Position numbers and translations under genes: made by a program. Below are positions 1 to 61,623 of a stretch of 61,623 bases of DNA, one piece after another. Source of the stretch: an uncultured Chloroflexota bacterium (GTDB taxonomy: Bacteria > Chloroflexota > Chloroflexia > Chloroflexales > Chloroflexaceae); NCBI GenBank assembly GCA_937120965.1, contig CAKZKA010000236.1:1-61623 (forward strand), written 5' to 3'. Below the pieces are notes generated by a model that searched no databases, had not been told where the DNA came from, and saw only the letters and a program-made list of their open reading frames with translations. Position 1 is the first letter of the stretch, and each line of letters starts with the position of its first letter.

Positions 1-40
1 GAGGGAACCGGGCGCCTCCCCGCAGGGAGGGGGTTGGGGA

Positions 41-175
41 ACCCCGGTTTCCCCATATGTTCACCTCAGACGGTCATACGCATGGCGCACAACGCCGCGA
101 TGAACATGGGGTGTCCTTGGGAGGGCACAGCCCTCCCAAACCCTCCCCACCGGCGGGTTGTTTCCTGGGAGGGCG
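41..175. repeat. Dispersed palindromic repeats (composite element)
   Basis: This stretch holds no gene. It contains a degenerate copy of the GGGGAAACC/GGTTTCCCC palindrome near 41-55, then a motif around GCGCACAACGCC (70-110), then a copy of the GGGAGGGC/GCCCTCCC palindrome at about 119-142. The same three modules recur in the same relative order in many other gaps of this window, so they read as one composite interspersed element, here in the minus orientation. Confidence 0.7.
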
Positions 176-232
176 CAGGGGCGCGGCGGCGCCGCGCCCT
201 ACGACGCCCACACCCTCCCGCGCGCGGGCTAG

Positions 233-938
233 GTTCACCTCAGAGTCAGGCACCCCTTGCGCATTCGTTTATTCGTTTCCCATTCGTTGGCCCATTTCCC
301 CTCGGCGTCCCGGGAAGCCTATCGCAGAGCAGGTGAAACCCGTTGAAGGGCTGCGCCCTCCCAAACCCTCCCGCGCGCGAGCTATGTGGCGGGATCACCG
401 CGTTCGTCGTCGCCGACGCCCCAAACCCTCCCGCGCGCGGGCTATGTGCTCACTCGCGGATTTCTACCGGCGTATCCTGCCCCAAACCCTCCCGCGCGCG
501 GGCTAGGTTCACCTCAGAGTCAGGCACCCCTTGCGCATTCGTTTATTCGTTTCCCATTCGTTGGCCCATTTCCCCTCGGCGTCCCGGGAAGCCTATCGCA
601 GAGCAGGTGAAACCCGTTGAAGGGCTGCGCCCTCCCAAACCCTCCCGCGCGCGAGCTATGTGGCGGGATCACCGCGTTCGTCGTCGCCGACGCCCCAAAC
701 CCTCCCGCGCGCGGGCTATGTGCTCACTCGCGGATTTCTACCGGCGTATCCTGCCCCAAACCCTCCCGCGCGCGGGCTCTGTTCACCTCAGAGTCAGGCA
801 CACCTTGCGCATTCGTTTATTCGTTTCCCATTCGTTGGCCCATTTCCCCTCGGCGTCCCGGGCAGCCCATTCCAGAACAGGTGAAAACCCGTTGAAGGGC
901 TTCACCCTCCCAAACCCTCCCGCGCGCGGGCGATGTTC
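233..938. repeat. 274-bp tandem duplication
   Basis: A unit of exactly 274 bp starts at 233, again at 507, and a third time, incomplete and diverged, at 781. Each unit opens with GTTCACCTCAGAGTCAGG and carries several copies of CAAACCCTCCCGCGCGCG. The first two units are almost identical, pointing to recent duplication or gene conversion; the third has scattered substitutions. Short open frames across it (for example 343-1539) are produced by the repeat periodicity and resemble no protein. I see no gene from 1 to about 1255. Confidence 0.9.
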
Positions 939-1040
939 ACCTCAGACGGTCATGCGCATGGCGCACAACGCCAGCATGAAAATAACTATTCCCGGCAGGG
1001 CTGCGCCCTCCCAAACCCTCCCCACCCGATCATCGCTTGC
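939..1040. repeat. Composite dispersed repeat copy
   Basis: Another copy of the composite repeat: the GCGCACAACGCC module (about 955-975), an AT-rich linker, and the CCCTCCCAAACCCTCCCC module (about 1005-1025). It lies between the 274-bp tandem array and the first gene. The following AT-rich stretch (1050-1075, AGGTATAATATG) contains a good -10-like TATAAT but no clear -35, so a promoter for the downstream membrane-protein cluster is possible and not proven. Confidence 0.6.
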
Positions 1041-1255
1041 TTCTCGCGCAATCAGGTATAATATGTATCACACTGGTGGATCGCTCTTGTGGGATGTCTC
1101 AGATGAACCTGACAGGCCAGCCTTCATCTGCACACCTGTCCAACTCTATATCTTCAGGTCGTGTGGAGCCGTGGAGCAACTGTCAGGCCGGGATTGCCCG
1201 GATCTGAAGCATGCCCTCCTGTACTGCGCCCCGCGAGTCTGGAAGTGGAACAGTT

Positions 1256-1660
1256 ATGGCTATGATCGACACCGTGGATCGGTTCTTCGCCCGATTGCTG
1301 CGGGTTCCCCCACCGCCGCAACCGGCCGCCGAAACGCTCGATGCGCCTGTTGCGTGCGAAGTAGACAGCGCCCCGGCCACACGCGCCTTTGGTCTTTCGC
1401 TCTTGATTTCAGGGCTGCGTTGCACGTTGCAGTACATCATTCTACCGGTGGTGCTTCCGCTGATCGGCTTCGCCACCGATCTGGCCCTGCCTCTGGTCAT
1501 CCTGCTCGATCTGGTCGCGCTGACGCTACTGGTGCGTAGCCTGCGCTACTTCTGGGCTGTCCGCCATCCCCGGCGCTTCGACATGCTGCCCCTCTCGGCG
1601 GTGATCTTGTTGATTATTCTGCTCTCACTGGGCTTCGATCTGTGGAGGCTCGTCGCGTGA
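1256..1660 (+). CDS. Small membrane protein of unknown function
   Basis: A 134-residue protein that I do not recognise. After a polar, proline-rich N-terminal stretch of about 50 residues it has hydrophobic segments at roughly 50-80, 80-95 and 112-130, so two or three membrane helices are likely. I chose the ATG at 1256; an upstream ATG at 1211 would add 15 residues of low-complexity sequence. Its stop overlaps the GTG start of the next, decayed reading frame (GTGA at 1657-1660), so the two were probably translated together. The partner is a pseudogene here, so this gene may be on its way out too. Confidence 0.6.
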   Translation: MAMIDTVDRFFARLLRVPPPPQPAAETLDAPVACEVDSAPATRAFGLSLLISGLRCTLQYIILPVVLPLIGFATDLALPLVILLDLVALTLLVRSLRYFWAVRHPRRFDMLPLSAVILLIILLSLGFDLWRLVA

Positions 1661-2186
1661 TCGCGTGGCTCACCGCGGCGCTGTCGCTGGTTGCCGGGTG
1701 GGCCACACTGGCGCGCCTGCACCTCGGCATCGCCAACGATTCCGGCTCGCCCGATCCCGCAGCGCCCTTCTTCGTCAGCGACCCTTCTCTAGCACAGGCG
1801 CTCTACGGACGGCTGAACCATGCCCATCCCGCCGATTATTACGCTTTCGACGGGCGCGCTGGCGAAGGGGTGCGCGCCCTGCTCCTCGTTCCCGCGCGCG
1901 ACTACTAGGCCGGTTTCCGCGTCTATTTCACCCTGACCGGCCCCGGCTTGCCGCCAGAGGGTCTGACACCGCCGCCAACCGCTACGCCTCTGACCATTAT
2001 GGGCCGCGACTATACCGGCTGGTGCAGAGCCACGTTCCGCCCCTGCCCGCCAATGGCGCCTATCGCATCGCCGTGCGCTGCAATGCTGGCGCCGGGGCGT
2101 ATTGTCTCTGTCTGGGCACCCGCGAAGAGCGGTAGGCCGATGCCGCTATGCGCGCGCGCATCGATCGCTTGCTCGACGGCCCGTGA
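1657..2186 (+). pseudogene. Decayed secreted protein gene with two in-frame TAG codons and a frameshift
   Basis: The frame opens at a GTG (1657) with a GGAGG ribosome site at 1644-1648 and encodes a hydrophobic export signal (first ~20 residues), then a plausible extracellular domain. It stops at TAG 1906-1908, yet protein-like sequence (FRVYFTLTGPGLPPEG) continues in the same frame. Near 2000 the sensible frame shifts by one register (NGAYRIAVRCNAGAGAYC), reaches a second TAG at 2133-2135, and continues (DAAMRARIDRLLDGP) to a TGA at 2184-2186. The middle looks like a beta-rich pre-peptidase-type domain, but that is a weak impression. Both TAGs sit where CAG (Gln) would fit. Sequencing error could explain one lesion, hardly three. 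Confidence 0.6.
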
Positions 2187-2466
2187 ACCTGTTGCCCCGG
2201 GCCGCGCCCCTGCTCCGAAACCCTCCCCTCAGGCAGGGCCTGAAAAAACCCGCTTGCCCCGTCCCCCCACCGCGTCGCGCTTCACGCTCTCCATGCCTCC
2301 CCCTGCCAGCTATGCCACCACTTCGCCAGATCTCCATGGCTGTGCTGTCCATTTACTGGCAGGCAACTCCGGGTACGTAGAAGTATGCTATGTACGCACC
2401 GTCGCGCGCATCGCACCACCGGCCGCACCATCGCAGGCCACCCGTGTATCGAGAAGGAGGCCACCA

Positions 2467-2712
2467 GTGTACCCTTCCAACGTCTCCCTCAGCGATCTGC
2501 TCCTGGCCGCCCTGGACGCAGTTCTGACGCCTCTCGGCTTGCTGTTGCTCGGCGCATTGCTGTTCCTCCTGCTGCGCCCGGCGCGCCGCTCCGCGCCGAC
2601 GGTCGTGTACGTGCCGATAGAGACCGAGCGCGAAGAGGCGCGCGGCAGCGGCTGTCTGCCCCTGCTGGTGTTCGCCCTGCTGCTGATGCTCGCCCTGGCG
2701 CTGTTGGGGTAG
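2467..2712 (+). CDS. Small two-helix membrane protein
   Basis: An 81-residue protein of unknown function starting at GTG 2467. The start is decided by an excellent Shine-Dalgarno, AAGGAGG at 2454-2460, six bases upstream; a longer reading of the same frame from 1948 runs through the pseudogene and is not protein-like there. Hydrophobic helices span about residues 8-32 and 60-81, joined by a charged loop (VYVPIETEREEARG). The architecture suggests both ends lie in or near the membrane with a short cytoplasmic loop. It sits between the decayed gene and the Nudix-dnaG pair, and nothing in the context gives a job. Confidence 0.6.
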   Translation: MYPSNVSLSDLLLAALDAVLTPLGLLLLGALLFLLLRPARRSAPTVVYVPIETEREEARGSGCLPLLVFALLLMLALALLG

Positions 2713-2935
2713 AATAACACTACGGCAAGACTGCGCCATTTGCCGGGGCGCGGAGCGGCCTGGCCCCTGTGAACGGCCCGAATGCCCGGGCCTGCGGCCC
2801 CTGTAACCGCTGCCGCAACGAAGTTGTAGCGACACCCACGCGGCTTGCGCCGCACAACGATACGCTGTAACGAGGGTTCCCGGGCGGGCTGCGCCCGCCC
2901 ACATTTACCCGACTGCGTCAAAAGGAGTCCGTGCG

Positions 2936-3964
2936 ATGTCACTCGTTAGCTCTGTCGCCACGAAGCGCCGGGCGCTCGCATGCACCCTGCTCGACCGGCT
3001 TGCAGCCGCCGCACCCACCGAGAGCGGCGCGCCCGGCCGGCTGGTCTACCTCGAAGAGAGCGTCGAGCGCGACTATCTGCTCGGTATCCTCGACGCGCTG
3101 ACGTTTCTCGGCGCGCTGCGCCAGACCGCCGATGGCTTCGGCGCCACTGTGGTCTCGCCACAAGCGGGCTGGACCCTGCGGCTGTTAAGCGATCTGCTCG
3201 ATAGCGGCGCGCCGCTCATCGCCGACTGGCAGAGCCCCGGTGTTACCCCATGCCAGCTCTTCCAGCGCCCCGGCGACCTGCTGGCGGCGCTGGAGGCGCG
3301 CCGGCGCGAGGTGTTGCCCCGGGCAGCACCCGTGCGCGAGGTCGAGGCCGCCGTCGGGCTGATCTCCCAATCTGAAGGTCACGACGACCTGCGCTTCTTG
3401 CTGGCCTTCGATGCCGACGCGGGCGCCTGGCAACTGCCCGGTGGCCGGCGCGACTGCAACGACCCCAACGTTGAGGCCACGCTGCTGCGCGAGTTGCGTG
3501 AAGAACTCGGCCTGCCACGGACCAGGGTTCCCGACGATCTCTCCCTGCGCCCCCTGCCCCCCCTGATCGCCGTCCGTGACTCGCCAACTTACGGTGTGTG
3601 CACCCGCACCCGCTTCTACCCCTTCGCGGTCACACTGCGCCACGGGGTGCCGGCAGGCGCGAGCCTGCGCTGGTTTGGCGCAACCGAACTGCGCGCCGGG
3701 CGCAGTTCCGACGGCCAGCGGATCGATGCCGGCCCGCTGCTTTATTTGCTGGAACGGGCCGATCTCGATCTGGGCGAAACACCCTTCGCCCCAACCGCTT
3801 TAAGAGCGGATAGAACATCCGAGCCAACGCAGTTTGTACCCCATTGGAACGCCCCCGCGCACGACTCTGGTCTCCCCCGGCGTCCATATGTTCTGTCCGC
3901 CCCTGAAGCCCCAACCGCGGGGCAGGCCCTATGCGGTGAGGGCACGGCCCTCCAATCGGTATGA
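2936..3964 (+). CDS. Nudix-domain protein coupled to dnaG
   Basis: A 342-residue protein. Residues about 135-270 form a Nudix hydrolase domain whose signature ends RELREELGL, matching the REUxEExGU core that binds the catalytic metal. The upstream half of the box is imperfect (GGRRDCND, one residue longer than usual and with Asp where Glu is expected), so activity on a nucleoside diphosphate-linked substrate is likely but specificity is unknown. The N-terminal 130 residues look like a separate helical domain I cannot name, and the last 50 are proline-rich and probably disordered. The start has a clear AAAGGAG site. Its TGA overlaps the dnaG ATG (ATGA, 3961-3964), implying coupled translation. 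Confidence 0.8.
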   Translation: MSLVSSVATKRRALACTLLDRLAAAAPTESGAPGRLVYLEESVERDYLLGILDALTFLGALRQTADGFGATVVSPQAGWTLRLLSDLLDSGAPLIADWQSPGVTPCQLFQRPGDLLAALEARRREVLPRAAPVREVEAAVGLISQSEGHDDLRFLLAFDADAGAWQLPGGRRDCNDPNVEATLLRELREELGLPRTRVPDDLSLRPLPPLIAVRDSPTYGVCTRTRFYPFAVTLRHGVPAGASLRWFGATELRAGRSSDGQRIDAGPLLYLLERADLDLGETPFAPTALRADRTSEPTQFVPHWNAPAHDSGLPRRPYVLSAPEAPTAGQALCGEGTALQSV

Positions 3965-5985
3965 ACCAGATCGACGACGTTCGTAACCGTACCGACATCG
4001 TAGAACTGATCACTTCCCTGGGCGTGACCCTGCGCCGCACGGGCCGCAGCTACGTGGGCTTCTGTCCCTTCCACCCCAACACGCGCACCCCGGCTTTCAC
4101 CGTCTACCCCGACACCCAGAGTTTCTACTGTTTTGGCTGCCACGCCTCGGGCACGGCCTTCGACTTCGTGATGCGCAGGCAGGGCCTCGATTTTCGCGGC
4201 GCCCTGGAGTTCCTCGCCGCCCGCGCAGGTGTCACCCTCGCCCCACGAAGCGACAGCGAGCGCCAGGAGGACGCCCGCCGCGCCCGTCTGCTCGAACTCA
4301 ACACCCTGGCTGCGCGGGTCTTCAACCACGTGCTGGTGACTACCCGCCGCGGCGAACCGGGTCGCGCCTACGTCGAGCGGCGCCAGGTCAGCCCGGAGAT
4401 GGTCGAAGCGTTCCAGCTCGGCTACGCCCCCGATGAGTGGCACTTTCTGCTCGAGTACCTGACCACAAAGAAGGGCTTCACCCCCGAAGAGGTCGAAGCC
4501 GCCGGCCTGGCCGTGCGCCACGAGAGCGGGCGGATCTACGACCGCTTTCGCGGTCGCCTGATCTTCCCCATCCGCAACGCTCGGGGCGAGACCGTCGGTT
4601 TTGGCGGGCGGATCATTGGCGACGGACAGCCAAAGTACCTCAACACCCCCGAAACCCTGGTTTACAAAAAGGGCGAGTTGCTCTACGGCCTCGATCTGGC
4701 TCGCGAGACCATTCGCGCCGAGGATCGCACGATCGTCGTCGAGGGCTACCTCGACGTGATTACCGCCCACCAGCATGGCTTTCGCAACGTGGTCGCCCCA
4801 CTGGGCACCGCCCTGACCCGCAGCCACGTCGCGCTGCTGAAGCGCCTCTCACACAACGTCTTGCTGGCCCTCGACGCCGACGCCGCCGGGCAGCGCGCCA
4901 CGCTCAAGGGCCTCGACGCCCTGCGCGAGAGCGCCGAAGCCGACGGGCGGCTGGTCGTCACCGCCCAGGGCGTCGTGCGCCTGGAGAGCGACGTCGCCCT
5001 GCGCATCATCCGCATGCCCGAGGGCCGCGACCCCGACGAGGTGATCCGCGCCGATCCGGAACTCTGGCGGCGCCTGGTTGCCGAGGCCGTGCCGGTCATG
5101 GAGTTCTACCTCAGCGCCTGCACCGCCGGCCTTGACCTCAGCCGCCCCGAGGACCAGCGCCTGGCCCTCGACCGGCTGTTGCCCCTGCTGGCCGAACTCG
5201 ACTCCACTCAGCAGCGGGTCTACGTGCTGCGCCTCGAACAGGTGATCGGCATCCGCGCCGAGCTGATCCTCGATCTGCTGGGCGGCGGCCCATCTGCGCG
5301 TCGGCCGGCCCTCCGCGACGGCAAGGCGCGCTCCCGGCGCGGCGAAAGTCGCCCCTTCCCCACCCCGCCGCCCCCGCCGGACGAGGCGCCCCACCCCGCC
5401 GAGACCGGCGAGGCCCCCTCCGCTTCTGCGCGTCCCCCTACCGATCCCCGGCGCGGCACCGAAGCCTACCTGCTGGCCCTGGCCCTCTACCACCCCAGCG
5501 TGGACGCCGCAGTCGAAGCCTTTCTCGAAGCCGGTCTGGCGCGCCATCCCCCGGTGCGGGATCTCTTCGGGGGCGGCCTGGAAGATCTGTTAGAAGAGCC
5601 GTTACATCGGGAACTCTGGCGCCACTTCACTACCCTACCACCAGCCTGGCGCCCGTCCACCCCGGAGGATCTGCGGACGTGGGCCGAGGGGCAGGAAGAA
5701 CTGTTCCGCGAAACGGCGCTGCGCCTGATCACCCTGGCCGAACAGCGCCCCCTGGCGCTGCGCTACCGCCACGAGGCCGAGGCATGCGCCCGCAAGTTGC
5801 GCCTGGCCCAGATCGAGGCGCGCCTCAACCAGCTCAAGGACCGCGAGCACAGCGTTGAGGACGCCGCAGAATTCGAGCGCATCGCGCGCCTGCAAGCCGA
5901 TGTTGCCCTCTACCGCGCCACCGTCCAGCGCCCGCGGCGCAGCAGCACCTTCCCCGACGCCCGCGACACCCTCGGGCAAGAGTAG
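3961..5985 (+). CDS. dnaG: DNA primase
   Basis: DnaG makes the RNA primers for Okazaki fragments and leading-strand initiation and is recruited by the DnaB helicase. The 674-residue product shows the CHC2 zinc finger (Cys35, His38, Cys57, Cys60), the catalytic core, and a Toprim fold with the EGYLDV motif starting near residue 261 and the acidic LDADAAG near 304. A proline-rich low-complexity linker at about 440-490 leads to the C-terminal helicase-interaction region (about 495-650). The length is slightly above the usual 580-650 because of that linker. The usual neighbours rpoD and rpsU are absent; instead it is coupled to an upstream Nudix gene. Confidence 0.97.
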   Translation: MNQIDDVRNRTDIVELITSLGVTLRRTGRSYVGFCPFHPNTRTPAFTVYPDTQSFYCFGCHASGTAFDFVMRRQGLDFRGALEFLAARAGVTLAPRSDSERQEDARRARLLELNTLAARVFNHVLVTTRRGEPGRAYVERRQVSPEMVEAFQLGYAPDEWHFLLEYLTTKKGFTPEEVEAAGLAVRHESGRIYDRFRGRLIFPIRNARGETVGFGGRIIGDGQPKYLNTPETLVYKKGELLYGLDLARETIRAEDRTIVVEGYLDVITAHQHGFRNVVAPLGTALTRSHVALLKRLSHNVLLALDADAAGQRATLKGLDALRESAEADGRLVVTAQGVVRLESDVALRIIRMPEGRDPDEVIRADPELWRRLVAEAVPVMEFYLSACTAGLDLSRPEDQRLALDRLLPLLAELDSTQQRVYVLRLEQVIGIRAELILDLLGGGPSARRPALRDGKARSRRGESRPFPTPPPPPDEAPHPAETGEAPSASARPPTDPRRGTEAYLLALALYHPSVDAAVEAFLEAGLARHPPVRDLFGGGLEDLLEEPLHRELWRHFTTLPPAWRPSTPEDLRTWAEGQEELFRETALRLITLAEQRPLALRYRHEAEACARKLRLAQIEARLNQLKDREHSVEDAAEFERIARLQADVALYRATVQRPRRSSTFPDARDTLGQE

Positions 5986-5988
5986 AGG

Positions 5989-6098
5989 CGCAGCGGCGCT
6001 GCGCCTCCACCGCAGCGGCGCTGCGCCTCCACCGCAGCGGCGCTGCGCCTCTACCGCAGCGGCGCTGCGCCTCTACCGCAGCGGCGCTGCGCCTCCAC
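5989..6098. repeat. Five tandem 22-bp hairpin repeats after dnaG
   Basis: Five head-to-tail copies of a 22-bp unit, CGCAGCGGCGCTGCGCCTCC plus AC, begin four bases after the dnaG stop. Each unit contains an inverted repeat, CGCAGC-GGC-GCTGCG, and the first is extended to a 9-bp stem by the preceding AGG. There is one variable position (C or T) per unit. Placed directly behind a gene, the array could fold into serial hairpins that slow polymerase or protect the 3' end of the dnaG message, but there is no T tract. It may equally be a slippage-prone neutral minisatellite. Confidence 0.9.
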
Positions 6099-6138
6099 CA
6101 CGGGGCTACGCCTTCCCCAACCCTTCAGGGAGGGGTAC

Positions 6139-6201
6139 GGGGAAACCCGGTTTCCCCGTATGTTCACATCACGGAGGGGTATGGGGAAACCCGGTTTCCC
6201 C
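6139..6201. repeat. Two 19-bp GGGGAAACC palindromes
   Basis: Two perfect palindromes, GGGGAAACCCGGTTTCCCC, at 6139-6157 and 6183-6201, lie between the convergent ends of dnaG and the next minus-strand gene. This is the most frequent dispersed palindrome of the window. The position between convergent genes would suit a bidirectional transcription stop, though the stems are not followed by T runs. Confidence 0.85.
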
Positions 6202-6206
6202 GTCAC

Positions 6207-7589
6207 TCACACCAGCGCCGCTTCCGCCAGCCGCAGCGCCATCTTCAGGTAGAAGGGCAGCATCAACTCCATCTCCCACTTCAGCTCGATATTAGGCAGC
6301 ACCACGCCGTAGTATGTGGTGGCATGGTGCAGGGCGGCCAGCGGCTGGGCCAGTTCAAAGGCCGCCACCAGGTCGCCCGCAGGCAACAGCGCCGCCCAGG
6401 GACGCAGGTAGGCATCGCGCAGACGCTCGCGCACACCTGCCAGATGGGGAAAGAAGTCCTCGATCTCCACCAGGAAGAGCAGCAGGCTGAAGAAGGGGTG
6501 ACTGATCGAGCTATCCGACCAATCGAGGAAGGCAAAGCCGGCCCGGGTAACCACCACCTGGCCGGCCCAGAAGTCGCCGTGCTCCAGGGCCGCCGGCAGC
6601 TTGTAGGCAGCCAGGCGCTCGATCAGATCCTCGAGGCGCGCCGCAAGGCCGTGCAACCGGCGCCGCTCATCCGCCGAGAGACCGGCAGGACTGGCGGGCA
6701 TACCCGCGTCAGGGTCGGCCAGCAACGGCGCCAGGCGCGCTGCAAGTGTCGCCAGGGGGCGCTCGGGCACCCCGGCGGCGCGGAGGGCCGGCAGGTGGGC
6801 GACGCTGGCGATCTGCACCTCGGCGAAGGCCGCCAGGGCCTCTTCCCAGAGCTCTACATCGTCGCAGCGTGTATCGAGGGTCGGCCCCTGCAGTTCACGC
6901 ATGAGCAGCCAACCCCGGGCAGGATCCACCGCCACCGGCCGGGGAAAGCGGGCAGGATCGGCGGCAGCCAGGGCGGCCGTCAGCGCCGGCTCGTGGGCGA
7001 AGATCGGCGGCACGGCCTTCAGATAGACCGGGCCTTCCGCGGTTGGCAGGCGTAGAATGGCCGAGCGCTGCCACGAGCGCAACTGCTCTGCCGGACCCGT
7101 TGGCGGCATCCCGGCGAGGCTCAACTGCTCGACAGCCCAGCGGATCGCCGCCTCGTGCCAGCCCGGCAGGTACCAGGGCGCCCGTTGCCGCGGCGCGCCA
7201 GCGTACCAGGCGAACCATTCGGCCAGGGGGCGACGATGACCCTCCACCTCCAGCGGCAGAACACCGACCTCCTCACGGGCCACCCAGCGTCCCCCCGGCG
7301 GCGGACGCCAGAAAGGGTCGCGCGGCACTGCCGCGTAGAGCTTCGAGACCAGCTCCGCCTCACGTTGATAGTCAATCGCCAGGCAGCGCAGCGTGGTCGC
7401 GGCGACGCCCAGCACCTCACGCAGCCCCTGGTTGACATGGGCCACCTCCTGCCAGACACGACGCTCGCCCTGGGCAAAGTACGGCAAGCGCCAGCCATCC
7501 ACCCCCGGCAGGAGAAGCAGGCGGTCCTCACGGGGGTGAATGACCGCCACATGGTACTCGTAGCGTAGCGGTAGCGCGCGTGTGGGCAT
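6207..7589 (-). CDS. Nudix-like domain fused to an aminoglycoside-phosphotransferase-fold kinase
   Basis: A 460-residue protein. Its C-terminal half has the APH/choline-kinase fold: the catalytic loop HGDFWAGQ at 337-344 and the metal-binding LDWSD at 355-359, with an N-lobe around 190-270. The usual HxDxxxxN ends in Gln344 instead of Asn, which normally helps hold a metal, so kinase activity is uncertain. The first 150 residues (YEYHVAVIHPREDRLLLLPG and WRLPYF) resemble a degenerate Nudix domain lacking the REUxEE core. I took the ATG at 7589; a longer frame to 7814 has no homologous character. Substrate unknown; the fold alone should not be read as drug resistance. Confidence 0.7.
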   Translation of the reverse strand: MPTRALPLRYEYHVAVIHPREDRLLLLPGVDGWRLPYFAQGERRVWQEVAHVNQGLREVLGVAATTLRCLAIDYQREAELVSKLYAAVPRDPFWRPPPGGRWVAREEVGVLPLEVEGHRRPLAEWFAWYAGAPRQRAPWYLPGWHEAAIRWAVEQLSLAGMPPTGPAEQLRSWQRSAILRLPTAEGPVYLKAVPPIFAHEPALTAALAAADPARFPRPVAVDPARGWLLMRELQGPTLDTRCDDVELWEEALAAFAEVQIASVAHLPALRAAGVPERPLATLAARLAPLLADPDAGMPASPAGLSADERRRLHGLAARLEDLIERLAAYKLPAALEHGDFWAGQVVVTRAGFAFLDWSDSSISHPFFSLLLFLVEIEDFFPHLAGVRERLRDAYLRPWAALLPAGDLVAAFELAQPLAALHHATTYYGVVLPNIELKWEMELMLPFYLKMALRLAEAALV

Positions 7590-7822
7590 ACCAGTCGTCG
7601 TATCAGCGCAAATAACCCCTGGCCCTGCCTGGCTGCGCGGGCCTCCGGCCCGTGTGCGTACTGCCGAGACGCCTGCGCCCCCGAACCACAGGCCGTTAAC
7701 CCGGGACCTGTTTGCGCTACGGTCGCCCTCAGCCCTCCCGGGCATCCCGCCGCGCGATTGCGGCCCCACAGAACCGGCTCGGCTTAACGCTGATATGGTA
7801 CCATACACCTGCAACGGTCAGC

Positions 7823-7868
7823 GTTCGCGGGCAGCTTGCCCGCGCTCCCAGGAGAAGTGTGAACACTT
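7823..7868. mobile_element. Fragment of the GTGTTCACA inverted-repeat element
   Basis: A half copy of the ~112-bp element described at 34555 and 12660. It keeps the GCGGGCAGCTTGCCCGCGC hairpin, the CTCCCAGGAGAAG segment and the terminal TGTGAACAC, but lacks the other end. The rest of 7590-7880 contains no gene that I can support. Confidence 0.65.
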
Positions 7869-7884
7869 ACCGCGCTCCAATGGT

Positions 7885-7913
7885 TTGCGCCCCGCCCGTC
7901 AACGTGGTACAAT
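7885..7913 (+). promoter_or_regulatory. Promoter of tRNA-Ser
   Basis: A -35 element TTGCGC (7885-7890) and a -10 element TACAAT (7908-7913) are separated by exactly 17 bases, with predicted initiation a few bases before the tRNA at 7924. Housekeeping sigma recognition is inferred from this match. Confidence 0.7.
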
Positions 7914-7923
7914 CCCGACCAGA

Positions 7924-8015
7924 GGGCAGGTCGCATAGTCTGGTCTAGTGCGCGGCACTGGAAATGCCGTACAGCGGCAACGCTGTCGAGGGTTCGAATC
8001 CCTCCCTGCCCGCCA
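7924..8015 (+). tRNA. tRNA-Ser(GGA)
   Basis: The acceptor arm GGGCAGG (7924-7930) pairs with CCTGCCC (8005-8011), followed by discriminator G (8012) and an encoded CCA (8013-8015). The anticodon stem CGGCA/TGCCG encloses the loop CTGGAAA, giving anticodon GGA at 7960-7962, which reads UCC and UCU. A long variable arm (ACAGCGGCAACGCTGT) is diagnostic of serine tRNAs, and the T arm is GAGGG-TTCGAAT-CCCTC. It has its own promoter and terminator. Confidence 0.95.
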
Positions 8016-8027
8016 TCGCTTGAACAG

Positions 8028-8062
8028 ATCCCCTACCAGCAAGGGTATGGGGGTATTTTTTT
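8028..8062 (+). terminator. Intrinsic terminator of tRNA-Ser
   Basis: An imperfect stem (CCCCTACC with GGGTATGGGG) is followed by TATTTTTTT. It begins 13 bases after the encoded CCA and fits a rho-independent stop for the tRNA transcript. Confidence 0.7.
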
Positions 8063-8083
8063 GCGCTTCTGAGGTGAAAATAT

Positions 8084-8171
8084 GGGGAAACCAGGTTTCC
8101 CCATCCCCCTGCCTGTGGGGGTGCGAGCCGCTCCCAACAGCAGTTGGGACATGGGGAAACCAGGTTTCCCC
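8084..8171. repeat. Two GGGGAAACC palindromes
   Basis: Palindromes at 8084-8102 and 8153-8171, each GGGGAAACCAGGTTTCCCC, separated by 50 bp of GC-rich sequence. They lie between the tRNA terminator and the end of the GAF-domain gene. Confidence 0.85.
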
Positions 8172-8269
8172 ACACCCCTCCCAGCGGGGAGGGTTTGGGC
8201 ATCGCGGCGCGGCGGTGCTACGCCTCGGCGTTGTTCATTCTGTGGCATGCGGCGATGCCACACAGACAT

Positions 8270-9337
8270 CTACCTCGCCAGCAGCGCTTGCAGGCGTGCC
8301 TGCTCTTCACGTAACTGCGCAAGCACCCCTTCGACGTGAACAATGACAGCAGGCGCACCAGCGCGCACCTCTTGCAGCACTGTCTCCAACTCGCGCACAC
8401 TCGCGGCGAGATGCGCGGCAGTCGCTGCCAGGCTGGTCTGGAGACTGGCCGCCTCAATTGCCAGCGCCACGTGACATGCCACCAGTTCCAGCAGGTTCAG
8501 ATGGGCGGGGTTGAACACCCGGCTGCGCGTCGTGGTAACGGTGAGCGCGCCAAGCACCTGCTCGTGCCACAGGAGTGGCACGGCCATGGCGCAACGGGTA
8601 GGCATGTCGCTGCCGCCCAGTTTGAGACTCAGCCAGCGCTGGTCGGTGTCGGTCTCGTCAATAATCAGTGGCGAACGATTGCGCAACACCAGTCCGGCAA
8701 AGCCATGCTCAGCCACTTCACGGGCGCGGTCGGGCGCAGCGACAACCCCGGCGCTGAGCGCCAGCACCGGCTGATCAACGCCATGCGGCGGCACCAGCAG
8801 CACCGAGGCCCGCTCGCCGCCTACCATGGCGGGGATGTGCATCGCAATCTGCAACGCCAGCGCCAGCGGATCACCCGATCCATCGACTACCGTTCGCCCG
8901 AAGCTCAGCAGATGCTCCAGCGTTCGCTCGTGGGCCTGAGCAGCAATCGCGTGCTGCTCCACCTGGCCCTGGAGCATTGCGTGCTCGAGTGCTGCGCCAA
9001 TCAACTGGCCAATCGGGAGCAGCAAGGCCCGATCCTCAGCGTCGAAGGGCCACGTGCGTGTGGCTTCAATGCGCCCGATGACGCGTCGCCCGATCAGCAC
9101 CGGGCCGCAGAGCACACCCGGCTCTTGTCGGTCAAGCGCACCCGTACCCGCCGGAACGCTAATTGTCACATGTTCGGCCCGTAGCCAGTCACTGGCAAGA
9201 TCTTGCAACACAGGAAGCGGGTTCGCCTGTCCTCCCGCAGCTAAAAATGCTCCAACGCTGCTGAGGAGTTCACGCATGCGGCCACTCTGTTTGACATCGC
9301 TCGTCGGAGGAACGGAAGAAGGTTCTGGGGTAAGCAT
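8270..9337 (-). CDS. Double GAF-domain protein without an output domain
   Basis: A 355-residue soluble protein. Two GAF sensor modules can be made out, at about 25-130 and 150-290; the second has the typical AVPLLWHEQVLGALTV strand-turn-strand and the helix LELVACHVALAIEAA. GAF domains bind small ligands such as cyclic nucleotides, haem or bilins. The C-terminal 65 residues are a predicted helical coiled coil that could dimerise the protein. No kinase, cyclase, EAL/GGDEF or DNA-binding domain follows, so it may pass its signal to a separate partner. The start at 9337 follows an AT-rich leader. Function beyond sensing is unknown. Confidence 0.75.
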   Translation of the reverse strand: MLTPEPSSVPPTSDVKQSGRMRELLSSVGAFLAAGGQANPLPVLQDLASDWLRAEHVTISVPAGTGALDRQEPGVLCGPVLIGRRVIGRIEATRTWPFDAEDRALLLPIGQLIGAALEHAMLQGQVEQHAIAAQAHERTLEHLLSFGRTVVDGSGDPLALALQIAMHIPAMVGGERASVLLVPPHGVDQPVLALSAGVVAAPDRAREVAEHGFAGLVLRNRSPLIIDETDTDQRWLSLKLGGSDMPTRCAMAVPLLWHEQVLGALTVTTTRSRVFNPAHLNLLELVACHVALAIEAASLQTSLAATAAHLAASVRELETVLQEVRAGAPAVIVHVEGVLAQLREEQARLQALLAR

Positions 9338-9364
9338 GGCGATTCTGGTTTGTTGAGATGTGGT

Positions 9365-9500
9365 GCTAGAACGAAGTCCATACTTCTTTCAGGATATACG
9401 ATCTGCGCGAAAATGCAAAACCCCCAATGTTCCTATTCTTTAGTAGGAATATTCATAGATAAATGCGCTGTCATATTGTTTCACGGAGTATTTCAATTCT
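9365..9500 (-). promoter_or_regulatory. AT-rich upstream region of the GAF gene
   Basis: About 135 bp that are strikingly AT-rich for this genome, directly upstream of the GAF-domain gene. They contain an inverted repeat TTCCTA-TTCTTTAG-TAGGAA (9430-9450) that could be an operator, and on the minus strand several TATAT-like -10 candidates. I could not fix one promoter with a good -35 at 16-18 bases. The GAF promoter most likely lies here. Confidence 0.45.
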
Positions 9501-9518
9501 GTCATAGCTGACAAGGAA

Positions 9519-9665
9519 CATAGGGGAAACCGGGTTCCCCCATCTGTGGTGAGCTTGTCGAACCGCGCCCCTCCCTGTGGAGAGGGCCTGGAAGGACGCT
9601 GCCCTCCCGGGAGAATCTCCGTTCATTTCTGGAGTGTGCGGCGCAGCCGCGCGGAGGTGTGGAGT
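9519..9665. repeat. Composite dispersed repeat copy
   Basis: Contains a slightly damaged GGGGAAACC palindrome (about 9523-9541), a GGGAG-rich middle part, and the GTGTGCGGCGCAGCCGC module (about 9635-9655). No gene is seen between 9338 and 9782. Confidence 0.65.
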
Positions 9666-9693
9666 GGTGGAGATAAACTGAGGCAAAATAATG

Positions 9694-9735
9694 CCGGCCC
9701 TCCAGCGCGCTCTAGCCCGGTCGCTGGAGGGCCGG
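9694..9735 (-). terminator. Likely terminator of clpC
   Basis: A perfect 14-bp inverted repeat, CCGGCCCTCCAGCG (9694-9707) and CGCTGGAGGGCCGG (9722-9735), with a 14-base loop. Read on the minus strand it is followed by CATTATTTTG, so it fits a rho-independent terminator 50 bp beyond the clpC stop. Confidence 0.75.
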
Positions 9736-9782
9736 ATCCTGCACCTTGCACACGAGCTACTGATGATCCATCAGCAACCTGG

Positions 9783-12263
9783 TTACGCTCCCAGCGGCTC
9801 AGCCGGGCGCGTGCTTTCGATCTCCAGCACGCCGCCGCGCTGGAAGACCAGTTGCCCATTCTCCAGGTCAACCTCAATCGTATCACCCGCCTTGAAGATA
9901 CCCTGCAGCAACTCGCGCGAGATCGGCGTTTCCAGCAGACGCTGCACCGTGCGCCGCAGCGGCCGCGCTCCGTAGACCGGGTTGTAGCCCTCGGTCACCA
10001 GGAACTCCTTGGCCGCCTCGGTCAGGGTCAGCGTAATCTTCTGCTCGCGCAGCCGCTCTATCAGATCGCCCACTTGCAGATCGATGATTCTGGTGAGATC
10101 CTCCATCGTGAGCGGATGGAAGAGGATAATCTCGTCCACGCGGTTGAGGAACTCGGGCCGGAACTTCTGGCGCAGCGCCTCATCAACTTTCTTCCGCGCG
10201 TCCTTCATATCGATCTGCCGCGGGCCTTTGCCGCTGGTGGCAAACCCGATGCCGCCACCCTGCAAATGCTCGGTGCCGGCGTTGCTGGTCATGATGATCA
10301 CCGTATTGCGGAAATCAACCGTCCGCCCCTGACCATCGGTGAGGCGACCGTCGTCGAGCACCTGCAGGAGCGCGTTGAACACATCTGGATGGGCCTTTTC
10401 GATCTCGTCGAACAGCACCACCTGGTAGGGTCGCCGGCGGATACTCTCGGTGAGCTGACCACCCTCATCATAACCAACGTAGCCGGGCGGGGCGCCGATC
10501 AGCCGGGCCACGGTATGCCGCTCCTGGAACTCGCTCATATCAACGCGGGTCATAGCCTCATCGCTGTCGAAGAGGAACTCCGCGAGCGCCTTGGCCAGCT
10601 CCGTTTTGCCTACACCGGTCGGGCCAACAAAGATAAAGCTACCGATCGGGCGACGCGGGTCGCGCAGGCCGCTCCGCGCCCGCCGGATGGCGTCGGAGAG
10701 GGCCACAATCGCCTCGTGCTGGCCGATGACCCGGTCGTGGAGGCGCTCCTCCATGTGGATAAGCTTCTCCCGCTCCGTCTCCAGCATCCGGCTGACGGGC
10801 ACGCCGGTCCAGCTCGAAACGATCTGGGCAACGTCCTCATCGTCAACCACTTCATCGAGGTTGGCCGCCTTGAGCCACGCGTCGCGCTCGATTTCAAATT
10901 CGGACTGGAGCGCCAGGTAGCGCGAGCGTAGCAGCGCCGCCCGCTCATAGTCGCGGCGGGCGCCGGCTTCCTCCTCTTCCTGCTGCAATCGGCGCAGCTC
11001 GGTCTCTTTGGCCTTGAGCGCCGGCGGCATCGAGAAAATGTCAATGCGCAGCTTGGCGCTGGCCTCGTCGATCAGGTCAATGGCCTTATCGGGGAGGAAG
11101 CGGTCGTTGATGTAGCGGCTCGAGAGGTGGGCGGCAGCGTGGATCGCGGCATCAGAAATGGTCAGTTGATGGTGTTCCTCGTAGCGCTTCCGCAGCCCCC
11201 GCAGCATTTCGACCGTGGTCTCGACATCCGGCTCTTCGACGAACACCGGGCTGAAGCGGCGCTCCAGCGCAGCGTCTTTTTCGATATGCTTGCGGTACTC
11301 GTCAATCGTCGTTGCGCCCACTACCTGGATCTCACCGCGGCTAAGAGCCGGCTTGAGCATATTGCTGGCATCAATGCTGCCGGCCGCAGCGCCCGCGCCG
11401 ACGACGGTGTGCAATTCGTCAATGAACAGAATAACTTTGCCCTTGGCGTTGCGCACTTCATCCATCACCGCCTTGAGCCGCTCCTCGAACTCGCCGCGGA
11501 ACTTCGACCCGGCCACCATACCCGCCAGGTCAAGCGCCAGCAGGCGCCGGTCACGCAACGTCGGCGGCACGTCGCCAGTTACCAGACGCTGGGCCAGACC
11601 TTCAGCAATCGCCGTCTTGCCCACGCCCGTCTCGCCTACGAGCACCGGGTTATTCTTGGTGCGCCGCGAGAGAATGCGGATGACACGGGTGATTTCGGCG
11701 TCGCGGCCAATGACCGGGTCGAGCTTGCCCTGCCTGGCCATATCGGTCAGGTCGGTGCTGTATTTCTCCAGGATCTCGTAGCGGCTCTCCGCGCCGGGGT
11801 CATCGGAGCGCTGCGCGCCACGGATCTCCATCAGCGCCTGGTAGATCCGCTCCTGGTCAACGCTAAAGCTGTGCAGGATGCGGGCCGATGCCCCTTCCCG
11901 CTCACCGCTCAAGGCAATCAGCAGGTGATCCACGCCCACGTACTGGTCGCCGAGGCGATTGGCCTCTTCCTCGGCCCGCTTCACCAGCCGCTGCGTGCGT
12001 GGTGTCACGTATACCTGGTTGCCCAGCCCGTACTGGCCGTACACCTTCGGCGACTTCTCCAGCTCGCGCTCGACGCGCTGAGCGACCAGTTCCGGGTCAA
12101 CATTCAATCGCGCAAGCGCGCGCGCTGCCAGGCCGTCACGCTGGCGCAGCATAGCCAGGAAGACATGCTCAACATCGAGCTGCGTGTGATGCTGCTCCTG
12201 CATGATTTCCTGCGCAGCCTGGAAGGCGTCTTGCGCCTTTTCCGTAAATCGCTCAAGTCTCAT
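9783..12263 (-). CDS. clpC: ATP-dependent Clp protease ATP-binding subunit ClpC
   Basis: An 826-residue Hsp100 unfoldase that feeds substrates to ClpP. Order of parts: two Clp N-repeats (1-145); NBD1 with Walker A GETGVGKT (210-217) and Walker B ILFIDE (278-283); a UVR-type middle region (about 436-460), which marks ClpC rather than ClpA or ClpB; NBD2 with Walker A GPTGVGKT (547-554); and a C-terminal D2-small domain. The GIGF loop at 671-674 is the tripeptide that docks into ClpP. In Gram-positives ClpC works with adaptors such as MecA or McsB. No clpP, mcsAB or ctsR lies nearby, and I see no CtsR operator, so control differs from the Bacillus arrangement. Confidence 0.95.
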
Positions 12264-12526
12264 ACGACATTATCCCTCACTCGTGTGACGCTCCTGGCTC
12301 CTGCTGGCGTTCGGAGGAAGCACCCTTGCCCCCGGCCGCGAACGGATCGCTTATAACCGGAACGCATCTGTAGTATAGCATACGCGCTTTTAGCCTGCTT
12401 CGCGCCAGTGTAAGAGTTGTATATACGGTTCAGGCTAGAGCGCCGCTGGAGTGTAACAAATGTTTGCCGCTTTCTCAGCGCGCTGAGGAGCGCCGGAGCC
12501 CGTCCCGATGTGAACATAGCCCGCGT

Positions 12527-12605
12527 GGGAGGGTTTGGGAGGGGTGCGCCCTCCCATTATATTCATTCGGCGTTGTGCGCCCCGCGAATGGCGCCCGGAG
12601 ACGAA
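12527..12605. repeat. Composite dispersed repeat copy
   Basis: GGGAGGGTTTGGGAGGGG and its palindromic partner TGCGCCCTCCC (12530-12556), a short AT linker, then the CGTTGTGCGCCCCGCG module (about 12570-12588). It lies upstream of clpC in the large gap to the thiamine transporter. No gene is seen between 12264 and 12780. Confidence 0.7.
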
Positions 12606-12659
12606 TGCCTGCGGCTGCCTCATAAGATTCCTTTAAAAGTGAACCCGTACGCCGCCCGG

Positions 12660-12771
12660 TGCGTGTTCACACTTCTCCTGGGTGCGCGGGCATCTTGCCT
12701 GCATACGGGCCATCGCGGGCGAGACGCCCGCGCCTCCGGGGCGACGCCTTACCCCACATGTGAACACGTAG
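12660..12771. mobile_element. MITE-like element with 9-bp flanking direct repeats
   Basis: A 112-bp element with inverted ends (GCGTGTTCACA at the left, TGTGAACACGT at the right) and GC-rich internal hairpins. It is flanked by the direct repeat GCCGCCCGG at 12651-12659 and 12772-12780, the pattern left by a transposase that duplicates about 9 bp of target. It has no coding capacity. It is related over most of its length to the elements at 34555 and 40272 and to the array at 19737. Confidence 0.7.
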
Positions 12772-12785
12772 GCCGCCCGGCGTGA

Positions 12786-12814
12786 TTGACGGCCTGCCCG
12801 ACCCGTGCTACCAT
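12786..12814 (+). promoter_or_regulatory. Promoter of the thiamine transporter transcript
   Basis: A -35 TTGACG (12786-12791) and a -10 TACCAT (12809-12814) are 17 bases apart, placing transcription start near 12821, just before the riboswitch aptamer. It abuts the flanking direct repeat of the preceding mobile element, so the insertion lies only a few bases upstream of the -35. Confidence 0.65.
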
Positions 12815-12832
12815 TGCTCGAAATATCAACCA

Positions 12833-12930
12833 AGCTCGGGGGGCCAGGAGAGCCTGGCTGAGATTGCGGACCGACTGATGCCGCTGACCCGTAGAACCTG
12901 ACCTGGGTCATACCAGCGTAGGGAAGCGCC
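12833..12930 (+). promoter_or_regulatory. TPP riboswitch (THI element)
   Basis: The two conserved TPP-binding segments are both present: GGCTGAGAT at about 12855-12863, the core of the pyrimidine-sensing arm, and GAACCTGACCTGGG at about 12895-12908 followed by ACCAGCGTAGGGAAG, the pyrophosphate-sensing arm and closing helix. This class turns expression off when thiamine pyrophosphate is plentiful. A terminator follows at once and the downstream genes encode a thiamine-type transporter, which makes the assignment secure. Confidence 0.95.
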
Positions 12931-12945
12931 AGCAGCCCTCCTGTG

Positions 12946-12978
12946 GCCGCCGTCCTCTACCCGGGTCGGCGGCTTTTT
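12946..12978 (+). terminator. Riboswitch expression-platform terminator
   Basis: GCCGCCG (12946-12952) pairs with CGGCGGC (12967-12973), followed directly by TTTTT (12974-12978). It stands between the TPP aptamer and the first gene, as expected for transcription attenuation when TPP is bound. Confidence 0.85.
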
Positions 12979-13021
12979 GCTATCGCCCGCGCCTTTGCCC
13001 GTGTTGCGAAAGGATCGCTGT

Positions 13022-14143
13022 ATGCCTCGCCTCATCGTCTGCCTGGCCGTCGCTCTGCTCCTCGCCGCCTGTGGCCAACCCGGCGCCAGTCGCCCCACCC
13101 CTCCACCACTGGTTACCCCCGCCACCAGTGTTGTCCCTGCCGGGGCGACACCCGCCGCAGGCACTCGCCGGATCGTCGTCATGACCCACGATAGCTTCTC
13201 TGTGAGTGAGGAGGTGCTGGCTGGCTTTACGGCTCGCTCAGGCATCAGCGTTGAGTTTCTCAAGGCTGGTGACGCCGGAACTACGCTGAACCAGGCCATT
13301 CTCAGCAAGAACGCGCCTCTCGCCGATGTGCTCTTTGGCGTAGATAACACGTTTTTGAGCCGCGCGCTTGCTGCCGATATTCTCACGCCCTATGCCTCGC
13401 CGGTTCTTGCCAACCTTCCCGATGATCTCAAGCTCGATCCGGAGAATCGGCTCCTGCCGGTTGATTTCGGCTATGTGGTGATTAACTACGACAAAGCGGC
13501 GCTCGCGGCTGCCGGCCTGACCCCGCCAACCGATCTGCGCGATCTGACCCTGCCCGCCTGGAAGGGCAAACTGGTTGTCCAGCATCCGGCCACGTCCTCG
13601 CCCGGTCTGGCATTTCTCCTCGCCACCATCAGCCACTTTGGCGAAACAGGCCCATACACCTGGCGGGAGTTCTGGCGCGATCTGCGGGCCAACGAGGTGC
13701 TGGTGACCCAGGGCTGGAGCGAGGCGTACTACACCCATTTCAGCGGCAGCAGCGGCGCGGGGGCCTATCCGCTGGTCGTGAGTTATACCACCAGTCCCGC
13801 CGCCGAGGTGTTCTTCAGCGAAGGACGCCTCTCCGAACCACCCACGGGTAATCTGCTCGTCCCCGGTGGCAGCTTCCGGCAGATCGAGTTCGTCGGTATC
13901 CTGCGCGGCGCCCGCGACGAAGCCGCTGCCCGCGAGTTCGTTGACTTCATGCTCCAGCCGGAGTTCCAGGCGGATATTCCGCTCCAGATGTTTGTGTACC
14001 CCGCCAACCCCCGGGCGCCGCTGCCCGATGTATTTCTCCGCTTCGCCGAACTGCCCCCTGAGCCGGCCGATCTTGCGCCTGACCTGATCGAGCAGCGCCG
14101 CGATCAGTGGATCGCTGAATGGACAGAGATCGTGCTCCGATGA
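13022..14143 (+). CDS. thiB: Thiamine-type ABC transporter substrate-binding lipoprotein
   Basis: A 373-residue periplasmic-type binding protein of the ThiB/TbpA family. The N-terminus is a lipoprotein signal with lipobox LLAAC (Cys17), then a proline/threonine-rich tether to about residue 48, then the two-lobed binding domain beginning with RIVVMTHDSFSVSEEV, the usual opening strand of this family. I chose the ATG at 13022, preceded by AAAGGA, because it gives a proper signal peptide; the frame can be read back to 12977 inside the terminator loop, which is unlikely. The TPP riboswitch upstream supports thiamine or a precursor as ligand. The stop overlaps the permease start (ATGA). Confidence 0.9.
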   Translation: MPRLIVCLAVALLLAACGQPGASRPTPPPLVTPATSVVPAGATPAAGTRRIVVMTHDSFSVSEEVLAGFTARSGISVEFLKAGDAGTTLNQAILSKNAPLADVLFGVDNTFLSRALAADILTPYASPVLANLPDDLKLDPENRLLPVDFGYVVINYDKAALAAAGLTPPTDLRDLTLPAWKGKLVVQHPATSSPGLAFLLATISHFGETGPYTWREFWRDLRANEVLVTQGWSEAYYTHFSGSSGAGAYPLVVSYTTSPAAEVFFSEGRLSEPPTGNLLVPGGSFRQIEFVGILRGARDEAAAREFVDFMLQPEFQADIPLQMFVYPANPRAPLPDVFLRFAELPPEPADLAPDLIEQRRDQWIAEWTEIVLR

Positions 14144-15891
14144 GGGCGCTCGACCTGTCGCCCGGACGTGTCGGCGGCGCCCGCCGCGCGCTCCTCCGGG
14201 CAGGGCAGGGGGCCGCGCTGGCGCTGCCGGTGGCGTTTCTTGCCCTGTTCTTTTTCTATCCCCTGTTCGCTATCGCGCGGCTGAGCTTCGCCGACGGGAT
14301 GGCCGGGGTGCTCGAAACTCTGGGCACGCGCTACTACTGGCGCGCGCTTGCCTTTACCACCGCGCAGGCCGCGCTCTCGACGGCGCTCACCCTGGCCCTG
14401 GGGTTGCCGGGGGCCTACGTCTTCGCCCGCTACGAGTTTCCGGGCAAGGCCCTGTTGCGAGCCGTGGCCGGTGTGCCGTTTGTGATGCCCACAGTGGTGG
14501 TGGCCGTGGCCTTCGGGGCCCTCCTGGGGCCGCGCGGGCTGATCAATCAGGCGCTCCAGGCCCTGTTCGGGCCGGCCACGCCACCGATCCGGCCGGGTGG
14601 GCTCCAGGCGGTGCTGCTGGCCCACGTCTTCTACAACTACACCGTGATCCTGCGCCTGGTGGGCGGGTTCTGGGCCAACCTCGACCCGCGGCTGGAGCAG
14701 GCCGCCGCGATGCTGGGGGCCTCGCGCCTCCACGTGCTGTTGCGGGTTACGCTGCCCCTGCTCGCGCCCGCCATCGGCGCGGCGGCGCTGCTGGTCTTTA
14801 TCTTCACTTTCACGAGCTTCGGGGTGATGGTCATCCTCGGCGGGCCGCGCCTGGCCACGCTGGAGGTGGAGATCTACCGCCAGACCGCCCAGGCGTTGCG
14901 CCTCGACGTGGCCGCGACCCTGGCGTTGATCCAGCTTGTCTGCACCCTGGGGTTGAGTCTGGTTTACACGCGCCTGGCGGCACGGGCGGTGACGCCGCTG
15001 GAGTTGCAGCCGCGCAGCTACACCGCCCGCCCGCCACGCACACGCCGCGAGAAGGTGCTGGTCGGCGCCGCCATGCTACTCATCACCGTATTGCTGGGCG
15101 CCCCGCTGGCAGCCCTGGCCCTGCGCTCGGTGCTCGCCCCGGGTCCCGGCGCGCCGCGTGTGACCCTGGCCGCTTACCTCGCCCTGGGCCAGAATCTTAC
15201 CGGCTCGGCCTTCTTTGTGCCCCCAACGGCAGCGATTGCGAACTCCCTCCGCATCGCCGCCACCACCACACTCCTCGCGCTGAGCATCGGAGTTCCGGCG
15301 GCCTACCTGCTGGCGCGCCGACCAACGCCGCCACGGCCGGGCGCCCCGCTGCCCGAGAAGCGCCTGGCCGTCATCGCCCTGCTCGATGCGCTCTTTATGC
15401 TACCCCTGGGGACGTCGGCAGTCACCCTGGGACTTGGCTACATGGTAGCCCTGAGCGTACCGGGGCTTGGCGGCTTGCGCACCTCGCCCTGGCTCATCCC
15501 CGTGCTGCACACCCTGGTTGCCCTGCCCTTCGTGATCCGCGCCCTGGCGCCGGTGCTGCGGGCGCGCAGTCCGCGCCAGCGCGAGGCGGCGGCGCTGCTG
15601 GGGGCCTCGCCGGCACGGGCATGGCTACGGGTCGAAGTGCCACAGATCGCCCCGGCCCTGGCTACCGGCGCCGTGTTTGCCTTCACCGTCTCACTCGGCG
15701 AGTTTGGCGCGACCCTGCTGCTCGCCCGCCCCGAGGCGCCAACCCTGCCGGTGATGATTTTTCGCTTCCTTGGCCAACCCGGCGCGCTCAACTACGGCCA
15801 GGCCCTGGCCCTCGCCACCATCCTGATGCTGGTCACCGCCGCCAGCTTTCTTCTGCTCGAACGCCTCCGCCCGCCGGGTGGGGAGTTTTGA
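14140..15891 (+). CDS. thiP: Thiamine-type ABC transporter permease, fused double domain
   Basis: A 583-residue integral membrane protein with two copies of the binding-protein-dependent permease domain, about 40-275 and 370-580, and roughly twelve membrane helices. Each half has an EAA loop that docks on the ATPase: EQAAAMLGASRLHVLLRVTL near 190-210 and the counterpart REAAALLGASPARAWLRVEV near 478-498. The fused layout is that of ThiP and the ferric-iron FbpB family. It starts at ATG 14140 overlapping the thiB stop. No ATPase (thiQ) follows; the next gene is on the other strand, so the energy subunit must come from another locus. Confidence 0.88.
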   Translation: MRALDLSPGRVGGARRALLRAGQGAALALPVAFLALFFFYPLFAIARLSFADGMAGVLETLGTRYYWRALAFTTAQAALSTALTLALGLPGAYVFARYEFPGKALLRAVAGVPFVMPTVVVAVAFGALLGPRGLINQALQALFGPATPPIRPGGLQAVLLAHVFYNYTVILRLVGGFWANLDPRLEQAAAMLGASRLHVLLRVTLPLLAPAIGAAALLVFIFTFTSFGVMVILGGPRLATLEVEIYRQTAQALRLDVAATLALIQLVCTLGLSLVYTRLAARAVTPLELQPRSYTARPPRTRREKVLVGAAMLLITVLLGAPLAALALRSVLAPGPGAPRVTLAAYLALGQNLTGSAFFVPPTAAIANSLRIAATTTLLALSIGVPAAYLLARRPTPPRPGAPLPEKRLAVIALLDALFMLPLGTSAVTLGLGYMVALSVPGLGGLRTSPWLIPVLHTLVALPFVIRALAPVLRARSPRQREAAALLGASPARAWLRVEVPQIAPALATGAVFAFTVSLGEFGATLLLARPEAPTLPVMIFRFLGQPGALNYGQALALATILMLVTAASFLLLERLRPPGGEF

Positions 15892-15910
15892 GCGGTGGAG
15901 GCGTTCGAGC
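15855..15910. terminator. Inverted repeat between convergent thiP and mutase genes
   Basis: A perfect 14-bp inverted repeat, GCTCGAACGCCTCC (15855-15868) and GGAGGCGTTCGAGC (15897-15910), spans the thiP stop codon. It is followed by an A-rich stretch on the plus strand and by AGAAGAAAG on the minus strand. It probably stops or stabilises both convergent transcripts. The left arm is inside thiP, encoding its last residues. Confidence 0.55.
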
Positions 15911-15941
15911 AAGAGAAATTACAATCGCATCAGCTCTGCGC

Positions 15942-17615
<1,674 letters not shown>

Positions 17616-17825
17616 CTTCGTTCCTCCGGGCCTCGTATGCTGGTGGGCTTGCGACTATGAAAGGGATGTCAGACTTCCCCTCGGGCAGGGGCGTGGAGAA
17701 CCGGTGGCCCCCTATCCCAACCGCTCCTTAGCCATTGTAACACGTGGGGATAGCGCACATACTCCCGGGTCCAGGGTTGATGCGACGGCCTCGAGCGCGC
17801 GCAGCGCCACCCCGGTCGCACCCTG

Positions 17826-19682
17826 CTAAGAACGGGGCGCCGCTTCGCTCACCCGCGACCAGTCAGCAATGTTCCAGGTGATAGGCGCTGTTGGATCGGC
17901 CTGGACACCGGTAAGCGACGGACCCACCAGGGTCACGTCAATCCGCTGGAAGAGGGGCAGCACCGGGAGTTCCTGCATGAAGAGTTGCTGCTGGCGCAGA
18001 TAGGCGGCGGCGCGTTCTTCCCGCGCCAGCGAAGTGGTGGCGATACGGATGGCCCGGTCGGCCTCGAAGAAGCACCAGCCAGAGAAGTTGTTGCCCGTCC
18101 AGCCGTTGTTCTCGTTGGGCACCCCGGCGCAACTCCAGCGCTCCCAGCCCCGCGGGTCCGGCCCGGCGATCCAGGCAAAGAGAGCTACCTGAAAGGTGCG
18201 CCGGAAGAGCGGCCCATCGGCGCTGTACAGTCCGGCTGTGGGCACTTCTTGCAACGATGTGCCGATGCCAACCGCGGCCAGGTCGGCGCTGATCCGCTCG
18301 GCGGTAGCCAGGCGCAGCGGCGAGTTCTGCGTCGTCACCAGGGCCAGCACCAGCGGCTGGCCGCCAGTCTCGCGCAGCCCATCGCCGTTGGTGTCTATCA
18401 CCCCGGCCTCGTCCAGCAAACGGCGGGCGGTATCGGGGTCGTAGGCGTAGCGGGTGATCTGATCCGGCGGCGCGGCAGCCCATTGTCCTGGTATGATCCA
18501 GCTATCAAGTACCGCGCCATACCCGGCCAGCAACCCGGCCACCAGCGCCTCGCGGTTGATGGCATGGGCGATTGCCCGTCGGACGCGGATGTCCTGCAAC
18601 GCCGGCACATCGAGGTTCAGCGTGAGATGCTCCCACACCGGGCTGGGTACCGCGCTCAGCTTGAGGCTACCCTGCTCGGCATCGGCACGGAGCAACCCCA
18701 GCGTTTCGGGCAGCGGTTGCTCCAGCAGGGCTACATCCAGGCTGCCGCCGGTCACCGAGGTTCGCAAGAGATCGGGATTGTCGCGGAAAATGAAGGTGAT
18801 ATTCTCGAATGGCCCCGTCCGACCCTGGTAGTAAGGATTGCGCGCCAGACGCACACTGCCCTGGTCGCGCCGTTCTACCACGTAGGGGCCATAGCCCACT
18901 GGTGCGCGCGCAAAGTCGCTGCCACGCAACTCGTCTGGATTGCGATTCAGCAACAGGTGGCGCGGCAGCGGCGTCCAGTATACCGCAGGGTAAGCTGGAT
19001 CGGTATAATCGGGCTTCAACACCGCCCGGGTGGTGTGCGCGTCCACCTTCTCATAGCGGTCGAGCAGGGCCAGTTTGCCCGCCGCTTCCTGCCCCATGTA
19101 CACCTGCCGGGCCAGTTCATAGGCGTAGAGCGAGTCATCCGCGGTCACCGGCGTACCGTCCGACCAGGTCAGCTCGGGGTTCCAGCGGTAGGTCACGCTG
19201 ATCTGTTGCACCTGGGTGATCACGGCGGTGGCGGTGGTGGTGATCATCCCCGCGCTGTCGAGGTAGACCTCGACCATTCCCACCGTCACGTCGCCATTCT
19301 CCAGGCTGGGCGCCCGTTCCAGCACACCGGTGGTTGTGTAGGCGTAGCTATGGACCAGCAATGGGCTGGGAAAGAGCAGTTCGGTGATCGGCGCCGTGAT
19401 GCGCTCGTCGGCAGGGTCGTCGTGGTAGGGCAGCAGGTCGCCGGGATCGTCGAGCAGGCCAATCCGCAGGCCACGTTCGGCAACCGGTGGTGTGACGCTT
19501 GCAGTTGCGGACGCCGGGACGCCAGTGGGTGTCGGCGCGAGAGTCGCTGCTGCGGGCACGATTGCAGTTGTGGGAGACGGCTCACCGGCCACGGAGGTAG
19601 GACGGGGCGCTCCGCCTTCAATCTCACAGGCAGCCAGCAGGATCGCAACCAGAAGCAAGAGAAGGGCGCGCGAGGATTTCAT
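17826..19682 (-). CDS. Peptide-type ABC transporter substrate-binding lipoprotein
   Basis: A 618-residue extracellular binding protein of family SBP_bac_5 (oligopeptide/dipeptide/nickel type). It starts with a lipoprotein signal ending LLAAC (Cys19), followed by a 60-residue Ala/Pro/Thr-rich tether and the large binding domain. Family landmarks are LTWSDGTPVTADD, VGYGPYVVE, VRRAIAHAINREALV and the C-terminal VLPLFQRIDVTLVGP. I chose ATG 19682; an upstream start at 19727 would bury the signal. No permease or ATPase gene lies beside it, so it is an orphan that may serve a system elsewhere. The exact ligand cannot be told from sequence. Confidence 0.88.
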   Translation of the reverse strand: MKSSRALLLLLVAILLAACEIEGGAPRPTSVAGEPSPTTAIVPAAATLAPTPTGVPASATASVTPPVAERGLRIGLLDDPGDLLPYHDDPADERITAPITELLFPSPLLVHSYAYTTTGVLERAPSLENGDVTVGMVEVYLDSAGMITTTATAVITQVQQISVTYRWNPELTWSDGTPVTADDSLYAYELARQVYMGQEAAGKLALLDRYEKVDAHTTRAVLKPDYTDPAYPAVYWTPLPRHLLLNRNPDELRGSDFARAPVGYGPYVVERRDQGSVRLARNPYYQGRTGPFENITFIFRDNPDLLRTSVTGGSLDVALLEQPLPETLGLLRADAEQGSLKLSAVPSPVWEHLTLNLDVPALQDIRVRRAIAHAINREALVAGLLAGYGAVLDSWIIPGQWAAAPPDQITRYAYDPDTARRLLDEAGVIDTNGDGLRETGGQPLVLALVTTQNSPLRLATAERISADLAAVGIGTSLQEVPTAGLYSADGPLFRRTFQVALFAWIAGPDPRGWERWSCAGVPNENNGWTGNNFSGWCFFEADRAIRIATTSLAREERAAAYLRQQQLFMQELPVLPLFQRIDVTLVGPSLTGVQADPTAPITWNIADWSRVSEAAPRS

Positions 19683-19736
19683 AGGCGCGGCGATTGTACC
19701 CGATCGCTCGCAACTTGTCGAGTGCATCTGTGGGTG

Positions 19737-19987
19737 GTACGTGTTCGCATTTGGGGTAAAGGAATCTCAGGAGGCAGCCGCTTGGATAAGCAGCCGCAGG
19801 CATTCGTCGAAGGTGGCGTGTTCACATTTGGGGTAAGGCGTCACCCCGGGAGCGCGGGCGTCCCCGGCCGCCGCCGTAGTCGCCGGGGCGGCCGTAAGGC
19901 ATCACCCCGGGAGCGCGGGCGTCCCGCCCGCAAGGGCCTGGATGCGGGCAAGCTGCCCGCGCTCCCGGGAGAAGTGTGAACACGTAC
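19737..19987. mobile_element. Nested copies of the GTGTTCACA inverted-repeat element
   Basis: A 251-bp stretch made of about two overlapping copies. GTACGTGTTCGCATTTGGGGTAA starts at 19737, GTGTTCACATTTGGGGTAA recurs near 19817, and the segment TCACCCCGGGAGCGCGGGCG occurs twice (19849 and 19902). The right end is TGTGAACACGTAC (19975-19987). CTGTGGGTG flanks both sides (19728-19736 and 19988-19996), but the similarity continues into the right flank, so this may be a tandem arrangement rather than a clean target duplication. Confidence 0.6.
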
Positions 19988-20028
19988 CTGTGGGTGATAC
20001 GTGTTCGCATTACGGGGCCGGTGTGCCA

Positions 20029-21006
20029 TCAAGGCGCCCCGCTCTCCAGGTCCGCCGGGGCAGGCAGCCCTCCCATGGCGGTGGCGGTCAGAGCGGCCCG
20101 CTCGACGGCCCGGGCCAGCGTATCGGCAGCGATGCTGCCCAGCACCAGCATGTGTGGCGCGGCGCGACGCCCGGTTGCCAGGGCGAACACCGTGTCCCCA
20201 TCAAACGGTGTGTGCACCGGGCGAATAGTCCGCGCCAGGCCATCGTGGGCCATCTGGGCCAGCTTGGTGGCCTCGGCCTTGGTCAGCCGCGCATCGGTGG
20301 CAACCACGGCGATGGTTGTGTTGCCGTGCTCTTCGCGACGAGCGCCCAGCGTTGCCTGGAACTGAGGATCGCGCAACACGCGGCTGGCGTCGAGGAGGCG
20401 CCCATCCGGGCCGCGGGCGCCCGCCAGCATCCCCCCCTGCTCGCGCCAGACATCGCCAAAGGCATTCACAACCGCCAGAGCACCCACCACGGTGCCGTCG
20501 GCCAGGGTCTCGCTCCACGTGCCGACACCGCATTTCATCGCCGCGCTCGGCCCCAGCGCCTTGCCCACCGTAGCGCCGATCCCCGCGCCGACGCAGCCTT
20601 CGGCCACAGCGGCGCTGGCGGCGCCACAGGCCGCATAGCCCATCTCCGCATCGGGGAAACGCTCGTGACTGCCCAGGTGCAGGTCGAAGATCACGGCAGC
20701 CGGCACGATTGGCACCCGGGTGATCCCCACATCGAAGCCTACCCCCTGCTCGCGCAGCCACTGCACCACCCCACTCGCTGCTGCCAGACCCATGGCGCTT
20801 CCACCACAGAGGACCACTGCGTGGACCTCCTGCACGCTATTCTCTGGAGCGAGCAGATCGGTCTCGCGTGTGCCGGGAGCGCCACCTCGCACGTCCACGC
20901 CGCCTACCGCCCCCGCCATAGTTAGCACCACGGTCACGCCCGTCAGCGCCTCGGCATCGTGGGCATGGCCCACCAGCACGCCGGGCACATCGGTGATTGC
21001 CGGCAT
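20029..21006 (-). CDS. P1-family peptidase (DmpA / L-aminopeptidase-D-esterase type)
   Basis: A 325-residue N-terminal-nucleophile hydrolase of the DmpA/ornithine-acetyltransferase fold. These proenzymes cut themselves before a Ser or Thr that becomes the catalytic nucleophile. The likely cleavage motif is HGNTTIAVVATDA (about residues 240-252), with Thr as nucleophile. Other landmarks are the opening ITDVPGVLVGHA, GGSAMGLAAASGV and GAGIGATVGKALG. Members release N-terminal residues from small peptides or hydrolyse amides and esters, some on D-amino acids. The minus-strand neighbours do not suggest a pathway. Length is close to the usual 330-370. Confidence 0.85.
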   Translation of the reverse strand: MPAITDVPGVLVGHAHDAEALTGVTVVLTMAGAVGGVDVRGGAPGTRETDLLAPENSVQEVHAVVLCGGSAMGLAAASGVVQWLREQGVGFDVGITRVPIVPAAVIFDLHLGSHERFPDAEMGYAACGAASAAVAEGCVGAGIGATVGKALGPSAAMKCGVGTWSETLADGTVVGALAVVNAFGDVWREQGGMLAGARGPDGRLLDASRVLRDPQFQATLGARREEHGNTTIAVVATDARLTKAEATKLAQMAHDGLARTIRPVHTPFDGDTVFALATGRRAAPHMLVLGSIAADTLARAVERAALTATAMGGLPAPADLESGAP

Positions 21007-21027
21007 GGTCAGCCTCCCTGAACGTTC

Positions 21028-21552
21028 CTACGAACGACTTATCTCTTCGGCGCGCTGCAGAGCAGGATAACTGGTCGCCGGGATCGTCGGGGCCTGGCGC
21101 GAAGCGTGGGCGCCGTCAGTCCCGCAGTAGGGGCAGATGCTCCAGGTCAGGTCAATCACGCGATGGCAAGCGTCACAGTGCCGGCGCAGGGCGGTCTGGC
21201 AGTGCGGGCAGAGGATAAAATCCGGCTCGATTGGCCGCTGGCACTCCGGGCAGACGTACTTCTCCTCGATGTCGCGCCGCAGGTATTCCTGCTCCAGTTC
21301 GCGCTCGTAGCGCTCGGCGAGGGTCTGCGGCGGGCGCAGGATCAGGTGCAGCGGAATGCCCGCAAACGGCAACAGGAGCACCAGACTCACCGCCAGCACC
21401 TGTACCGAGACATCCTCGCTGCGCCGGCGAATATCACGGTAGGCCCACAGCACCGACGCAGCCCAGATCAGCACCAGGTAGGCCCCGATCAGGATACCCA
21501 GAATCTGCACAATCGGAACCAGGTTCGTCAACAGGTCCTGCAACGCGTCCAT
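21028..21552 (-). CDS. Membrane-anchored double zinc-ribbon protein
   Basis: A 174-residue protein with two N-terminal membrane helices (about 10-37 and 48-70), a charged helical stalk (about 75-98), and two treble-clef zinc ribbons in the C-terminal half with Cys pairs CPEC, CPHC, CDAC and CPYC. The ribbons should lie in the cytoplasm. Such proteins are widespread and mostly uncharacterised; a scaffold or assembly role is a guess. It lies between the P1 peptidase and darA on the same strand, 35 bp after the darA end. Confidence 0.7.
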   Translation of the reverse strand: MDALQDLLTNLVPIVQILGILIGAYLVLIWAASVLWAYRDIRRRSEDVSVQVLAVSLVLLLPFAGIPLHLILRPPQTLAERYERELEQEYLRRDIEEKYVCPECQRPIEPDFILCPHCQTALRRHCDACHRVIDLTWSICPYCGTDGAHASRQAPTIPATSYPALQRAEEISRS

Positions 21553-21586
21553 GGTGTCATCCGTTTACGACAAGGTCAGCGGCGGC

Positions 21587-21913
21587 CTACAATTTCCTGG
21601 TCTCTGCCTTCAGCACGAACACCGTCGCGCCGCCCACCTGCACCTCCAGCGGCGCTGGCGGATAGAACTCGCCCGATTCGGCGATTGGCGGCATAGGTGA
21701 GACGAAGCGAGCGCGGGTCGAACAGTGTTCGCGCACCACGTGGATCACGTGGTTGACCTGCTGATCCTCGACGCTGAGCATCAGTGTCACGTTGCCTTCG
21801 CGCAGGAAGCCACCCTGGCTGCTCAGGCGCGTCACCCGGTAGCCGTGCTCCGTCAGCGCGTCCACCAGCATGGCCGCGTCCTGCGGCTGCACGATAGCGA
21901 GCACCAGTTTCAT
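21587..21913 (-). CDS. darA: Cyclic-di-AMP receptor, PII-like (DarA/PstA)
   Basis: A 108-residue protein of the PII-like c-di-AMP receptor family (formerly YaaQ/DUF970). It keeps the family's opening MKLVLAIVQPQDA, the GGFLREGN loop that contacts the ligand, and the closing VEVQVGGATVFVL strand. The trimer binds c-di-AMP and is thought to regulate an unidentified partner in turgor or potassium balance. Its ATG overlaps the stop of tmk (ATGA, 21910-21913), the same tmk-darA order as in Bacillus and many Firmicutes, so the pairing is ancient. Its presence implies a c-di-AMP cyclase in this organism. Confidence 0.92.
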   Translation of the reverse strand: MKLVLAIVQPQDAAMLVDALTEHGYRVTRLSSQGGFLREGNVTLMLSVEDQQVNHVIHVVREHCSTRARFVSPMPPIAESGEFYPPAPLEVQVGGATVFVLKAETRKL

Positions 21914-22593
21914 ACCATAGAACCTAACCGCGGGACCGGCGCCAGCAGTGGTTCAACTTCGGCGTAGATCTGCGCGGCCACCGCCTCAACCGGCTGGTTG
22001 GCGGAAAGGCGCCGCCAGCGCCCCGGCTCGCGCTGCATCAACTCGAAAAACCCCGCCACCACGCGCTGGTGGTAGGCCAGATCGCGGGCGTCGAGCCGGT
22101 TCCATTCGGCCCTGGCAGCAGCAGCGCCCGGGGCCGTGGTGCGTTCACGCTGGGCCCGCTTGCGCCGCAGGCCCTCTTCCACGTCAATGTCCAGATACAA
22201 CGTCAGGTCGGGCATCAGGCCGCCAGTGGCAACGGTGGTGATTGCCTGGAGTTCATCAAGGTCGCGTCCCAGTCCGTAGCCCTGGTAGGCGAAGGTAGAG
22301 TCGGCGTAGCGATCGCACAGCACGATCCCGCCCGTGTTCAGGTAGGGCCGGATCAGTTCGCTCACCAGTTGGGCCCGCGCCGCTGAGAACAGCAGCGTTT
22401 CCGTCGTGGGCGCCATCTCCGTATGGCGCAGATCCACGAGGATCCGGCGGATCATCTCGCCGATGCGCGTCCCCCCCGGCTCGCGGGTCAGAATAACCGG
22501 ATAGCCTTCGGCCTGTAGTCGCTCATAGAGCAACCGCGCCTGGGTGCTCTTCCCGCTGCCTTCCGGCCCCTCAAAGGTGATGAAGACGCCCAT
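21910..22593 (-). CDS. tmk: Thymidylate kinase
   Basis: A 227-residue enzyme that phosphorylates dTMP to dTDP. The P-loop GPEGSGKST sits at about 9-17, the dTMP-binding LTREPGGT at about 33-40, and the DRY motif (CDRYADSTFAYQG) near 92-104. The lid region carries RRKRAQRERTT. I chose ATG 22593, which gives the normal MGVFITFEGPEG beginning; a longer frame to 22761 reads into dispersed repeats. It is translationally coupled to darA. Upstream is 400 bp of repeats, where its promoter must lie. Confidence 0.95.
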   Translation of the reverse strand: MGVFITFEGPEGSGKSTQARLLYERLQAEGYPVILTREPGGTRIGEMIRRILVDLRHTEMAPTTETLLFSAARAQLVSELIRPYLNTGGIVLCDRYADSTFAYQGYGLGRDLDELQAITTVATGGLMPDLTLYLDIDVEEGLRRKRAQRERTTAPGAAAARAEWNRLDARDLAYHQRVVAGFFELMQREPGRWRRLSANQPVEAVAAQIYAEVEPLLAPVPRLGSMV

Positions 22594-22625
22594 CGCTGTT
22601 GATGATCCACTCCTTATGCGAACAT

Positions 22626-22876
22626 CGGGGAAACCGGGTTTCCCCACGCCCCTGCCCATCGGGAGAGTGCAGAAGGGCCAGGCCCTCCCGGGAACAACCC
22701 GCCAGCGCGGTGAGCCTGTCGAACCGCACCCCTGCCTGTGGGGGCGGCAAGCCCTCCCCACCGGGAGGGTTTGGGAGGGCTTCGCCCTCCCAAGAACAAT
22801 AATATTTTCATTCTGGCGTTGTGCGGCGCAGCCGCATGGGCGCCTAACGTGAACATCGGGGAAACCCGGTTTCCTC
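22626..22876. repeat. Full-length composite dispersed repeat
   Basis: One of the most complete copies of the composite element. It has the GGGGAAACC palindrome (22626-22644), a GGTGAGCCTGTCGAACCGCACCC segment, the GGGAGGG/CCCTCCC module with TTCG loop (22771-22789), the AT linker AAGAACAATAATATTTTCATTC, the TTGTGCGGCGCAGCCGCATG module (22818-22837), GTGAACAT, and a second GGGGAAACC palindrome (22858-22876). No gene is seen from 22594 to 22991. Confidence 0.8.
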
Positions 22877-22991
22877 CACCTTCATATGAGACACGGCATA
22901 TTATACAGGTTTTTGACCCGGACACGTTTACGGCTTCGCCGGGCGCCACAGGGAGACCAATTAGAGAACCCGGCTTCCCCGCCCTCCTGCC

Positions 22992-24677
22992 TCAGCGGAA
23001 GATCTTCACCCGCCGGTTGGCGTCCTCGCCGCGGCTCTCCGAACGCAGGTTGTAGCGATCGGCCATCTGGTGCTGCAACTTCCGAATGTAGCTGCTCCGC
23101 GGCGTCAGCTCAACCACTGTGCGCTCACCGTTCATAAGCTGGCTGATCGCCTCCTCCACCTCCAGCATGGCCTCTTCCACCACACTGCTGTCATCGGCGT
23201 GGCGCAACGACTGGTAGCTCGCATCGGGGTCAACTTCGCGCAGGTTGAAGACGTGGGCCAACTGGCGCTCCATTTGCGAAATCGTATTGTTGCGCAGCAC
23301 ATACACCGGCACGCCCTGCTCTTCGGCCTGACGCAGTCGCTGGGCGCTCTGGCGATAGTAGTTCTTCAACGTCATCACCAGCGTCGCGTCTTTCATGTCG
23401 CGGACGATCACCGCCGGCACCCCCAGGCGCTCGATGGCCGTCTCCAGGCGGTTACGGCTCACCCCGAAGGGAAAGATGCGCTGCATCGTCTGCCCGGCGA
23501 CAGCCCCGCCGTTGCCGCTGCTCGCCGCGCTGCGTTCGCGCACCCGCGGCCCCGAGGCGCCCATCGCCTCTCCAGGGCCGCCCCGCGCGCCGCCCCGCGC
23601 GCCGGGCCGGCCACCGTCGCGTCCGTAGCTACGCCGCCCCACCGCTGGCAGCTCACTCACCTCCCGGTGCACGGGCTGGCTGTGGATCACACCGTCGGCG
23701 TCGCGCCAGCGTTCCTCGGCTGGCGGATCCTCGCCGCGAAGGATGGCATCCACCGCCGCAGCCACATCCTGGTAGACCGTCACCCGGTCCCAGCTCTGGA
23801 TCTCCACCAGCACATCGAACGTGGGCGGCGCTTTGCGCTCCAGCACTGTCTTCTGCGTGCCCCGCCGGCGCGCCTCCTCGTCGCCCAGGGTCACCGCCTG
23901 AATGCCGCCGACCAGGTCCGACAGGGTTGGGTTGACCATCAGGTTGTCGAGGGTGTTGCCGTGCGCCGTGCCGACCAGTTGCACGCCCCGCTCAGCGATT
24001 GTGCGCGCGGCCATGGCCTCCAGTTCGGTGCCGATTTCATCAATAACGATCACCTCGGGCATGTGGTTCTCCACCGCCTCGATCATTACCGCATGCTGCT
24101 CAGCAGGACGGGGCACCTGCATCCGCCGCGCCCGCCCGATGCCAGGGTGGGGAATATCGCCATCGCCGGCGATCTCATTCGAGGTGTCCACAATCACCAC
24201 ACGCTTGCGCAACTCCTCGGCCAGCACCCGGGCCGTCTCGCGGAGCAGGGTGGTTTTGCCGGTGCCTGGCTTGCCCAGAAGCAGGATGCTCTTCCCCGTC
24301 TCCACCAGGTCGCGGATGATCGTCACCGTGCCAAAGACCGCGCGACCCACCCGGCAGGTCAGCCCGATCACCTGGCCCCGGCGGTTGCGGATCGCCGAGA
24401 TGCGGTGCAGGGTGCGCGGAATACCGGCGCGGTTATCTTCGCCAAACTCGCCGATCCGGGCGATGACATAGTTGATATCTTCCTGGCTCACCTCGCGATC
24501 GCTAAGGAACCGTTCCCGTCCCCGGTAGCGCGCCTCGGGCAGTCGCCCGAGATCCATCACAACTTCCAGCAGATCGACGGCATCATCTTCGGCGTCTGTA
24601 ATGGCCTGGGTAATGTGGGGGGGAAGCGCTGAGAGCAGCAACTGGATATCAGTGGTGACTTCCTGTCGGTCTGACAT
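22992..24677 (-). CDS. AAA ATPase with C-terminal R3H domain (Ycf45/SpoIIIAA-like)
   Basis: A 561-residue protein. The ATPase core at about 90-310 has Walker [10 protein letters not shown] and Walker [11 protein letters not shown], followed by the family hallmark [20 protein letters not shown]. This is the Ycf45 group of cyanobacteria and plastids, related to SpoIIIAA and secretion ATPases. A Gly/Arg-rich linker (about 350-395) leads to a second alpha/beta part ([19 protein letters not shown]) and a single-strand nucleic-acid-binding R3H motif (RKLQH) at about 530-536. Cellular role is unknown; RNA or ssDNA handling is a reasonable inference. Its start overlaps the end of the upstream GNAT-like gene by 29 bp. 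Confidence 0.88.
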
Positions 24678-25674
24678 ATGATTGTGGGTCCTCTCTCGGC
24701 GTGGAGATGCGGGGCGCAGGCACCCGGGGCTCCAGGCCGGGCTCGAGCGCGGGCACGAGCAACGAGCGGCGCGCGGGTACGACGGTGTTCTTCACCAGCA
24801 GCGCCTGTTCACCAATGGGTTGAAAGCCGAGATCCTGGGCGGGGGCTAGAAACTCACTCTGATACTCACGCAGCATCAGGTAGGCCGGGCGCGTGTCACT
24901 GAGCTGCGCCAGTCCAAAGCGCAGCACGTCAACCACACTCTCGCGCGCATCGGGGCGGATCAGCAGCGTGAACACATGACCTGCCGGGCCGCTCGAACAG
25001 TGCAGGTAGGACACCAGATCATCATCGGGGCCCAGCACCCAGGCCACGCGACGCAGCGCCGTCCAGTGTCGCGCCAGCGGCAACGCCCAGGAGCGCGCGT
25101 TGCGCACCTCCGCCTGCTGCACCGGGTGCGGCGTTGTTGCGCCGTACAGCTTGTGCACCGCCCAGTGGTCACGACGACCCTGGATGCGCATCGGCGCCAG
25201 GGTGGTGCCCTGATCCCAGTCTGGCCCGGAGAGGTGGAGAATGGTGTTGTGGCTGTAGGTCTGGAAGCCCAGTTGGCGGAAGATCTCGCGCACCTCGCTG
25301 TGCCCCTCGGGCACCGCCGCGTACAGTCGCTGCACATGGTGGTAGCCGGCATTCTCCACCAGGCGCGCCAGCAACTGGAACCAGGCTTCACGATCACCGA
25401 GGTATTGCGGCGCCTGCCCTCCCAGGGAGGCGATGTAGACGATGTCTTGCTCAGGACGGCCGCTGCGCCCCTGGGCCTGCACCACTGCGGCGCTGCCCTG
25501 ATCCTGATAGACCAGGGTTGACATATCGCGACCATTGCCCCGCAGCAGGCAGCGTAGCGCAAACCAGGCTGGCCGATGGGTCTGCGCCAGCAGACCGTCG
25601 GTGTAGAGCAGCACCTGGTTGCGCGGCTTCCGTCGCAGCGACCACAGGTCGCTCGGCGCGACTGAGCGAATCAT
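24649..25674 (-). CDS. GNAT-like acyltransferase-fold protein of unknown substrate
   Basis: A 341-residue protein with what look like two GNAT-like halves: residues about 45-160 ([13 protein letters not shown] and [20 protein letters not shown]) and about 170-300 ([12 protein letters not shown] and [20 protein letters not shown]). The LGF-near-the-end pattern is typical of the GNAT fold, but the acetyl-CoA pyrophosphate loop (Q/RxxGxG/A) is not obvious, so catalysis is uncertain. The last 35 residues are proline-rich. I chose ATG 25674 for its ordered N-terminus. It overlaps the R3H ATPase by 29 bp and is probably co-transcribed with it. Confidence 0.6.
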
Positions 25675-25820
25675 AGGTTGCTTTGTTCCATCGCGGCGCC
25701 GTGCCCTCCCCTGGAGGTGGAGAGAGTGGGAAACGCGCGGCCCCCTTGTCTGTCCATCCAGGCCGAACCTATCCAAGCCGGCCCCGGCCAACCGGCGCCG
25801 CGGGGGCGTACCCGTGGGTC

Positions 25821-26393
25821 CTACAGTTCCAGAAAGAAGCGATGCATCCGATCATCGTCGGTCAACTCGGGATGAAAGGTCGTCGCCAGCAGACGACCCT
25901 GACGCGCGGCGACAATCGTGCCGTCGGGCAACCTGGCGAGCACCTCCACCTCGCGGCCAATCGCCTCGATCCGCGGGGCGCGGATAAACACCCCCGGCAA
26001 CGGCGGCGTTCCCAGGGCCGGTACCATCAGAGGCGTTTCAAAGCTCTCCAACTGGCTGCCGTAGGCATTGCGCCGCACCGTCATCTCCATGATCCCGATA
26101 GTCGGCTGCCCGCCCTGTTTGGCATCCAGCACCTCCCGGGCGAGCAGAATAGCCCCCGCGCACGTGCCCCAGACCGCCAGGTCACGGCCCGCCCGGGCGC
26201 GGAGCGGCTCCAACAACTGGTAGCGATACAAGAGCCGCCCGATCGTCGTACTCTCCCCTCCGGGGATGATCAGACGATCAACGGCGGCCAGATGTTGCGG
26301 CAAACGCACCTCAACGGGTGCGACGCCGATGCGCCTGAGCACCTCCAGGTGCTCGCGAACATCGCCCTGCAGGGCCAGTACGCCAACTGTCAT
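25821..26393 (-). CDS. pdxT: Pyridoxal 5'-phosphate synthase glutaminase subunit
   Basis: A 190-residue class I glutamine amidotransferase that supplies ammonia to PdxS. The catalytic triad is Cys78 in [10 protein letters not shown], and His174 and Glu176 in TFHPELTDD. The oxyanion-hole segment PGGESTT lies at 44-50. I chose ATG 26393, which gives the canonical [15 protein letters not shown] opening. It follows pdxS by 65 bp on the same strand. The pair replaces the DXP-dependent PdxA/PdxJ route. Confidence 0.96.
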
Positions 26394-26458
26394 AGACTGC
26401 TCAGGGGGCCGGAGCGCGCCTTCCAACACCGACACCGCGCTCCTGACAAGCCCCGCCG

Positions 26459-27340
26459 CTACCAACCCCGCCGGGCCATCCGCTGCTCGGCCGGGAGTTG
26501 TTCGAGGGAAATGCCAACCATTGCCTCGCCCAGTCCCTTGCTGACCTCGGCGATGATCTTCGGGTCGTTGTAATGGGTGGTTGCCTCAACAATCGCCCGG
26601 GCGCGCTTCATCGGGTCGCCGCTCTTGAAGATCCCCGACCCGACGAAGACGCCGTCAACGCCGAGCTGCATCATCAATGCGGCATCGGCAGGGGTGGCGA
26701 TGCCCCCGGCGGCGAAGTTCACCACCGGCAGCCGCCCCGTCTCGGCTACCTGTCTGACCAGTTCGTAGGGCGCCTGAATGTTCTTGGCGTAGACAAACAG
26801 TTCGTCTTCGTTCATGCTCTGCAAGCGCCGCACTTCGCTGTAGACGGCCCGGGCGTGGCGCACCGCTTCTACCACGTTCCCCGTGCCCGCCTCGCCCTTG
26901 GTGCGCAGCATCGCCGCCCCTTCGGCCACCCGGCGCAGGCCCTCGCCCAGATCGCGGCAGCCACAGACGAACGGGATGTTGAAGCGATGCTTGTTAATAT
27001 GGTGCTCCTCGTCGGCCGGGGTTAGCACCTCGCTCTCATCAATGTAGTCAATGCCCAGCGCCTCGAGCACCTGCGCCTCAACGAAGTGGCCGATCCGCGC
27101 CTTGGCCATAACGGGGATCGTCACCGCTTCCTTGATCGCCACGATCAACTCGGGATCGCTCATTCGCGCAACGCCGCCCTGGGCGCGAATGTCCGCTGGA
27201 ACCCGTTCCAGCGCCATTACCGCTACCGCCCCGGCTTCCTCGGCAATACGCGCCTGCTCCGGCGTGACCACATCCATGATCACGCCTCCCTTGAGCATCT
27301 GTGCCAGGCCTACCTTGGTCGTCCAGGTAGACTTCTCCAT
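26459..27340 (-). CDS. pdxS: Pyridoxal 5'-phosphate synthase lyase subunit
   Basis: A 293-residue (beta/alpha)8 enzyme that condenses ribose 5-phosphate, glyceraldehyde 3-phosphate and ammonia from PdxT into PLP. The Schiff-base Lys80 lies in [15 protein letters not shown] and the second essential lysine is in [13 protein letters not shown] (about 148). KGGVIMDV near 17-24 supplies the conserved Asp. Length and start ([19 protein letters not shown]) are typical. An upstream 100-bp AT-richer region (27341-27440) probably contains the promoter, but I could not assign -35 and -10 boxes with confidence. Confidence 0.97.
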
Positions 27341-27532
27341 CGTAACCACCTCGCTACTGCGCGATCGCCAGGTCAAGATCGCTATAATTTACCGGATCGC
27401 GCAAAAACATACAGCGCGTAACAATATTCTACCATAGCCCCTGGTGCGCGGCAATGCGCGTGCCGTCCGCGCCCAGGGCCGATGCAACGTCGTTGGGGCC
27501 AGCCCCAAACCCCCGTTTTCTAAGGTGAACAC

Positions 27533-27665
27533 ACGGGGAAACCGGGTTTCCCCATACCCCTTCCCAGCGGGGGAAGCACACCCTTGCCACCGGGAGGGTT
27601 TGGGAGGGCTACGCTCTCCCAGGAAACAACCTGTTTTCATTCCTGTCACTTGACGGCGAAGCCGC
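27533..27665. repeat. Composite dispersed repeat copy
   Basis: GGGGAAACC palindrome (27536-27554), GGGAGGGTTTGGGAGGGCTACGCTCTCCC module (27593-27621), AT linker, and a degenerate GGCGAAGCCGCC module (about 27650-27662). An isolated palindrome, GGGAAACCCGGTTTCCC, lies at about 27915-27931. Between them a TATACT (27726-27731) could be a -10 for the next gene, but no good -35 sits upstream. No gene is seen between 27341 and 28047. Confidence 0.7.
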
Positions 27666-28047
27666 CACACCCCACCGCCAGAGGCGGACGTTGCTCAAGC
27701 CCCGCGTCTGCACCGGTGATTATGGTATACTGCAGAAAGATCGAAAGCTACCCTTTTGCCGCGCGGCCCTGTATCACACAGCCGCACGCAAGGTGAGATG
27801 AGGAGTCCTGGACGGGCTTTCAGCCTTCCCCTCGGGCAGGGGAATGGGAAATGTGGGTTCCGCGTCTGCCAGGCCACGCCGTGGGCGCTTGCCACCCCGG
27901 TGAGCAGAGGCATCGGGAAACCCGGTTTCCCCTGATGTTCACACTGAAGAGCTGCGGTGATGCTTCTCAAAACGAAGCTGCGGCAGCGCCGGTCGCAGGG
28001 AGGGTGACTTTCCTTGAACCACGAATGCGCTCAACCAGGGAGGAACG

Positions 28048-28671
28048 ATGAGCGACTATGAACAGCCTACCGAGCTCGACTTCGCCGTCGGCTCGTTGAT
28101 TACGGTGCGCCCCGATGAGGACCGCGCTGCATACGAAGAAGAGTACGAGTCGGTCTCTGCGGTGCAGGATCAGTTGCGCGACGAGGGCATTGATATTGAC
28201 CTGCTCAACCAGCCTGGCACCCAGGTCTGGGAGGGTGGTCTTGAGAACATGGGCGCGCTCTACCAGTTGTCGCGCCTCGCCGCTCATCTCGAACGCGGCG
28301 ATGATGTCACCGAAGTGCTCGAGGATGGCCCGGTGATCTACGAGGATCTTGATCGCGCTGTAACCGATGTCTGGGATAATCTGGCCCCGACCCGCTTTAG
28401 CCACTTGATCAATTTGCAGGGCATTAACAGCTACTACCTCCCCGTCGATTTTGAACGCCCGGTCTGGCTCAGTTTCGAGAACGAAGAGGGCGAGGAAGAC
28501 AGCGCATTCTTTGGCTCGTCGTATCGCCTGCAGGCTGAACTGGCCGAACTGGCGCCTATGCTGGTGCGGGCCGGTGTCAAGGAGCATACCGACGCCTTTC
28601 GCTGCCTGGAGCTGTTGCGCACCGCCGCCGAGACCAGTATTCAGCACGGTCTGCCGGTGATTGTCTGGTGA
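28048..28671 (+). CDS. Acidic protein of unknown function
   Basis: A 207-residue, strongly acidic, soluble protein that I do not recognise. It opens MSDYEQPTELDFAVGSLI, has a Glu/Asp-rich helical region at about 25-50, and ends in a compact-looking C-terminal domain with many Leu and Ala helices (about 160-207). There is no signal peptide, membrane helix or Cys pair. The start is supported by GGGAGGAACG just upstream. It precedes miaB by 22 bp on the same strand, so the two are probably one transcript. The sequence looks well maintained, so it is likely a real gene. Confidence 0.75.
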   Translation: MSDYEQPTELDFAVGSLITVRPDEDRAAYEEEYESVSAVQDQLRDEGIDIDLLNQPGTQVWEGGLENMGALYQLSRLAAHLERGDDVTEVLEDGPVIYEDLDRAVTDVWDNLAPTRFSHLINLQGINSYYLPVDFERPVWLSFENEEGEEDSAFFGSSYRLQAELAELAPMLVRAGVKEHTDAFRCLELLRTAAETSIQHGLPVIVW

Positions 28672-28693
28672 CCTTGCCGCAAGTTGTGGAGCA

Positions 28694-30052
28694 ATGCAGG
28701 ATATTCTTTTTCTCGACGCCCCGGCGCCCGCCATCCGACCCGACCGCGACGCGACGCCCCGCTCGCGGCGTTACTATGTCTGGACGGTGGGCTGCCAGAT
28801 GAATGTCTCCGATTCTGAGCGCCTCGAGGCTGCACTGCAGGCGGTGGGCTACAGCCCTGCCGCGCGCCCCGAGGAGGCCAGTTTCATTGTGCTCAACTCG
28901 TGTAGCGTTCGCGAGAGCGCCGAGGAACGCATCCTCGGCAAGCTCGGCGAACTGGTGCGCGTCAAACGCGAGTGGCCCGATACCCGCGTGGTGCTCTGGG
29001 GCTGCATGGTCGGCCCCAATAATCGCTCGATCTTCGAGCAGCGCCTGCCCATGGTCGATCACTTCGTCTCGCCCTCAGCGGTGGACGAGGTGGTGGCCCT
29101 GGCCCCCAACCCGATCTACACCCTCGACGAACCGGCCCTCCCTGTAGCCTCATGGGCCCACCCGCCTGTCTCGGTACACGTCCCCATCCAGTATGGCTGC
29201 AATATGACCTGCGCCTACTGCGTCATCCCGCTGCGCCGGGGCCGCGAACGCTCCCGCAGCCTGGAGGAGATCGTCGAGGAGTGTAGCCGGATCGTTGCCC
29301 GCGGCGCCAGAGAGATCACCCTCCTCGGCCAGATTGTTGACTCCTGGGGCCACGATCTCCCCGGCCGTCCCCAGCTCGCCGATCTGCTCGAAGCCGTTCA
29401 CGCCGTGCCCGGCCTCCAGCGCCTGCGCTTCCTGACCTCGCATCCCGCCTGGATGACCGAGCGCCTGATCGCTACAGTCGCCCGGTTGCCTCGCTGCATG
29501 CCCGACATCAACCTGCCGGTGCAGGCCGGCTCCGACCGGGTGCTGAAGCTGATGCGCCGGGGCTACACCGTGGCGCGCTACCGGTCGCTCATTGCCCAGA
29601 TCCGCGCGGCCATACCTCACGTGTCGCTGACAACCGATCTTATCGTTGGCCATCCCGGCGAAACCCGCGCCGACTTCGAGGCGACACTCGCCCTCTGCGA
29701 TGACATCCGCTTCGATAAGGTCCATGTCGCTGCCTTCTCCGCCCGTCCCGGCACCCTCGCCGCTGAGCAGGAGCAGGACCCCGCGCTGGCCGTGCCTGAG
29801 GAGGAAAAAGAGGCTCGCCGCCGCGAACTCGAGCGCCTCCAGGAGCGCATCGCCACCGAACGCAATGCCCGCTTCCTCGGCCAGACGGTCGAAGTGCTGG
29901 TGGAAGGCGAAAGTAAGGGCAAGTGGCGCGGGCGTAGTCCCAACAATAAGCTGGTATTCTTCAGCCATCCCGCGGATCTGACTGGGCGCCTCGTGCCCGT
30001 ACGCATCACCCGCACCAGCCCCTGGGCGCTCCAGGGCGAGGCTGTCCTCTAA
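28694..30052 (+). CDS. miaB: tRNA-i6A37 methylthiotransferase MiaB
   Basis: A 452-residue radical-SAM enzyme that adds the methylthio group to i6A37 next to the anticodon of tRNAs reading U-starting codons. The N-terminal UPF0004 domain supplies one [4Fe-4S] cluster through Cys34, Cys70 and Cys104. The radical-SAM cluster is held by CxxxCxxC at Cys169, Cys173 and Cys176 (GCNMTCAYC). The C-terminal TRAM domain (about 390-450) binds tRNA. The NSCSVRESAE motif favours MiaB over RimO or MtaB. I started at ATG 28694; a start at 28661 would overlap the upstream gene. Confidence 0.92.
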   Translation: MQDILFLDAPAPAIRPDRDATPRSRRYYVWTVGCQMNVSDSERLEAALQAVGYSPAARPEEASFIVLNSCSVRESAEERILGKLGELVRVKREWPDTRVVLWGCMVGPNNRSIFEQRLPMVDHFVSPSAVDEVVALAPNPIYTLDEPALPVASWAHPPVSVHVPIQYGCNMTCAYCVIPLRRGRERSRSLEEIVEECSRIVARGAREITLLGQIVDSWGHDLPGRPQLADLLEAVHAVPGLQRLRFLTSHPAWMTERLIATVARLPRCMPDINLPVQAGSDRVLKLMRRGYTVARYRSLIAQIRAAIPHVSLTTDLIVGHPGETRADFEATLALCDDIRFDKVHVAAFSARPGTLAAEQEQDPALAVPEEEKEARRRELERLQERIATERNARFLGQTVEVLVEGESKGKWRGRSPNNKLVFFSHPADLTGRLVPVRITRTSPWALQGEAVL

Positions 30053-30130
30053 TGTGAGCGTATGGGGAAACCGGGTTTCCCCACCTGCGGTGAGCCTGTC
30101 GAACCGTACCCCTCCCAGCAGGTAGGGGTC

Positions 30131-30345
30131 GGGAGGGCGCAGCCCTCCCAGGAAACAACCCGCCAGCGGGGAGGGTTTGGGAGGGCGCAGCCCTCCCAGA
30201 AAACAACCCGCCAGCGGGGAGGGTTTGGGAGGGCGCAGCCCTCCCAGGAAACAACCCGCCAGCGGGGAGGGCTTGGGAGGGCGCAGCCCTCCCAGGAAAC
30301 AACCCGCCAGCGGGAGGGTTTGGGAGGGCGCAGCCCTCCCAGGAA
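30131..30345. repeat. 48-bp tandem array of the GGGAGGG palindrome
   Basis: Units start at 30131, 30179, 30227 and 30275 (48-bp period) with a truncated fifth at 30322. Each unit has the perfect palindrome GGGAGGGCGCAGCCCTCCC, then a GGAAACAACCCGCCAGCGGG spacer and a GAGGGTTTG tail. The array directly follows miaB, after a GGGGAAACC palindrome at 30063-30081. Units differ at only a few bases, so the expansion is recent. It ends in an AT linker and the TTGTGCGCCATGCGCA module (about 30368-30385). Confidence 0.9.
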
Positions 30346-30415
30346 TAATTAAGATATTCATTCCGTCGTTGTGCGCCATGCGCACGGCCGTCTAACGTAA
30401 CCAGGAGCACTAACC

Positions 30416-31258
30416 TTGGCAAAGCAAGACGAAAAACAGCGTATTCGCCGCAGGTTGCAGGAAAAGGCCATTGAACTCGCAGCAATGAACAGTTGGGAGG
30501 AAGCGGTCGAGACCAACCGCCAGATTTTGAGCCTCGGCGAGGACCCCGACAGCTACAACCGCCTGGGAAAGGCGCTCATGGAACTCGGACGCTATGCCGA
30601 GGCCCACGATGCGTATCAGCACACCCTGCGCCTCAACCCCACCAATAGCATCGCGCGCAAGAACCTCGCCCGCCTCGACGCCCTGATCGCCCGCGGGATC
30701 GAGACCGGTCAGGCCAACCGGCAACCGCGCCAGCAGGTGGACATGCGCATGTTCATCACCGAGACCGGCCGCACGGCGATCACGACGCTGATCGATGTCC
30801 CCCGCAGCCCCGCTGTTGAGGCCCTGGTGACCGGTGAAAAGATGGACTTCCGTGTTGAAGGCAAGATCGTCTATGTCGTTGATGCCGATGACAACATTAT
30901 CGGCCGCCTCGAGCCGAAACTCGGCCAGCGCCTGGCCGAATTGATCAACGGCGGTAATCGCTACCTCGCCGCCATTGCCCAGAGCGATCCGCGGACCGTG
31001 CGCCTGCTCATTCGCGAGACCTATCAGGACCCCAGCCAGCGCAACCGGATCTCCTTCCCGGGTAAGCTTGGCGAGGGCGCGGCCTATGTCTCCAGCCTGC
31101 GCTACGAAGAGTACGAGGACCTGCTCGAAGAAGAAGAGACAACCGAAGAAGCCGAGGCTCTCGAAGAGGAGTTCGTCGGTGGCGAGGAAGAGGAGGAACT
31201 CGGGCTCGAAGAGATCGACCAGGATATGGGCGACGACGAGGAGAATATGGAGGAGTAG
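30416..31258 (+). CDS. TPR protein with a long acidic C-terminal tail
   Basis: A 280-residue protein. Residues about 20-95 form tetratricopeptide repeats (SWEEAVETNRQILSLGED, then SYNRLGKALMELGRYAEAHDAY), a protein-protein interaction scaffold. A middle domain of about 100-215 (VRLLIRETYQDPSQRNRISFPG) is not recognised, and the last 50 residues are almost all Glu and Asp. The start is TTG at 30416, preceded by CCAGGAG. Acidic tails are common in nucleic-acid or basic-protein mimics and chaperones, but I can give no specific role. It stands between two repeat blocks and is probably transcribed alone. Confidence 0.75.
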   Translation: MAKQDEKQRIRRRLQEKAIELAAMNSWEEAVETNRQILSLGEDPDSYNRLGKALMELGRYAEAHDAYQHTLRLNPTNSIARKNLARLDALIARGIETGQANRQPRQQVDMRMFITETGRTAITTLIDVPRSPAVEALVTGEKMDFRVEGKIVYVVDADDNIIGRLEPKLGQRLAELINGGNRYLAAIAQSDPRTVRLLIRETYQDPSQRNRISFPGKLGEGAAYVSSLRYEEYEDLLEEEETTEEAEALEEEFVGGEEEEELGLEEIDQDMGDDEENMEE

Positions 31259-31316
31259 GCGGAAAGGTCTGGAATACAAACATGGACCTTACGCTACTGA
31301 GGTGAAAATAGCCCGC

Positions 31317-31475
31317 CCGCGGGAGGGTTTGGGAGGGCTGCGCCCTCCCAAGAACAATAATATTTTCATTCTGGGGTTGTGCGCCCCGCGAATGGTGCCT
31401 GATGTGAAAATATGGGGAAACCGGGTTTCCCCAACCCCCTCCCTGCGGGGAGGGTTTGGGAGGGCGCAGCCCTCC
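31317..31475. repeat. Composite dispersed repeat copy
   Basis: Contains GGGAGGGCTGCGCCCTCCC (31331-31349), the AAGAACAATAATATTTTCATTC linker, a GGTTGTGCGCCCCGCG module, a GGGGAAACC palindrome (31413-31431) and a second GGGAGGGCGCAGCCCTCCC (31457-31475). Order B-C-A is the same as in the copy at 22626. No gene is seen between 31259 and 31588. Confidence 0.8.
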
Positions 31476-31515
31476 CTACGCTGCGAGCCAGACGGCTAAT
31501 AGCCCCGCCGTACTA

Positions 31516-31544
31516 TTGAAGCCCGCGCCGTGGCGGGCTATACT
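31516..31544 (+). promoter_or_regulatory. Promoter of the AAA-ATPase gene with a palindromic spacer
   Basis: A -35 TTGAAG (31516-31521) and a -10 TATACT (31539-31544) are 17 bases apart. The spacer holds an inverted repeat, GCCCGC (31521-31526) and GCGGGC (31533-31538), that could be a repressor site. Transcription would start near 31551, with AAGGAGG at 31578-31584 four bases before the ATG. Confidence 0.65.
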
Positions 31545-31588
31545 ATTTGGGAGTGCGCCCTGGGTTCTGAACTGTTCAAGGAGGCTCG

Positions 31589-32974
31589 ATGTCATTCCGG
31601 CTGCACGAAGTTTCTACTGCCGCGTCAACTGCATCCGTCCCTCCCCAGAAGGATTCCCAGATGCCCGCCATCCCCCCGCAACCCTCCTCGATCGCCGAGA
31701 CGGGGTTGAGCATGGGTTTTCTCACCGATCTGGTGCTGAAGATCATTTACTTCACCGGCGCCATTACCGGCCAGCGCCTTGAAGAAACCACCAGGCTCCC
31801 CTTTCTCGGCGTTATCGACAAGGTCCTCGAGTTTCTCAAACTTGAGGAGTACGTTGACATTATCGGCGCCGAGGGCGGCTTCAGCGAGCGTTCCTTCCAG
31901 TACATCATCACCACCAAGGGTCGGGTCAAGGTCCACGAGGTACTCGACCGCAACCAGTACGCCGGCCCGGCCCCCGTGCCCCTCGCGCAGTATGTGGATA
32001 TCGTCAATCGCCAGCAGATCGGCAACATGGTGATTGACCAGGCAACCATTCGCAAAGCCTTTGAGCACCTGGTCGTCAGCGAACGTATGCTGGATCGGCT
32101 CGGCCCTGCCGCCAATTCGGCCCGCTCACTCTTCCTCTACGGCCCCCCCGGCAATGGGAAGACGACCTTTGCCGAAGGCATTGCGAACATGCTCGGCGGT
32201 TACGTCCTCATCCCCTACAGTGTGGAGGTTGACGGCCAGATCATCAAGGTGTTCGACCCCCTGAACCACGAGGTCGTCCAGCAGCATGAGGTCGGTCACG
32301 CGGAGCCTGCCACTCCCTTCGGGTCGTCACTGGCCAGAGCAACACCCACCTACTTCCCCGACGCCCGCTGGCTCGTCTGCAAGCGCCCACGGGTGATGGT
32401 CGGCGGTGAGTTGATCCTCGAACAACTTGAACTGATCTTTGACCCCGTGAGTAAGGTCTACGAGGCGCCGTTTCAGATGAAGGCCAACGGCGGCCTGTTC
32501 CTGATCGACGACTTCGGGCGCCAGAAGTGCCGGCCCCAGGATCTGCTCAATCGCTGGATTGTGCCCCTGGAGAAGAAGGTGGATTTCCTTGCCCTGCAAA
32601 CCGGTAAGAAACTACAAATACCCTTCGATGTACTGATCGTCTTTTCAACCAATCTCAATCCTAAAGATCTGGTGGACGATGCTTTCCTCCGGCGCATCCG
32701 GCACAAGATCGAAGTTGGCAATCCCTCGCCGGCTGAGTTTCGCGCTATCTTTCAACTTGTGTGCAAAGCCAAACAGATCCCCTACAGCGATGAGGGTCTG
32801 CGGCATCTGATTGAAGAGCATTACAGAAAGGTGGGTCGCGAGCTGCGCGCATGCCATCCGCGGGACATCTGTGATCAGATCCTCGATGAGGCCAAGTACC
32901 GCAACATTCCTCCCTCCATGAGCCGGGAGTTGATCGATCGCGCCTGTGAGGCCTATTTCGTCAAGCTCGGGTAA
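31589..32974 (+). CDS. AAA+ ATPase next to cpaF
   Basis: A 461-residue protein. The first 45 residues are low-complexity; a helical and beta region (about 45-150) precedes an AAA+ core with Walker A GPPGNGKTT (about 189-197), Walker B LFLIDDFGR (about 304-312), sensor 1 FSTNLNP near 350 and an arginine-finger segment FLRRIRHK near 370. A C-terminal helical lid follows. It resembles the MoxR-like/YifB-type remodelling ATPases in outline but I cannot place it in a named subfamily. It is followed 90 bp later by a type II/IV secretion ATPase, so a role in pilus or secretion function is plausible but inferred only from position. Confidence 0.75.
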   Translation: MSFRLHEVSTAASTASVPPQKDSQMPAIPPQPSSIAETGLSMGFLTDLVLKIIYFTGAITGQRLEETTRLPFLGVIDKVLEFLKLEEYVDIIGAEGGFSERSFQYIITTKGRVKVHEVLDRNQYAGPAPVPLAQYVDIVNRQQIGNMVIDQATIRKAFEHLVVSERMLDRLGPAANSARSLFLYGPPGNGKTTFAEGIANMLGGYVLIPYSVEVDGQIIKVFDPLNHEVVQQHEVGHAEPATPFGSSLARATPTYFPDARWLVCKRPRVMVGGELILEQLELIFDPVSKVYEAPFQMKANGGLFLIDDFGRQKCRPQDLLNRWIVPLEKKVDFLALQTGKKLQIPFDVLIVFSTNLNPKDLVDDAFLRRIRHKIEVGNPSPAEFRAIFQLVCKAKQIPYSDEGLRHLIEEHYRKVGRELRACHPRDICDQILDEAKYRNIPPSMSRELIDRACEAYFVKLG

Positions 32975-33064
32975 CCCGGACACCGATTCGTAATGCCTGG
33001 CCCGTATCCTGGAGCCAGGATGCGTGACGCCCCGGCCCCGTCCGGGATCATTCGGAGGAGTTCT

Positions 33065-34537
33065 ATGTCGTTGCTCAAACGTCTTGGCAGCACCCCACCG
33101 CCGTCTGAGCCTGTCAGCGCTCCGGCAGTGACTGCCGTTACCCCTCTGCCGCCCGCCGAGGCCGCCCTGCCCTCCACGCCCGCCGATCTGCGACCCGGGG
33201 TGGAAGGCCCCTCCCTCAACGGCGCCCGGGCCGACGGGCCCGCCGAAACGGTTGATGAGCAGCGCCTGCTCGAGCTGTCACTCTGGATCGTGGACCGGAT
33301 CCAGGCCTCCCTGGGCAGCCAGACCGAACTCAAGCGCACCCCCGAAACCGAACGTATGCTTCAGGAGCGCTTCGCCCGGGTGTACCAGCAGTCCGGGGTG
33401 AGCCTGGAGCCAGAGCAGATCAAGCGCCTGTTTGCCATGGTCTGCGATGAACTGATGGGCTTCGGGCCGATCCAGCCGCTGCTCAACGATGATACGATCT
33501 CCGAAGTCATGGTCAACGGACCGCACCGGGTTTACATTGAACAGAAGGGCAAACTGAAGCTATCGCCGGTGCGCTTCGCCAACGATGAGCACGTGCTCAA
33601 GGTCATTGACCGCATCATTCGCCCGCTGGGCCGGCGCATCGACCGCAAGTGGCCCATGGTTGACGCGCGCCTGCCCGATGGCTCGCGTGTGAATGCCATT
33701 ATTCCTCCTTGCGCGATTGATGGCTCAACCATCACCATCCGCAAGTTCTCCAAGAATAAACTGAAGGTTGACGACCTGATCCGTTTCGGCTCCCTGACGC
33801 CCGAGATGGCCGAGTTCTTGCGCGCATGCGTCGTTTCGCGCCTCAATATCGTCGTTGCCGGCGGTACCGGTTCGGGCAAAACCACGCTGCTCAATGTGCT
33901 CTCGAACTTCATCCCCGACGACGAGCGCATCGTCACCATCGAGGATAGCGCCGAGCTGCAACTGGCTCAGGAACACGTGGTGCGCCTGGAGTCGCGCCCG
34001 CCTGAAGTAGATGGCACCGGTCGCGTGACTATTCGCGACCTGGTGATTAACTCGCTGCGTATGCGCCCCGAGCGGATCGTCATCGGCGAGTGCCGCGGCG
34101 GTGAAACCCTTGATATGCTCCAGGCAATGAATACCGGCCACGATGGCTCACTCACCACCCTCCACGCCAATACGCCCCGCGACGCTCTGGCGCGTATGGA
34201 GACCATGGCCCTGATGGCCGGTATGGAGATGCCCCTCAAGGTGATCCGCGAACAGATCGCTTCGGCCATTGACCTGATCGTTCAGCAAACACGCCTCGAA
34301 GATGGCCAGCGCAAGGTGGCGTATATCACCGAGGTGCAGGGTATGGAGGGTGACACGGTCGTGCTCCAGGACATTTTCAAGCTCGAGATCCTTGGCAAAA
34401 CCCCGGAGGGCAAGATCCAGGCCGAATTGCGCCCCACCGGCGTGCGTCCCCGTTTCACCCCGCGCCTGGAGGCCCATGGCTTCAAGCTTCCGCCCAACAT
34501 CTTTGGCGCGCAGATCCCCGGAAAGAAGGCCTGGTGA
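33065..34537 (+). CDS. cpaF: CpaF/TadA-type secretion ATPase
   Basis: A 490-residue hexameric ATPase of the tight-adherence (Flp pilus) and type II/IV secretion family. After a disordered N-terminus (1-75) comes the N-terminal domain with LLNDDTISEVMVNGP, then Walker A GGTGSGKTT (about 279-287), the Asp box TIEDSAELQL and Walker B RIVIGECRGGE, and the His box TGHDGSLTTLHAN. The ATG at 33065 follows GGAGGAG. It energises assembly or retraction of Flp pili together with TadB/TadC membrane proteins, none of which is encoded here. The only likely partner gene is the AAA+ ATPase upstream. Confidence 0.88.
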   Translation: MSLLKRLGSTPPPSEPVSAPAVTAVTPLPPAEAALPSTPADLRPGVEGPSLNGARADGPAETVDEQRLLELSLWIVDRIQASLGSQTELKRTPETERMLQERFARVYQQSGVSLEPEQIKRLFAMVCDELMGFGPIQPLLNDDTISEVMVNGPHRVYIEQKGKLKLSPVRFANDEHVLKVIDRIIRPLGRRIDRKWPMVDARLPDGSRVNAIIPPCAIDGSTITIRKFSKNKLKVDDLIRFGSLTPEMAEFLRACVVSRLNIVVAGGTGSGKTTLLNVLSNFIPDDERIVTIEDSAELQLAQEHVVRLESRPPEVDGTGRVTIRDLVINSLRMRPERIVIGECRGGETLDMLQAMNTGHDGSLTTLHANTPRDALARMETMALMAGMEMPLKVIREQIASAIDLIVQQTRLEDGQRKVAYITEVQGMEGDTVVLQDIFKLEILGKTPEGKIQAELRPTGVRPRFTPRLEAHGFKLPPNIFGAQIPGKKAW

Positions 34538-34554
34538 GCGCCTGAGCGGTCGGT

Positions 34555-34667
34555 GTACCTGTTCACACTTCTCCCGGGTGCGCGGGCGTCCCGCCCGCAA
34601 TAGCCTGGATGCGGGCAAGATGCCCGCGCACCTGAGGTGACGCCTTATCCCAAATGTGAACACGTAC
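34555..34667. mobile_element. MITE-like element with 8-bp flanking direct repeats
   Basis: The cleanest copy of the family. It has 13-bp inverted ends, GTACCTGTTCACA (34555-34567) and TGTGAACACGTAC (34655-34667), with one mismatch. The internal part contains the GCGGGCGTCCCGCCCGC and GCGGGCAAGATGCCCGC hairpins. The direct repeat CGGTCGGT flanks it at 34547-34554 and 34668-34675. It encodes nothing, is 113 bp long, and lies 17 bp after the cpaF stop. Confidence 0.75.
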
Positions 34668-34800
34668 CGGTCGGTACGCAAAGGTTGCCGGTATAGCCCC
34701 TGCTGGGGCAGCCTGCGCTGGCGCCCGGTGAGCCTGCCCCAGCCGGCAGGCTCCGCCGGCCCGATGCGAGCAGGTTTCAGTCACCATAGCCGGGCCAGCG

Positions 34801-34832
34801 GGCGCGGAGATCGATCGACCGGTCTCCGCGCC
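34801..34832 (+). terminator. Hairpin before the carotenoid gene
   Basis: GGCGCGGAGA (34801-34810) pairs with TCTCCGCGCC (34823-34832), followed by TGTTGTGTGTGTTG. A second stem, GCTGGGGCAG with CTGCCCCAGC, lies just upstream (about 34699-34740). Together they could end the cpaF transcript, or form the leader of the next gene. The T tract is interrupted by G, so termination is uncertain. No gene is seen between 34538 and 34859. Confidence 0.5.
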
Positions 34833-34859
34833 TGTTGTGTGTGTTGAGTGCACGAGCGT

Positions 34860-36344
34860 ATGCAACCTCCTGCCAATCGCGTAATTGTGGTGGGCGCCGG
34901 CCTCGGTGGCCTGGCCGCCGCCATCCGCCTGGCCACCGCTGGTCGCCAGGTCATCGTGCTGGAGAAAAACGAGCGGGTGGGCGGTAAACTCAACCTCCTG
35001 CGCGAAGCCGGCTATACCTTCGACACCGGCCCTTCGCTGCTCACCATGCCCTGGGTGATCGACGAGTTGTTTGCCGCCGCCGGCCGCCGCATGGCCGATT
35101 ACCTCACCCTCGAGCAGATCGAGCCGACCTGCCGCTACCAGTGGCCCGACGGCACAACCTTCAACGCCTGGCAACGCCTGCCCCAACTGATCCAGGAGAT
35201 CGAACGCCTCAGCCCGCCCGATGTGCCGGCGTTCTTTCGCTTTCTGGCCCATACGGCACGGATCTACGACGCCGTTGCCGATGTCTTCCTGCTGAAACCC
35301 TTTGATGGGCCACGCGAACTGCTCCGGCCCCGCCTCCTCCGCGACGGCCCGGCCATTGACGCCCTGCGCAGCGTTGACGCCGCCGTGCGCTCGTTCTTCC
35401 GTAGCCCCTACCTCCGACAGGTCTTCAACCGGTATGCCACCTACAACGGCTCGTCGCCCTACATCTCGCCTGCGACCTTCAACGTCATTGCCTACATCGA
35501 GTTCGCCGAGGGCGGCTGGTACGTGCGTGGCGGGATGTACACCCTGGCCCGCGCCCTGCTGGGCCTGGCCACCGAACTCGGGGTAGAGGTGCGCACCAGC
35601 GCCCCGGTGGTCGCAGTGGAGACCAGTGGTCGCTGTGTACAGGGGGTACGCCTGGCCAGCGGCGAGGAGCTGACCGCCGCTCAGGTGTTGATCAACGCCG
35701 ACCCGGGCTACGCCTACCGCGTCCTCGTTCCCGGCCAGGAGGCCGTGGCCGCGCGTCTGGCCCGGCAGGAGATCTCCTGCAGTGGCTTCGTGCTCTTCCT
35801 CGGGGTGAACCGGCGCTACCCGCAACTGGCCCACCACAATATCTTCTTCAGCAGCGACTACCCCCGCGAGTTTGCGGCCATCTTTCAGAAAGGCGTTCCC
35901 GCTGCCGACCCGACGATCTACGTGGCCGCCACGGCCCTGACCGATCCCGAGCACGCTCCGCCCGGCCATCTCAACCTGTTCGTGCTGGTGAACGCCCCGA
36001 CGCTCAATCCTCGCGTGTGCTGGAGCCGCGAGGCGCGCCCCTACCGCGACAGCATCGTGGCCAAACTGGAGCGTATGGGCCTGACTGACCTCAACCGCCA
36101 TATCGTTTACGAGCAGATCTGGACGCCGGAGGACATCGCCGGGCGCTACAACGCCCCGGGCGGCGCCATCTACGGCTGGGCCTCGCATTCGCCCTTCAGC
36201 GCCTTCTTTCGCCCACCCCAGCGCGCTCGCGCCCTCCGCGGCCTCTACTTCGTCGGGGGCGGCACCCACCCCGGGGGTGGCATTCCGCTCGTGCTTCTCT
36301 CCGGGCGCGCCGTGGCCGAGCGCATCGTCGCCGACAGCAGATAA
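34860..36344 (+). CDS. CrtI-type carotenoid desaturase/oxidase
   Basis: A 494-residue FAD enzyme of the phytoene desaturase family. The N-terminal dinucleotide-binding motif is VVVGAGLGGLAAAIRLA with the acidic residue in VLEKNERVGGKLN, followed by FDTGPSLLTMP. The C-terminal signature GLYFVGGGTHPGGGIPLVLLSGR closes the FAD site. The family desaturates phytoene or its C30 analogue, or oxidises carotenoid ends; which reaction applies cannot be told here, and no crtB or other pigment gene is adjacent. A GTG at 34848 is an alternative start; neither has a strong ribosome site. Carotenoid synthesis fits a filamentous phototroph or pigmented relative. Confidence 0.9.
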   Translation: MQPPANRVIVVGAGLGGLAAAIRLATAGRQVIVLEKNERVGGKLNLLREAGYTFDTGPSLLTMPWVIDELFAAAGRRMADYLTLEQIEPTCRYQWPDGTTFNAWQRLPQLIQEIERLSPPDVPAFFRFLAHTARIYDAVADVFLLKPFDGPRELLRPRLLRDGPAIDALRSVDAAVRSFFRSPYLRQVFNRYATYNGSSPYISPATFNVIAYIEFAEGGWYVRGGMYTLARALLGLATELGVEVRTSAPVVAVETSGRCVQGVRLASGEELTAAQVLINADPGYAYRVLVPGQEAVAARLARQEISCSGFVLFLGVNRRYPQLAHHNIFFSSDYPREFAAIFQKGVPAADPTIYVAATALTDPEHAPPGHLNLFVLVNAPTLNPRVCWSREARPYRDSIVAKLERMGLTDLNRHIVYEQIWTPEDIAGRYNAPGGAIYGWASHSPFSAFFRPPQRARALRGLYFVGGGTHPGGGIPLVLLSGRAVAERIVADSR

Positions 36345-36494
36345 CCGGGCGCCAGCATCGGACGACGAGCCTCTCTCGAAAACTCTTTACACCTTACCGG
36401 CCTATTCTTCGTATCAAAAAGTGCAAACCCCCGCACCTCAAGCCCATGAAACGCCTTTGCGAGCCTCTATTATCGTTAAGATACGATTAACCTC

Positions 36495-36523
36495 TTGATT
36501 CTTGGGCCTTAAAATGCTATGAT
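36495..36523 (+). promoter_or_regulatory. Promoter of the orphan RNA
   Basis: TTGATT (36495-36500) and TATGAT (36518-36523) are exactly 17 bases apart, inside an AT-rich stretch that stands out from the genome average. This is among the best sigma-70-like matches in the window, and no open reading frame follows it. Confidence 0.7.
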
Positions 36524-36529
36524 AGCGCC

Positions 36530-37120
36530 GAAGCCTCAAGGGAACAGCAACGCACCAGAGTACCTGAACAGTCGAAAACGCGCCGTCACCAGACAAGCGC
36601 CATTCTCTCACTGTAAAGAAAAAGAGTGCACTTGGAGAGAATGAGCGTGCGTTAGGGGAAATGGAACGCTACCGTGTAACGTTCCAGGGAGACTAACAGA
36701 CAAGCGCCGGATCGCTGACTGAGCGATCGGATGCTCTGCGAGTTGCGGGATGGCCTCTCCACGCAAAGCTCAACGCGTGTGGACAGGAGGAACTTGTTAC
36801 CCACGCAAAAGCCAGGAGCCATACCCAAAGGCAAAAGCTGGCACGGCAAAGCGCCACACATGCGTGCGCCGAAAGCAGAGCAGCCGAGGGTCTGCGTAGA
36901 GATAAGTAGACTGAAAGGGCTACTCGCTGGAGTTGCCAGACCCTTGAGGCCCGAATCTGGGGAATGGTACGTGTCGGTAACCTAGCAGGAACTGTACGCT
37001 CGTTCGGTAACCTTATCGGGAACTGTACGCTCGTTCGGTAACCTATCAGGAACACACGTTGCTGGGTCATGGTTCATGCAGGGCCGGAGGGTTTACCTTC
37101 CGGCCGTTGCGTTTGTTGTT
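36530..37120 (+). ncRNA. Candidate orphan structured non-coding RNA
   Basis: Between the promoter at 36495 and a terminator at 37082 lie about 550 bases with no convincing protein. Many local stems are visible: ATTCTCTC/GAGAGAAT (36602-36609 with 36635-36642), GGAACG/CGTTCC (36663-36668 with 36680-36685), GATCGCT/AGCGATC (36710-36716 with 36722-36728). CAGACAAGCGCC occurs twice (36590 and 36697). Near the 3' end a 30-31-base unit, CGGTAACCTAGCAGGAACTG plus TACGCTCGTT, repeats at 36975, 37005 and, shortened, 37036. The base composition is more balanced than neighbouring genes and rich in A-rich loops. It does not match RNase P, tmRNA, SRP or 6S RNA cores that I know. Function unknown. Confidence 0.55.
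37082..37120 (+). terminator. Terminator of the orphan RNA
   Basis: GGCCGGA (37082-37088) pairs with TCCGGCC (37099-37105); three further inner pairs leave a TTTA tetraloop. GTTGCGTTTGTTGTT follows. This is a strong rho-independent terminator with no gene ending just before it, so it supports a transcript from the 36495 promoter. Confidence 0.8.
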
Positions 37121-37175
37121 GTAGACGAAGCCGCCCGGACGGCAGACATACAAATGGCGTCGGCGTCATCGCCAC

Positions 37176-37217
37176 CGCGCCCCGGTTCTACACAGCGTCG
37201 TGTAGAATCGGGGCGCG
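37176..37217. repeat. Long inverted repeat downstream of fabD
   Basis: CGCGCCCCGGTTCTACAC (37176-37193) pairs with GTGTAGAATCGGGGCGCG (37200-37217) over 18 positions with one mismatch and a 6-base loop. It lies between the orphan RNA and the end of fabD, which converge here. It could be a shared transcription barrier. A short T-rich stretch follows on the plus strand only. Confidence 0.75.
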
Positions 37218-37266
37218 TTCTTGTTGACCGCGGAGAAACCCGGGTTCACCATAGATGCAGATCGCC

Positions 37267-38217
37267 TTACTCGACGCGCACCTCGCGCACCTCGGCGGCA
37301 CTGCCGATGCTCAGCGCCTGCGCCTGCGGCGCGATGCGCCGGATCAGACCACTCAGGACCTTGCCGGGGCCGATTTCCAGAAAGGTCGTTACCCCATCAC
37401 GCGCCATGCGCTGCACCGAGGCAATCCAGCGCACCGGCGCCACCACCTGCGCCACCAGTTCACGCCGCACCTCGCCAGGGGCCACCAGCGGCTCGGCGGT
37501 GACGTTGGCGATCAGCGGTGTCCGCAGCGGCTGGATGGTCGCGGCCTCTATCGCCCGGGCCATCCCCTCAGCAGCCTGGCGCATCAGTGGTGAATGGAAG
37601 GCCGCGCTCACCTTGAGCGGAACGACCCGCCTGGCGCCCCGCTGTTTCGCCAGACGCCCCGCATGCTCAACCGCGCGTGTGGCGCCACTGATCACCAGTT
37701 GATCAGGAGCATTGTAGTTCGCCACCACCACGCTGCTGATACTCGCTGGATCCTCCGCCAGCGCCTCGTTCGTTTCACGGCAGACCTGCTCCAGGGTTTC
37801 GACGTCCAGGCCCAGCACCGCCGCCATACCTCCAGCCCCGGCTTCGGCCATCAACTCGCCGCGCCGCCGCACGAGTCGCAGCGCCTCAGCGAAGCTCAAC
37901 GCGCCGCCAGCAACCAGCGCCGCGTACTCGCCGAGACTGTGCCCGGCCACGGCGCGCGGGAGAGGCAGCGGCCGTCCCGCAGCACTCTCCATGGCCCGCA
38001 ACAGCGCGGTGCTGACGGTGAGCAGGGCTGGCTGCACGTTCTCGGTCGCCGTCAACTCGGCCTCAGGTCCCTCGAAACACAACCGGGTGAGGGGCAGTTT
38101 CAGCGTCGCGTCGGCCTCCTCGAACACGTCGCGCGCCGCAGGGAACGCAGCGTAGACATCGCGGCCCATCCCCACCACTTGCGATCCCTGACCCGGAAAT
38201 ACCCACGCAATGGTCAT
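37267..38217 (-). CDS. fabD: Malonyl-CoA:ACP transacylase
   Basis: A 316-residue enzyme that moves malonyl groups from CoA to acyl carrier protein for fatty-acid synthesis. The nucleophile Ser94 lies in GHSLGEYAAL and the catalytic His208 in AAFHSPLM; VFPGQGSQ at 6-13 forms the oxyanion hole. I chose ATG 38217, which gives the normal MTIAWVFPGQGSQ start. It is the last gene of a minus-strand cluster yceD-rpmF-fabH-fabD, the classic plsX-fab arrangement minus plsX. Confidence 0.95.
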   Translation of the reverse strand: MTIAWVFPGQGSQVVGMGRDVYAAFPAARDVFEEADATLKLPLTRLCFEGPEAELTATENVQPALLTVSTALLRAMESAAGRPLPLPRAVAGHSLGEYAALVAGGALSFAEALRLVRRRGELMAEAGAGGMAAVLGLDVETLEQVCRETNEALAEDPASISSVVVANYNAPDQLVISGATRAVEHAGRLAKQRGARRVVPLKVSAAFHSPLMRQAAEGMARAIEAATIQPLRTPLIANVTAEPLVAPGEVRRELVAQVVAPVRWIASVQRMARDGVTTFLEIGPGKVLSGLIRRIAPQAQALSIGSAAEVREVRVE

Positions 38218-38356
38218 AGGCTTCTGTACTCTCCCTGGTGCAATTGCAGCTTGCAGATTTGCGATTGGAGATTGGGCATGGCGCATCTGGACGCGGTCAA
38301 CGTCGCGCTGATGCCCAGGCAGGTCGCCTGGAGGTGGGCCGGGGAGCGCGCCGTGG

Positions 38357-39352
38357 TCACCCCCAGCGCACCACCGACGAACCCCATGTCAGGCCGCCGC
38401 CGAAGGCCGTCAGCAGCACATAATCACCGGCCTGCACCCGCCGCTGCTCCACGGCTTCGCAGAGCGCAATCGGCACCGAGGCCGCCGATGTGTTGCCATA
38501 ACGGTCAAGATTGACGAAGAAGCGGTCCAGCGGCAGCCCCAGACGCCGGGCGACAGCCTCGATGATCCGCAGGTTCGCCTGGTGCGGAATGACCAGCGCC
38601 ACATCCTCGAAGCGGAGGCCCGCCGCCGCCAGGGCCTGCTCCGCCGACTCGGCCATGCCGCGCACCGCATGACGGAACATCTCGCGCCCATTCATATGCA
38701 CGTACTGCCGCCCCGTCTGGAGCAGATCAGGGGTAAGCGGCAGGCGCGTACCGCCAGCGTCCACGGCCATCAACATTTCGCCCTCGCCCCAGGCCCCCAG
38801 ATTGGCAGCTATCAGGCCCAGAGGCTCGGCGCTGGCGCGGAGCACGACGGCGCCGGCGCCATCGCCGAACAGCACGCAGGTGCTGCGATCGTTCCAGTTA
38901 ATCAGATGGGTAAACACATCGACGGCCACCAGCAGCAGGCAGTTGCTCATCCCGCTCTTGATCAGCGCCGTGGCCATGCTCAACCCGTAGACAAAGCCAC
39001 TGCACGCCGCCGCCAGATCGAAGGCCCCGCCGCCAGGAATGCCCAGATTGGCCTGCACGGTGCAGGCGGTGGCGGGGAAGGGCCGATCCGGCGTGCAGGT
39101 GGCAACGATGACCATATCCACCGCTGCGGGGGGCAACCCGGCCCGTTCGAGCGCCGCGCGACCCGCGCGCGTCGCCAGGACCGAGGTGTACTCATCGGGC
39201 GCAGCCACGTAGCGCTGGCTGATACCGGTGCGGCTGCGGATCCACTCATCGGAGGTATCGAGCCGGCGGGCCAGTTCCTCGTTCGTTACCACGCGCTCTG
39301 GCAGAGCCATCCCCCAGCCGGAGATCGCGGCGTAGCGTGGGCCGATCACCAT
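38357..39352 (-). CDS. fabH: Beta-ketoacyl-ACP synthase III
   Basis: A 331-residue condensing enzyme that starts fatty-acid synthesis by joining an acyl-CoA primer with malonyl-ACP. The catalytic triad is Cys117 in AAACSGFVYG, His257 in IPHQANLRI and Asn287 in YGNTSAASVP. Start ATG 39352 gives a standard beginning; a longer reading to 39424 runs toward rpmF. The primer specificity (acetyl or branched) cannot be read from sequence with certainty. It is followed by fabD after 139 bp. Confidence 0.95.
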   Translation of the reverse strand: MVIGPRYAAISGWGMALPERVVTNEELARRLDTSDEWIRSRTGISQRYVAAPDEYTSVLATRAGRAALERAGLPPAAVDMVIVATCTPDRPFPATACTVQANLGIPGGGAFDLAAACSGFVYGLSMATALIKSGMSNCLLLVAVDVFTHLINWNDRSTCVLFGDGAGAVVLRASAEPLGLIAANLGAWGEGEMLMAVDAGGTRLPLTPDLLQTGRQYVHMNGREMFRHAVRGMAESAEQALAAAGLRFEDVALVIPHQANLRIIEAVARRLGLPLDRFFVNLDRYGNTSAASVPIALCEAVEQRRVQAGDYVLLTAFGGGLTWGSSVVRWG

Positions 39353-39440
39353 TGCCTCTCTGTACAGCAAAAGGAGCGGTGGCAGAACTCTGGTCAGCCG
39401 ACCGCTCCTCGCCTCTACTCCCACCCGCGCCTGCCGGCCC

Positions 39441-39629
39441 TCACTCAGCCTGGGTGACCTTGATCACCTGGCGGCCCCGGTAGGTGCCACACTGCTTACA
39501 CGGATAATGGTTGCGCACCAGCGCCCCGCAGCGCTCGCACATCACCAGCACGGGGGCGGTGAGTGCCAGATGCTGCCGGCGGTTGCCGCGGCGATGGCGC
39601 GAGACTTTTCGCTTTGGTACTGCACCCAT
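39441..39629 (-). CDS. rpmF: Ribosomal protein L32
   Basis: A 62-residue protein of the large subunit. The N-terminus MGAVPKRKVSRHRRGNRR is typical. Four cysteines, Cys31/Cys34 and Cys44/Cys47, form the zinc ribbon, so this is the zinc-containing (C+) form. It lies six bases after yceD and upstream of fabH, the usual coupling of L32 with membrane-lipid genes. Confidence 0.96.
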   Translation of the reverse strand: MGAVPKRKVSRHRRGNRRQHLALTAPVLVMCERCGALVRNHYPCKQCGTYRGRQVIKVTQAE

Positions 39630-39635
39630 AGTTGC

Positions 39636-40193
39636 TCAACTCCTGCCGTTCCGGCGCTTATGGCGTTCCACCCAGGCTTTCAGCGCATCGAGCGGATTCT
39701 CATCCGGCCCGGGCGCCGGTTCTGCTTCTTCGCTCTCGATCCCTTCCGACTGCACCGTGTAACTGACCGGACGATCGCGATAGGCCGGGCTTACCGGGTT
39801 GAGCGGCAACTCCAGGAGCGTATACTCCCGAATCGCCTCGCCAATGTCGGCCATATGCAACTCGTCGAGGAGGAACGGATCCTCTTCCGTCGGTTTCGGC
39901 AGGGCGCCGCCGGTGTACACATCTATCACCGAGTGAAACTGGTCGCTGAAGTCCAGCTTCACCGGGTAGTCAAACTCTTCCAGCGAGCGCACGCACGTCA
40001 ATCGGACGGTGCCCTGAGCCTTGACATTGGCCCAGACGCCGCTGGCGGTGCGGGTAAAACGCACCGTTCCGCTGATGTCGCGCAGCTTCAGCGTTTCATC
40101 GAGGGGCAGTTCGGCTTCCGTGAACGTCAGTTCGCGGCGAGCGCCGATCTCTTCACGCAGCAACTGCGCGACGTTGAACTTCAGATCCGTCAT
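39636..40193 (-). CDS. yceD: YceD family protein (DUF177)
   Basis: A 185-residue protein of the YceD/DUF177 family, encoded beside rpmF in most bacteria and linked genetically with 23S rRNA accumulation. The core motif is VRLTCVRSLEEFDYPV (about 61-76), where the family has a CxRCL-like segment; only one of the cysteines is present here. The acidic patch DPFLLDELHMADIGEAIRE and the DNPLDALKAW-like C-terminus (NPLDALKAWVERHK) are conserved features. First gene of the rpmF-fab cluster. Confidence 0.88.
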   Translation of the reverse strand: MTDLKFNVAQLLREEIGARRELTFTEAELPLDETLKLRDISGTVRFTRTASGVWANVKAQGTVRLTCVRSLEEFDYPVKLDFSDQFHSVIDVYTGGALPKPTEEDPFLLDELHMADIGEAIREYTLLELPLNPVSPAYRDRPVSYTVQSEGIESEEAEPAPGPDENPLDALKAWVERHKRRNGRS

Positions 40194-40271
40194 GGATGTT
40201 TGTCTGGTATTGCAGCTCTATGCTGCAAACACTGTATTATAGGCGACAGAGGCGCGCGCTGTCAAGGCGCA

Positions 40272-40372
40272 GTACGTGTTCACATGTGGGGTAAGGCGTC
40301 ACCCCGGGTGCGCGGGCGTCTCGCCCGCAATGGCCTGGATGCGGGCAAGATGCCCGGGCACTGAACACCTAC
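40272..40372. mobile_element. MITE-like element, internally shortened
   Basis: Starts GTACGTGTTCACATGTGGGG at 40272 and ends TGAACACCTAC at 40372, with the same internal hairpins as the 34555 copy. About 12 bp before the right end, including the CTCCCGGGAGAAG segment, are missing. I find no matching direct repeats at its borders. The rest of 40194-40522 shows no gene. Confidence 0.7.
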
Positions 40373-40522
40373 CATACGCACAGGCTTGAGCAGCGTCCGC
40401 CTCCGGCGGCGGTTTACAGAGGGGCTTCGCTCCTCCACGCCCATCTGCAATGGCGCCAGACTGTCAGGCCGCAACACCGCTTCGCGGGCCTGGGAATGTG
40501 ACGGCCTGCGCGCCGCGGGCCC

Positions 40523-40966
40523 TCACCCATCACCCTTTCGCGAAGGACCACGGGCGCCGAGTTCGTGCAACCCATTGCGCACACTGGTGACCAGCTTCGC
40601 CAGGCGGGCATCGAGGTCTTCGAGCACCTGGCGGGCGTAATCATCGGCGCCAGCGCGCACCATAGCCGCTTCCTGCTCAGCCTGCTGGAGCAACCGGGCG
40701 CGTTCCGCCTCTACCGCCTCCAGCAATCCGCGTTCCTCGAGCACCTGCTGCACCCGCGCCTGCGCCTCGGCGATCAGCCGCTCCTGCTCCTGCACGATGC
40801 GCCGGGCCCGCTTGTGCTCTTCGGGGATGGCGACCCGCATCCGGTCAATAATATCAAGGATGCGCTCTTCATCAACCAGGAGCCGGCCGCTGAACGGCAC
40901 ACGCCGCCCTTCCGCGAGCACGTCTTCCAGTTCATCGATCAAATCGTCAAGCTCGATGACGCTCAC
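40523..40966 (-). CDS. Coiled-coil protein coupled to coaD
   Basis: A 147-residue, highly charged protein. Residues about 1-45 ([20 protein letters not shown]) are acidic helices, and about 48-125 form a long coiled coil ([20 protein letters not shown]). It resembles the DivIVA/ATP-synthase b-type helical rods in character only; no family can be named. Its ATG overlaps the coaD stop (ATGA, 40963-40966), so expression is coupled to coenzyme A synthesis. In related bacteria a small coiled-coil gene after coaD is common, which suggests a conserved unknown. Confidence 0.75.
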
Positions 40967-41454
40967 CCCCTTTGCGCGAACTTTTGCCGTAGCGCCGTCA
41001 CGATGTGCGGCGGCACAAACTCCACCGGATCGCGCCCCATCCCGGCGATCTCGCGCACTGCGCTGGAACTGATGTGGGCATAACGCCGGCTCGCCATCAG
41101 GACCACCACCTCAATCTCGGGATCGAGGGTCTGGTTCAACTGCGCCATGTTATACTCCACCTCAAAGTCGCTCACGGTGCGTAAGCCTCGGATGAGGGCC
41201 ACCGCGCCCATGGCGCGGGCAAAATCCACGGTGAGCGCGTTGTAGCTGACCGCTTCGACCCGTGGGAGATCGGCAATGGCGGTGCGGAGCAAGGCCAACC
41301 GCTCCTCGGTGCTGAAGAGCAGGTTCTTCTGTGGCCGGTCGAACACCCCCATCACCACCCGGTCAAACAGGCGCGTCGCGCGGGCCGCGACGTCCAGATG
41401 GGCATAGGTAACCGGGTCAAAGCTCCCCGGATAGACGGCGATGCGCGTGGTCAT
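40963..41454 (-). CDS. coaD: Phosphopantetheine adenylyltransferase
   Basis: A 163-residue enzyme that adenylates 4'-phosphopantetheine to dephospho-CoA, the fourth step of CoA synthesis. The nucleotidyltransferase motif [12 protein letters not shown] has His19 and an Ala where the usual TxGH has Gly. [19 protein letters not shown] and the C-terminal [10 protein letters not shown] are standard. It follows rsmD by 24 bp, the common rsmD-coaD pairing, and overlaps the next gene. Confidence 0.95.
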
Positions 41455-41478
41455 CAGCGAGCGACCCTCACGTGCTTC

Positions 41479-42060
41479 TCACGCCTCAGGTCCGGCGCCC
41501 GTGCTATCCGAACCGAGACGATAGATCGAAAAACAGGAGTCACCGAGGCGGCGATACTTGATCCGTGTGGCGCCCGGATAGGCATCGGCCAGGTTCACCC
41601 GTGGCGAGTGCCCGACGATCAACAGGCTGCCTTCGTGGCCGAGGCCATGATCCAGAATGGTCGTGATCGTCTGTTCGATCTTCGGATCAGCATAGGGCGG
41701 GTCCATCATAATATAGTCGTAACTACCGGCCCCGCGTCGGTGGTGCAGGAAGCGCTCAACCGGCATCTGATGGACCCGGCCGTACGGCGCCAGTCTGGTA
41801 TGTTCCAGATTGGCCTGGATAATGGCGCAAACGTGGGGCTGTTGCTCGACAAAGTCGGCATACTCGGCTCCGCGGGAGAGAAACTCGATCCCCAGCGCGC
41901 CCGTTCCGGCATACAGGTCGAGCACCCGCCCACGGACCGGCCCGTAGCCCTCGAGCACGGAGAAGAGCGACTCCTTCACCCGGTCGAGCATGGGGCGCGT
42001 GCCGAGGCCCTTCGGCGCCTTGAGTTTATGCCCTTTGGCTCTCCCCGTGATCACGCGCAT
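41479..42060 (-). CDS. rsmD: 16S rRNA (guanine966-N2)-methyltransferase
   Basis: A 193-residue SAM-dependent methyltransferase acting on G966 of 16S rRNA during 30S assembly. The SAM site is VLDLYAGTGALGIE and the catalytic motif MMDPPYADPK has the DPPY form of base-amino methylases. RVITGRAKGHKLKAP is the usual N-terminus, which decides the ATG at 42060 over an upstream one at 42099. Confidence 0.93.
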   Translation of the reverse strand: MRVITGRAKGHKLKAPKGLGTRPMLDRVKESLFSVLEGYGPVRGRVLDLYAGTGALGIEFLSRGAEYADFVEQQPHVCAIIQANLEHTRLAPYGRVHQMPVERFLHHRRGAGSYDYIMMDPPYADPKIEQTITTILDHGLGHEGSLLIVGHSPRVNLADAYPGATRIKYRRLGDSCFSIYRLGSDSTGAGPEA

Positions 42061-42344
42061 GGCAGACCCTGGCGGCTTCTTGTCGGCCCATTGTAACATG
42101 GCCCCTTTTGCGCTTCAACCGGGCAACGCATCAAAGCCCGGTTCGCGCGTGTGAAGGCCGGGAACCCGCGGGGCGCGCGCAGGCGAGCGTTGCCCAGCGG
42201 GCTTCCCTTGCAGGGGTGGTAGGAGAAGCCAGGGCCGCCTGTACGCCTGCTCGCGGTAGTAGCAGGGGCGGGCATCGCCCCCGCGGGTCTCCGCCTGAGG
42301 AAGTGGTGAGGGAAGCGGAGTTCCTTCTTGTTCTGCGTACAGGA

Positions 42345-42382
42345 CGCAGGTAGGGGCGAAAGATCTTTCGCCCCTACCTGCG
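42345..42382. repeat. 38-bp perfect palindrome
   Basis: CGCAGGTAGGGGCGAAAGA at 42345-42363 is the exact reverse complement of 42364-42382, with no loop. It is unlike the other repeat families here. As DNA it could extrude a cruciform; as RNA it would form a long hairpin. There is no T tract. It lies in the gap between rsmD and the end of the ribosomal cluster. Confidence 0.9.
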
Positions 42383-42419
42383 CATGGTTGCACGCTGCGC
42401 GCCCGGACGGTGAATTGCC

Positions 42420-42515
42420 CGTTAGGCGCCCATGCGGCTGCGCCGCACAACGCCAGAATGAAAATATTATTGTTCTTGGGAGGGCGAAGCCCTCCCAAAC
42501 CCTCCCCGCTGGCGC
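42420..42515 (-). repeat. Composite dispersed repeat behind rpsI
   Basis: In minus orientation: GGGAGGGCTTCGCCCTCCC (42479-42497), the AAGAACAATAATATTTTCATTC linker, and the TTGTGCGGCGCAGCCGCATG module (42429-42448). A stem followed by an AT-rich linker right behind the last gene of the ribosomal cluster may serve as its terminator. No gene is seen between 42061 and 42527. Confidence 0.7.
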
Positions 42516-42527
42516 CCTATTTTCACC

Positions 42528-42926
42528 TCAGCGCTTGGTGTACTGGGGCGCTTTGCGCGCGCGCTTGAGGCCGGCCTTCTTGCGTTCCTTCGCCCGCGGG
42601 TCGCGGGTGAGCAGGCCGGCCTTCTTCAGCGTCGGGCGCAGATCGGGATCAAGATCGAGCAAGGCTCGCGCTACACCGTGGCGCACCGCCCCGGCCTGGC
42701 TGTGTACTCCGCCGCCGCGCACCTTCACCACCACGTTAAAGTTGGCCGTATTCCCGGTCAACTGGAGCGGCATCCAGATCTCGCGCTGCAACAGTTCGCG
42801 CGGACCGAAATACTTCTCGGGCTTCTTATTGTTCACTATGAACTCCCCGCTGCCGGGGAACAGGCGCACTCGCGCAACCGCGGTCTTGCGGCGCCCGGTG
42901 CCCTGATAGTAGCGTTTTGCCTCCAT
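42528..42926 (-). CDS. rpsI: Ribosomal protein S9
   Basis: A 132-residue small-subunit protein, last gene of the cluster. [14 protein letters not shown] at the N-terminus and the C-terminal [28 protein letters not shown] ending TKR are typical; the basic C-terminal tail reaches the tRNA in the P site. An AAGGAG site could serve the ATG at 42926 or a TTG six bases upstream. It follows rplM after 220 bp, a longer gap than usual for the L13-S9 pair. Confidence 0.95.
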
Positions 42927-43144
42927 CGTCAACCGATCTCCTTGTATCGTTGGACACTCACGCAGCTTTGCCGCACGCTACCGGGACGAGAAAGGAAGGC
43001 CTGGCCCTCGCAAACCCTCTCCATCTTCCGCTGTGCCTGCGACACTCCTGGGGGAATACGCCCCCATTCTCCACCTTTGCGATGCTGGCGCCTCCGAAGC
43101 TCCTGCGGAGCTACACTCCCTCCACCCCTCCCGTGCCCGACCGT

Positions 43145-43576
43145 TCAGCGCGGCGTCCAGACCCTGGGTTGCTGAGCGGCGTGGGGATGGCGCGGTCCGG
43201 CGTAGATGCGCAGCTTGGTCAACAGATGGCGACCCATACGGTTCTTGGGCAGCATGCCCTTCACCGCGTTGCGCAGGATGCGGTCGGGATGTTTGGCCAG
43301 CATCATCTTGTAGGGCGTGGCCTTGAGACCGCCCGGATAACCGGTGTGCCGGTAGTAGATCTTCTGATCGGCCTTCTTACCAGTGATTTTGATCTTCTCA
43401 CAGTTAATCACGATCACAAAATCACCGCCATCGGTCGAGGGGGTGTACGTCGGCTTATGCTTGCCGCGCAGCAGGGTGGCGATCTGGGTTGCCAGTCGCC
43501 CGAGCACCTGGTCGGTGGCATCCACCACATACCAGTCGCGCTGCGCTTCGGCAGGTTTTTGATGATAGGTTTTCAC
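43145..43576 (-). CDS. rplM: Ribosomal protein L13
   Basis: A 143-residue large-subunit protein with the conserved DATDQVLGRLATQIATLLRGK and the signature ML.NRMGR near 110-120 (KGMLPKNRMGRHLL). It starts at GTG 43576 with AAAGGA upstream. It lies between truA and rpsI, the usual place of the L13-S9 operon after the alpha operon in Chloroflexota and Firmicutes. Confidence 0.96.
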   Translation of the reverse strand: MKTYHQKPAEAQRDWYVVDATDQVLGRLATQIATLLRGKHKPTYTPSTDGGDFVIVINCEKIKITGKKADQKIYYRHTGYPGGLKATPYKMMLAKHPDRILRNAVKGMLPKNRMGRHLLTKLRIYAGPRHPHAAQQPRVWTPR

Positions 43577-43600
43577 CGTAGATATCCTTTCGTGCCCGGG

Positions 43601-44377
43601 TTAATCGCTTTCCCACCGCACCAGGCCGGGCGGATAGCTCACCGACGTGAGGATCAGCCCGTGGGGCGCCGCGGTCGGCCCGGCTGCTTTTCGATCACGT
43701 CCCTCCAGCACCTGCCGGAACTCCGTCACGCCCATGCGCCCCCGTCCGACTTGCAGCACGGTGCCGACAATCACACGCACCATATGCTGCAGAAAGGCAT
43801 TCGCTGCCATGTCAATGGCAATCAGAGCGCGCCCGAAGAGTTCCACCTCACGCAATCGCGCCTGATAGACGGTGCGTACTGTACTCTTCTGTTCCGCCGA
43901 CGGCGCCGTGAAAGCGGCGAAGTCGTGGGTACCTTCGAGCAGGGCCAGCGCTTCGGCCATTGCTGTCACATCGAGCGGTTGTTCAACGTGCAGGGCCAGG
44001 TGGCGAAGCGTTGGCAGCGGCACCGGGCCATTATCAATCAAGTAGCGATAGTCACGTCGCACAGCGCTCCGGCGCGCGTGAAACTCAGCGCTCACCTCGC
44101 GCACCGCCAGCACGCGCACATCATCAGGCAGCAGGGCATTCATACCGCGCATGAGCGTGGCGGTTGAATGGCGTGTCTCGCTACGCACACTGGCAACCTG
44201 GCCGTGGGCGTGAACGCCCGCATCGGTGCGCCCTGCCAGCGTGAAACGTCGGGTCTCCCGGGTCAACTCCTCCCAGGCCCCTTCCAGCGCGCCCTGCACC
44301 GAACGGCCCTGGTTCTGGAACTGCGAGCCGACGAAATCGGTGCCATCATAGGCCAGCAGCAAGGCAATGTTTCGCAC
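43601..44377 (-). CDS. truA: tRNA pseudouridine38-40 synthase
   Basis: A 258-residue enzyme that isomerises uridines 38-40 in the anticodon arm. The catalytic Asp52 lies in [15 protein letters not shown]. Conserved [16 protein letters not shown] and the C-terminal [21 protein letters not shown] are present. It starts at GTG 44377, overlapping the last base codon of rplQ (TAGTG), so translation is coupled. Confidence 0.95.
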
Positions 44378-44727
44378 TAGACCAGTTCAATCACCGCCAT
44401 CTCGGCGCCATCGCCCCGCCGCGGGCCGATCCTGGTGATGCGGGTATACCCACCATTGCGGCTGCCGTACTCCTGCGGCGCGAACGTAAACAGTTTGCGC
44501 ATCGCGTCCTTACTGGCGAGCTTCGAGAGGGCCATGCGCCGGGAGTGCGGCGTATCCTCACGGGCGATCGTGATCAGCCGCTCCACCTCTGGCTGCACCG
44601 CCCTGGCTTTGGCCATCGTCGTGGTAATCTTGCGATGCTCAATCAATGCAATCATCAGGTTGCGGTACAGCGCCTTACGATGTTCGTAGGAGCGCCCCAG
44701 CAACTTCCCAGCATGTCGGTGTCGCAT
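44377..44727 (-). CDS. rplQ: Ribosomal protein L17
   Basis: A 116-residue large-subunit protein with the standard N-terminus [20 protein letters not shown] and C-terminal [19 protein letters not shown]. The ATG at 44727 is decided by this start; a longer frame to 44871 is repeat sequence. It follows rpoA after a repeat block of about 190 bp, unusual in an otherwise tight alpha operon. Confidence 0.96.
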
Positions 44728-44744
44728 TCTATCCTCACTCCAGC

Positions 44745-44890
44745 CGTTCATGCGGCTGCGCCGCACAACGACACGATCATCATGGGTTTGTTCCCGGGAG
44801 ACGGTCATGCGGCTGCGCCGCACAACGCCAGAATGAAAATAACTATTCTTGGGAGGGCGCAGCCCTCCCAAACCCTCCCCTCAGGGAGGG
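44745..44890 (-). repeat. Dispersed repeats between rpoA and rplQ
   Basis: Two copies of the CATGCGGCTGCGCCGCACAACG module (44750 and 44807) and one GGGAGGGCGCAGCCCTCCC palindrome (44851-44869), in minus orientation, then a degenerate GGGAAACCCGGTTTT. The palindrome sits just after the rpoA stop and could reduce read-through into rplQ. Confidence 0.75.
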
Positions 44891-44916
44891 GCGTGGGAAA
44901 CCCGGTTTTGCGATCC

Positions 44917-45867
44917 TCACTCACTCGCAACAATCGTCGGGCGTGGGATGAAACCGCGCTCACTCAGCTTATCGCGGATCTCCTCCATCGACTTCTGTCC
45001 CAGGTTGCGGACGGAGAGCAGGGCCTTCTCGTCCATCTGTAGCACCTGCCCAACGCGGGTAATATCGGCGCGCTTCAGGCAGTTGTAGGTGCGCGTCGAG
45101 AGATCGAGTTCTTCGATCGGCGTATCGTACACATCGGCCGGGATGGTCAAGCCATTCGGCGCGGGCGGAGCTTCCGGCTCAACCGCCAGACGGTTGAAGT
45201 CGGCGATGGTCTGGCTATACTGCACCAGCACCTGGGCAGCCTGACCCAGCGCATCACCTGGCTTCAAGGTTCCATCGGTCCAGACCTCGATGAGCAGGCG
45301 ATCGAAGTCGGTCGCCTGGCCGATACGGGTATTTTCAACCAGATAGTTCACTCGCGGCACCGGGGTAAACATTGCGTCCACCGGGATCTCCCCCAGCGGC
45401 AACATCGGGCGCTCATCGGCCGCGAAGTACCCACGTCCGCGTTCAATGGTCAATTCAAGCTCAAGCCGCGCATCGTCGCTGTCGAGCGTGCAGAGGTAGT
45501 GATGCGGATTAACCACTTCACAATCCGGCGGCAGTTGAATATCTGCCGCGGTCACCCGACCGGCGCCGCGTTTACTCAGCAGGGCAGTAACCGGTTCGGT
45601 GATGGTGGAGCGAATGCGCACCCCTTTGACATTCAGCACCAGCTCGGTAACATCTTCACGCATGCCTTCAATAGTGGCAAAATCGTGAAACGCTCCATCA
45701 ACTCTGATCCTGGTGATCGCCGACCCGGGAATGGCCGAGAGCAGCACGCGCCGCAGCGCATTGCCCAGCGTATGGCCGTACCCGGGGTCGAGCGGCTCGA
45801 TCTTGAAGCGCCCATAATTATCTGCGGACTCCACCACCTCAATTTTGGGCATGGCGATGTCCAGCAT
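44917..45867 (-). CDS. rpoA: RNA polymerase alpha subunit
   Basis: A 316-residue subunit that nucleates RNA polymerase assembly. The N-terminal domain (about 1-235) has the dimerisation motif GYGHTLGNALRRVLLSAIPG; the C-terminal domain (about 250-310), which touches UP elements and activators, has IEELDLSTRTYNCLKRADI and LLSVRNLGQKSMEEIRDKL. A GGAGG lies six bases ahead of the ATG. Order rpsD-rpoA-rplQ is canonical. Confidence 0.97.
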   Translation of the reverse strand: MLDIAMPKIEVVESADNYGRFKIEPLDPGYGHTLGNALRRVLLSAIPGSAITRIRVDGAFHDFATIEGMREDVTELVLNVKGVRIRSTITEPVTALLSKRGAGRVTAADIQLPPDCEVVNPHHYLCTLDSDDARLELELTIERGRGYFAADERPMLPLGEIPVDAMFTPVPRVNYLVENTRIGQATDFDRLLIEVWTDGTLKPGDALGQAAQVLVQYSQTIADFNRLAVEPEAPPAPNGLTIPADVYDTPIEELDLSTRTYNCLKRADITRVGQVLQMDEKALLSVRNLGQKSMEEIRDKLSERGFIPRPTIVASE

Positions 45868-45974
45868 GGCACGCCTCCTTACCTGTATCCGACACAGCAG
45901 CCAGCCGGGAGCGAGGGGTGTGGCAATATGGTGCGCCCCACCACCCCGCGCCCGTGCTGGCCCGAATCAGGAAC

Positions 45975-46595
45975 TTACCGACTGTAAAACTCTACGATCA
46001 ACTGCTCATTAATGCCCGCCTCAGCATCTTCGCGGCGGGGCAGGGCCACCACGGTGCCGGAGAGGTTTGCCGGGTCGAGACGCAACCAGTCCGGCGCGCG
46101 GTGCTTGTTCAGGGCGCCGCTATCCACCAGATTCTTGAAGTAGGTACGGCGGCGACTCTCCGGTCGCACGGCGATAACCTGGCCGACCTTAACGGTAAAC
46201 GAGGGGATGTTCGTCTTGCGCCCATCAACCACAATATGGCCGTGGTTCACCAACTGCCGGGCCTGGGCGCGTGTGGTGGCGAAGCCGAGCCGATAGACCA
46301 CATTGTCGAGGCGTCGCTCCAGCAGACTCAGCAAATACTCCCCCGTCACCCCGCTGCGGCGGGCGGCCTGCTCGAAGGTCCGGCGGAACTGCCGTTCGAG
46401 CACCCCGTACATGTACTTTGCCTTCTGCTTTTCCTGCAACTGCAAGCCGTAATCGGAGACCTGGCGCCGCTTTGCCGCCGGGCCGTGCTGTCCGGGCGGG
46501 AAGGGGCGCTTGGCCAGGATGCGTTGCCCTTTTTCGGTGATACCAATACCCAGGCGCCGGCTCACTTTGCCGACGGGGCCTGTATAACGCGCCAT
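45975..46595 (-). CDS. rpsD: Ribosomal protein S4
   Basis: A 206-residue 16S rRNA-binding assembly protein. The N-terminus [18 protein letters not shown] has no cysteines, so it is the zinc-free form. The S4 RNA-binding domain is seen at [27 protein letters not shown]. In many bacteria S4 represses its own operon; no leader pseudoknot was identified here. Confidence 0.96.
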
Positions 46596-46818
46596 AGGTT
46601 CTCTATCCTCCCATAGTGCGGGGGCCTCCGACCTGCGAGCCGGAGCCCCGCATGATCAACACGCGATCCGATGGGCGCTGAAGCACCGTAGGGGGCGCCA
46701 GGGAGCGAGCGCATACGTCTGGCGGGTATCCTGCTCCCGCGCGGTCGGGGTTACGCTGCGCGCCTGCGGTACCATCTACGGTCATCGTATCGCACCAGTG
46801 TGCGGCCATGGCCACCGG

Positions 46819-47235
46819 TTACACACGGCGGCGCTTGGGTGGGCGGCACCCGTTGTGGGGAATGGGGGTCACGTCGGTGATGGCAGTCACCTGCAGCCCG
46901 GCGGCTTGCAGGGAACGAATCGCCGCCTCGCGCCCCGAACCAGGCCCCTTGACGAAGACCTCGAGCGAGCGCATCCCATTCTCCATTGCCTTGCGGGCCG
47001 CCGAGTCAGCCGTAACCTGAGCAGCGTAGGGCGTGCTCTTCCGCGAGCCTTTGAAGCCGCTCTGGCCAGCGCTGGCCCAGCAGATCACTGCCCCCTGCGG
47101 GTCAGTGATCGTTACGATAGTATTATTGAAGGTGCTCAGGATGTGGGCCTGACCGCGCGGCACATTCTTACGCTCGCGGCGCTTACCGCGTTGCCGACTG
47201 GCCGCTGCACCTGTTTTTTGTCCCTTCGGGGGCAT
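46819..47235 (-). CDS. rpsK: Ribosomal protein S11
   Basis: A 138-residue small-subunit protein of the platform. Signature [15 protein letters not shown]-like segment [15 protein letters not shown], and C-terminal [17 protein letters not shown]. The first 30 residues form a basic tail. AAGGAG six bases upstream selects ATG 47235. It is 223 bp ahead of rpsD and 143 bp after rpsM, with no gene in either gap. Confidence 0.96.
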
Positions 47236-47378
47236 GCCATGCTCCTTGACACACAGTTGGCACAGGCAGGCCACTCCTCGCCCACCTGTGCGCGTGGTAG
47301 CTACGGGTTATTGCGAGAGACGGCAGCGAGCGTAGCGGCCCGCGCCTGGCTGTCCGGGGCAAGCTACCCGTTAACAGC

Positions 47379-47759
47379 CTACTTCCTGGTCTTCTTCTTG
47401 ATCCCGATCGCCTGGCCCCTGCGGCCGCGCCGGGTCCGTGCATTCGTACGGGTGCGCTGGCCGCGCACGGGCATACCGCGCCGGTGGCGCAGGCCCCGGT
47501 AGCACCCGATATCCATCAGCCGCTTGATGTTCAACTGCACCTCGCGGCGCAGATCACCCTCCACGCGATACTCGCGGTCCACGACCTCGCGGATGCGGGC
47601 GACCTCCTCTTCGGTCAGATCGCGCACCCGGGAATCGGGATTGACCTGGGCCTTGCGCAACACCTCGGCCCCGTTCGATCGCCCGATACCATAGATGTAG
47701 GTGATCGCGATCCCGACCTTTTTGTTGCGGGGAATGTCTACCCCGGCGATACGTGCCAT
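47379..47759 (-). CDS. rpsM: Ribosomal protein S13
   Basis: A 126-residue protein of the small-subunit head that contacts the P-site tRNA and L5. [18 protein letters not shown] and the [21 protein letters not shown] signature are typical; the C-terminus ends in a basic KKKTRK tail. Canonical position between rpmJ and rpsK. Confidence 0.96.
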
Positions 47760-47816
47760 GCACTTCCTCGTAACACTACCCTGCTCGCGGCCCTCGCCGC
47801 CAGACTGTCCGAAACC

Positions 47817-47933
47817 TTACCCCTGGCGCTGCTTATGCTTCGGTGTGCGCGAGCAGATCACGCGGATCACACCCTTGCGTTTAATCACCTTGCAATACTC
47901 ACAGCGGGGTTTGACTGACGCTCGTACTTTCAC
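47817..47933 (-). CDS. rpmJ: Ribosomal protein L36
   Basis: A 38-residue gene that is easy to miss. It reads [20 protein letters not shown] and ends PKHKQRQG, with Cys11, Cys14, Cys27 and His33 as the zinc ligands of the C+ form. It starts at GTG (complement of CAC at 47931-47933) and ends TAA. It sits in its usual place between infA and rpsM. Confidence 0.95.
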
Positions 47934-48006
47934 AACAGCCTCCCCGCGGCGACATGTCTGCCGCCGAAACAATCGACACCTCGCCTGTCAATCCTCACCC
48001 AAATAC

Positions 48007-48228
48007 CTATTTGTAGCGGTACGTGATGCGCCCACGGGTCAGATCGTAAGGTGAAAGTTCGACCAGCACCCGATCACCCTTCAAAATACGAATATAGTTC
48101 ATGCGCATCTTGCCTGAGATGTGGGCCAGCACCTCATGACCATTCTCCAGTTCAACTCGAAACATCGCATTAGGCAATGGCTCGGTGATGGTGCCCTCCA
48201 TCTCGATGACATCCTTCTTTTTCGACAT
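48007..48228 (-). CDS. infA: Translation initiation factor IF-1
   Basis: A 73-residue OB-fold protein that occupies the A site of the 30S subunit during initiation. [34 protein letters not shown] and [16 protein letters not shown] are standard. It begins one base after the adk stop, so the two are coupled. The methionine aminopeptidase gene often found between adk and infA is absent. Confidence 0.97.
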
Positions 48229-48229
48229 A

Positions 48230-48910
48230 TCACTCCTTCGGCTGCGCCGATGGCTCCAGGAACGGTCCTAGCGCCTTCAGCATCGCATCGGTCACCCATG
48301 CAATATCCTGCTGTCCGTCAATCTCGTGCAACAGCCCCTGCCCCTGATAGTGCTCGATCAGCGGCCTGGTCTGTGCAAAGTACACGTCCAGGCGATGCTG
48401 GGCGGTCTCCAGCGAGTCGTCGCTGCGCTGGTAGAGTTTACCGCCGCATGCATCACAAATTCCCGGCCGGTGGGACGGGAAATAGTATATATTATACGTG
48501 GCTCCACAAACTTTGCAAGTCTGGCGCCCGGCAATCCGGCGCAGTAGCACCTCGTTGGGCACGTGCAGGTAGAGCACGGCATTGATCCGGGCCTGATTCT
48601 CCGCAAGCGAGTCCTGGAGGACCACGGCCTGCTCCTTCGTGCGGGGAAAACCATCGAAGATCACCCCGGCGGCGCAGTCCGGCTGGGCTACCCGTTCGAG
48701 GATCATGCGGATAACCACCTCGTCGGGCACCAGTTCGCCCCGGTCCATGTACGATTTGGCAAGCATGCCGAGTTCAGTGCCTTCGCGCAGCGCCGCTCGA
48801 AAGAGATCCCCGCTGGCAACGTGGGTCAGCCCGGTTCGCTCGGCAAGCGTCTTCGCCTGTGTGCCCTTCCCTGCTCCTGGAGGCCCCAGCAAAATCACGT
48901 TGATGGTCAT
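48230..48910 (-). CDS. adk: Adenylate kinase
   Basis: A 226-residue enzyme interconverting ATP + AMP and 2 ADP. The P-loop [10 protein letters not shown] is at 9-18. The long form's lid has a zinc site, CKVC and CDAC (about residues 128-152), as in Gram-positive enzymes. DGFPRT is the AMP-binding motif. ATG 48910 gives the normal [12 protein letters not shown] start. It lies between secY and infA as in many bacteria. Confidence 0.96.
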
Positions 48911-49069
48911 AGCGGTGCTCTTCTCTACCTTGCCCTGCACGCCTCCCTGCGTGCCGGCCTGCGAACGGACACCCGATACCTTCGTGTCGCGACATCAGGT
49001 AGCGTGGGCCACCCGCGAGCCACGCTACCCTGCGATGATACCATAAACGCGCAGTCCGTGTAACAGCCG

Positions 49070-50410
49070 TCAGCGGCTGAGAAACCCTTCGTATTCGCGC
49101 ATGATCAGTTGCGCCTCGAGCTGACGCATCGTATCCACCGCCACGCCCACCACGATCAGCAGCGCGGTGCTTCCCAGGCCGATCTGGAGCCCGGTGATCG
49201 ATTGCGTGATGAAGGGCAGCACCGCAATCACGCCGAGAAAGAGCGCCCCGGCGAGGGTGATGCGGTTCAGCACGCGCATCAGGTACTGCTCGGTATTTTT
49301 ACCGGGGCGGATGCCGGGGATGAAGCCCCCGTTACGTTGCAGGGTATCCGGAATGTCTTGCTGCTGAAACAGCACCAGGGTGTAAAAATAGGTAAAGCCC
49401 ACGGTGAGCAGGAACAGCAGGGTGATGTAGACGATCCCGCCGCCCTGACCGGTCGGATTGAACGTGTTGTAGAAGAAGCCGGCCACTGCATTGCCGAAGC
49501 CCGGGGCGCCGGGGCGGTAGAACCAGGAAGCCACGACGCCGGGGAAGATGATAATGCTCTGGGCAAAGATGAGGGGGATCATCCCTGCCATATTGACCTT
49601 GAGCGGAATGTGGCTGCTCTGCCCGCCATAAACCTTGTTGCCGCGCACGCGCTTGGCGTACTGCACCGGGATGCGCCGCTGGCCTTCCTGGATGAGCACG
49701 ATGCCGACGATGGTCACCAGGGCGATGGCCAGGAACAGGGCCAGGCCGATGAACGTGCCCACGTCACCGGTCTGGCTGATCTGCACACCCTGGACGATCA
49801 CCGCCGGAAGGCGCGAGACGATGCCGCCGAAGATGATCACCGAGATGCCCTGCCCGATGCCGCGCTCGTTGATCAGTTCGCCCATCCACACCAGCAGCAT
49901 CGTTCCGGCGACCATGGTCGTCAGGATGGTAAACGTCGGCAGGAAGTTGTTGACGATATCAAACGGCGTACGGAAGAGCGACTGACCAGCGCCAAAGCTG
50001 CGTTCGATGGTCAGGGTCTGGCCATACGCCTGGAGGTAGGCCAGGGGTATGGTCAGCCACATCTGGTAGCGGTTGAGTTTGATGCGCCCCTGCTCACCCT
50101 CGCGCTGCAGTTCCTGGAGCGCGGGGATGAGCGGCTGGAGCAACTGCATAATGATCGAGGCGGTGATGTAGGGATAGACCCCCATCGCCGCCACCGAGAA
50201 GTTCTGCAGGGCGCCGCCGGCGAAGAGGTTAAGCAACTGGGCCAACTGGTTGGTGGCCAGGGCCTCCTGGAGCTGGGCCAGTGACTCCGGGTTAATATTC
50301 GGCACCGGAATGTGCGCGATCAGCCGGAAGATCAGCAGCATCCCCAGGGTGAAGAGGATGCGCCGTCGCAGGTCGGGCAACTGTATGGCGCGAATGAGAG
50401 CCTGAAGCAT
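49070..50410 (-). CDS. secY: Protein translocase subunit SecY
   Basis: A 446-residue channel-forming subunit of the Sec translocon with ten membrane helices. FRLIAHIPVPNIN at the first helix, the plug region after it, NRYQMWLTIPLAYLQAYGQ, and the cytoplasmic loop YAKRVRGNKVYGGQSSHIPLKVN before helix 7 are family landmarks. I chose ATG 50410; the frame extends to 50623 only through repeat DNA. It is separated from rplO by 330 bp of repeats. Confidence 0.96.
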   Translation of the reverse strand: MLQALIRAIQLPDLRRRILFTLGMLLIFRLIAHIPVPNINPESLAQLQEALATNQLAQLLNLFAGGALQNFSVAAMGVYPYITASIIMQLLQPLIPALQELQREGEQGRIKLNRYQMWLTIPLAYLQAYGQTLTIERSFGAGQSLFRTPFDIVNNFLPTFTILTTMVAGTMLLVWMGELINERGIGQGISVIIFGGIVSRLPAVIVQGVQISQTGDVGTFIGLALFLAIALVTIVGIVLIQEGQRRIPVQYAKRVRGNKVYGGQSSHIPLKVNMAGMIPLIFAQSIIIFPGVVASWFYRPGAPGFGNAVAGFFYNTFNPTGQGGGIVYITLLFLLTVGFTYFYTLVLFQQQDIPDTLQRNGGFIPGIRPGKNTEQYLMRVLNRITLAGALFLGVIAVLPFITQSITGLQIGLGSTALLIVVGVAVDTMRQLEAQLIMREYEGFLSR

Positions 50411-50520
50411 CGTGGCATGTTCCTCGCTCACCACGCGCCCCTGGAGGCGCGCGGTAAGGTGTTGACAGTTCCCTGCGGGGCGGTGGTGGAGCGGGCTCCT
50501 CTCCTGCCCCTCTTGCGTGT

Positions 50521-50698
50521 GAAGGGCGTGCCTCCCCGCCCACCGGATGAACTCAGGTTGCTTCCCGGAAGGGCGTAGCCCTCTCAAACCCTCCCGGTGC
50601 GAAGGGCGTGCCTCCCCGCCCACCGGATGAACTCAGGTTGCTTCCCGGGAGGGCGCAGCCCTCTCAAACCCTCCCGGTGCGAAGGGCGTGCCTCCCCG
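50521..50698. repeat. 80-bp tandem repeat between rplO and secY
   Basis: An 80-bp unit starting GAAGGGCGTGCCTCCCCGCC occurs at 50521-50600 and 50601-50680, nearly identical, with the start of a third copy at 50681-50698. The unit contains the CCCGGGAGGGCGCAGCCCTC part of the dispersed palindrome. It splits the spc operon just before secY. A GGGGAACCCCGG palindrome remnant follows (about 50712-50730). No gene is seen between 50411 and 50742. Confidence 0.9.
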
Positions 50699-50742
50699 GC
50701 AGGCAGGGGGTGTGGGGAACCCCGGGTTCGCCGATGGTCACC

Positions 50743-51276
50743 TCAGCGCCCCTCGGTCCGGGCCTTCTTCGCCGCAGCATTACGCATGGACGGGTTGGGC
50801 CCGCGGGAACGGGAATGGCGTTCGATGGTTAGCGGCAGTTCCACGACCGTTCCGCCAGCGGCCTCGATTTTCCGGCGCGCGCTGTCGCTGAACTTGTGGG
50901 CGTGCACCGTCAACGGGCGGGTCAGCTCACCATCGCCGAGGATCTTCACTGGCAGGGCCTTGCGCCGCACCACCCGGGCCTCCAGCAGCGACGCGGGTGT
51001 TACCTCCACATCGGCGGGCCAGGCGGCGAGTCGCGCGACGTTAACCGTCTCATACTCCACCCGGAAGATATTGGTGAAGCCCCGCTTGAAGGGCATGCGC
51101 TTGACCAGGCGGTTCTGGCCGCCCTCGAAGGTGCGGTACGGCCCGGGGCCGCTGCGGGCCTTCTGGCCCATCATACCTTTGCCGGCTGTTTTGCCCTTGC
51201 CCGAGCCATGGCCACGGCCCACGCGCTTGGACTTACGGTGGGCGCCCTCGGCGGGCTTCAAATCGTGCAGTTTCAT
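50743..51276 (-). CDS. rplO: Ribosomal protein L15
   Basis: A 177-residue large-subunit protein with a glycine-rich basic N-terminus ([18 protein letters not shown]) and the C-terminal L18e/L15 fold. It is about 25 residues longer than most, with a basic tail ([25 protein letters not shown] cut short: key residues are the final Lys/Arg cluster). Its ATG overlaps the rpmD stop. Confidence 0.95.
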
Positions 51277-51470
51277 GCCGCCACCTCATCGGGAAGTTCT
51301 TCGACCTCCACCAGGTGCCGCACTTTGAACAGCATACCCCGAATGGAGGGATTATCGGGCTTGATCACCGACTGGCCCAGTTTGCGCAGCCCCAGCGAGC
51401 GAATGGTTTCCTTCTGGTCCTTCGCGTAGCCAATTGTACTCTTGCGATAGGTGATGCGAAGCTTGCTCAT
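51273..51470 (-). CDS. rpmD: Ribosomal protein L30
   Basis: A 65-residue large-subunit protein: [20 protein letters not shown], then [10 protein letters not shown] and a C-terminal [10 protein letters not shown]. It overlaps rpsE at its start and rplO at its end by ATGA junctions, so the three are translationally coupled. Confidence 0.95.
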
Positions 51471-52015
51471 ACTGCGGCCTCCTCGCCTGCCGGCTCGCGC
51501 CGGCTACGCCGGGCGGCCAGTTCGTGCGGCGTCATATCGCGGCGCCGAGCCATCTCGCTCAGCGAGGTCATCTCGCTAAGCGCCGCAAAGGCCGCCTTGA
51601 CGACATTCACCGGATTGTTGCTGCCGTAAACCTTGGAGAGCACGTCCTTGATCCCCGCGGCCTCAACGACCGGACGAACGCCACGGCCGGCGATCACGCC
51701 CGTACCGGGCGCGGCGGGCCGGATCATCACCCGGGTGGCGGCAAACTTGGCCAGCACCTCGTGGGGCACCGTACCTCCCACCAGCGGCACGCGGATCAGG
51801 TTCTTCTTCGCGGCTTCGGTGCCTTTGCGGATCGCCTCGGGCACTTCGGCGGCCTTGCCCATCCCCACACCCACGTGGCCCTTGCCATCACCGACGACGA
51901 CCACCGTGCTGAAGCTGAAGCGCCGGCCGCCCTTCACCACTTTCGATACGCGATTAATCTGTACGACGCGCTCTTCAAGGTCGAGCCCGTCGGGGTTGAT
52001 TCGTTCTCGGTTCAC
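51467..52015 (-). CDS. rpsE: Ribosomal protein S5
   Basis: A 182-residue small-subunit protein involved in decoding accuracy. The dsRNA-binding-like domain has [20 protein letters not shown] and [36 protein letters not shown] lies in the second domain. It starts at GTG 52015 preceded by GGGAGGAATC; a longer reading to 52174 covers a structured spacer, not protein. Confidence 0.95.
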
Positions 52016-52206
52016 GATTCCTCCCAAACCCGTCCCTGACGCTCTGGTACGACATCGGCGCTCCCCTGCGCGCCAGTCGCGGCCCGTGGACGAGGGGGGC
52101 GCCCCCTGCACGCTCCGCAGATGCCGTACCGGCGATTTGACACCTGATTGTGAAGGGTGAGGCGTTGCGGGCAAAGCTTCGCCCTTGCGCCACTGCTCCG
52201 CCCCTG

Positions 52207-52277
52207 GTGGCGCACCACCGTGATGACGTGGGATGGACGGGCGACTCCTGCGCCACGATCCTGCACCATCACGGTGG
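52207..52277 (-). promoter_or_regulatory. Pseudoknot-like inverted repeats between rplR and rpsE
   Basis: Two perfect inverted repeats cross each other: GTGGCGCA (52207-52214) with TGCGCCAC (52249-52256), and CCACCGTGATG (52215-52225) with CATCACGGTGG (52267-52277). The crossing order is that of an H-type pseudoknot or of two alternative folds. It lies in the 269-bp spacer between rplR and rpsE in the mRNA, where ribosomal proteins often bind to control their own synthesis. Confidence 0.5.
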
Positions 52278-52284
52278 CAGGCCC

Positions 52285-52647
52285 CTAGAAGCTCAGGCCA
52301 GCTTCGCGGGCGGCCTCGGCGAGCGCCTTTACACGCCCGTGGTACTTGTAGCCACCCCGGTCGAAGACCACTTTTGTCACTCCGGCAGCCAGGGCCCGTT
52401 CGGCAATCAAGCGCCCGACCAGAGCCGCCTCTTCGGTCTTAGTTTTACCCTCGCCGCCGCTCCAGCCCTTCTCGGTCGTCGAGGCGGCCACCAGCGTGCG
52501 GCCCTCGACATCATTGATGACCTGGGCATAAATGTGCGCATTGCTGCGGAACACGCACAGGCGCGGGCGTTCGTGTGTACCGCTCACGCGCTTGCGCAGG
52601 CGCTGGTGCCGTCGAATGCGCAGTTCGCGCGGAGTTCGCCTACCCAT
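52285..52647 (-). CDS. rplR: Ribosomal protein L18
   Basis: A 120-residue 5S rRNA-binding protein: [20 protein letters not shown], then [20 protein letters not shown] and a C-terminal [23 protein letters not shown] 52647 gives the usual length. An inverted-repeat structure follows its stop directly. Confidence 0.96.
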
Positions 52648-52760
52648 AATGTAATACCCTTGCACTAGCGATGGAGACTGTATCCCCCATCGACAAGCAT
52701 TGGAGCGAGCCAGGGGCCCACGGTTCCCGGCCGCGGCGAGCGGGGGGAACCCGGGGCGCC

Positions 52761-53324
52761 TTACTTAGCCTTACCGGCCTTACCGGCCTTACGACGGATC
52801 TTCTCTTCCGCGTACTTAATGCCCTTACCCTTGTACGGCTCCGGCGGGCGGAGGCTCCGGATGCGAGCCGCTTCCTCACCCACCACTTGCTTATCAATAC
52901 CGCGCACCAGCAGGCTCAACGGTTCGCTGGCGCTCTTACGCTCGCCAACCACATACTGCACATTGGGCGGAGGATCGATACGCACCTGGTGCGAAAAGCC
53001 CAGGCTCAGCACCAGCGTCTGGCCCTCCAGGGCGGCGCGATAGCCGACGCCGTTGATCTCCAGGGCGCGCGTCCAGCCATCGGTAACCCCGATGATCATA
53101 TTGTTGAGCAAGGTCCGCGTCAGGCCGTGGAGCGCCCTGTGCTGCTTATTATCCGACGGCCGGCTGACCGTCAGCGTGCCATTCTCCTGGGCAATGATCA
53201 TCTCAGGGTGGAGCTGCTGGGTCAGGGTACCCTTAGGCCCCTTGACCGTCACATGGTTCCCATCGTCGATCGTCACCTGCACACCTTTCGGCACAGCGAT
53301 CGGCTTTTTCCCAATCCGCGACAT
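52761..53324 (-). CDS. rplF: Ribosomal protein L6
   Basis: A 187-residue protein with two repeated domains near the sarcin-ricin loop. [25 protein letters not shown] and the signature [21 protein letters not shown] near the C-terminus are standard. It starts 14 bp after the rpsH stop. A GAGGAAG site precedes the ATG. Confidence 0.96.
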
Positions 53325-53338
53325 ATCAGCTTCCTCCC

Positions 53339-53737
53339 CTACCAGACGTAGCAGAGCACCTCACCGCCCACGCGCTCGCGCCAGGCATCGTGGCCGGCCA
53401 GCACCCCTTTGGGGGTCGAGAGAATGCTCAGACCGAGGCCCCCACGCACGCGGGGAATATCTTCGCGCCTGGTGTAGATACGCAGGCCGGGCTTGCTCAC
53501 CCGGCGCAGGCCGGTGATCGCCGGCCGGCGATCAGGCATATACTTGAGCGTGATGGAGAGCGTATTGTACGGCTTTCCTTCAATCACGGCGTAATCTTTA
53601 ATGAACCCCTCGCGCTTGAGAATATCGGCAATTGCCAGCTTCATCTTCGACGAAGGGATATTGACAATGCTTTGACGCGCCATACAGGCATTGCGGATGC
53701 GCGTCAGCATATCGCCAATCGGATCGTTAACGCTCAC
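53339..53737 (-). CDS. rpsH: Ribosomal protein S8
   Basis: A 132-residue 16S rRNA-binding protein: [38 protein letters not shown] and the C-terminal [19 protein letters not shown] signature. It starts at GTG 53737, fixed by GAGGAGG six bases upstream; in E. coli this protein represses the spc operon, and a similar role is possible. Confidence 0.96.
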
Positions 53738-53876
53738 GGGGAGCCTCCTCACACGTTGGGTGGCGGTTCCTGGCTGGCGCAAGGCCCTCGCGCGGCGCGC
53801 GGCCGCTTCGGGGCTTGCGCCGGGGCGTGGCACAACCGGTCCACCCCGCATCTGCTACTTGCACGGTATCCCACGT

Positions 53877-54062
53877 CTACCAGCTCGATTTGACCACACC
53901 CGGAATAAGCCCTTTGAGGGCGTGTTCCCTGAAGCAGATGCGGCACATGCCGAATTTCCGCATATACGCCCGCGAGCGGCCACAGATTTTGCAACGGTGG
54001 TACTCGCGCACCTTGAACTTTTGCGGGCGTTGCGCTTTGACGATCCAGGATGTCTTCGCCAA
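53877..54062 (-). CDS. rpsN: Ribosomal protein S14, zinc form
   Basis: A 61-residue short, zinc-binding S14. The zinc ligands are Cys24, Cys27, Cys40 and Cys43 (CKICGR and CRICFRE). It starts at TTG 54062 behind AGGAGG. The short zinc type is typical of Gram-positives and Chloroflexota. Confidence 0.96.
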
Positions 54063-54113
54063 GGGTGTTCCTCCTAAAGTGTTGGGCTGGTCAGCGCAAG
54101 CTCCTGGCCCAGA

Positions 54114-54653
54114 CTAATCGCGAAATGGCATGCCGAGGCGCTTGAGCAAGGCATAAGCATGCTCATCGTTGGTGGCGCTGGTCACAATCACCACCTCGAG
54201 GCCTCGCAACTTATCGATCTTATCGTAATCAATGTCTGGAAAGACGATCTGCTCGCGCAGCCCCAGACTGAAATTGCCCCGCCCATCGAAGGAACGCCGG
54301 CTCACCCCACGGAAGTCGCGGATGCGGGGCAGGGCCAGGTTCACCAGCCGGTCGAAAAAGTCGTACATCCGATCGCCGCGCAGCGTGACCATCGCGCCGA
54401 TGGCCATCCCCTCACGGAGCTTGAACGAGGCGATCGACTTGCGAGCGCGGGTAATCACCGGCTTCTGTCCGGTAATCGTCGCCAGATCGTTCACCGCCGC
54501 ATCGAGCGCCTTGGAGTTCTGAACCGCCTCGCCGACGCCGACATTGACCACGATCTTGGTCAGCCGGGGGACCTCCATCACCGACGAGAACTTGAACTCG
54601 TCTTTAAGGGCGGGCACGATCTCCTGCAAATACTTCTCACGCAATCGAACCAT
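54114..54653 (-). CDS. rplE: Ribosomal protein L5
   Basis: A 179-residue 5S rRNA-binding protein: [55 protein letters not shown] and [22 protein letters not shown] 54653 has GGAG nine bases upstream; the ATG at 54662 would overlap that site, so the shorter form is preferred. Confidence 0.95.
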
Positions 54654-54733
54654 GGTGTTCATCTCCAGGGGCTTGGAGGCGCTCTGGCGCAGCGCGCGCC
54701 GGATGGGGCGTCCTCCGGCCCTGAGTTACCTGT

Positions 54734-55066
54734 TTATTTATCCACGACCGCGTCGCAGGCCTTGCAGAAGCGCACCTTCCGTGGCCGGCCCTTATGATCG
54801 GTCTCCTCCAGGAAGCGATGCCCCGTGCGCGAGGCGCGCCCGCAACTGGGGCAGATGAGCATCACGTTCGAGACGTGGATTGGCGCTTCCATCTCGATGA
54901 TCCCACCGGGCTTGCGAGGGCCGCGGGCCTTCATATGGCGCTTAACGATGTTCAGGCCCTCGACCACCACGCGCTCCTCACGCGGGAGGGCGCGCTTGAT
55001 CTTGCCCTTACGGCCCTTGTCTTTCCCGGCGATGATCAACACCTCATCACCAGTTTTCACGTGCAT
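54734..55066 (-). CDS. rplX: Ribosomal protein L24
   Basis: A 110-residue assembly-initiator protein with a KOW motif at VKTGDEVLIIAGKDKGRKGKI, then VEGLNIVKRHMKARG and a C-terminal CPSCGRASRTGHRFLE segment. The latter contains two or more Cys and may hold zinc, as seen in some lineages. Confidence 0.95.
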   Translation of the reverse strand: MHVKTGDEVLIIAGKDKGRKGKIKRALPREERVVVEGLNIVKRHMKARGPRKPGGIIEMEAPIHVSNVMLICPSCGRASRTGHRFLEETDHKGRPRKVRFCKACDAVVDK

Positions 55067-55088
55067 AATGGCACCTGTGTTTCCTATC

Positions 55089-55457
55089 TCAGAGCACTTC
55101 GGGCGCCAGCGAGACGATCCGCATGAACTGCTTTTCGCGCAACTCGCGGGCCACCGGCCCGAAGATGCGCGTGCCGCGCGGGTTGTTCTCTTTCCCGATA
55201 ATCACGGCAGCGTTATCATCAAAGCGGATGTGCGAGCCATCGGGCCGGCCATACTCCTTGGCCGTGCGGATGATCACCGCGCGCACCACCTCGCCCTTCT
55301 TCACCGCGCCGCCCGGCGTGGCCTGCTTGACCGTGGCGACGATAATGTCGCCGACCCGGCCATACTTCACCACCGAGCCACCCAGCACCCGGATGCACAT
55401 GATCTCTTTGGCGCCGGTGTTATCGGCGACCTTCAAACGCGTCTGCGCCTGGATCAT
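55089..55457 (-). CDS. rplN: Ribosomal protein L14
   Basis: A 122-residue intersubunit-bridge protein: [40 protein letters not shown], and [21 protein letters not shown]. Length is the family's normal 122. It begins five bases after the rpsQ stop. Confidence 0.97.
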
Positions 55458-55462
55458 TGCGC

Positions 55463-55738
55463 TTACTCCTCACCGCGCTGGAGGATCTCCACCACCCGCC
55501 AGCGCTTGGTGCGACTCAGGGGGCGGGTCTCCTCAATGCGCACGATATCGCCCACCTTGCAGGCATTCTCCTCGTCGTGGGCGTGAAACTTGCTCGTCTT
55601 TCGAATGATCTTGCGGTAGAGCGGATGGGGCTTAAGATAGTCTACCGCCACGACCACCGTTTTATTCATCTTATCGCTCACCACGCGCCCCACCTTCTGG
55701 GTGCGGCGCACGGTAGAGGTCTGCTCAACCTCACTCAT
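55463..55738 (-). CDS. rpsQ: Ribosomal protein S17
   Basis: A 91-residue primary 16S-binding protein with OB fold: [38 protein letters not shown] and [20 protein letters not shown]. The start overlaps rpmC by eight bases. Confidence 0.96.
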
Positions 55739-55943
55739 CGTTCACCTCCTGCTCCAGCTCACGCTCGCGCAGGATGGTTTTGATCCGCGCGATCTCCTTC
55801 TTCACCTGGCGAGGGCGAGACGTATTGGTGAGGCTCCCGGAGGCTTTCTGGAAGCGCAGGTTGAACAGCTCTTCGTAGTGCAGTTTGAGCTGCTCGCGCA
55901 ATTTGGCATCGTCCAGATTACGCAACTCACTCGCTTTCGCCAC
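55731..55943 (-). CDS. rpmC: Ribosomal protein L29
   Basis: A 70-residue two-helix protein at the peptide exit: [37 protein letters not shown] and [14 protein letters not shown]. Starts 17 bases inside rplP and overlaps rpsQ, a tightly packed stretch. Confidence 0.96.
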
Positions 55944-56370
55944 TGCTCACCTCCAGCTCCGCATCGTCGCGCGTGATAATTTTGCACTTGATCGGCAGTT
56001 TCTGGGCAGCGCGGCGCAGCGCTTCCATAGCGACTTCTTCGCGCACACCGGCCAGTTCAAACATCACGCGACCGGGCTTCACCACGGCCACCCAGTGATC
56101 CACGCTCCCCTTGCCGCCGCCCATACGGGTTTCGGCCGGTTTCTGTGTCACGGGTTTATCGGGAAAGATTCTGATCCAAACTTTACCACCGCGCTTCACA
56201 TAGCCGGTGATAGTCCGGCGGGCCGACTCGATCTGCCGGCTGGTGATCCACACCGGTTCGAGGGCCATCAGCCCGTACTCGCCAAAAGCCACGCTGTTAC
56301 CGCGATAGGAGAGGCCCTCGCTTCGCCCCTTCTGTTGTTTGCGGTACTTGGTACGCTTAGGCAGAAGCAT
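55927..56370 (-). CDS. rplP: Ribosomal protein L16
   Basis: A 147-residue protein near the peptidyl-transferase centre. [39 protein letters not shown], and [20 protein letters not shown] are diagnostic. ATG 56370 lies inside the end of rpsC (14-bp overlap). Confidence 0.97.
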
Positions 56371-57127
56371 TGTCACCCCTCCTCGAGCGGCGTTCGCCGC
56401 GTTCACCGCGTTCGCCGCGTTCGCCGCGTTCGCCGCGCTCCGCGCGCTCAGGGGCCGCCGTGCTCACCTGCTGCTCCACCCGGGCCTTCGCGAGCTGATC
56501 GGGGAACACCTCGCCCTTATAGATCCAGACCTTTACGCCGATGCGCCCGTAGGTGGTATGGGCATGCACCTGCGCGTAGTCAATATCGGCGCGGAGGGTA
56601 TGGCGGGGCACGCGGCCCTCACTCTCATTCTGCACGCGCGCCATCTCGGCGCCGCCGAGGCGCCCCGAGCAGCGCACACGGACACCCTGGGCGCCCAGCC
56701 GCATGGCGCGCTGCACCGCCTGCTTCATTGCCCGCTTGTAGCTGACGCGCTTGTTGATCTGCTCGGCAATGCTCTCGGCAACCAGTTGCGCATCCAGTTC
56801 CGGCTGATGGATCTCCTGGATGTTCAGTTTGATCTTTTTCCCGGTGCGTTTTTCCAGGGTGCTCTTCAGTTGATCAACATTGGTACCGCGCTTGCCGATC
56901 ACAATCCCGGGCTTGGCGGTATATACCGTCACTTCGATCTTATTCGCCGAACGCTCGATCTCGATGCGCGAGACGCCGGCGTTAGCCAACTCCTTGGCGA
57001 TCAGCTTGCGCAGCTCAAGATCCTCGTGGAGTTGTTCGGTATACGTTTCCCCCTCGGCAAACCAGGTCGACTGCCAGGTCTTTATGTAACCGAGGCGGAA
57101 GCCGATCGGATGAACTTTGCGTCCCAA
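56357..57127 (-). CDS. rpsC: Ribosomal protein S3 with an ERG-repeat tail
   Basis: A 256-residue protein at the mRNA entry tunnel with helicase function. [17 protein letters not shown], the KH motif [18 protein letters not shown] and the C-terminal [20 protein letters not shown] are standard. It starts at TTG 57127 behind AGGAGG. The last 30 residues carry about five Glu-Arg-Gly triplets followed by a basic end, encoded by a 9-bp DNA repeat (56397-56443). This extension is absent from most S3 proteins. Confidence 0.96.
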
Positions 57128-57146
57128 GAGTGCCTCCTCCTGGCAG

Positions 57147-57488
57147 TTAGTAATCTGCTTCATCACCAACGATCACCGTAATGTGCGTCGTTGGCTTGCG
57201 GATCTGGTTTGCCATACCGCGCGCCCGCGGCATAAAGCGCTTGAGTACCGGCCCCTGGTCGGCATAGATGTACTTGATGACCAGGGATTTGCGATCCATG
57301 AAAAAATTGTTTTCCGCGTTTGCCGCGGCCGACTTGATCGTGCGGGCCACCTCGCGGGCCGCCTTCTGCGGCATATAGTCCAGAGTTGCCAGCGCCTTAT
57401 CCACCGGCATCCCCCGCACCACGTCCATCACCAGGCGAACCTTTAACGGCGAGATGCGCACGTAGCGAGTAACTGCTTTGGCTTCCAT
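57147..57488 (-). CDS. rplV: Ribosomal protein L22
   Basis: A 113-residue protein whose loop lines the exit tunnel: [20 protein letters not shown], then [11 protein letters not shown] and the hairpin [23 protein letters not shown] 57488 is the family start; a longer frame to 57728 runs through repeat DNA. Confidence 0.97.
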
Positions 57489-57559
57489 AGTTGTACCCGT
57501 TGGAACCCCGGTCTTCTCTGCGGCGCCGCCGCCCAGTACCGGTACAAAACGGACGTTCT

Positions 57560-57690
57560 CGGGAGGACGCAGCCCTCCTCGCCAGCGCGGGGGACGTCCT
57601 GCGGTTGCGCCACATCGGAACGGAAGCGGCGTTTCCCGGCAGGGCCGCACCCTTCCGGGCCTCCCCCCGGCAAGGGTGGAGGAAAACCCG
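57560..57690. repeat. Degenerate dispersed repeats between rpsS and rplV
   Basis: GC-rich sequence with weakened copies of the repeat modules: GGGAGGACGCAGCCCTCC (57560-57577), GGCAGGGCCGCACCCTTCC (57638-57656) and AAAACCCGGTTCCC (57682-57696). It opens a 311-bp gap in the S10 operon (57489-57799) that holds no gene. Confidence 0.6.
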
Positions 57691-57799
57691 GTTCCCGCTG
57701 CGCTCAACGCAGAAGCGGCGCGCGACAAACCTGGTCATTGTACCACATATCACGATGCGCGCGCCGACGGCCAGAACAGGCCGCTCTGGCGACCGGGCG

Positions 57800-58087
57800 T
57801 CATTTCATCTTGCCGCGTTTGTCGGCCTTCTTGCCGCCGTGGCCGCGGAAAAGCCGGGTCGGGGCAAACTCGCCGAGTTTGTGGCCGACCATATTCTCCG
57901 TGATGTAGACCGGAACGTGGCGTCGGCCATCGTGCACCGCAATGGTGTGGCCGATCATCTGCGGGAAGATAGTCGAGTCGCGCGACCAGGTCCGCAGCAC
58001 ACGCTTCTCGTTGGTGCGGTTCATGGTCTCGACGCGCTCGAGCAGCTTGATATCCACGTACGGTCCCTTCTTTGACGAACGGGACAT
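57800..58087 (-). CDS. rpsS: Ribosomal protein S19
   Basis: A 95-residue protein of the small-subunit head: [39 protein letters not shown] and the signature [19 protein letters not shown]. Separated from rplB by 174 bp that contain a short imperfect inverted repeat (CTCCACAG / CTGTAGAGG) but no gene. Confidence 0.96.
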
Positions 58088-58261
58088 ATCTGTACTGCCT
58101 CCTCAACGATCCAGGCACATGTTCAGGCTCAGGTGCTCCGCATTGTCCAGTTCATCTCCACAGTTCCACAGAGAGCATTGTGGAGCTGTAGAGGGGCGGA
58201 GCTGATCCCGCGCGATGCCCTCAAGCAGAACTGGTGTGATGCGTTGCGCTCCCCCGGCGCG

Positions 58262-59092
58262 CTACGGCTTGCGCCGGCGGACAATAAAGGGATCCGACCG
58301 CTTGTTATTGCGCGTCTTGACCCCACGGGCGGGCTTGCCCCACCTGGTCTTTGGCGTGCTCATACCGATAGGCGCGCGGCCCTCGCCACCGCCGTGGGGA
58401 TGGTCGCGCGGGTTCATTGCCGAGCCACGCACGCGCGGGCGGCGGCCGAGCCAGCGGGCGCGGCCAGCTTTGCCAATGCGGATGTTCTGGTGATCCACAT
58501 TTCCGACCTGGCCAATGGTGGCCATGCAGCGGAGGTGGATCATCCGGATCTCACCGGAGGGCATACGCAGCGTGGCATAATCGCCCTCTTTGGCCATGAC
58601 CTGCGCAGCGGCGCCGGCGCTGCGCACGAGCACCCCGCCGCGGCCGATCTCCAGTTCCACATTGTGCACCTGGGTACCGAGCGGAATGGCGCCGAGGGGC
58701 AGGGCGTTACCCACGCGAATATCGGCATTCGGGCCGCTCATCAGCATATCGCCGACATTGATGCCCACGGGCGCGATGATATAACGCTTCTCGCCATCGG
58801 CGTAGGCCAGGAGCGCGATCCGCGCCGAGCGGTTGGGATCGTACTCGATCGCCTGGACGCGAGCGGGGATGTCGTGCTTGTTGCGCTTGAAATCAATGAC
58901 GCGATAAAAGCGCTTGTGCCCGCCGCCGCGGTGCCGGGTCGTAATGCGACCCTGGTTGTTCCGACCGGCACGTTTGCGCAGCGGCTTAATGAGCCCCGGT
59001 TCAGGGCGTTTTCCTTTTGTCAACTCCTCGAAGGTCGAGACCGACATATTGCGCCGGCCCGCCGAGGTTGGTTTGTATTTTCGCACACCCAT
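58262..59092 (-). CDS. rplB: Ribosomal protein L2
   Basis: A 276-residue core protein of the peptidyl-transferase region. [37 protein letters not shown] and the signature [18 protein letters not shown] near the C-terminus, with the essential His in HPHGGG. ATG 59092 is chosen by alignment with the usual start. Confidence 0.97.
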
Positions 59093-59236
59093 GCTTCTTC
59101 TCCCTGACGGGTGGGGGCGCCGATCCATTCCGACGCCCGCTGAGTCGCGCCCTTGCGGCGCTTACATAACCCTGACCGGCCGCAGCGACGACGTCTGCCG
59201 GTCGTCACTCTGTCGGCGCGACAGCCTGACAGACCG

Positions 59237-59521
59237 CTAGCTCCCAAAAATCTCGATCTGGTCGCCGGGCGCGAGGGTGACAATAGCCTTCTTCCAGTCG
59301 CGCGTATACCCTGTGGCCCGACCGCGGCGCTTGAGCTTGCCGCGCACATTCATCGTATGCACCCGGGTCACGGTGACGTCGAAGATCGTCTCGACAGCAT
59401 GCTTGATCTCCGGCTTGCTGGCCGTGCGCAGCACCTCGAAGCAATACTTGTTTTTCTCCATCAAGAGGGTATTCTTCTCGGTGACGAGCGGGCGAATAAT
59501 AATTTCATGGGGCGTTGGCAT
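59237..59521 (-). CDS. rplW: Ribosomal protein L23
   Basis: A 94-residue protein at the exit tunnel that docks trigger factor and [23 protein letters not shown] and [20 protein letters not shown]. Five bases after rplD; 144 bp before rplB. Confidence 0.96.
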
Positions 59522-59526
59522 AGCAC

Positions 59527-60183
59527 CTACTCCTTGTCACTCGCCGCCGCGCCGGGGCCCAGAATCCCCTCGACGACCGCCACTGCGGCCCGGGGCATCA
59601 CGATGTTGTCGTAGGTCAACAAATCGCGCACATTCAGATAACTGGCCAGAATAGTCTTAACCTCAGGCAAGTTATTGATCGAGCGCTGGACTATCAGGTT
59701 ATCCGGACTTTTGCTATCAATGACGATCAGCGTTTTCCCGCTCAAGCCATGGGCCTGCAAGAAGGCCAGCGCCTCTTTAGTGCGCGGCTGCTCAAAGCGC
59801 AGCGTATCAATGAAGCGGATCTGCTCGGCGGCGTACTTGGCCGAGAGAGCCGAGCGCACGGCCAGGCGGCGCATCTTGCGCGGCATATGCAGACGGTACG
59901 AGCGCGGGTGGGGGCCATGGGCGATCCCACCGCCCTTGCGATGCGGCGCGCGAATGGAACCCTGGCGGGCGCGTCCGGTTCCCTTCTGGCGGTAGAGCTT
60001 GCGCGTCGAGCCACTTACTTCACCGCGACCACGGGTGTTATGGGTGCCCAGGCGCGCATTGGCCTGCTGCATCACCACATACTGGTGCATAACAGGCACA
60101 TTGGGGGTGATGCCGAAGACGTAGTCGCTGAGTTCAATGCTCCCCACCTGCTCGCCGGCCTGGTTATACAGCGTTGTTTGCAT
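59527..60183 (-). CDS. rplD: Ribosomal protein L4
   Basis: A 218-residue protein whose loop lines the exit tunnel: [38 protein letters not shown] with [20 protein letters not shown] 60183 has GAGG eight bases upstream. In E. coli L4 also attenuates its own operon; no evidence here. Confidence 0.96.
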
Positions 60184-60195
60184 CAGGATCACCTC

Positions 60196-60825
60196 TTACT
60201 GCTTCACGGCGCGGCGAATGTGAAGCAACCCATTGCGCGCACCCGGCACCGACCCCTTGACCAGCAGCAGGTTACGCTCGGGGATCACCTCCACGACTTC
60301 CAGGTTCTGCACGGTCACCCGCTTGCCTCCCATTCGTCCGGCCATCTTCTGACCCTTCCAGACACGACCGGGGGTGGTGCCCGCACCGATCGAGCCGGGG
60401 GCGCGATGCCGGTCACTCTGGCCGTGGGTCTTGGGGCCGCCCCGGAACCCATGGCGCTTGACCACGCCGGCGAACCCGCGGCCCTTGGAGGTGCCCGAGA
60501 CATCGACTTTTTGCCCCGCCTGGAACAGATCGACGTTGATCACCTCGCCGACGCTGTGTTCCTGCGGGTTATCGGCGCTGAACTCGCGCAGCACGCGCAG
60601 CATAGTCCCGGCGCCCCTCAGGTGGCCCTGCTGGGGACGGGTCAATTTTCGCGCCGGCACCTCTTCAAAACCGAGTTGCACCGCCTCGTAGCCATCGCGT
60701 TCGACCGTGCGCACCTGCGTGACCACGCACGGCCCGGCGCTGATGACGGTCACAGGAATGACTTCACCATTTGCGGTAAAGACCTGCATCATCCCAACTT
60801 TTCGGCCCAACATTCCGTGAACCAT
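60196..60825 (-). CDS. rplC: Ribosomal protein L3
   Basis: A 209-residue early assembly protein: [40 protein letters not shown] and [19 protein letters not shown] with [15 protein letters not shown]. Start ATG 60825 has GGAGG nine bases upstream. A 342-bp repeat block separates it from rpsJ. Confidence 0.97.
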
Positions 60826-60879
60826 GGAGCACTACCTCCGCAGCATGCGTCCTGGCGCAGCGGCTGCCTGCTTTTGCGG

Positions 60880-61145
60880 CTGCCTGACGCGGGGGAAACC
60901 CGGTGTCCTCGCCTCCCGCCGGATGGCAGGTAGGGTTGGGCACGGTCTCTTCACCCGATTGGTATGCGCGAGGCAGCGCAGTAATATGATGTCTGACGCT
61001 TCAGCCGTCTGTGCGACTGTGCCGCACAACGACACGATGCATGTCGTTTTCTTCCCGGGAGGGCTACGCCCTCTCAAACCCTTCCCGCCGGGAGGGGTGC
61101 GGTTCGACAAGCTACCGCAGGTGGGAAATCCGGTTTCCCGACGTT
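60880..61145. repeat. Dispersed repeats between rpsJ and rplC
   Basis: Contains a degenerate GGGGAAACCCGGTG palindrome (60891-60906), the CTGTGCCGCACAACG module (61018-61031), a GGGAGGGCTACGCCCTCTC module (61058-61076), a GTTCGACAAGCT segment, and GGGAAATCCGGTTTCCC (61122-61138). No gene is seen from 60826 to 61167. Confidence 0.7.
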
Positions 61146-61167
61146 TATCTCAGACCTGGCAACGCCT

Positions 61168-61476
61168 TTACAGCTTAATCTCGATATCCACGCCAGCGGG
61201 GAGGTTGAGCTTCATCAGCGCGTTAATGGTTTGCTGGCTGGGATCGAGGACGTCGATCAATCTTTTATGGGTTCTAATCTCGAACTGCTCCTGCGAGTCC
61301 TTATCGATGAAGCCAGAGCGAATAACGCTAAACTTCTCGATCTTGGTAGGCAGGGGCACCGGGCCCGCCACCAGCGCGCCGGTGCGCTCAGCAGCCTCGA
61401 CGATCTGGCGCGCCGACTGGTCCAGAATCTTATGATCGTATGCCTTGAGGCGGATACGCACCTTTTGCTTGGCCAT
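61168..61476 (-). CDS. rpsJ: Ribosomal protein S10
   Basis: A 102-residue protein, also known as NusE for its role in transcription antitermination. [20 protein letters not shown] and the signature [19 protein letters not shown] are typical. A GAGG site lies eight bases upstream. It follows tuf by 63 bp, the standard str-S10 junction. Confidence 0.97.
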
Positions 61477-61539
61477 AGATTTCCTCTATCTCAACCGGTG
61501 GGGCGAGGCGCGGAGCCTCACCCCACTGAGCACGCTTGA

Positions 61540-61623
61540 CTACTCGATGATCTTGGTGACGACGCCAGCGCCGACGGTGCGCCCGCCCTCACGGATGGCG
61601 AAGCGCAGCCCCTCTTCGATCGC
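61540..61623 (-). CDS. tuf: Elongation factor Tu, C-terminal end (partial)
   Basis: Only the last 27 codons are in the window. They read EEGLRFAIREGGRTVGAGVV and end TKIIE before TAG, the nearly invariant C-terminus of EF-Tu domain III. The gene continues beyond the window edge. Its position directly upstream of rpsJ matches the usual fusA-tuf-rpsJ order. Confidence 0.95.
   Translation of the reverse strand, partial: AIEEGLRFAIREGGRTVGAGVVTKIIE

Follow-up and report, generated by a model that had tools for sequence, protein, structure and literature searches.

A candidate large structured noncoding RNA with its own promoter and operator-like site in the order of Chloroflexus and Roseiflexus

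The window (i.e., the whole stretch of 61,623 nucleotides [nt] analyzed here) contains what is, by appearance, an autonomous noncoding gene at positions 36472-37110, between a carotenoid gene of the crtI family and fabD. The upstream neighbor on the plus strand (34848-36344) matches the phytoene desaturase family TIGR02734 (447 bits, cutoff 238), and the convergent downstream neighbor on the minus strand (37267-38286) is fabD (TIGR00128, 329 bits, cutoff 261), in agreement with the original prediction, which had placed an orphan RNA gene between a carotenoid gene and the fab genes. That prediction had also proposed a sigma-70-like promoter, and we could corroborate it at 36495-36523 on the plus strand (TTGATT-17-TATGAT), with an extended -10 element (TGCTATGAT; TG before the -10); promoter-like sites between 35500 and 38000 exceeded those in shuffled sequences (3 versus 0.4 ± 0.8). 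Upstream of the -35 element lies a feature that the original prediction had left unreported, namely an operator-like palindrome on the same strand (ATCGTTAAGATACGAT, 36472-36487) of the general form ATCGTNAA-N4-CGAT, centered ~50 bases upstream of the predicted start. The predicted noncoding transcript, backed by homologs, covariation, and identity to congeners, has putative ends at 36530 and 37110 on the plus strand and comprises a body (36533-36950) and a 3' tail.

The 3' tail carries 31-nt tandem repeats (36974-37053, plus strand, 2.6 copies). A unit of 30-31 bases repeated about three times had been noted previously, and the tandem unit is indeed real, but it is only a variable feature of the tail: the array shows no folding advantage over shuffled versions of itself (z = -0.87), and the number of GTACG-type motifs ranges from 1 to 3 across the five species of the genus, the motif being seen in several other genera as well. 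Elsewhere in the window, tandem arrays occupy 207-936, 5989-6099, 30115-30345, and 50517-50698 (periods of 274, 22, 48, and 80 bases, respectively, with copies matching at 95-97%); the 48- and 80-base units have GGGCGCAGCCCTC in common, and the 274- and 80-base units contain AAACCCTCCCG. As to the intrinsic terminator proposed for this gene, a plus-strand terminator-like hairpin with a 10-bp stem is present at 37082-37105 (z = -6.3), but its U-tract is poor (GTTGCGTTTG) and it is one of two candidates, the other being an 18-bp hairpin at 37176-37217, between the RNA gene and convergent fabD, which has the stronger stem and is 73% identical to congeners. Terminator-like sites showed no clear excess over shuffles (3 versus 1.4 ± 1.2).

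To delimit the gene, we rely on the identity between the window and four congeners. The operator is 97% identical and the spacer before it 67%. Downstream, identity is 100% in both strands of the helix that closes the body (P1), 85-91% in the RNA body between these strands, 73-89% in the 3' tail (the repeat part being the lowest of the predicted transcript, at 73%), and 88% in the hairpin at 37082, and it drops to 37% just past 37106. Thus, the operator and the terminator-like hairpin bound the conserved stretch, and so delimit the predicted gene.

Open reading frames (ORFs) in this region reach 84 amino acids (aa) on the plus strand and 125 aa on the minus strand, and these two longest ORFs had no match in Pfam. 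Stops interrupt the 125-aa ORF in all four congeners. The 84-aa ORF is represented by two overlapping pieces (i.e., a frame change) in three of the four, one with a stop, and in the fourth congener it is 47% identical, where crtI is 83% identical (83-93% across congeners). A 57-aa minus-strand ORF over the promoter is open along its full length in three congeners and has a stop in the fourth; likewise, a 69-aa minus-strand ORF has two stop-free pieces in three congeners and a stop in the fourth. Openness of the 57- and 69-aa ORFs in three of four congeners is what a conserved RNA and promoter would also yield. The earlier view that no plausible protein is encoded here is therefore upheld by the longer ORFs, which are broken or shifted in the four congeners and lack Pfam matches, and the conserved reading frame that was named as grounds for rejecting an RNA did not appear among them.

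Folding of the 588-nt strand yields -232.6 kcal/mol (z = -3.9), a value that none of 100 shuffles equalled. Its ~420-nt body is closed by a 10-bp long-range helix, P1, between the 5' strand GCCTCAAGGG (36533-36542) and the 3' strand CCCTTGAGGC (36941-36950), in which 98.5% of cells are paired in 27 sequences and two pairs covary (coordinates of this and all following helices refer to the plus strand). P2 (36569-36573/36909-36913), with three of five pairs covarying and 76% of cells paired, is a less certain helix. P3 (36582-36588/36748-36754), a long-range helix that encloses P4 to P6, was the top-scoring stem in a scan of alignment column pairs, with covariation in six of its seven pairs and 92.6% pairing. 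The 12-base direct repeat CAGACAAGCGCC that had been pointed out before is found at 36590-36601 and 36697-36708, where its two copies form the basal 5' strands of hairpins P4 and P6, respectively. More specifically, the conserved part of the first copy, CAAGCG, lies at the base of P4; the second copy lies on the 5' side of P6, with AAGCGC invariant in the 27 rows of alignment A3 (described below), and AAGCG is invariant at both places in these rows (L029, outside A3, has CAAACG in the second copy). P4 is only 70% paired, again a less certain helix, and its apical part displays UGUAA, which hardly varies, if at all, among the 27 Chloroflexaceae-type A3 rows.

Pairing of P5 (GUUAG; 36651-36655/36693-36697) is complete in 34 sequences, with four of five pairs covarying, in the variants GUUAG/CUAAC, GUCAG/CUGAC, GUUCG/CGAAC, GUCGA/UCGAC, and AUCGG/CCGAU. 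Between P5 and hairpin P5a (36662-36686; all four counted pairs covary, 94.4% paired) there is a conserved internal loop, GGGGAAA/GGGAGA. The P6 hairpin (36703-36735; AGCGCC-G-GAUCGCU/AGCGAUCGG-A-UGCU) is 99.7% paired, with six of 13 pairs covarying and seven never varying. Two further helices follow, P7 (GCGUG/CACGC, 36775-36779/36802-36806; four of five pairs covary, 91.9% paired) and P8 (CGG/CCG, 36844-36846/36869-36871; three of three pairs covary, 87.7% paired). An unproven candidate helix, GAG/CUC (36740-36771), would form a pseudoknot with P3; it is 92.6% paired and has zero covariation. The original prediction had emphasized many local hairpins; the hallmark of the RNA gene is instead its long-range architecture, together with the conserved operator-like palindrome, and the two long-range helices 36533-36542/36941-36950 and 36582-36588/36748-36754 were missing from that prediction.

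Covariation was assessed in three alignments. A3 consists of 27 full-length sequences out of 35 trimmed ones (omitting L026, L028, L029, L030, L047, L051, L058, and L075), the truncated L052, L064, and L065 having been dropped beforehand. Under a 58-pair model, 93.1% of A3 cells are paired versus 83.4% in shuffled and 28-40% in slid controls, 30 of the 58 pairs have changed on both sides, and the covariation score is 0.374 versus 0.180 (shuffled) and ≤0.095 (slid); part of this helix set was picked from the column-pair scan of the same alignment, and control (b) thereby favors the model. In A1, a 34-sequence core from 34 loci (omitting far-diverged, truncated and some near-duplicate loci), a 28-pair model gave 90.1% pairing versus 78.3% (shuffled) and 26-42% (slid), with 17 of 28 pairs changed on both sides. 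The corresponding count was 23 of 28 in A2 (35 sequences, including distant families and a second RNA class), an alignment that was fitted to the structure of covariance model R1 and is hence biased towards it. Covariation, which the original prediction had proposed to test in three hairpins, was found among relatives in A1, A2, and A3. These comparisons support the proposed fold, and a secondary structure backed by covariation, without a conserved reading frame, would place the element among large structured noncoding RNAs.

When the element was compared by BLASTN to 61 genomes, 28 of them gave convincing matches (E ≤ 1e-4; the number rises to 60 when every match up to E = 10 is counted); there was a single match in the window's own genome (G000), where the other nine BLASTN hits had E values of 0.96 or worse. 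We also scanned a strict core pattern across 84,980 species, with one genome per species, and obtained 28 stretches, 27 of which are from Chloroflexota, including Chloroflexus islandicus, Candidatus Chloroploca asiatica and mongolica, Oscillochloris species, and a Kouleothrix metagenome-assembled genome. One stretch labelled Candidatus Gracilibacteria (L051/L107) has the RNA sequence of G020, a genome of the window's own family, and is probably mislabelled. Of 82 genomes from the order to which Chloroflexus and Roseiflexus belong, covariance model R2 matched 51; rows of R2 had come from 31 of these, and the other 20 had supplied none. By family, these matches amount to 35 of 41 genomes in the window's family (f1), 5 of 6 in f2, 1 of 9 in f3, and 10 of 26 in f4, which is presumably the Roseiflexus family; among individual genomes, we take G031 to be C. 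aurantiacus J-10-fl and G042 to be Roseiflexus sp. RS-1. The RNA body of G031 maps to the minus strand at C1:3235911-3236331. Model R1 matched 46 of 158 genomes of the class, every one in this order, and R2 found 31 matches in 400 genomes of the phylum, 30 of them in the same order. The remaining match (G484, E of 7e-4), outside the order, falls within a transporter gene, whose ORF matches MFS_1 at 157 bits, and was rejected. These model searches were run with stricter filters, at the cost of some weak matches. The limited distribution that had been suspected for this RNA agrees with R1, R2, and the strict pattern scan of 84,980 species, all of which point to one order, to which the RNA looks confined.

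The RNA is absent, or diverged past detection, in 31 of the 82 genomes of the order, and thus seems dispensable in those genomes. Comparison with the reaction center family PF00124 in the same 82 genomes yielded 42 with both, nine with only the RNA, 21 with only the reaction center, and 10 with neither. Of the RNA-only genomes, G006, G046, G052, G059, and G072 are incomplete, and G037, G045, and G049 are 99-100% complete; the occurrence of the RNA without PF00124 in the latter three led us to reject a role dedicated to photosynthesis. Likewise, we rejected a mobile element, as plasmid records and phage records had no match to the RNA and the strict core pattern gave a single viral contig, L075. 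In this IMG/VR contig of 7104 bp, the RNA core lies near the contig end and, by eye, its 5' part, including P1, is replaced by trpC-like bacterial coding sequence; L075 is probably chimeric or miscalled, and it was retained as one row each of A1 (34) and A2 (35).

Among 61 genomes, 41 contain the pattern ATCGTNAA-N4-CGAT followed by TTGA at a distance of 5-12 bases, always as a single occurrence and never twice, versus one of 61 for a reversed control. A regular expression that combines operator and promoter matches 40 of 49 class I loci (i.e., loci with the RNA described above); the -10 is irregular in L110 and L113, and some of the misses are visible variants, e.g., TTGC in place of TTGA in L009 and L010. 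We fetched 17 places with the operator pattern, one of which (L116) is the same place in the same genome as L030. Fourteen of the 17 match model R1 (32-116 bits, E ≤ 7e-8), six of these (L116-L121) having helped to build R1 and eight not. L109 and L110 display the operator pattern and, by eye, the start of P1, and score only 13.0 and 16.4 bits with R1; we regard them as probable members of the RNA family. The operator match in G058 (L122) was rejected as a chance match, since no RNA is recognizable nearby by eye and the genome is negative with model R2. As none of these 61 genomes has more than one site of the operator consensus with TTGA, a regulator of the palindrome may lack other strong sites or possess just a few.

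Of 50 class I loci, 43 have a crtI homolog that precedes the RNA on its own strand, in Chloroflexus-type and Roseiflexus-type genomes alike, and the convergent downstream neighbor varies, being fabD in some loci and a gene of the SDR family (FabG-like) in others. At the seven other loci (L008, L016, L017, L108, L109, L110, and L111), the examined stretch yielded no crtI, and the operator pattern and RNA nonetheless persist, with a weak RNA match in L109 and L110. The shared neighborhood therefore looks like ancestral gene order rather than a link in cis.

Six f4 genomes gave a second, weaker match to R1 and R2 beside the class I RNA, and in a seventh f4 genome, G054, it is the sole match. These class II RNAs are 336-351 nt long, versus about 380-430 nt for class I, and their loci (L153-L159; G042:C1 at about 3251411-3251745 and equivalents) adjoin an SDR gene. 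They possess their own P1 (closing helix GCCCUG/CAGGGC) and, by eye, a different promoter of the TTGTAA-TATACT type. Their core is as in class I (i.e., CAAGCG, P4, CGUAAG, P5 with GGGAAA/GGGGAGA, and P6), and it is enclosed by a long-range helix in the P3 position (e.g., GCACCUGGC/GCCAGGUGC) that differs in sequence from its class I counterpart, which supports the architecture. Both classes keep conserved unpaired nucleotides in the internal loop of P5, as well as conserved nucleotides at the base of each of the hairpins P4 and P6, which suggests tertiary, protein-binding or catalytic roles.

We compared the window with all 4227 models of Rfam 15 at gathering thresholds, and positions 36300-37300 at E values up to 5. 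At gathering thresholds, no model matched the RNA locus, the only matches being a TPP riboswitch and tRNA elsewhere in the window; the TPP riboswitch lies at 12827-12941 (67.8 bits). At E values up to 5, the interval 36300-37300 gave one chance match, to Xoo5 (14.7 bits, cutoff 50, E of 4.3). Similarly, 13 homolog loci at E values up to 2 gave five weak matches below cutoff, to microRNA or snoRNA families, and four class II loci gave none. The search of every Rfam model that had been recommended for this locus thus assigned no family to it or to the sampled homologs, and the reported lack of resemblance to RNase P RNA, tmRNA, SRP RNA, 6S RNA, and introns holds throughout. Rfam includes models for OLE, ROOL, GOLLD, group I and group II introns, 6S RNA, and SRP RNA. 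More specifically, OLE, ROOL, and GOLLD were without match at the locus and in the sampled homologs; 6S and SRP RNA were unmatched at the locus among the 4227 models at E values up to 5; and no group I or group II intron model matched the element, which is intergenic and has its own promoter.

Both tmRNA and RNase P RNA measure several hundred nt and, like the RNA described here, combine internal domains of several stems with a closing helix of long range. Unlike the RNA described here, which their models leave unmatched, both are found elsewhere in these genomes. The tmRNA (RF00023) of the window's genome is on another contig (G000:C111:23091-23459, 171.9 bits); RF00023 had no match at the locus, and ARAGORN found no tmRNA in eight homolog loci. 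The type A RNase P RNA model (RF00010) has matches away from our RNA in 51 of 61 genomes, with E values up to 0.1 and none reaching the family cutoff; in G002, for example, the match is on G002:C20, with the RNA of interest on G002:C21. Type B RNase P RNA (RF00011) was found in none of the 61 genomes, and the window's own genome gave no match to the type A model. The RNase P RNA of this group seems strongly diverged, as the type A cutoff was reached in none of 61 genomes. According to PMC2996960, the RNase P predictions in two Roseiflexus and in C. aggregans were only partial, in agreement with the missing or weak type A matches here.

Ornate Large Extremophilic (OLE) RNA is described as likewise a large multi-helix noncoding RNA of unsettled biochemical role from one bacterial group; unlike our RNA, which Rfam leaves unmatched, OLE measures ~600 nt, occurs mostly in Bacillota and forms a membrane ribonucleoprotein (RNP). 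ROOL and GOLLD are also large ornate bacterial RNAs, according to PMC12286853, and differ in that the RNA studied here is unmatched in Rfam and has no match among plasmid and phage records. For this group, a table of PMC2864571 names the Chloroflexi-1 and pan motifs. Chloroflexi-1 (RF01698), listed there for Chloroflexus aggregans, is similarly a candidate structured RNA; it differs in that Rfam was unmatched at our locus and in L027, which holds if RF01698 is among the 4227 models. In open PubMed Central, the titles and abstract openings of the matches listed do not report the RNA.

Taken together, we think it probable, somewhat beyond an even chance, that the locus is a gene, inherited vertically and present once in the window's genome and in most positive relatives, for a large structured noncoding RNA without an Rfam match that occurs only in the Chloroflexus/Roseiflexus order, has its own and probably regulated promoter, and acts in trans. 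The gene has homologs, covarying helices, a conserved promoter, retention beside different neighbors and a diverged second class. An uncharacterized large bacterial RNA, as originally proposed, is therefore supported by the unmatched Rfam search, the covariation in relatives, the broken longer ORFs, and the restriction to one order. That the RNA encodes a small protein, with its structure incidental, has the least to recommend it and appears hardly credible: ORFs reach 84 aa (plus) and 125 aa (minus), and those of 57 and 69 aa are open in three of four congeners, but the longer ORFs are broken in congeners, the shorter two are stopped in the fourth, the two longest are unmatched in Pfam, and 30 helix pairs covary. 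A diverged housekeeping RNA (6S, SRP, RNase P, or tmRNA) or an intron seems scarcely more credible; the size and long closing helix do recall tmRNA and RNase P RNA, and no RNase P RNA was detected in the window's own genome, yet its tmRNA is on G000:C111, type A RNase P matches lie elsewhere in 51 of 61 genomes, the element sits between genes, and Rfam gave nothing save a chance match (E of 4.3). Action in cis, as a 3' untranslated region of crtI or as antisense control of the convergent fab genes, would fit the crtI homolog that precedes the RNA, in the same orientation, in 43 of 50 class I loci. It is nevertheless very improbable, given that the RNA gene has its own conserved operator-like site and promoter, crtI was not found upstream in seven of 50 loci (in two of which the RNA match itself is weak), the gene on the downstream side varies between fabD and SDR (FabG-like), and the hairpins stop short of fabD.

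The alternatives of greater weight concern what the RNA does. As its most likely role, ahead of a ribozyme or a base-pairing regulator, we would name the core of an RNP or RNA assembly, a choice to which we give slightly less than even odds. Against it, no partner protein came to light. As a working model, such an assembly could be likened, in kind and not in family, to OLE, ROOL, and GOLLD (PMC12286853, in the part available). The main rival is a ribozyme, in which the conserved internal loop and CAAGCG strands would constitute an active site within the P3-P6 core; the compact core has unpaired bases of high conservation that both diverged classes retain, which is consistent with it, but such conservation is also usual for protein-binding RNAs and Rfam is unmatched, and we consider catalysis unlikely. 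Rather less likely still is a base-pairing small RNA, whose loop or repeat tail would pair with mRNAs such as those of fab or crt. The near-invariant UGUAA in the P4 apex (27 rows) could equally be a target pairing site, and the 3' tail has short repeats, the motif of which is present 1 to 3 times in congeners and also in several other genera; against this, the repeat part is the least conserved of the predicted transcript (73% versus 85-91% in the body), and the P4 apex differs, by eye, in more distant families.

Under our preferred reading of a trans-acting RNA, the sigma-70-type promoter would make an RNA of about 0.42-0.58 kb, with transcription predicted to run from about 36530 to about 37110, and a regulator that recognizes the palindrome preceding the -35 would probably control it. 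The RNA would then fold into a body closed by P1, inside which P3 would gather stems P4, P5, and P6 with the highly conserved CAAGCG and GGGGAAA/GGGAGA elements, and the folded RNA would work in trans. The fold is supported by comparison of sequences, and the function is inferred.

Few large structured bacterial RNAs lack a known family, and among those already described several have turned out to be essential machines or assemblies of an unexpected kind. The present RNA occurs in studied genera, i.e., Chloroflexus, Oscillochloris, and Chloroploca, and presumably also Roseiflexus. Its coordinates are exact, covariation supports its fold, its promoter looks regulated, and a diverged second class is available for comparison. 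Its operator, found at most once per genome, is a route to the regulator, and thereby to the physiological cue. More tentatively, and with somewhat more doubt than belief, we propose a new RNA superfamily of at least two classes. Class I, mostly beside crtI, would have the ATCGTNAA-N4-CGAT operator to itself, and class II would be a Roseiflexus-type paralog with a different promoter. Their common P3-P6 core would be an RNA machine (a ribozyme, or an RNA or RNP scaffold), and the operator would serve a regulator with a strict-consensus site only here. If this is true, an operator site exclusive to the RNA would point to a dedicated physiological switch in filamentous Chloroflexales.
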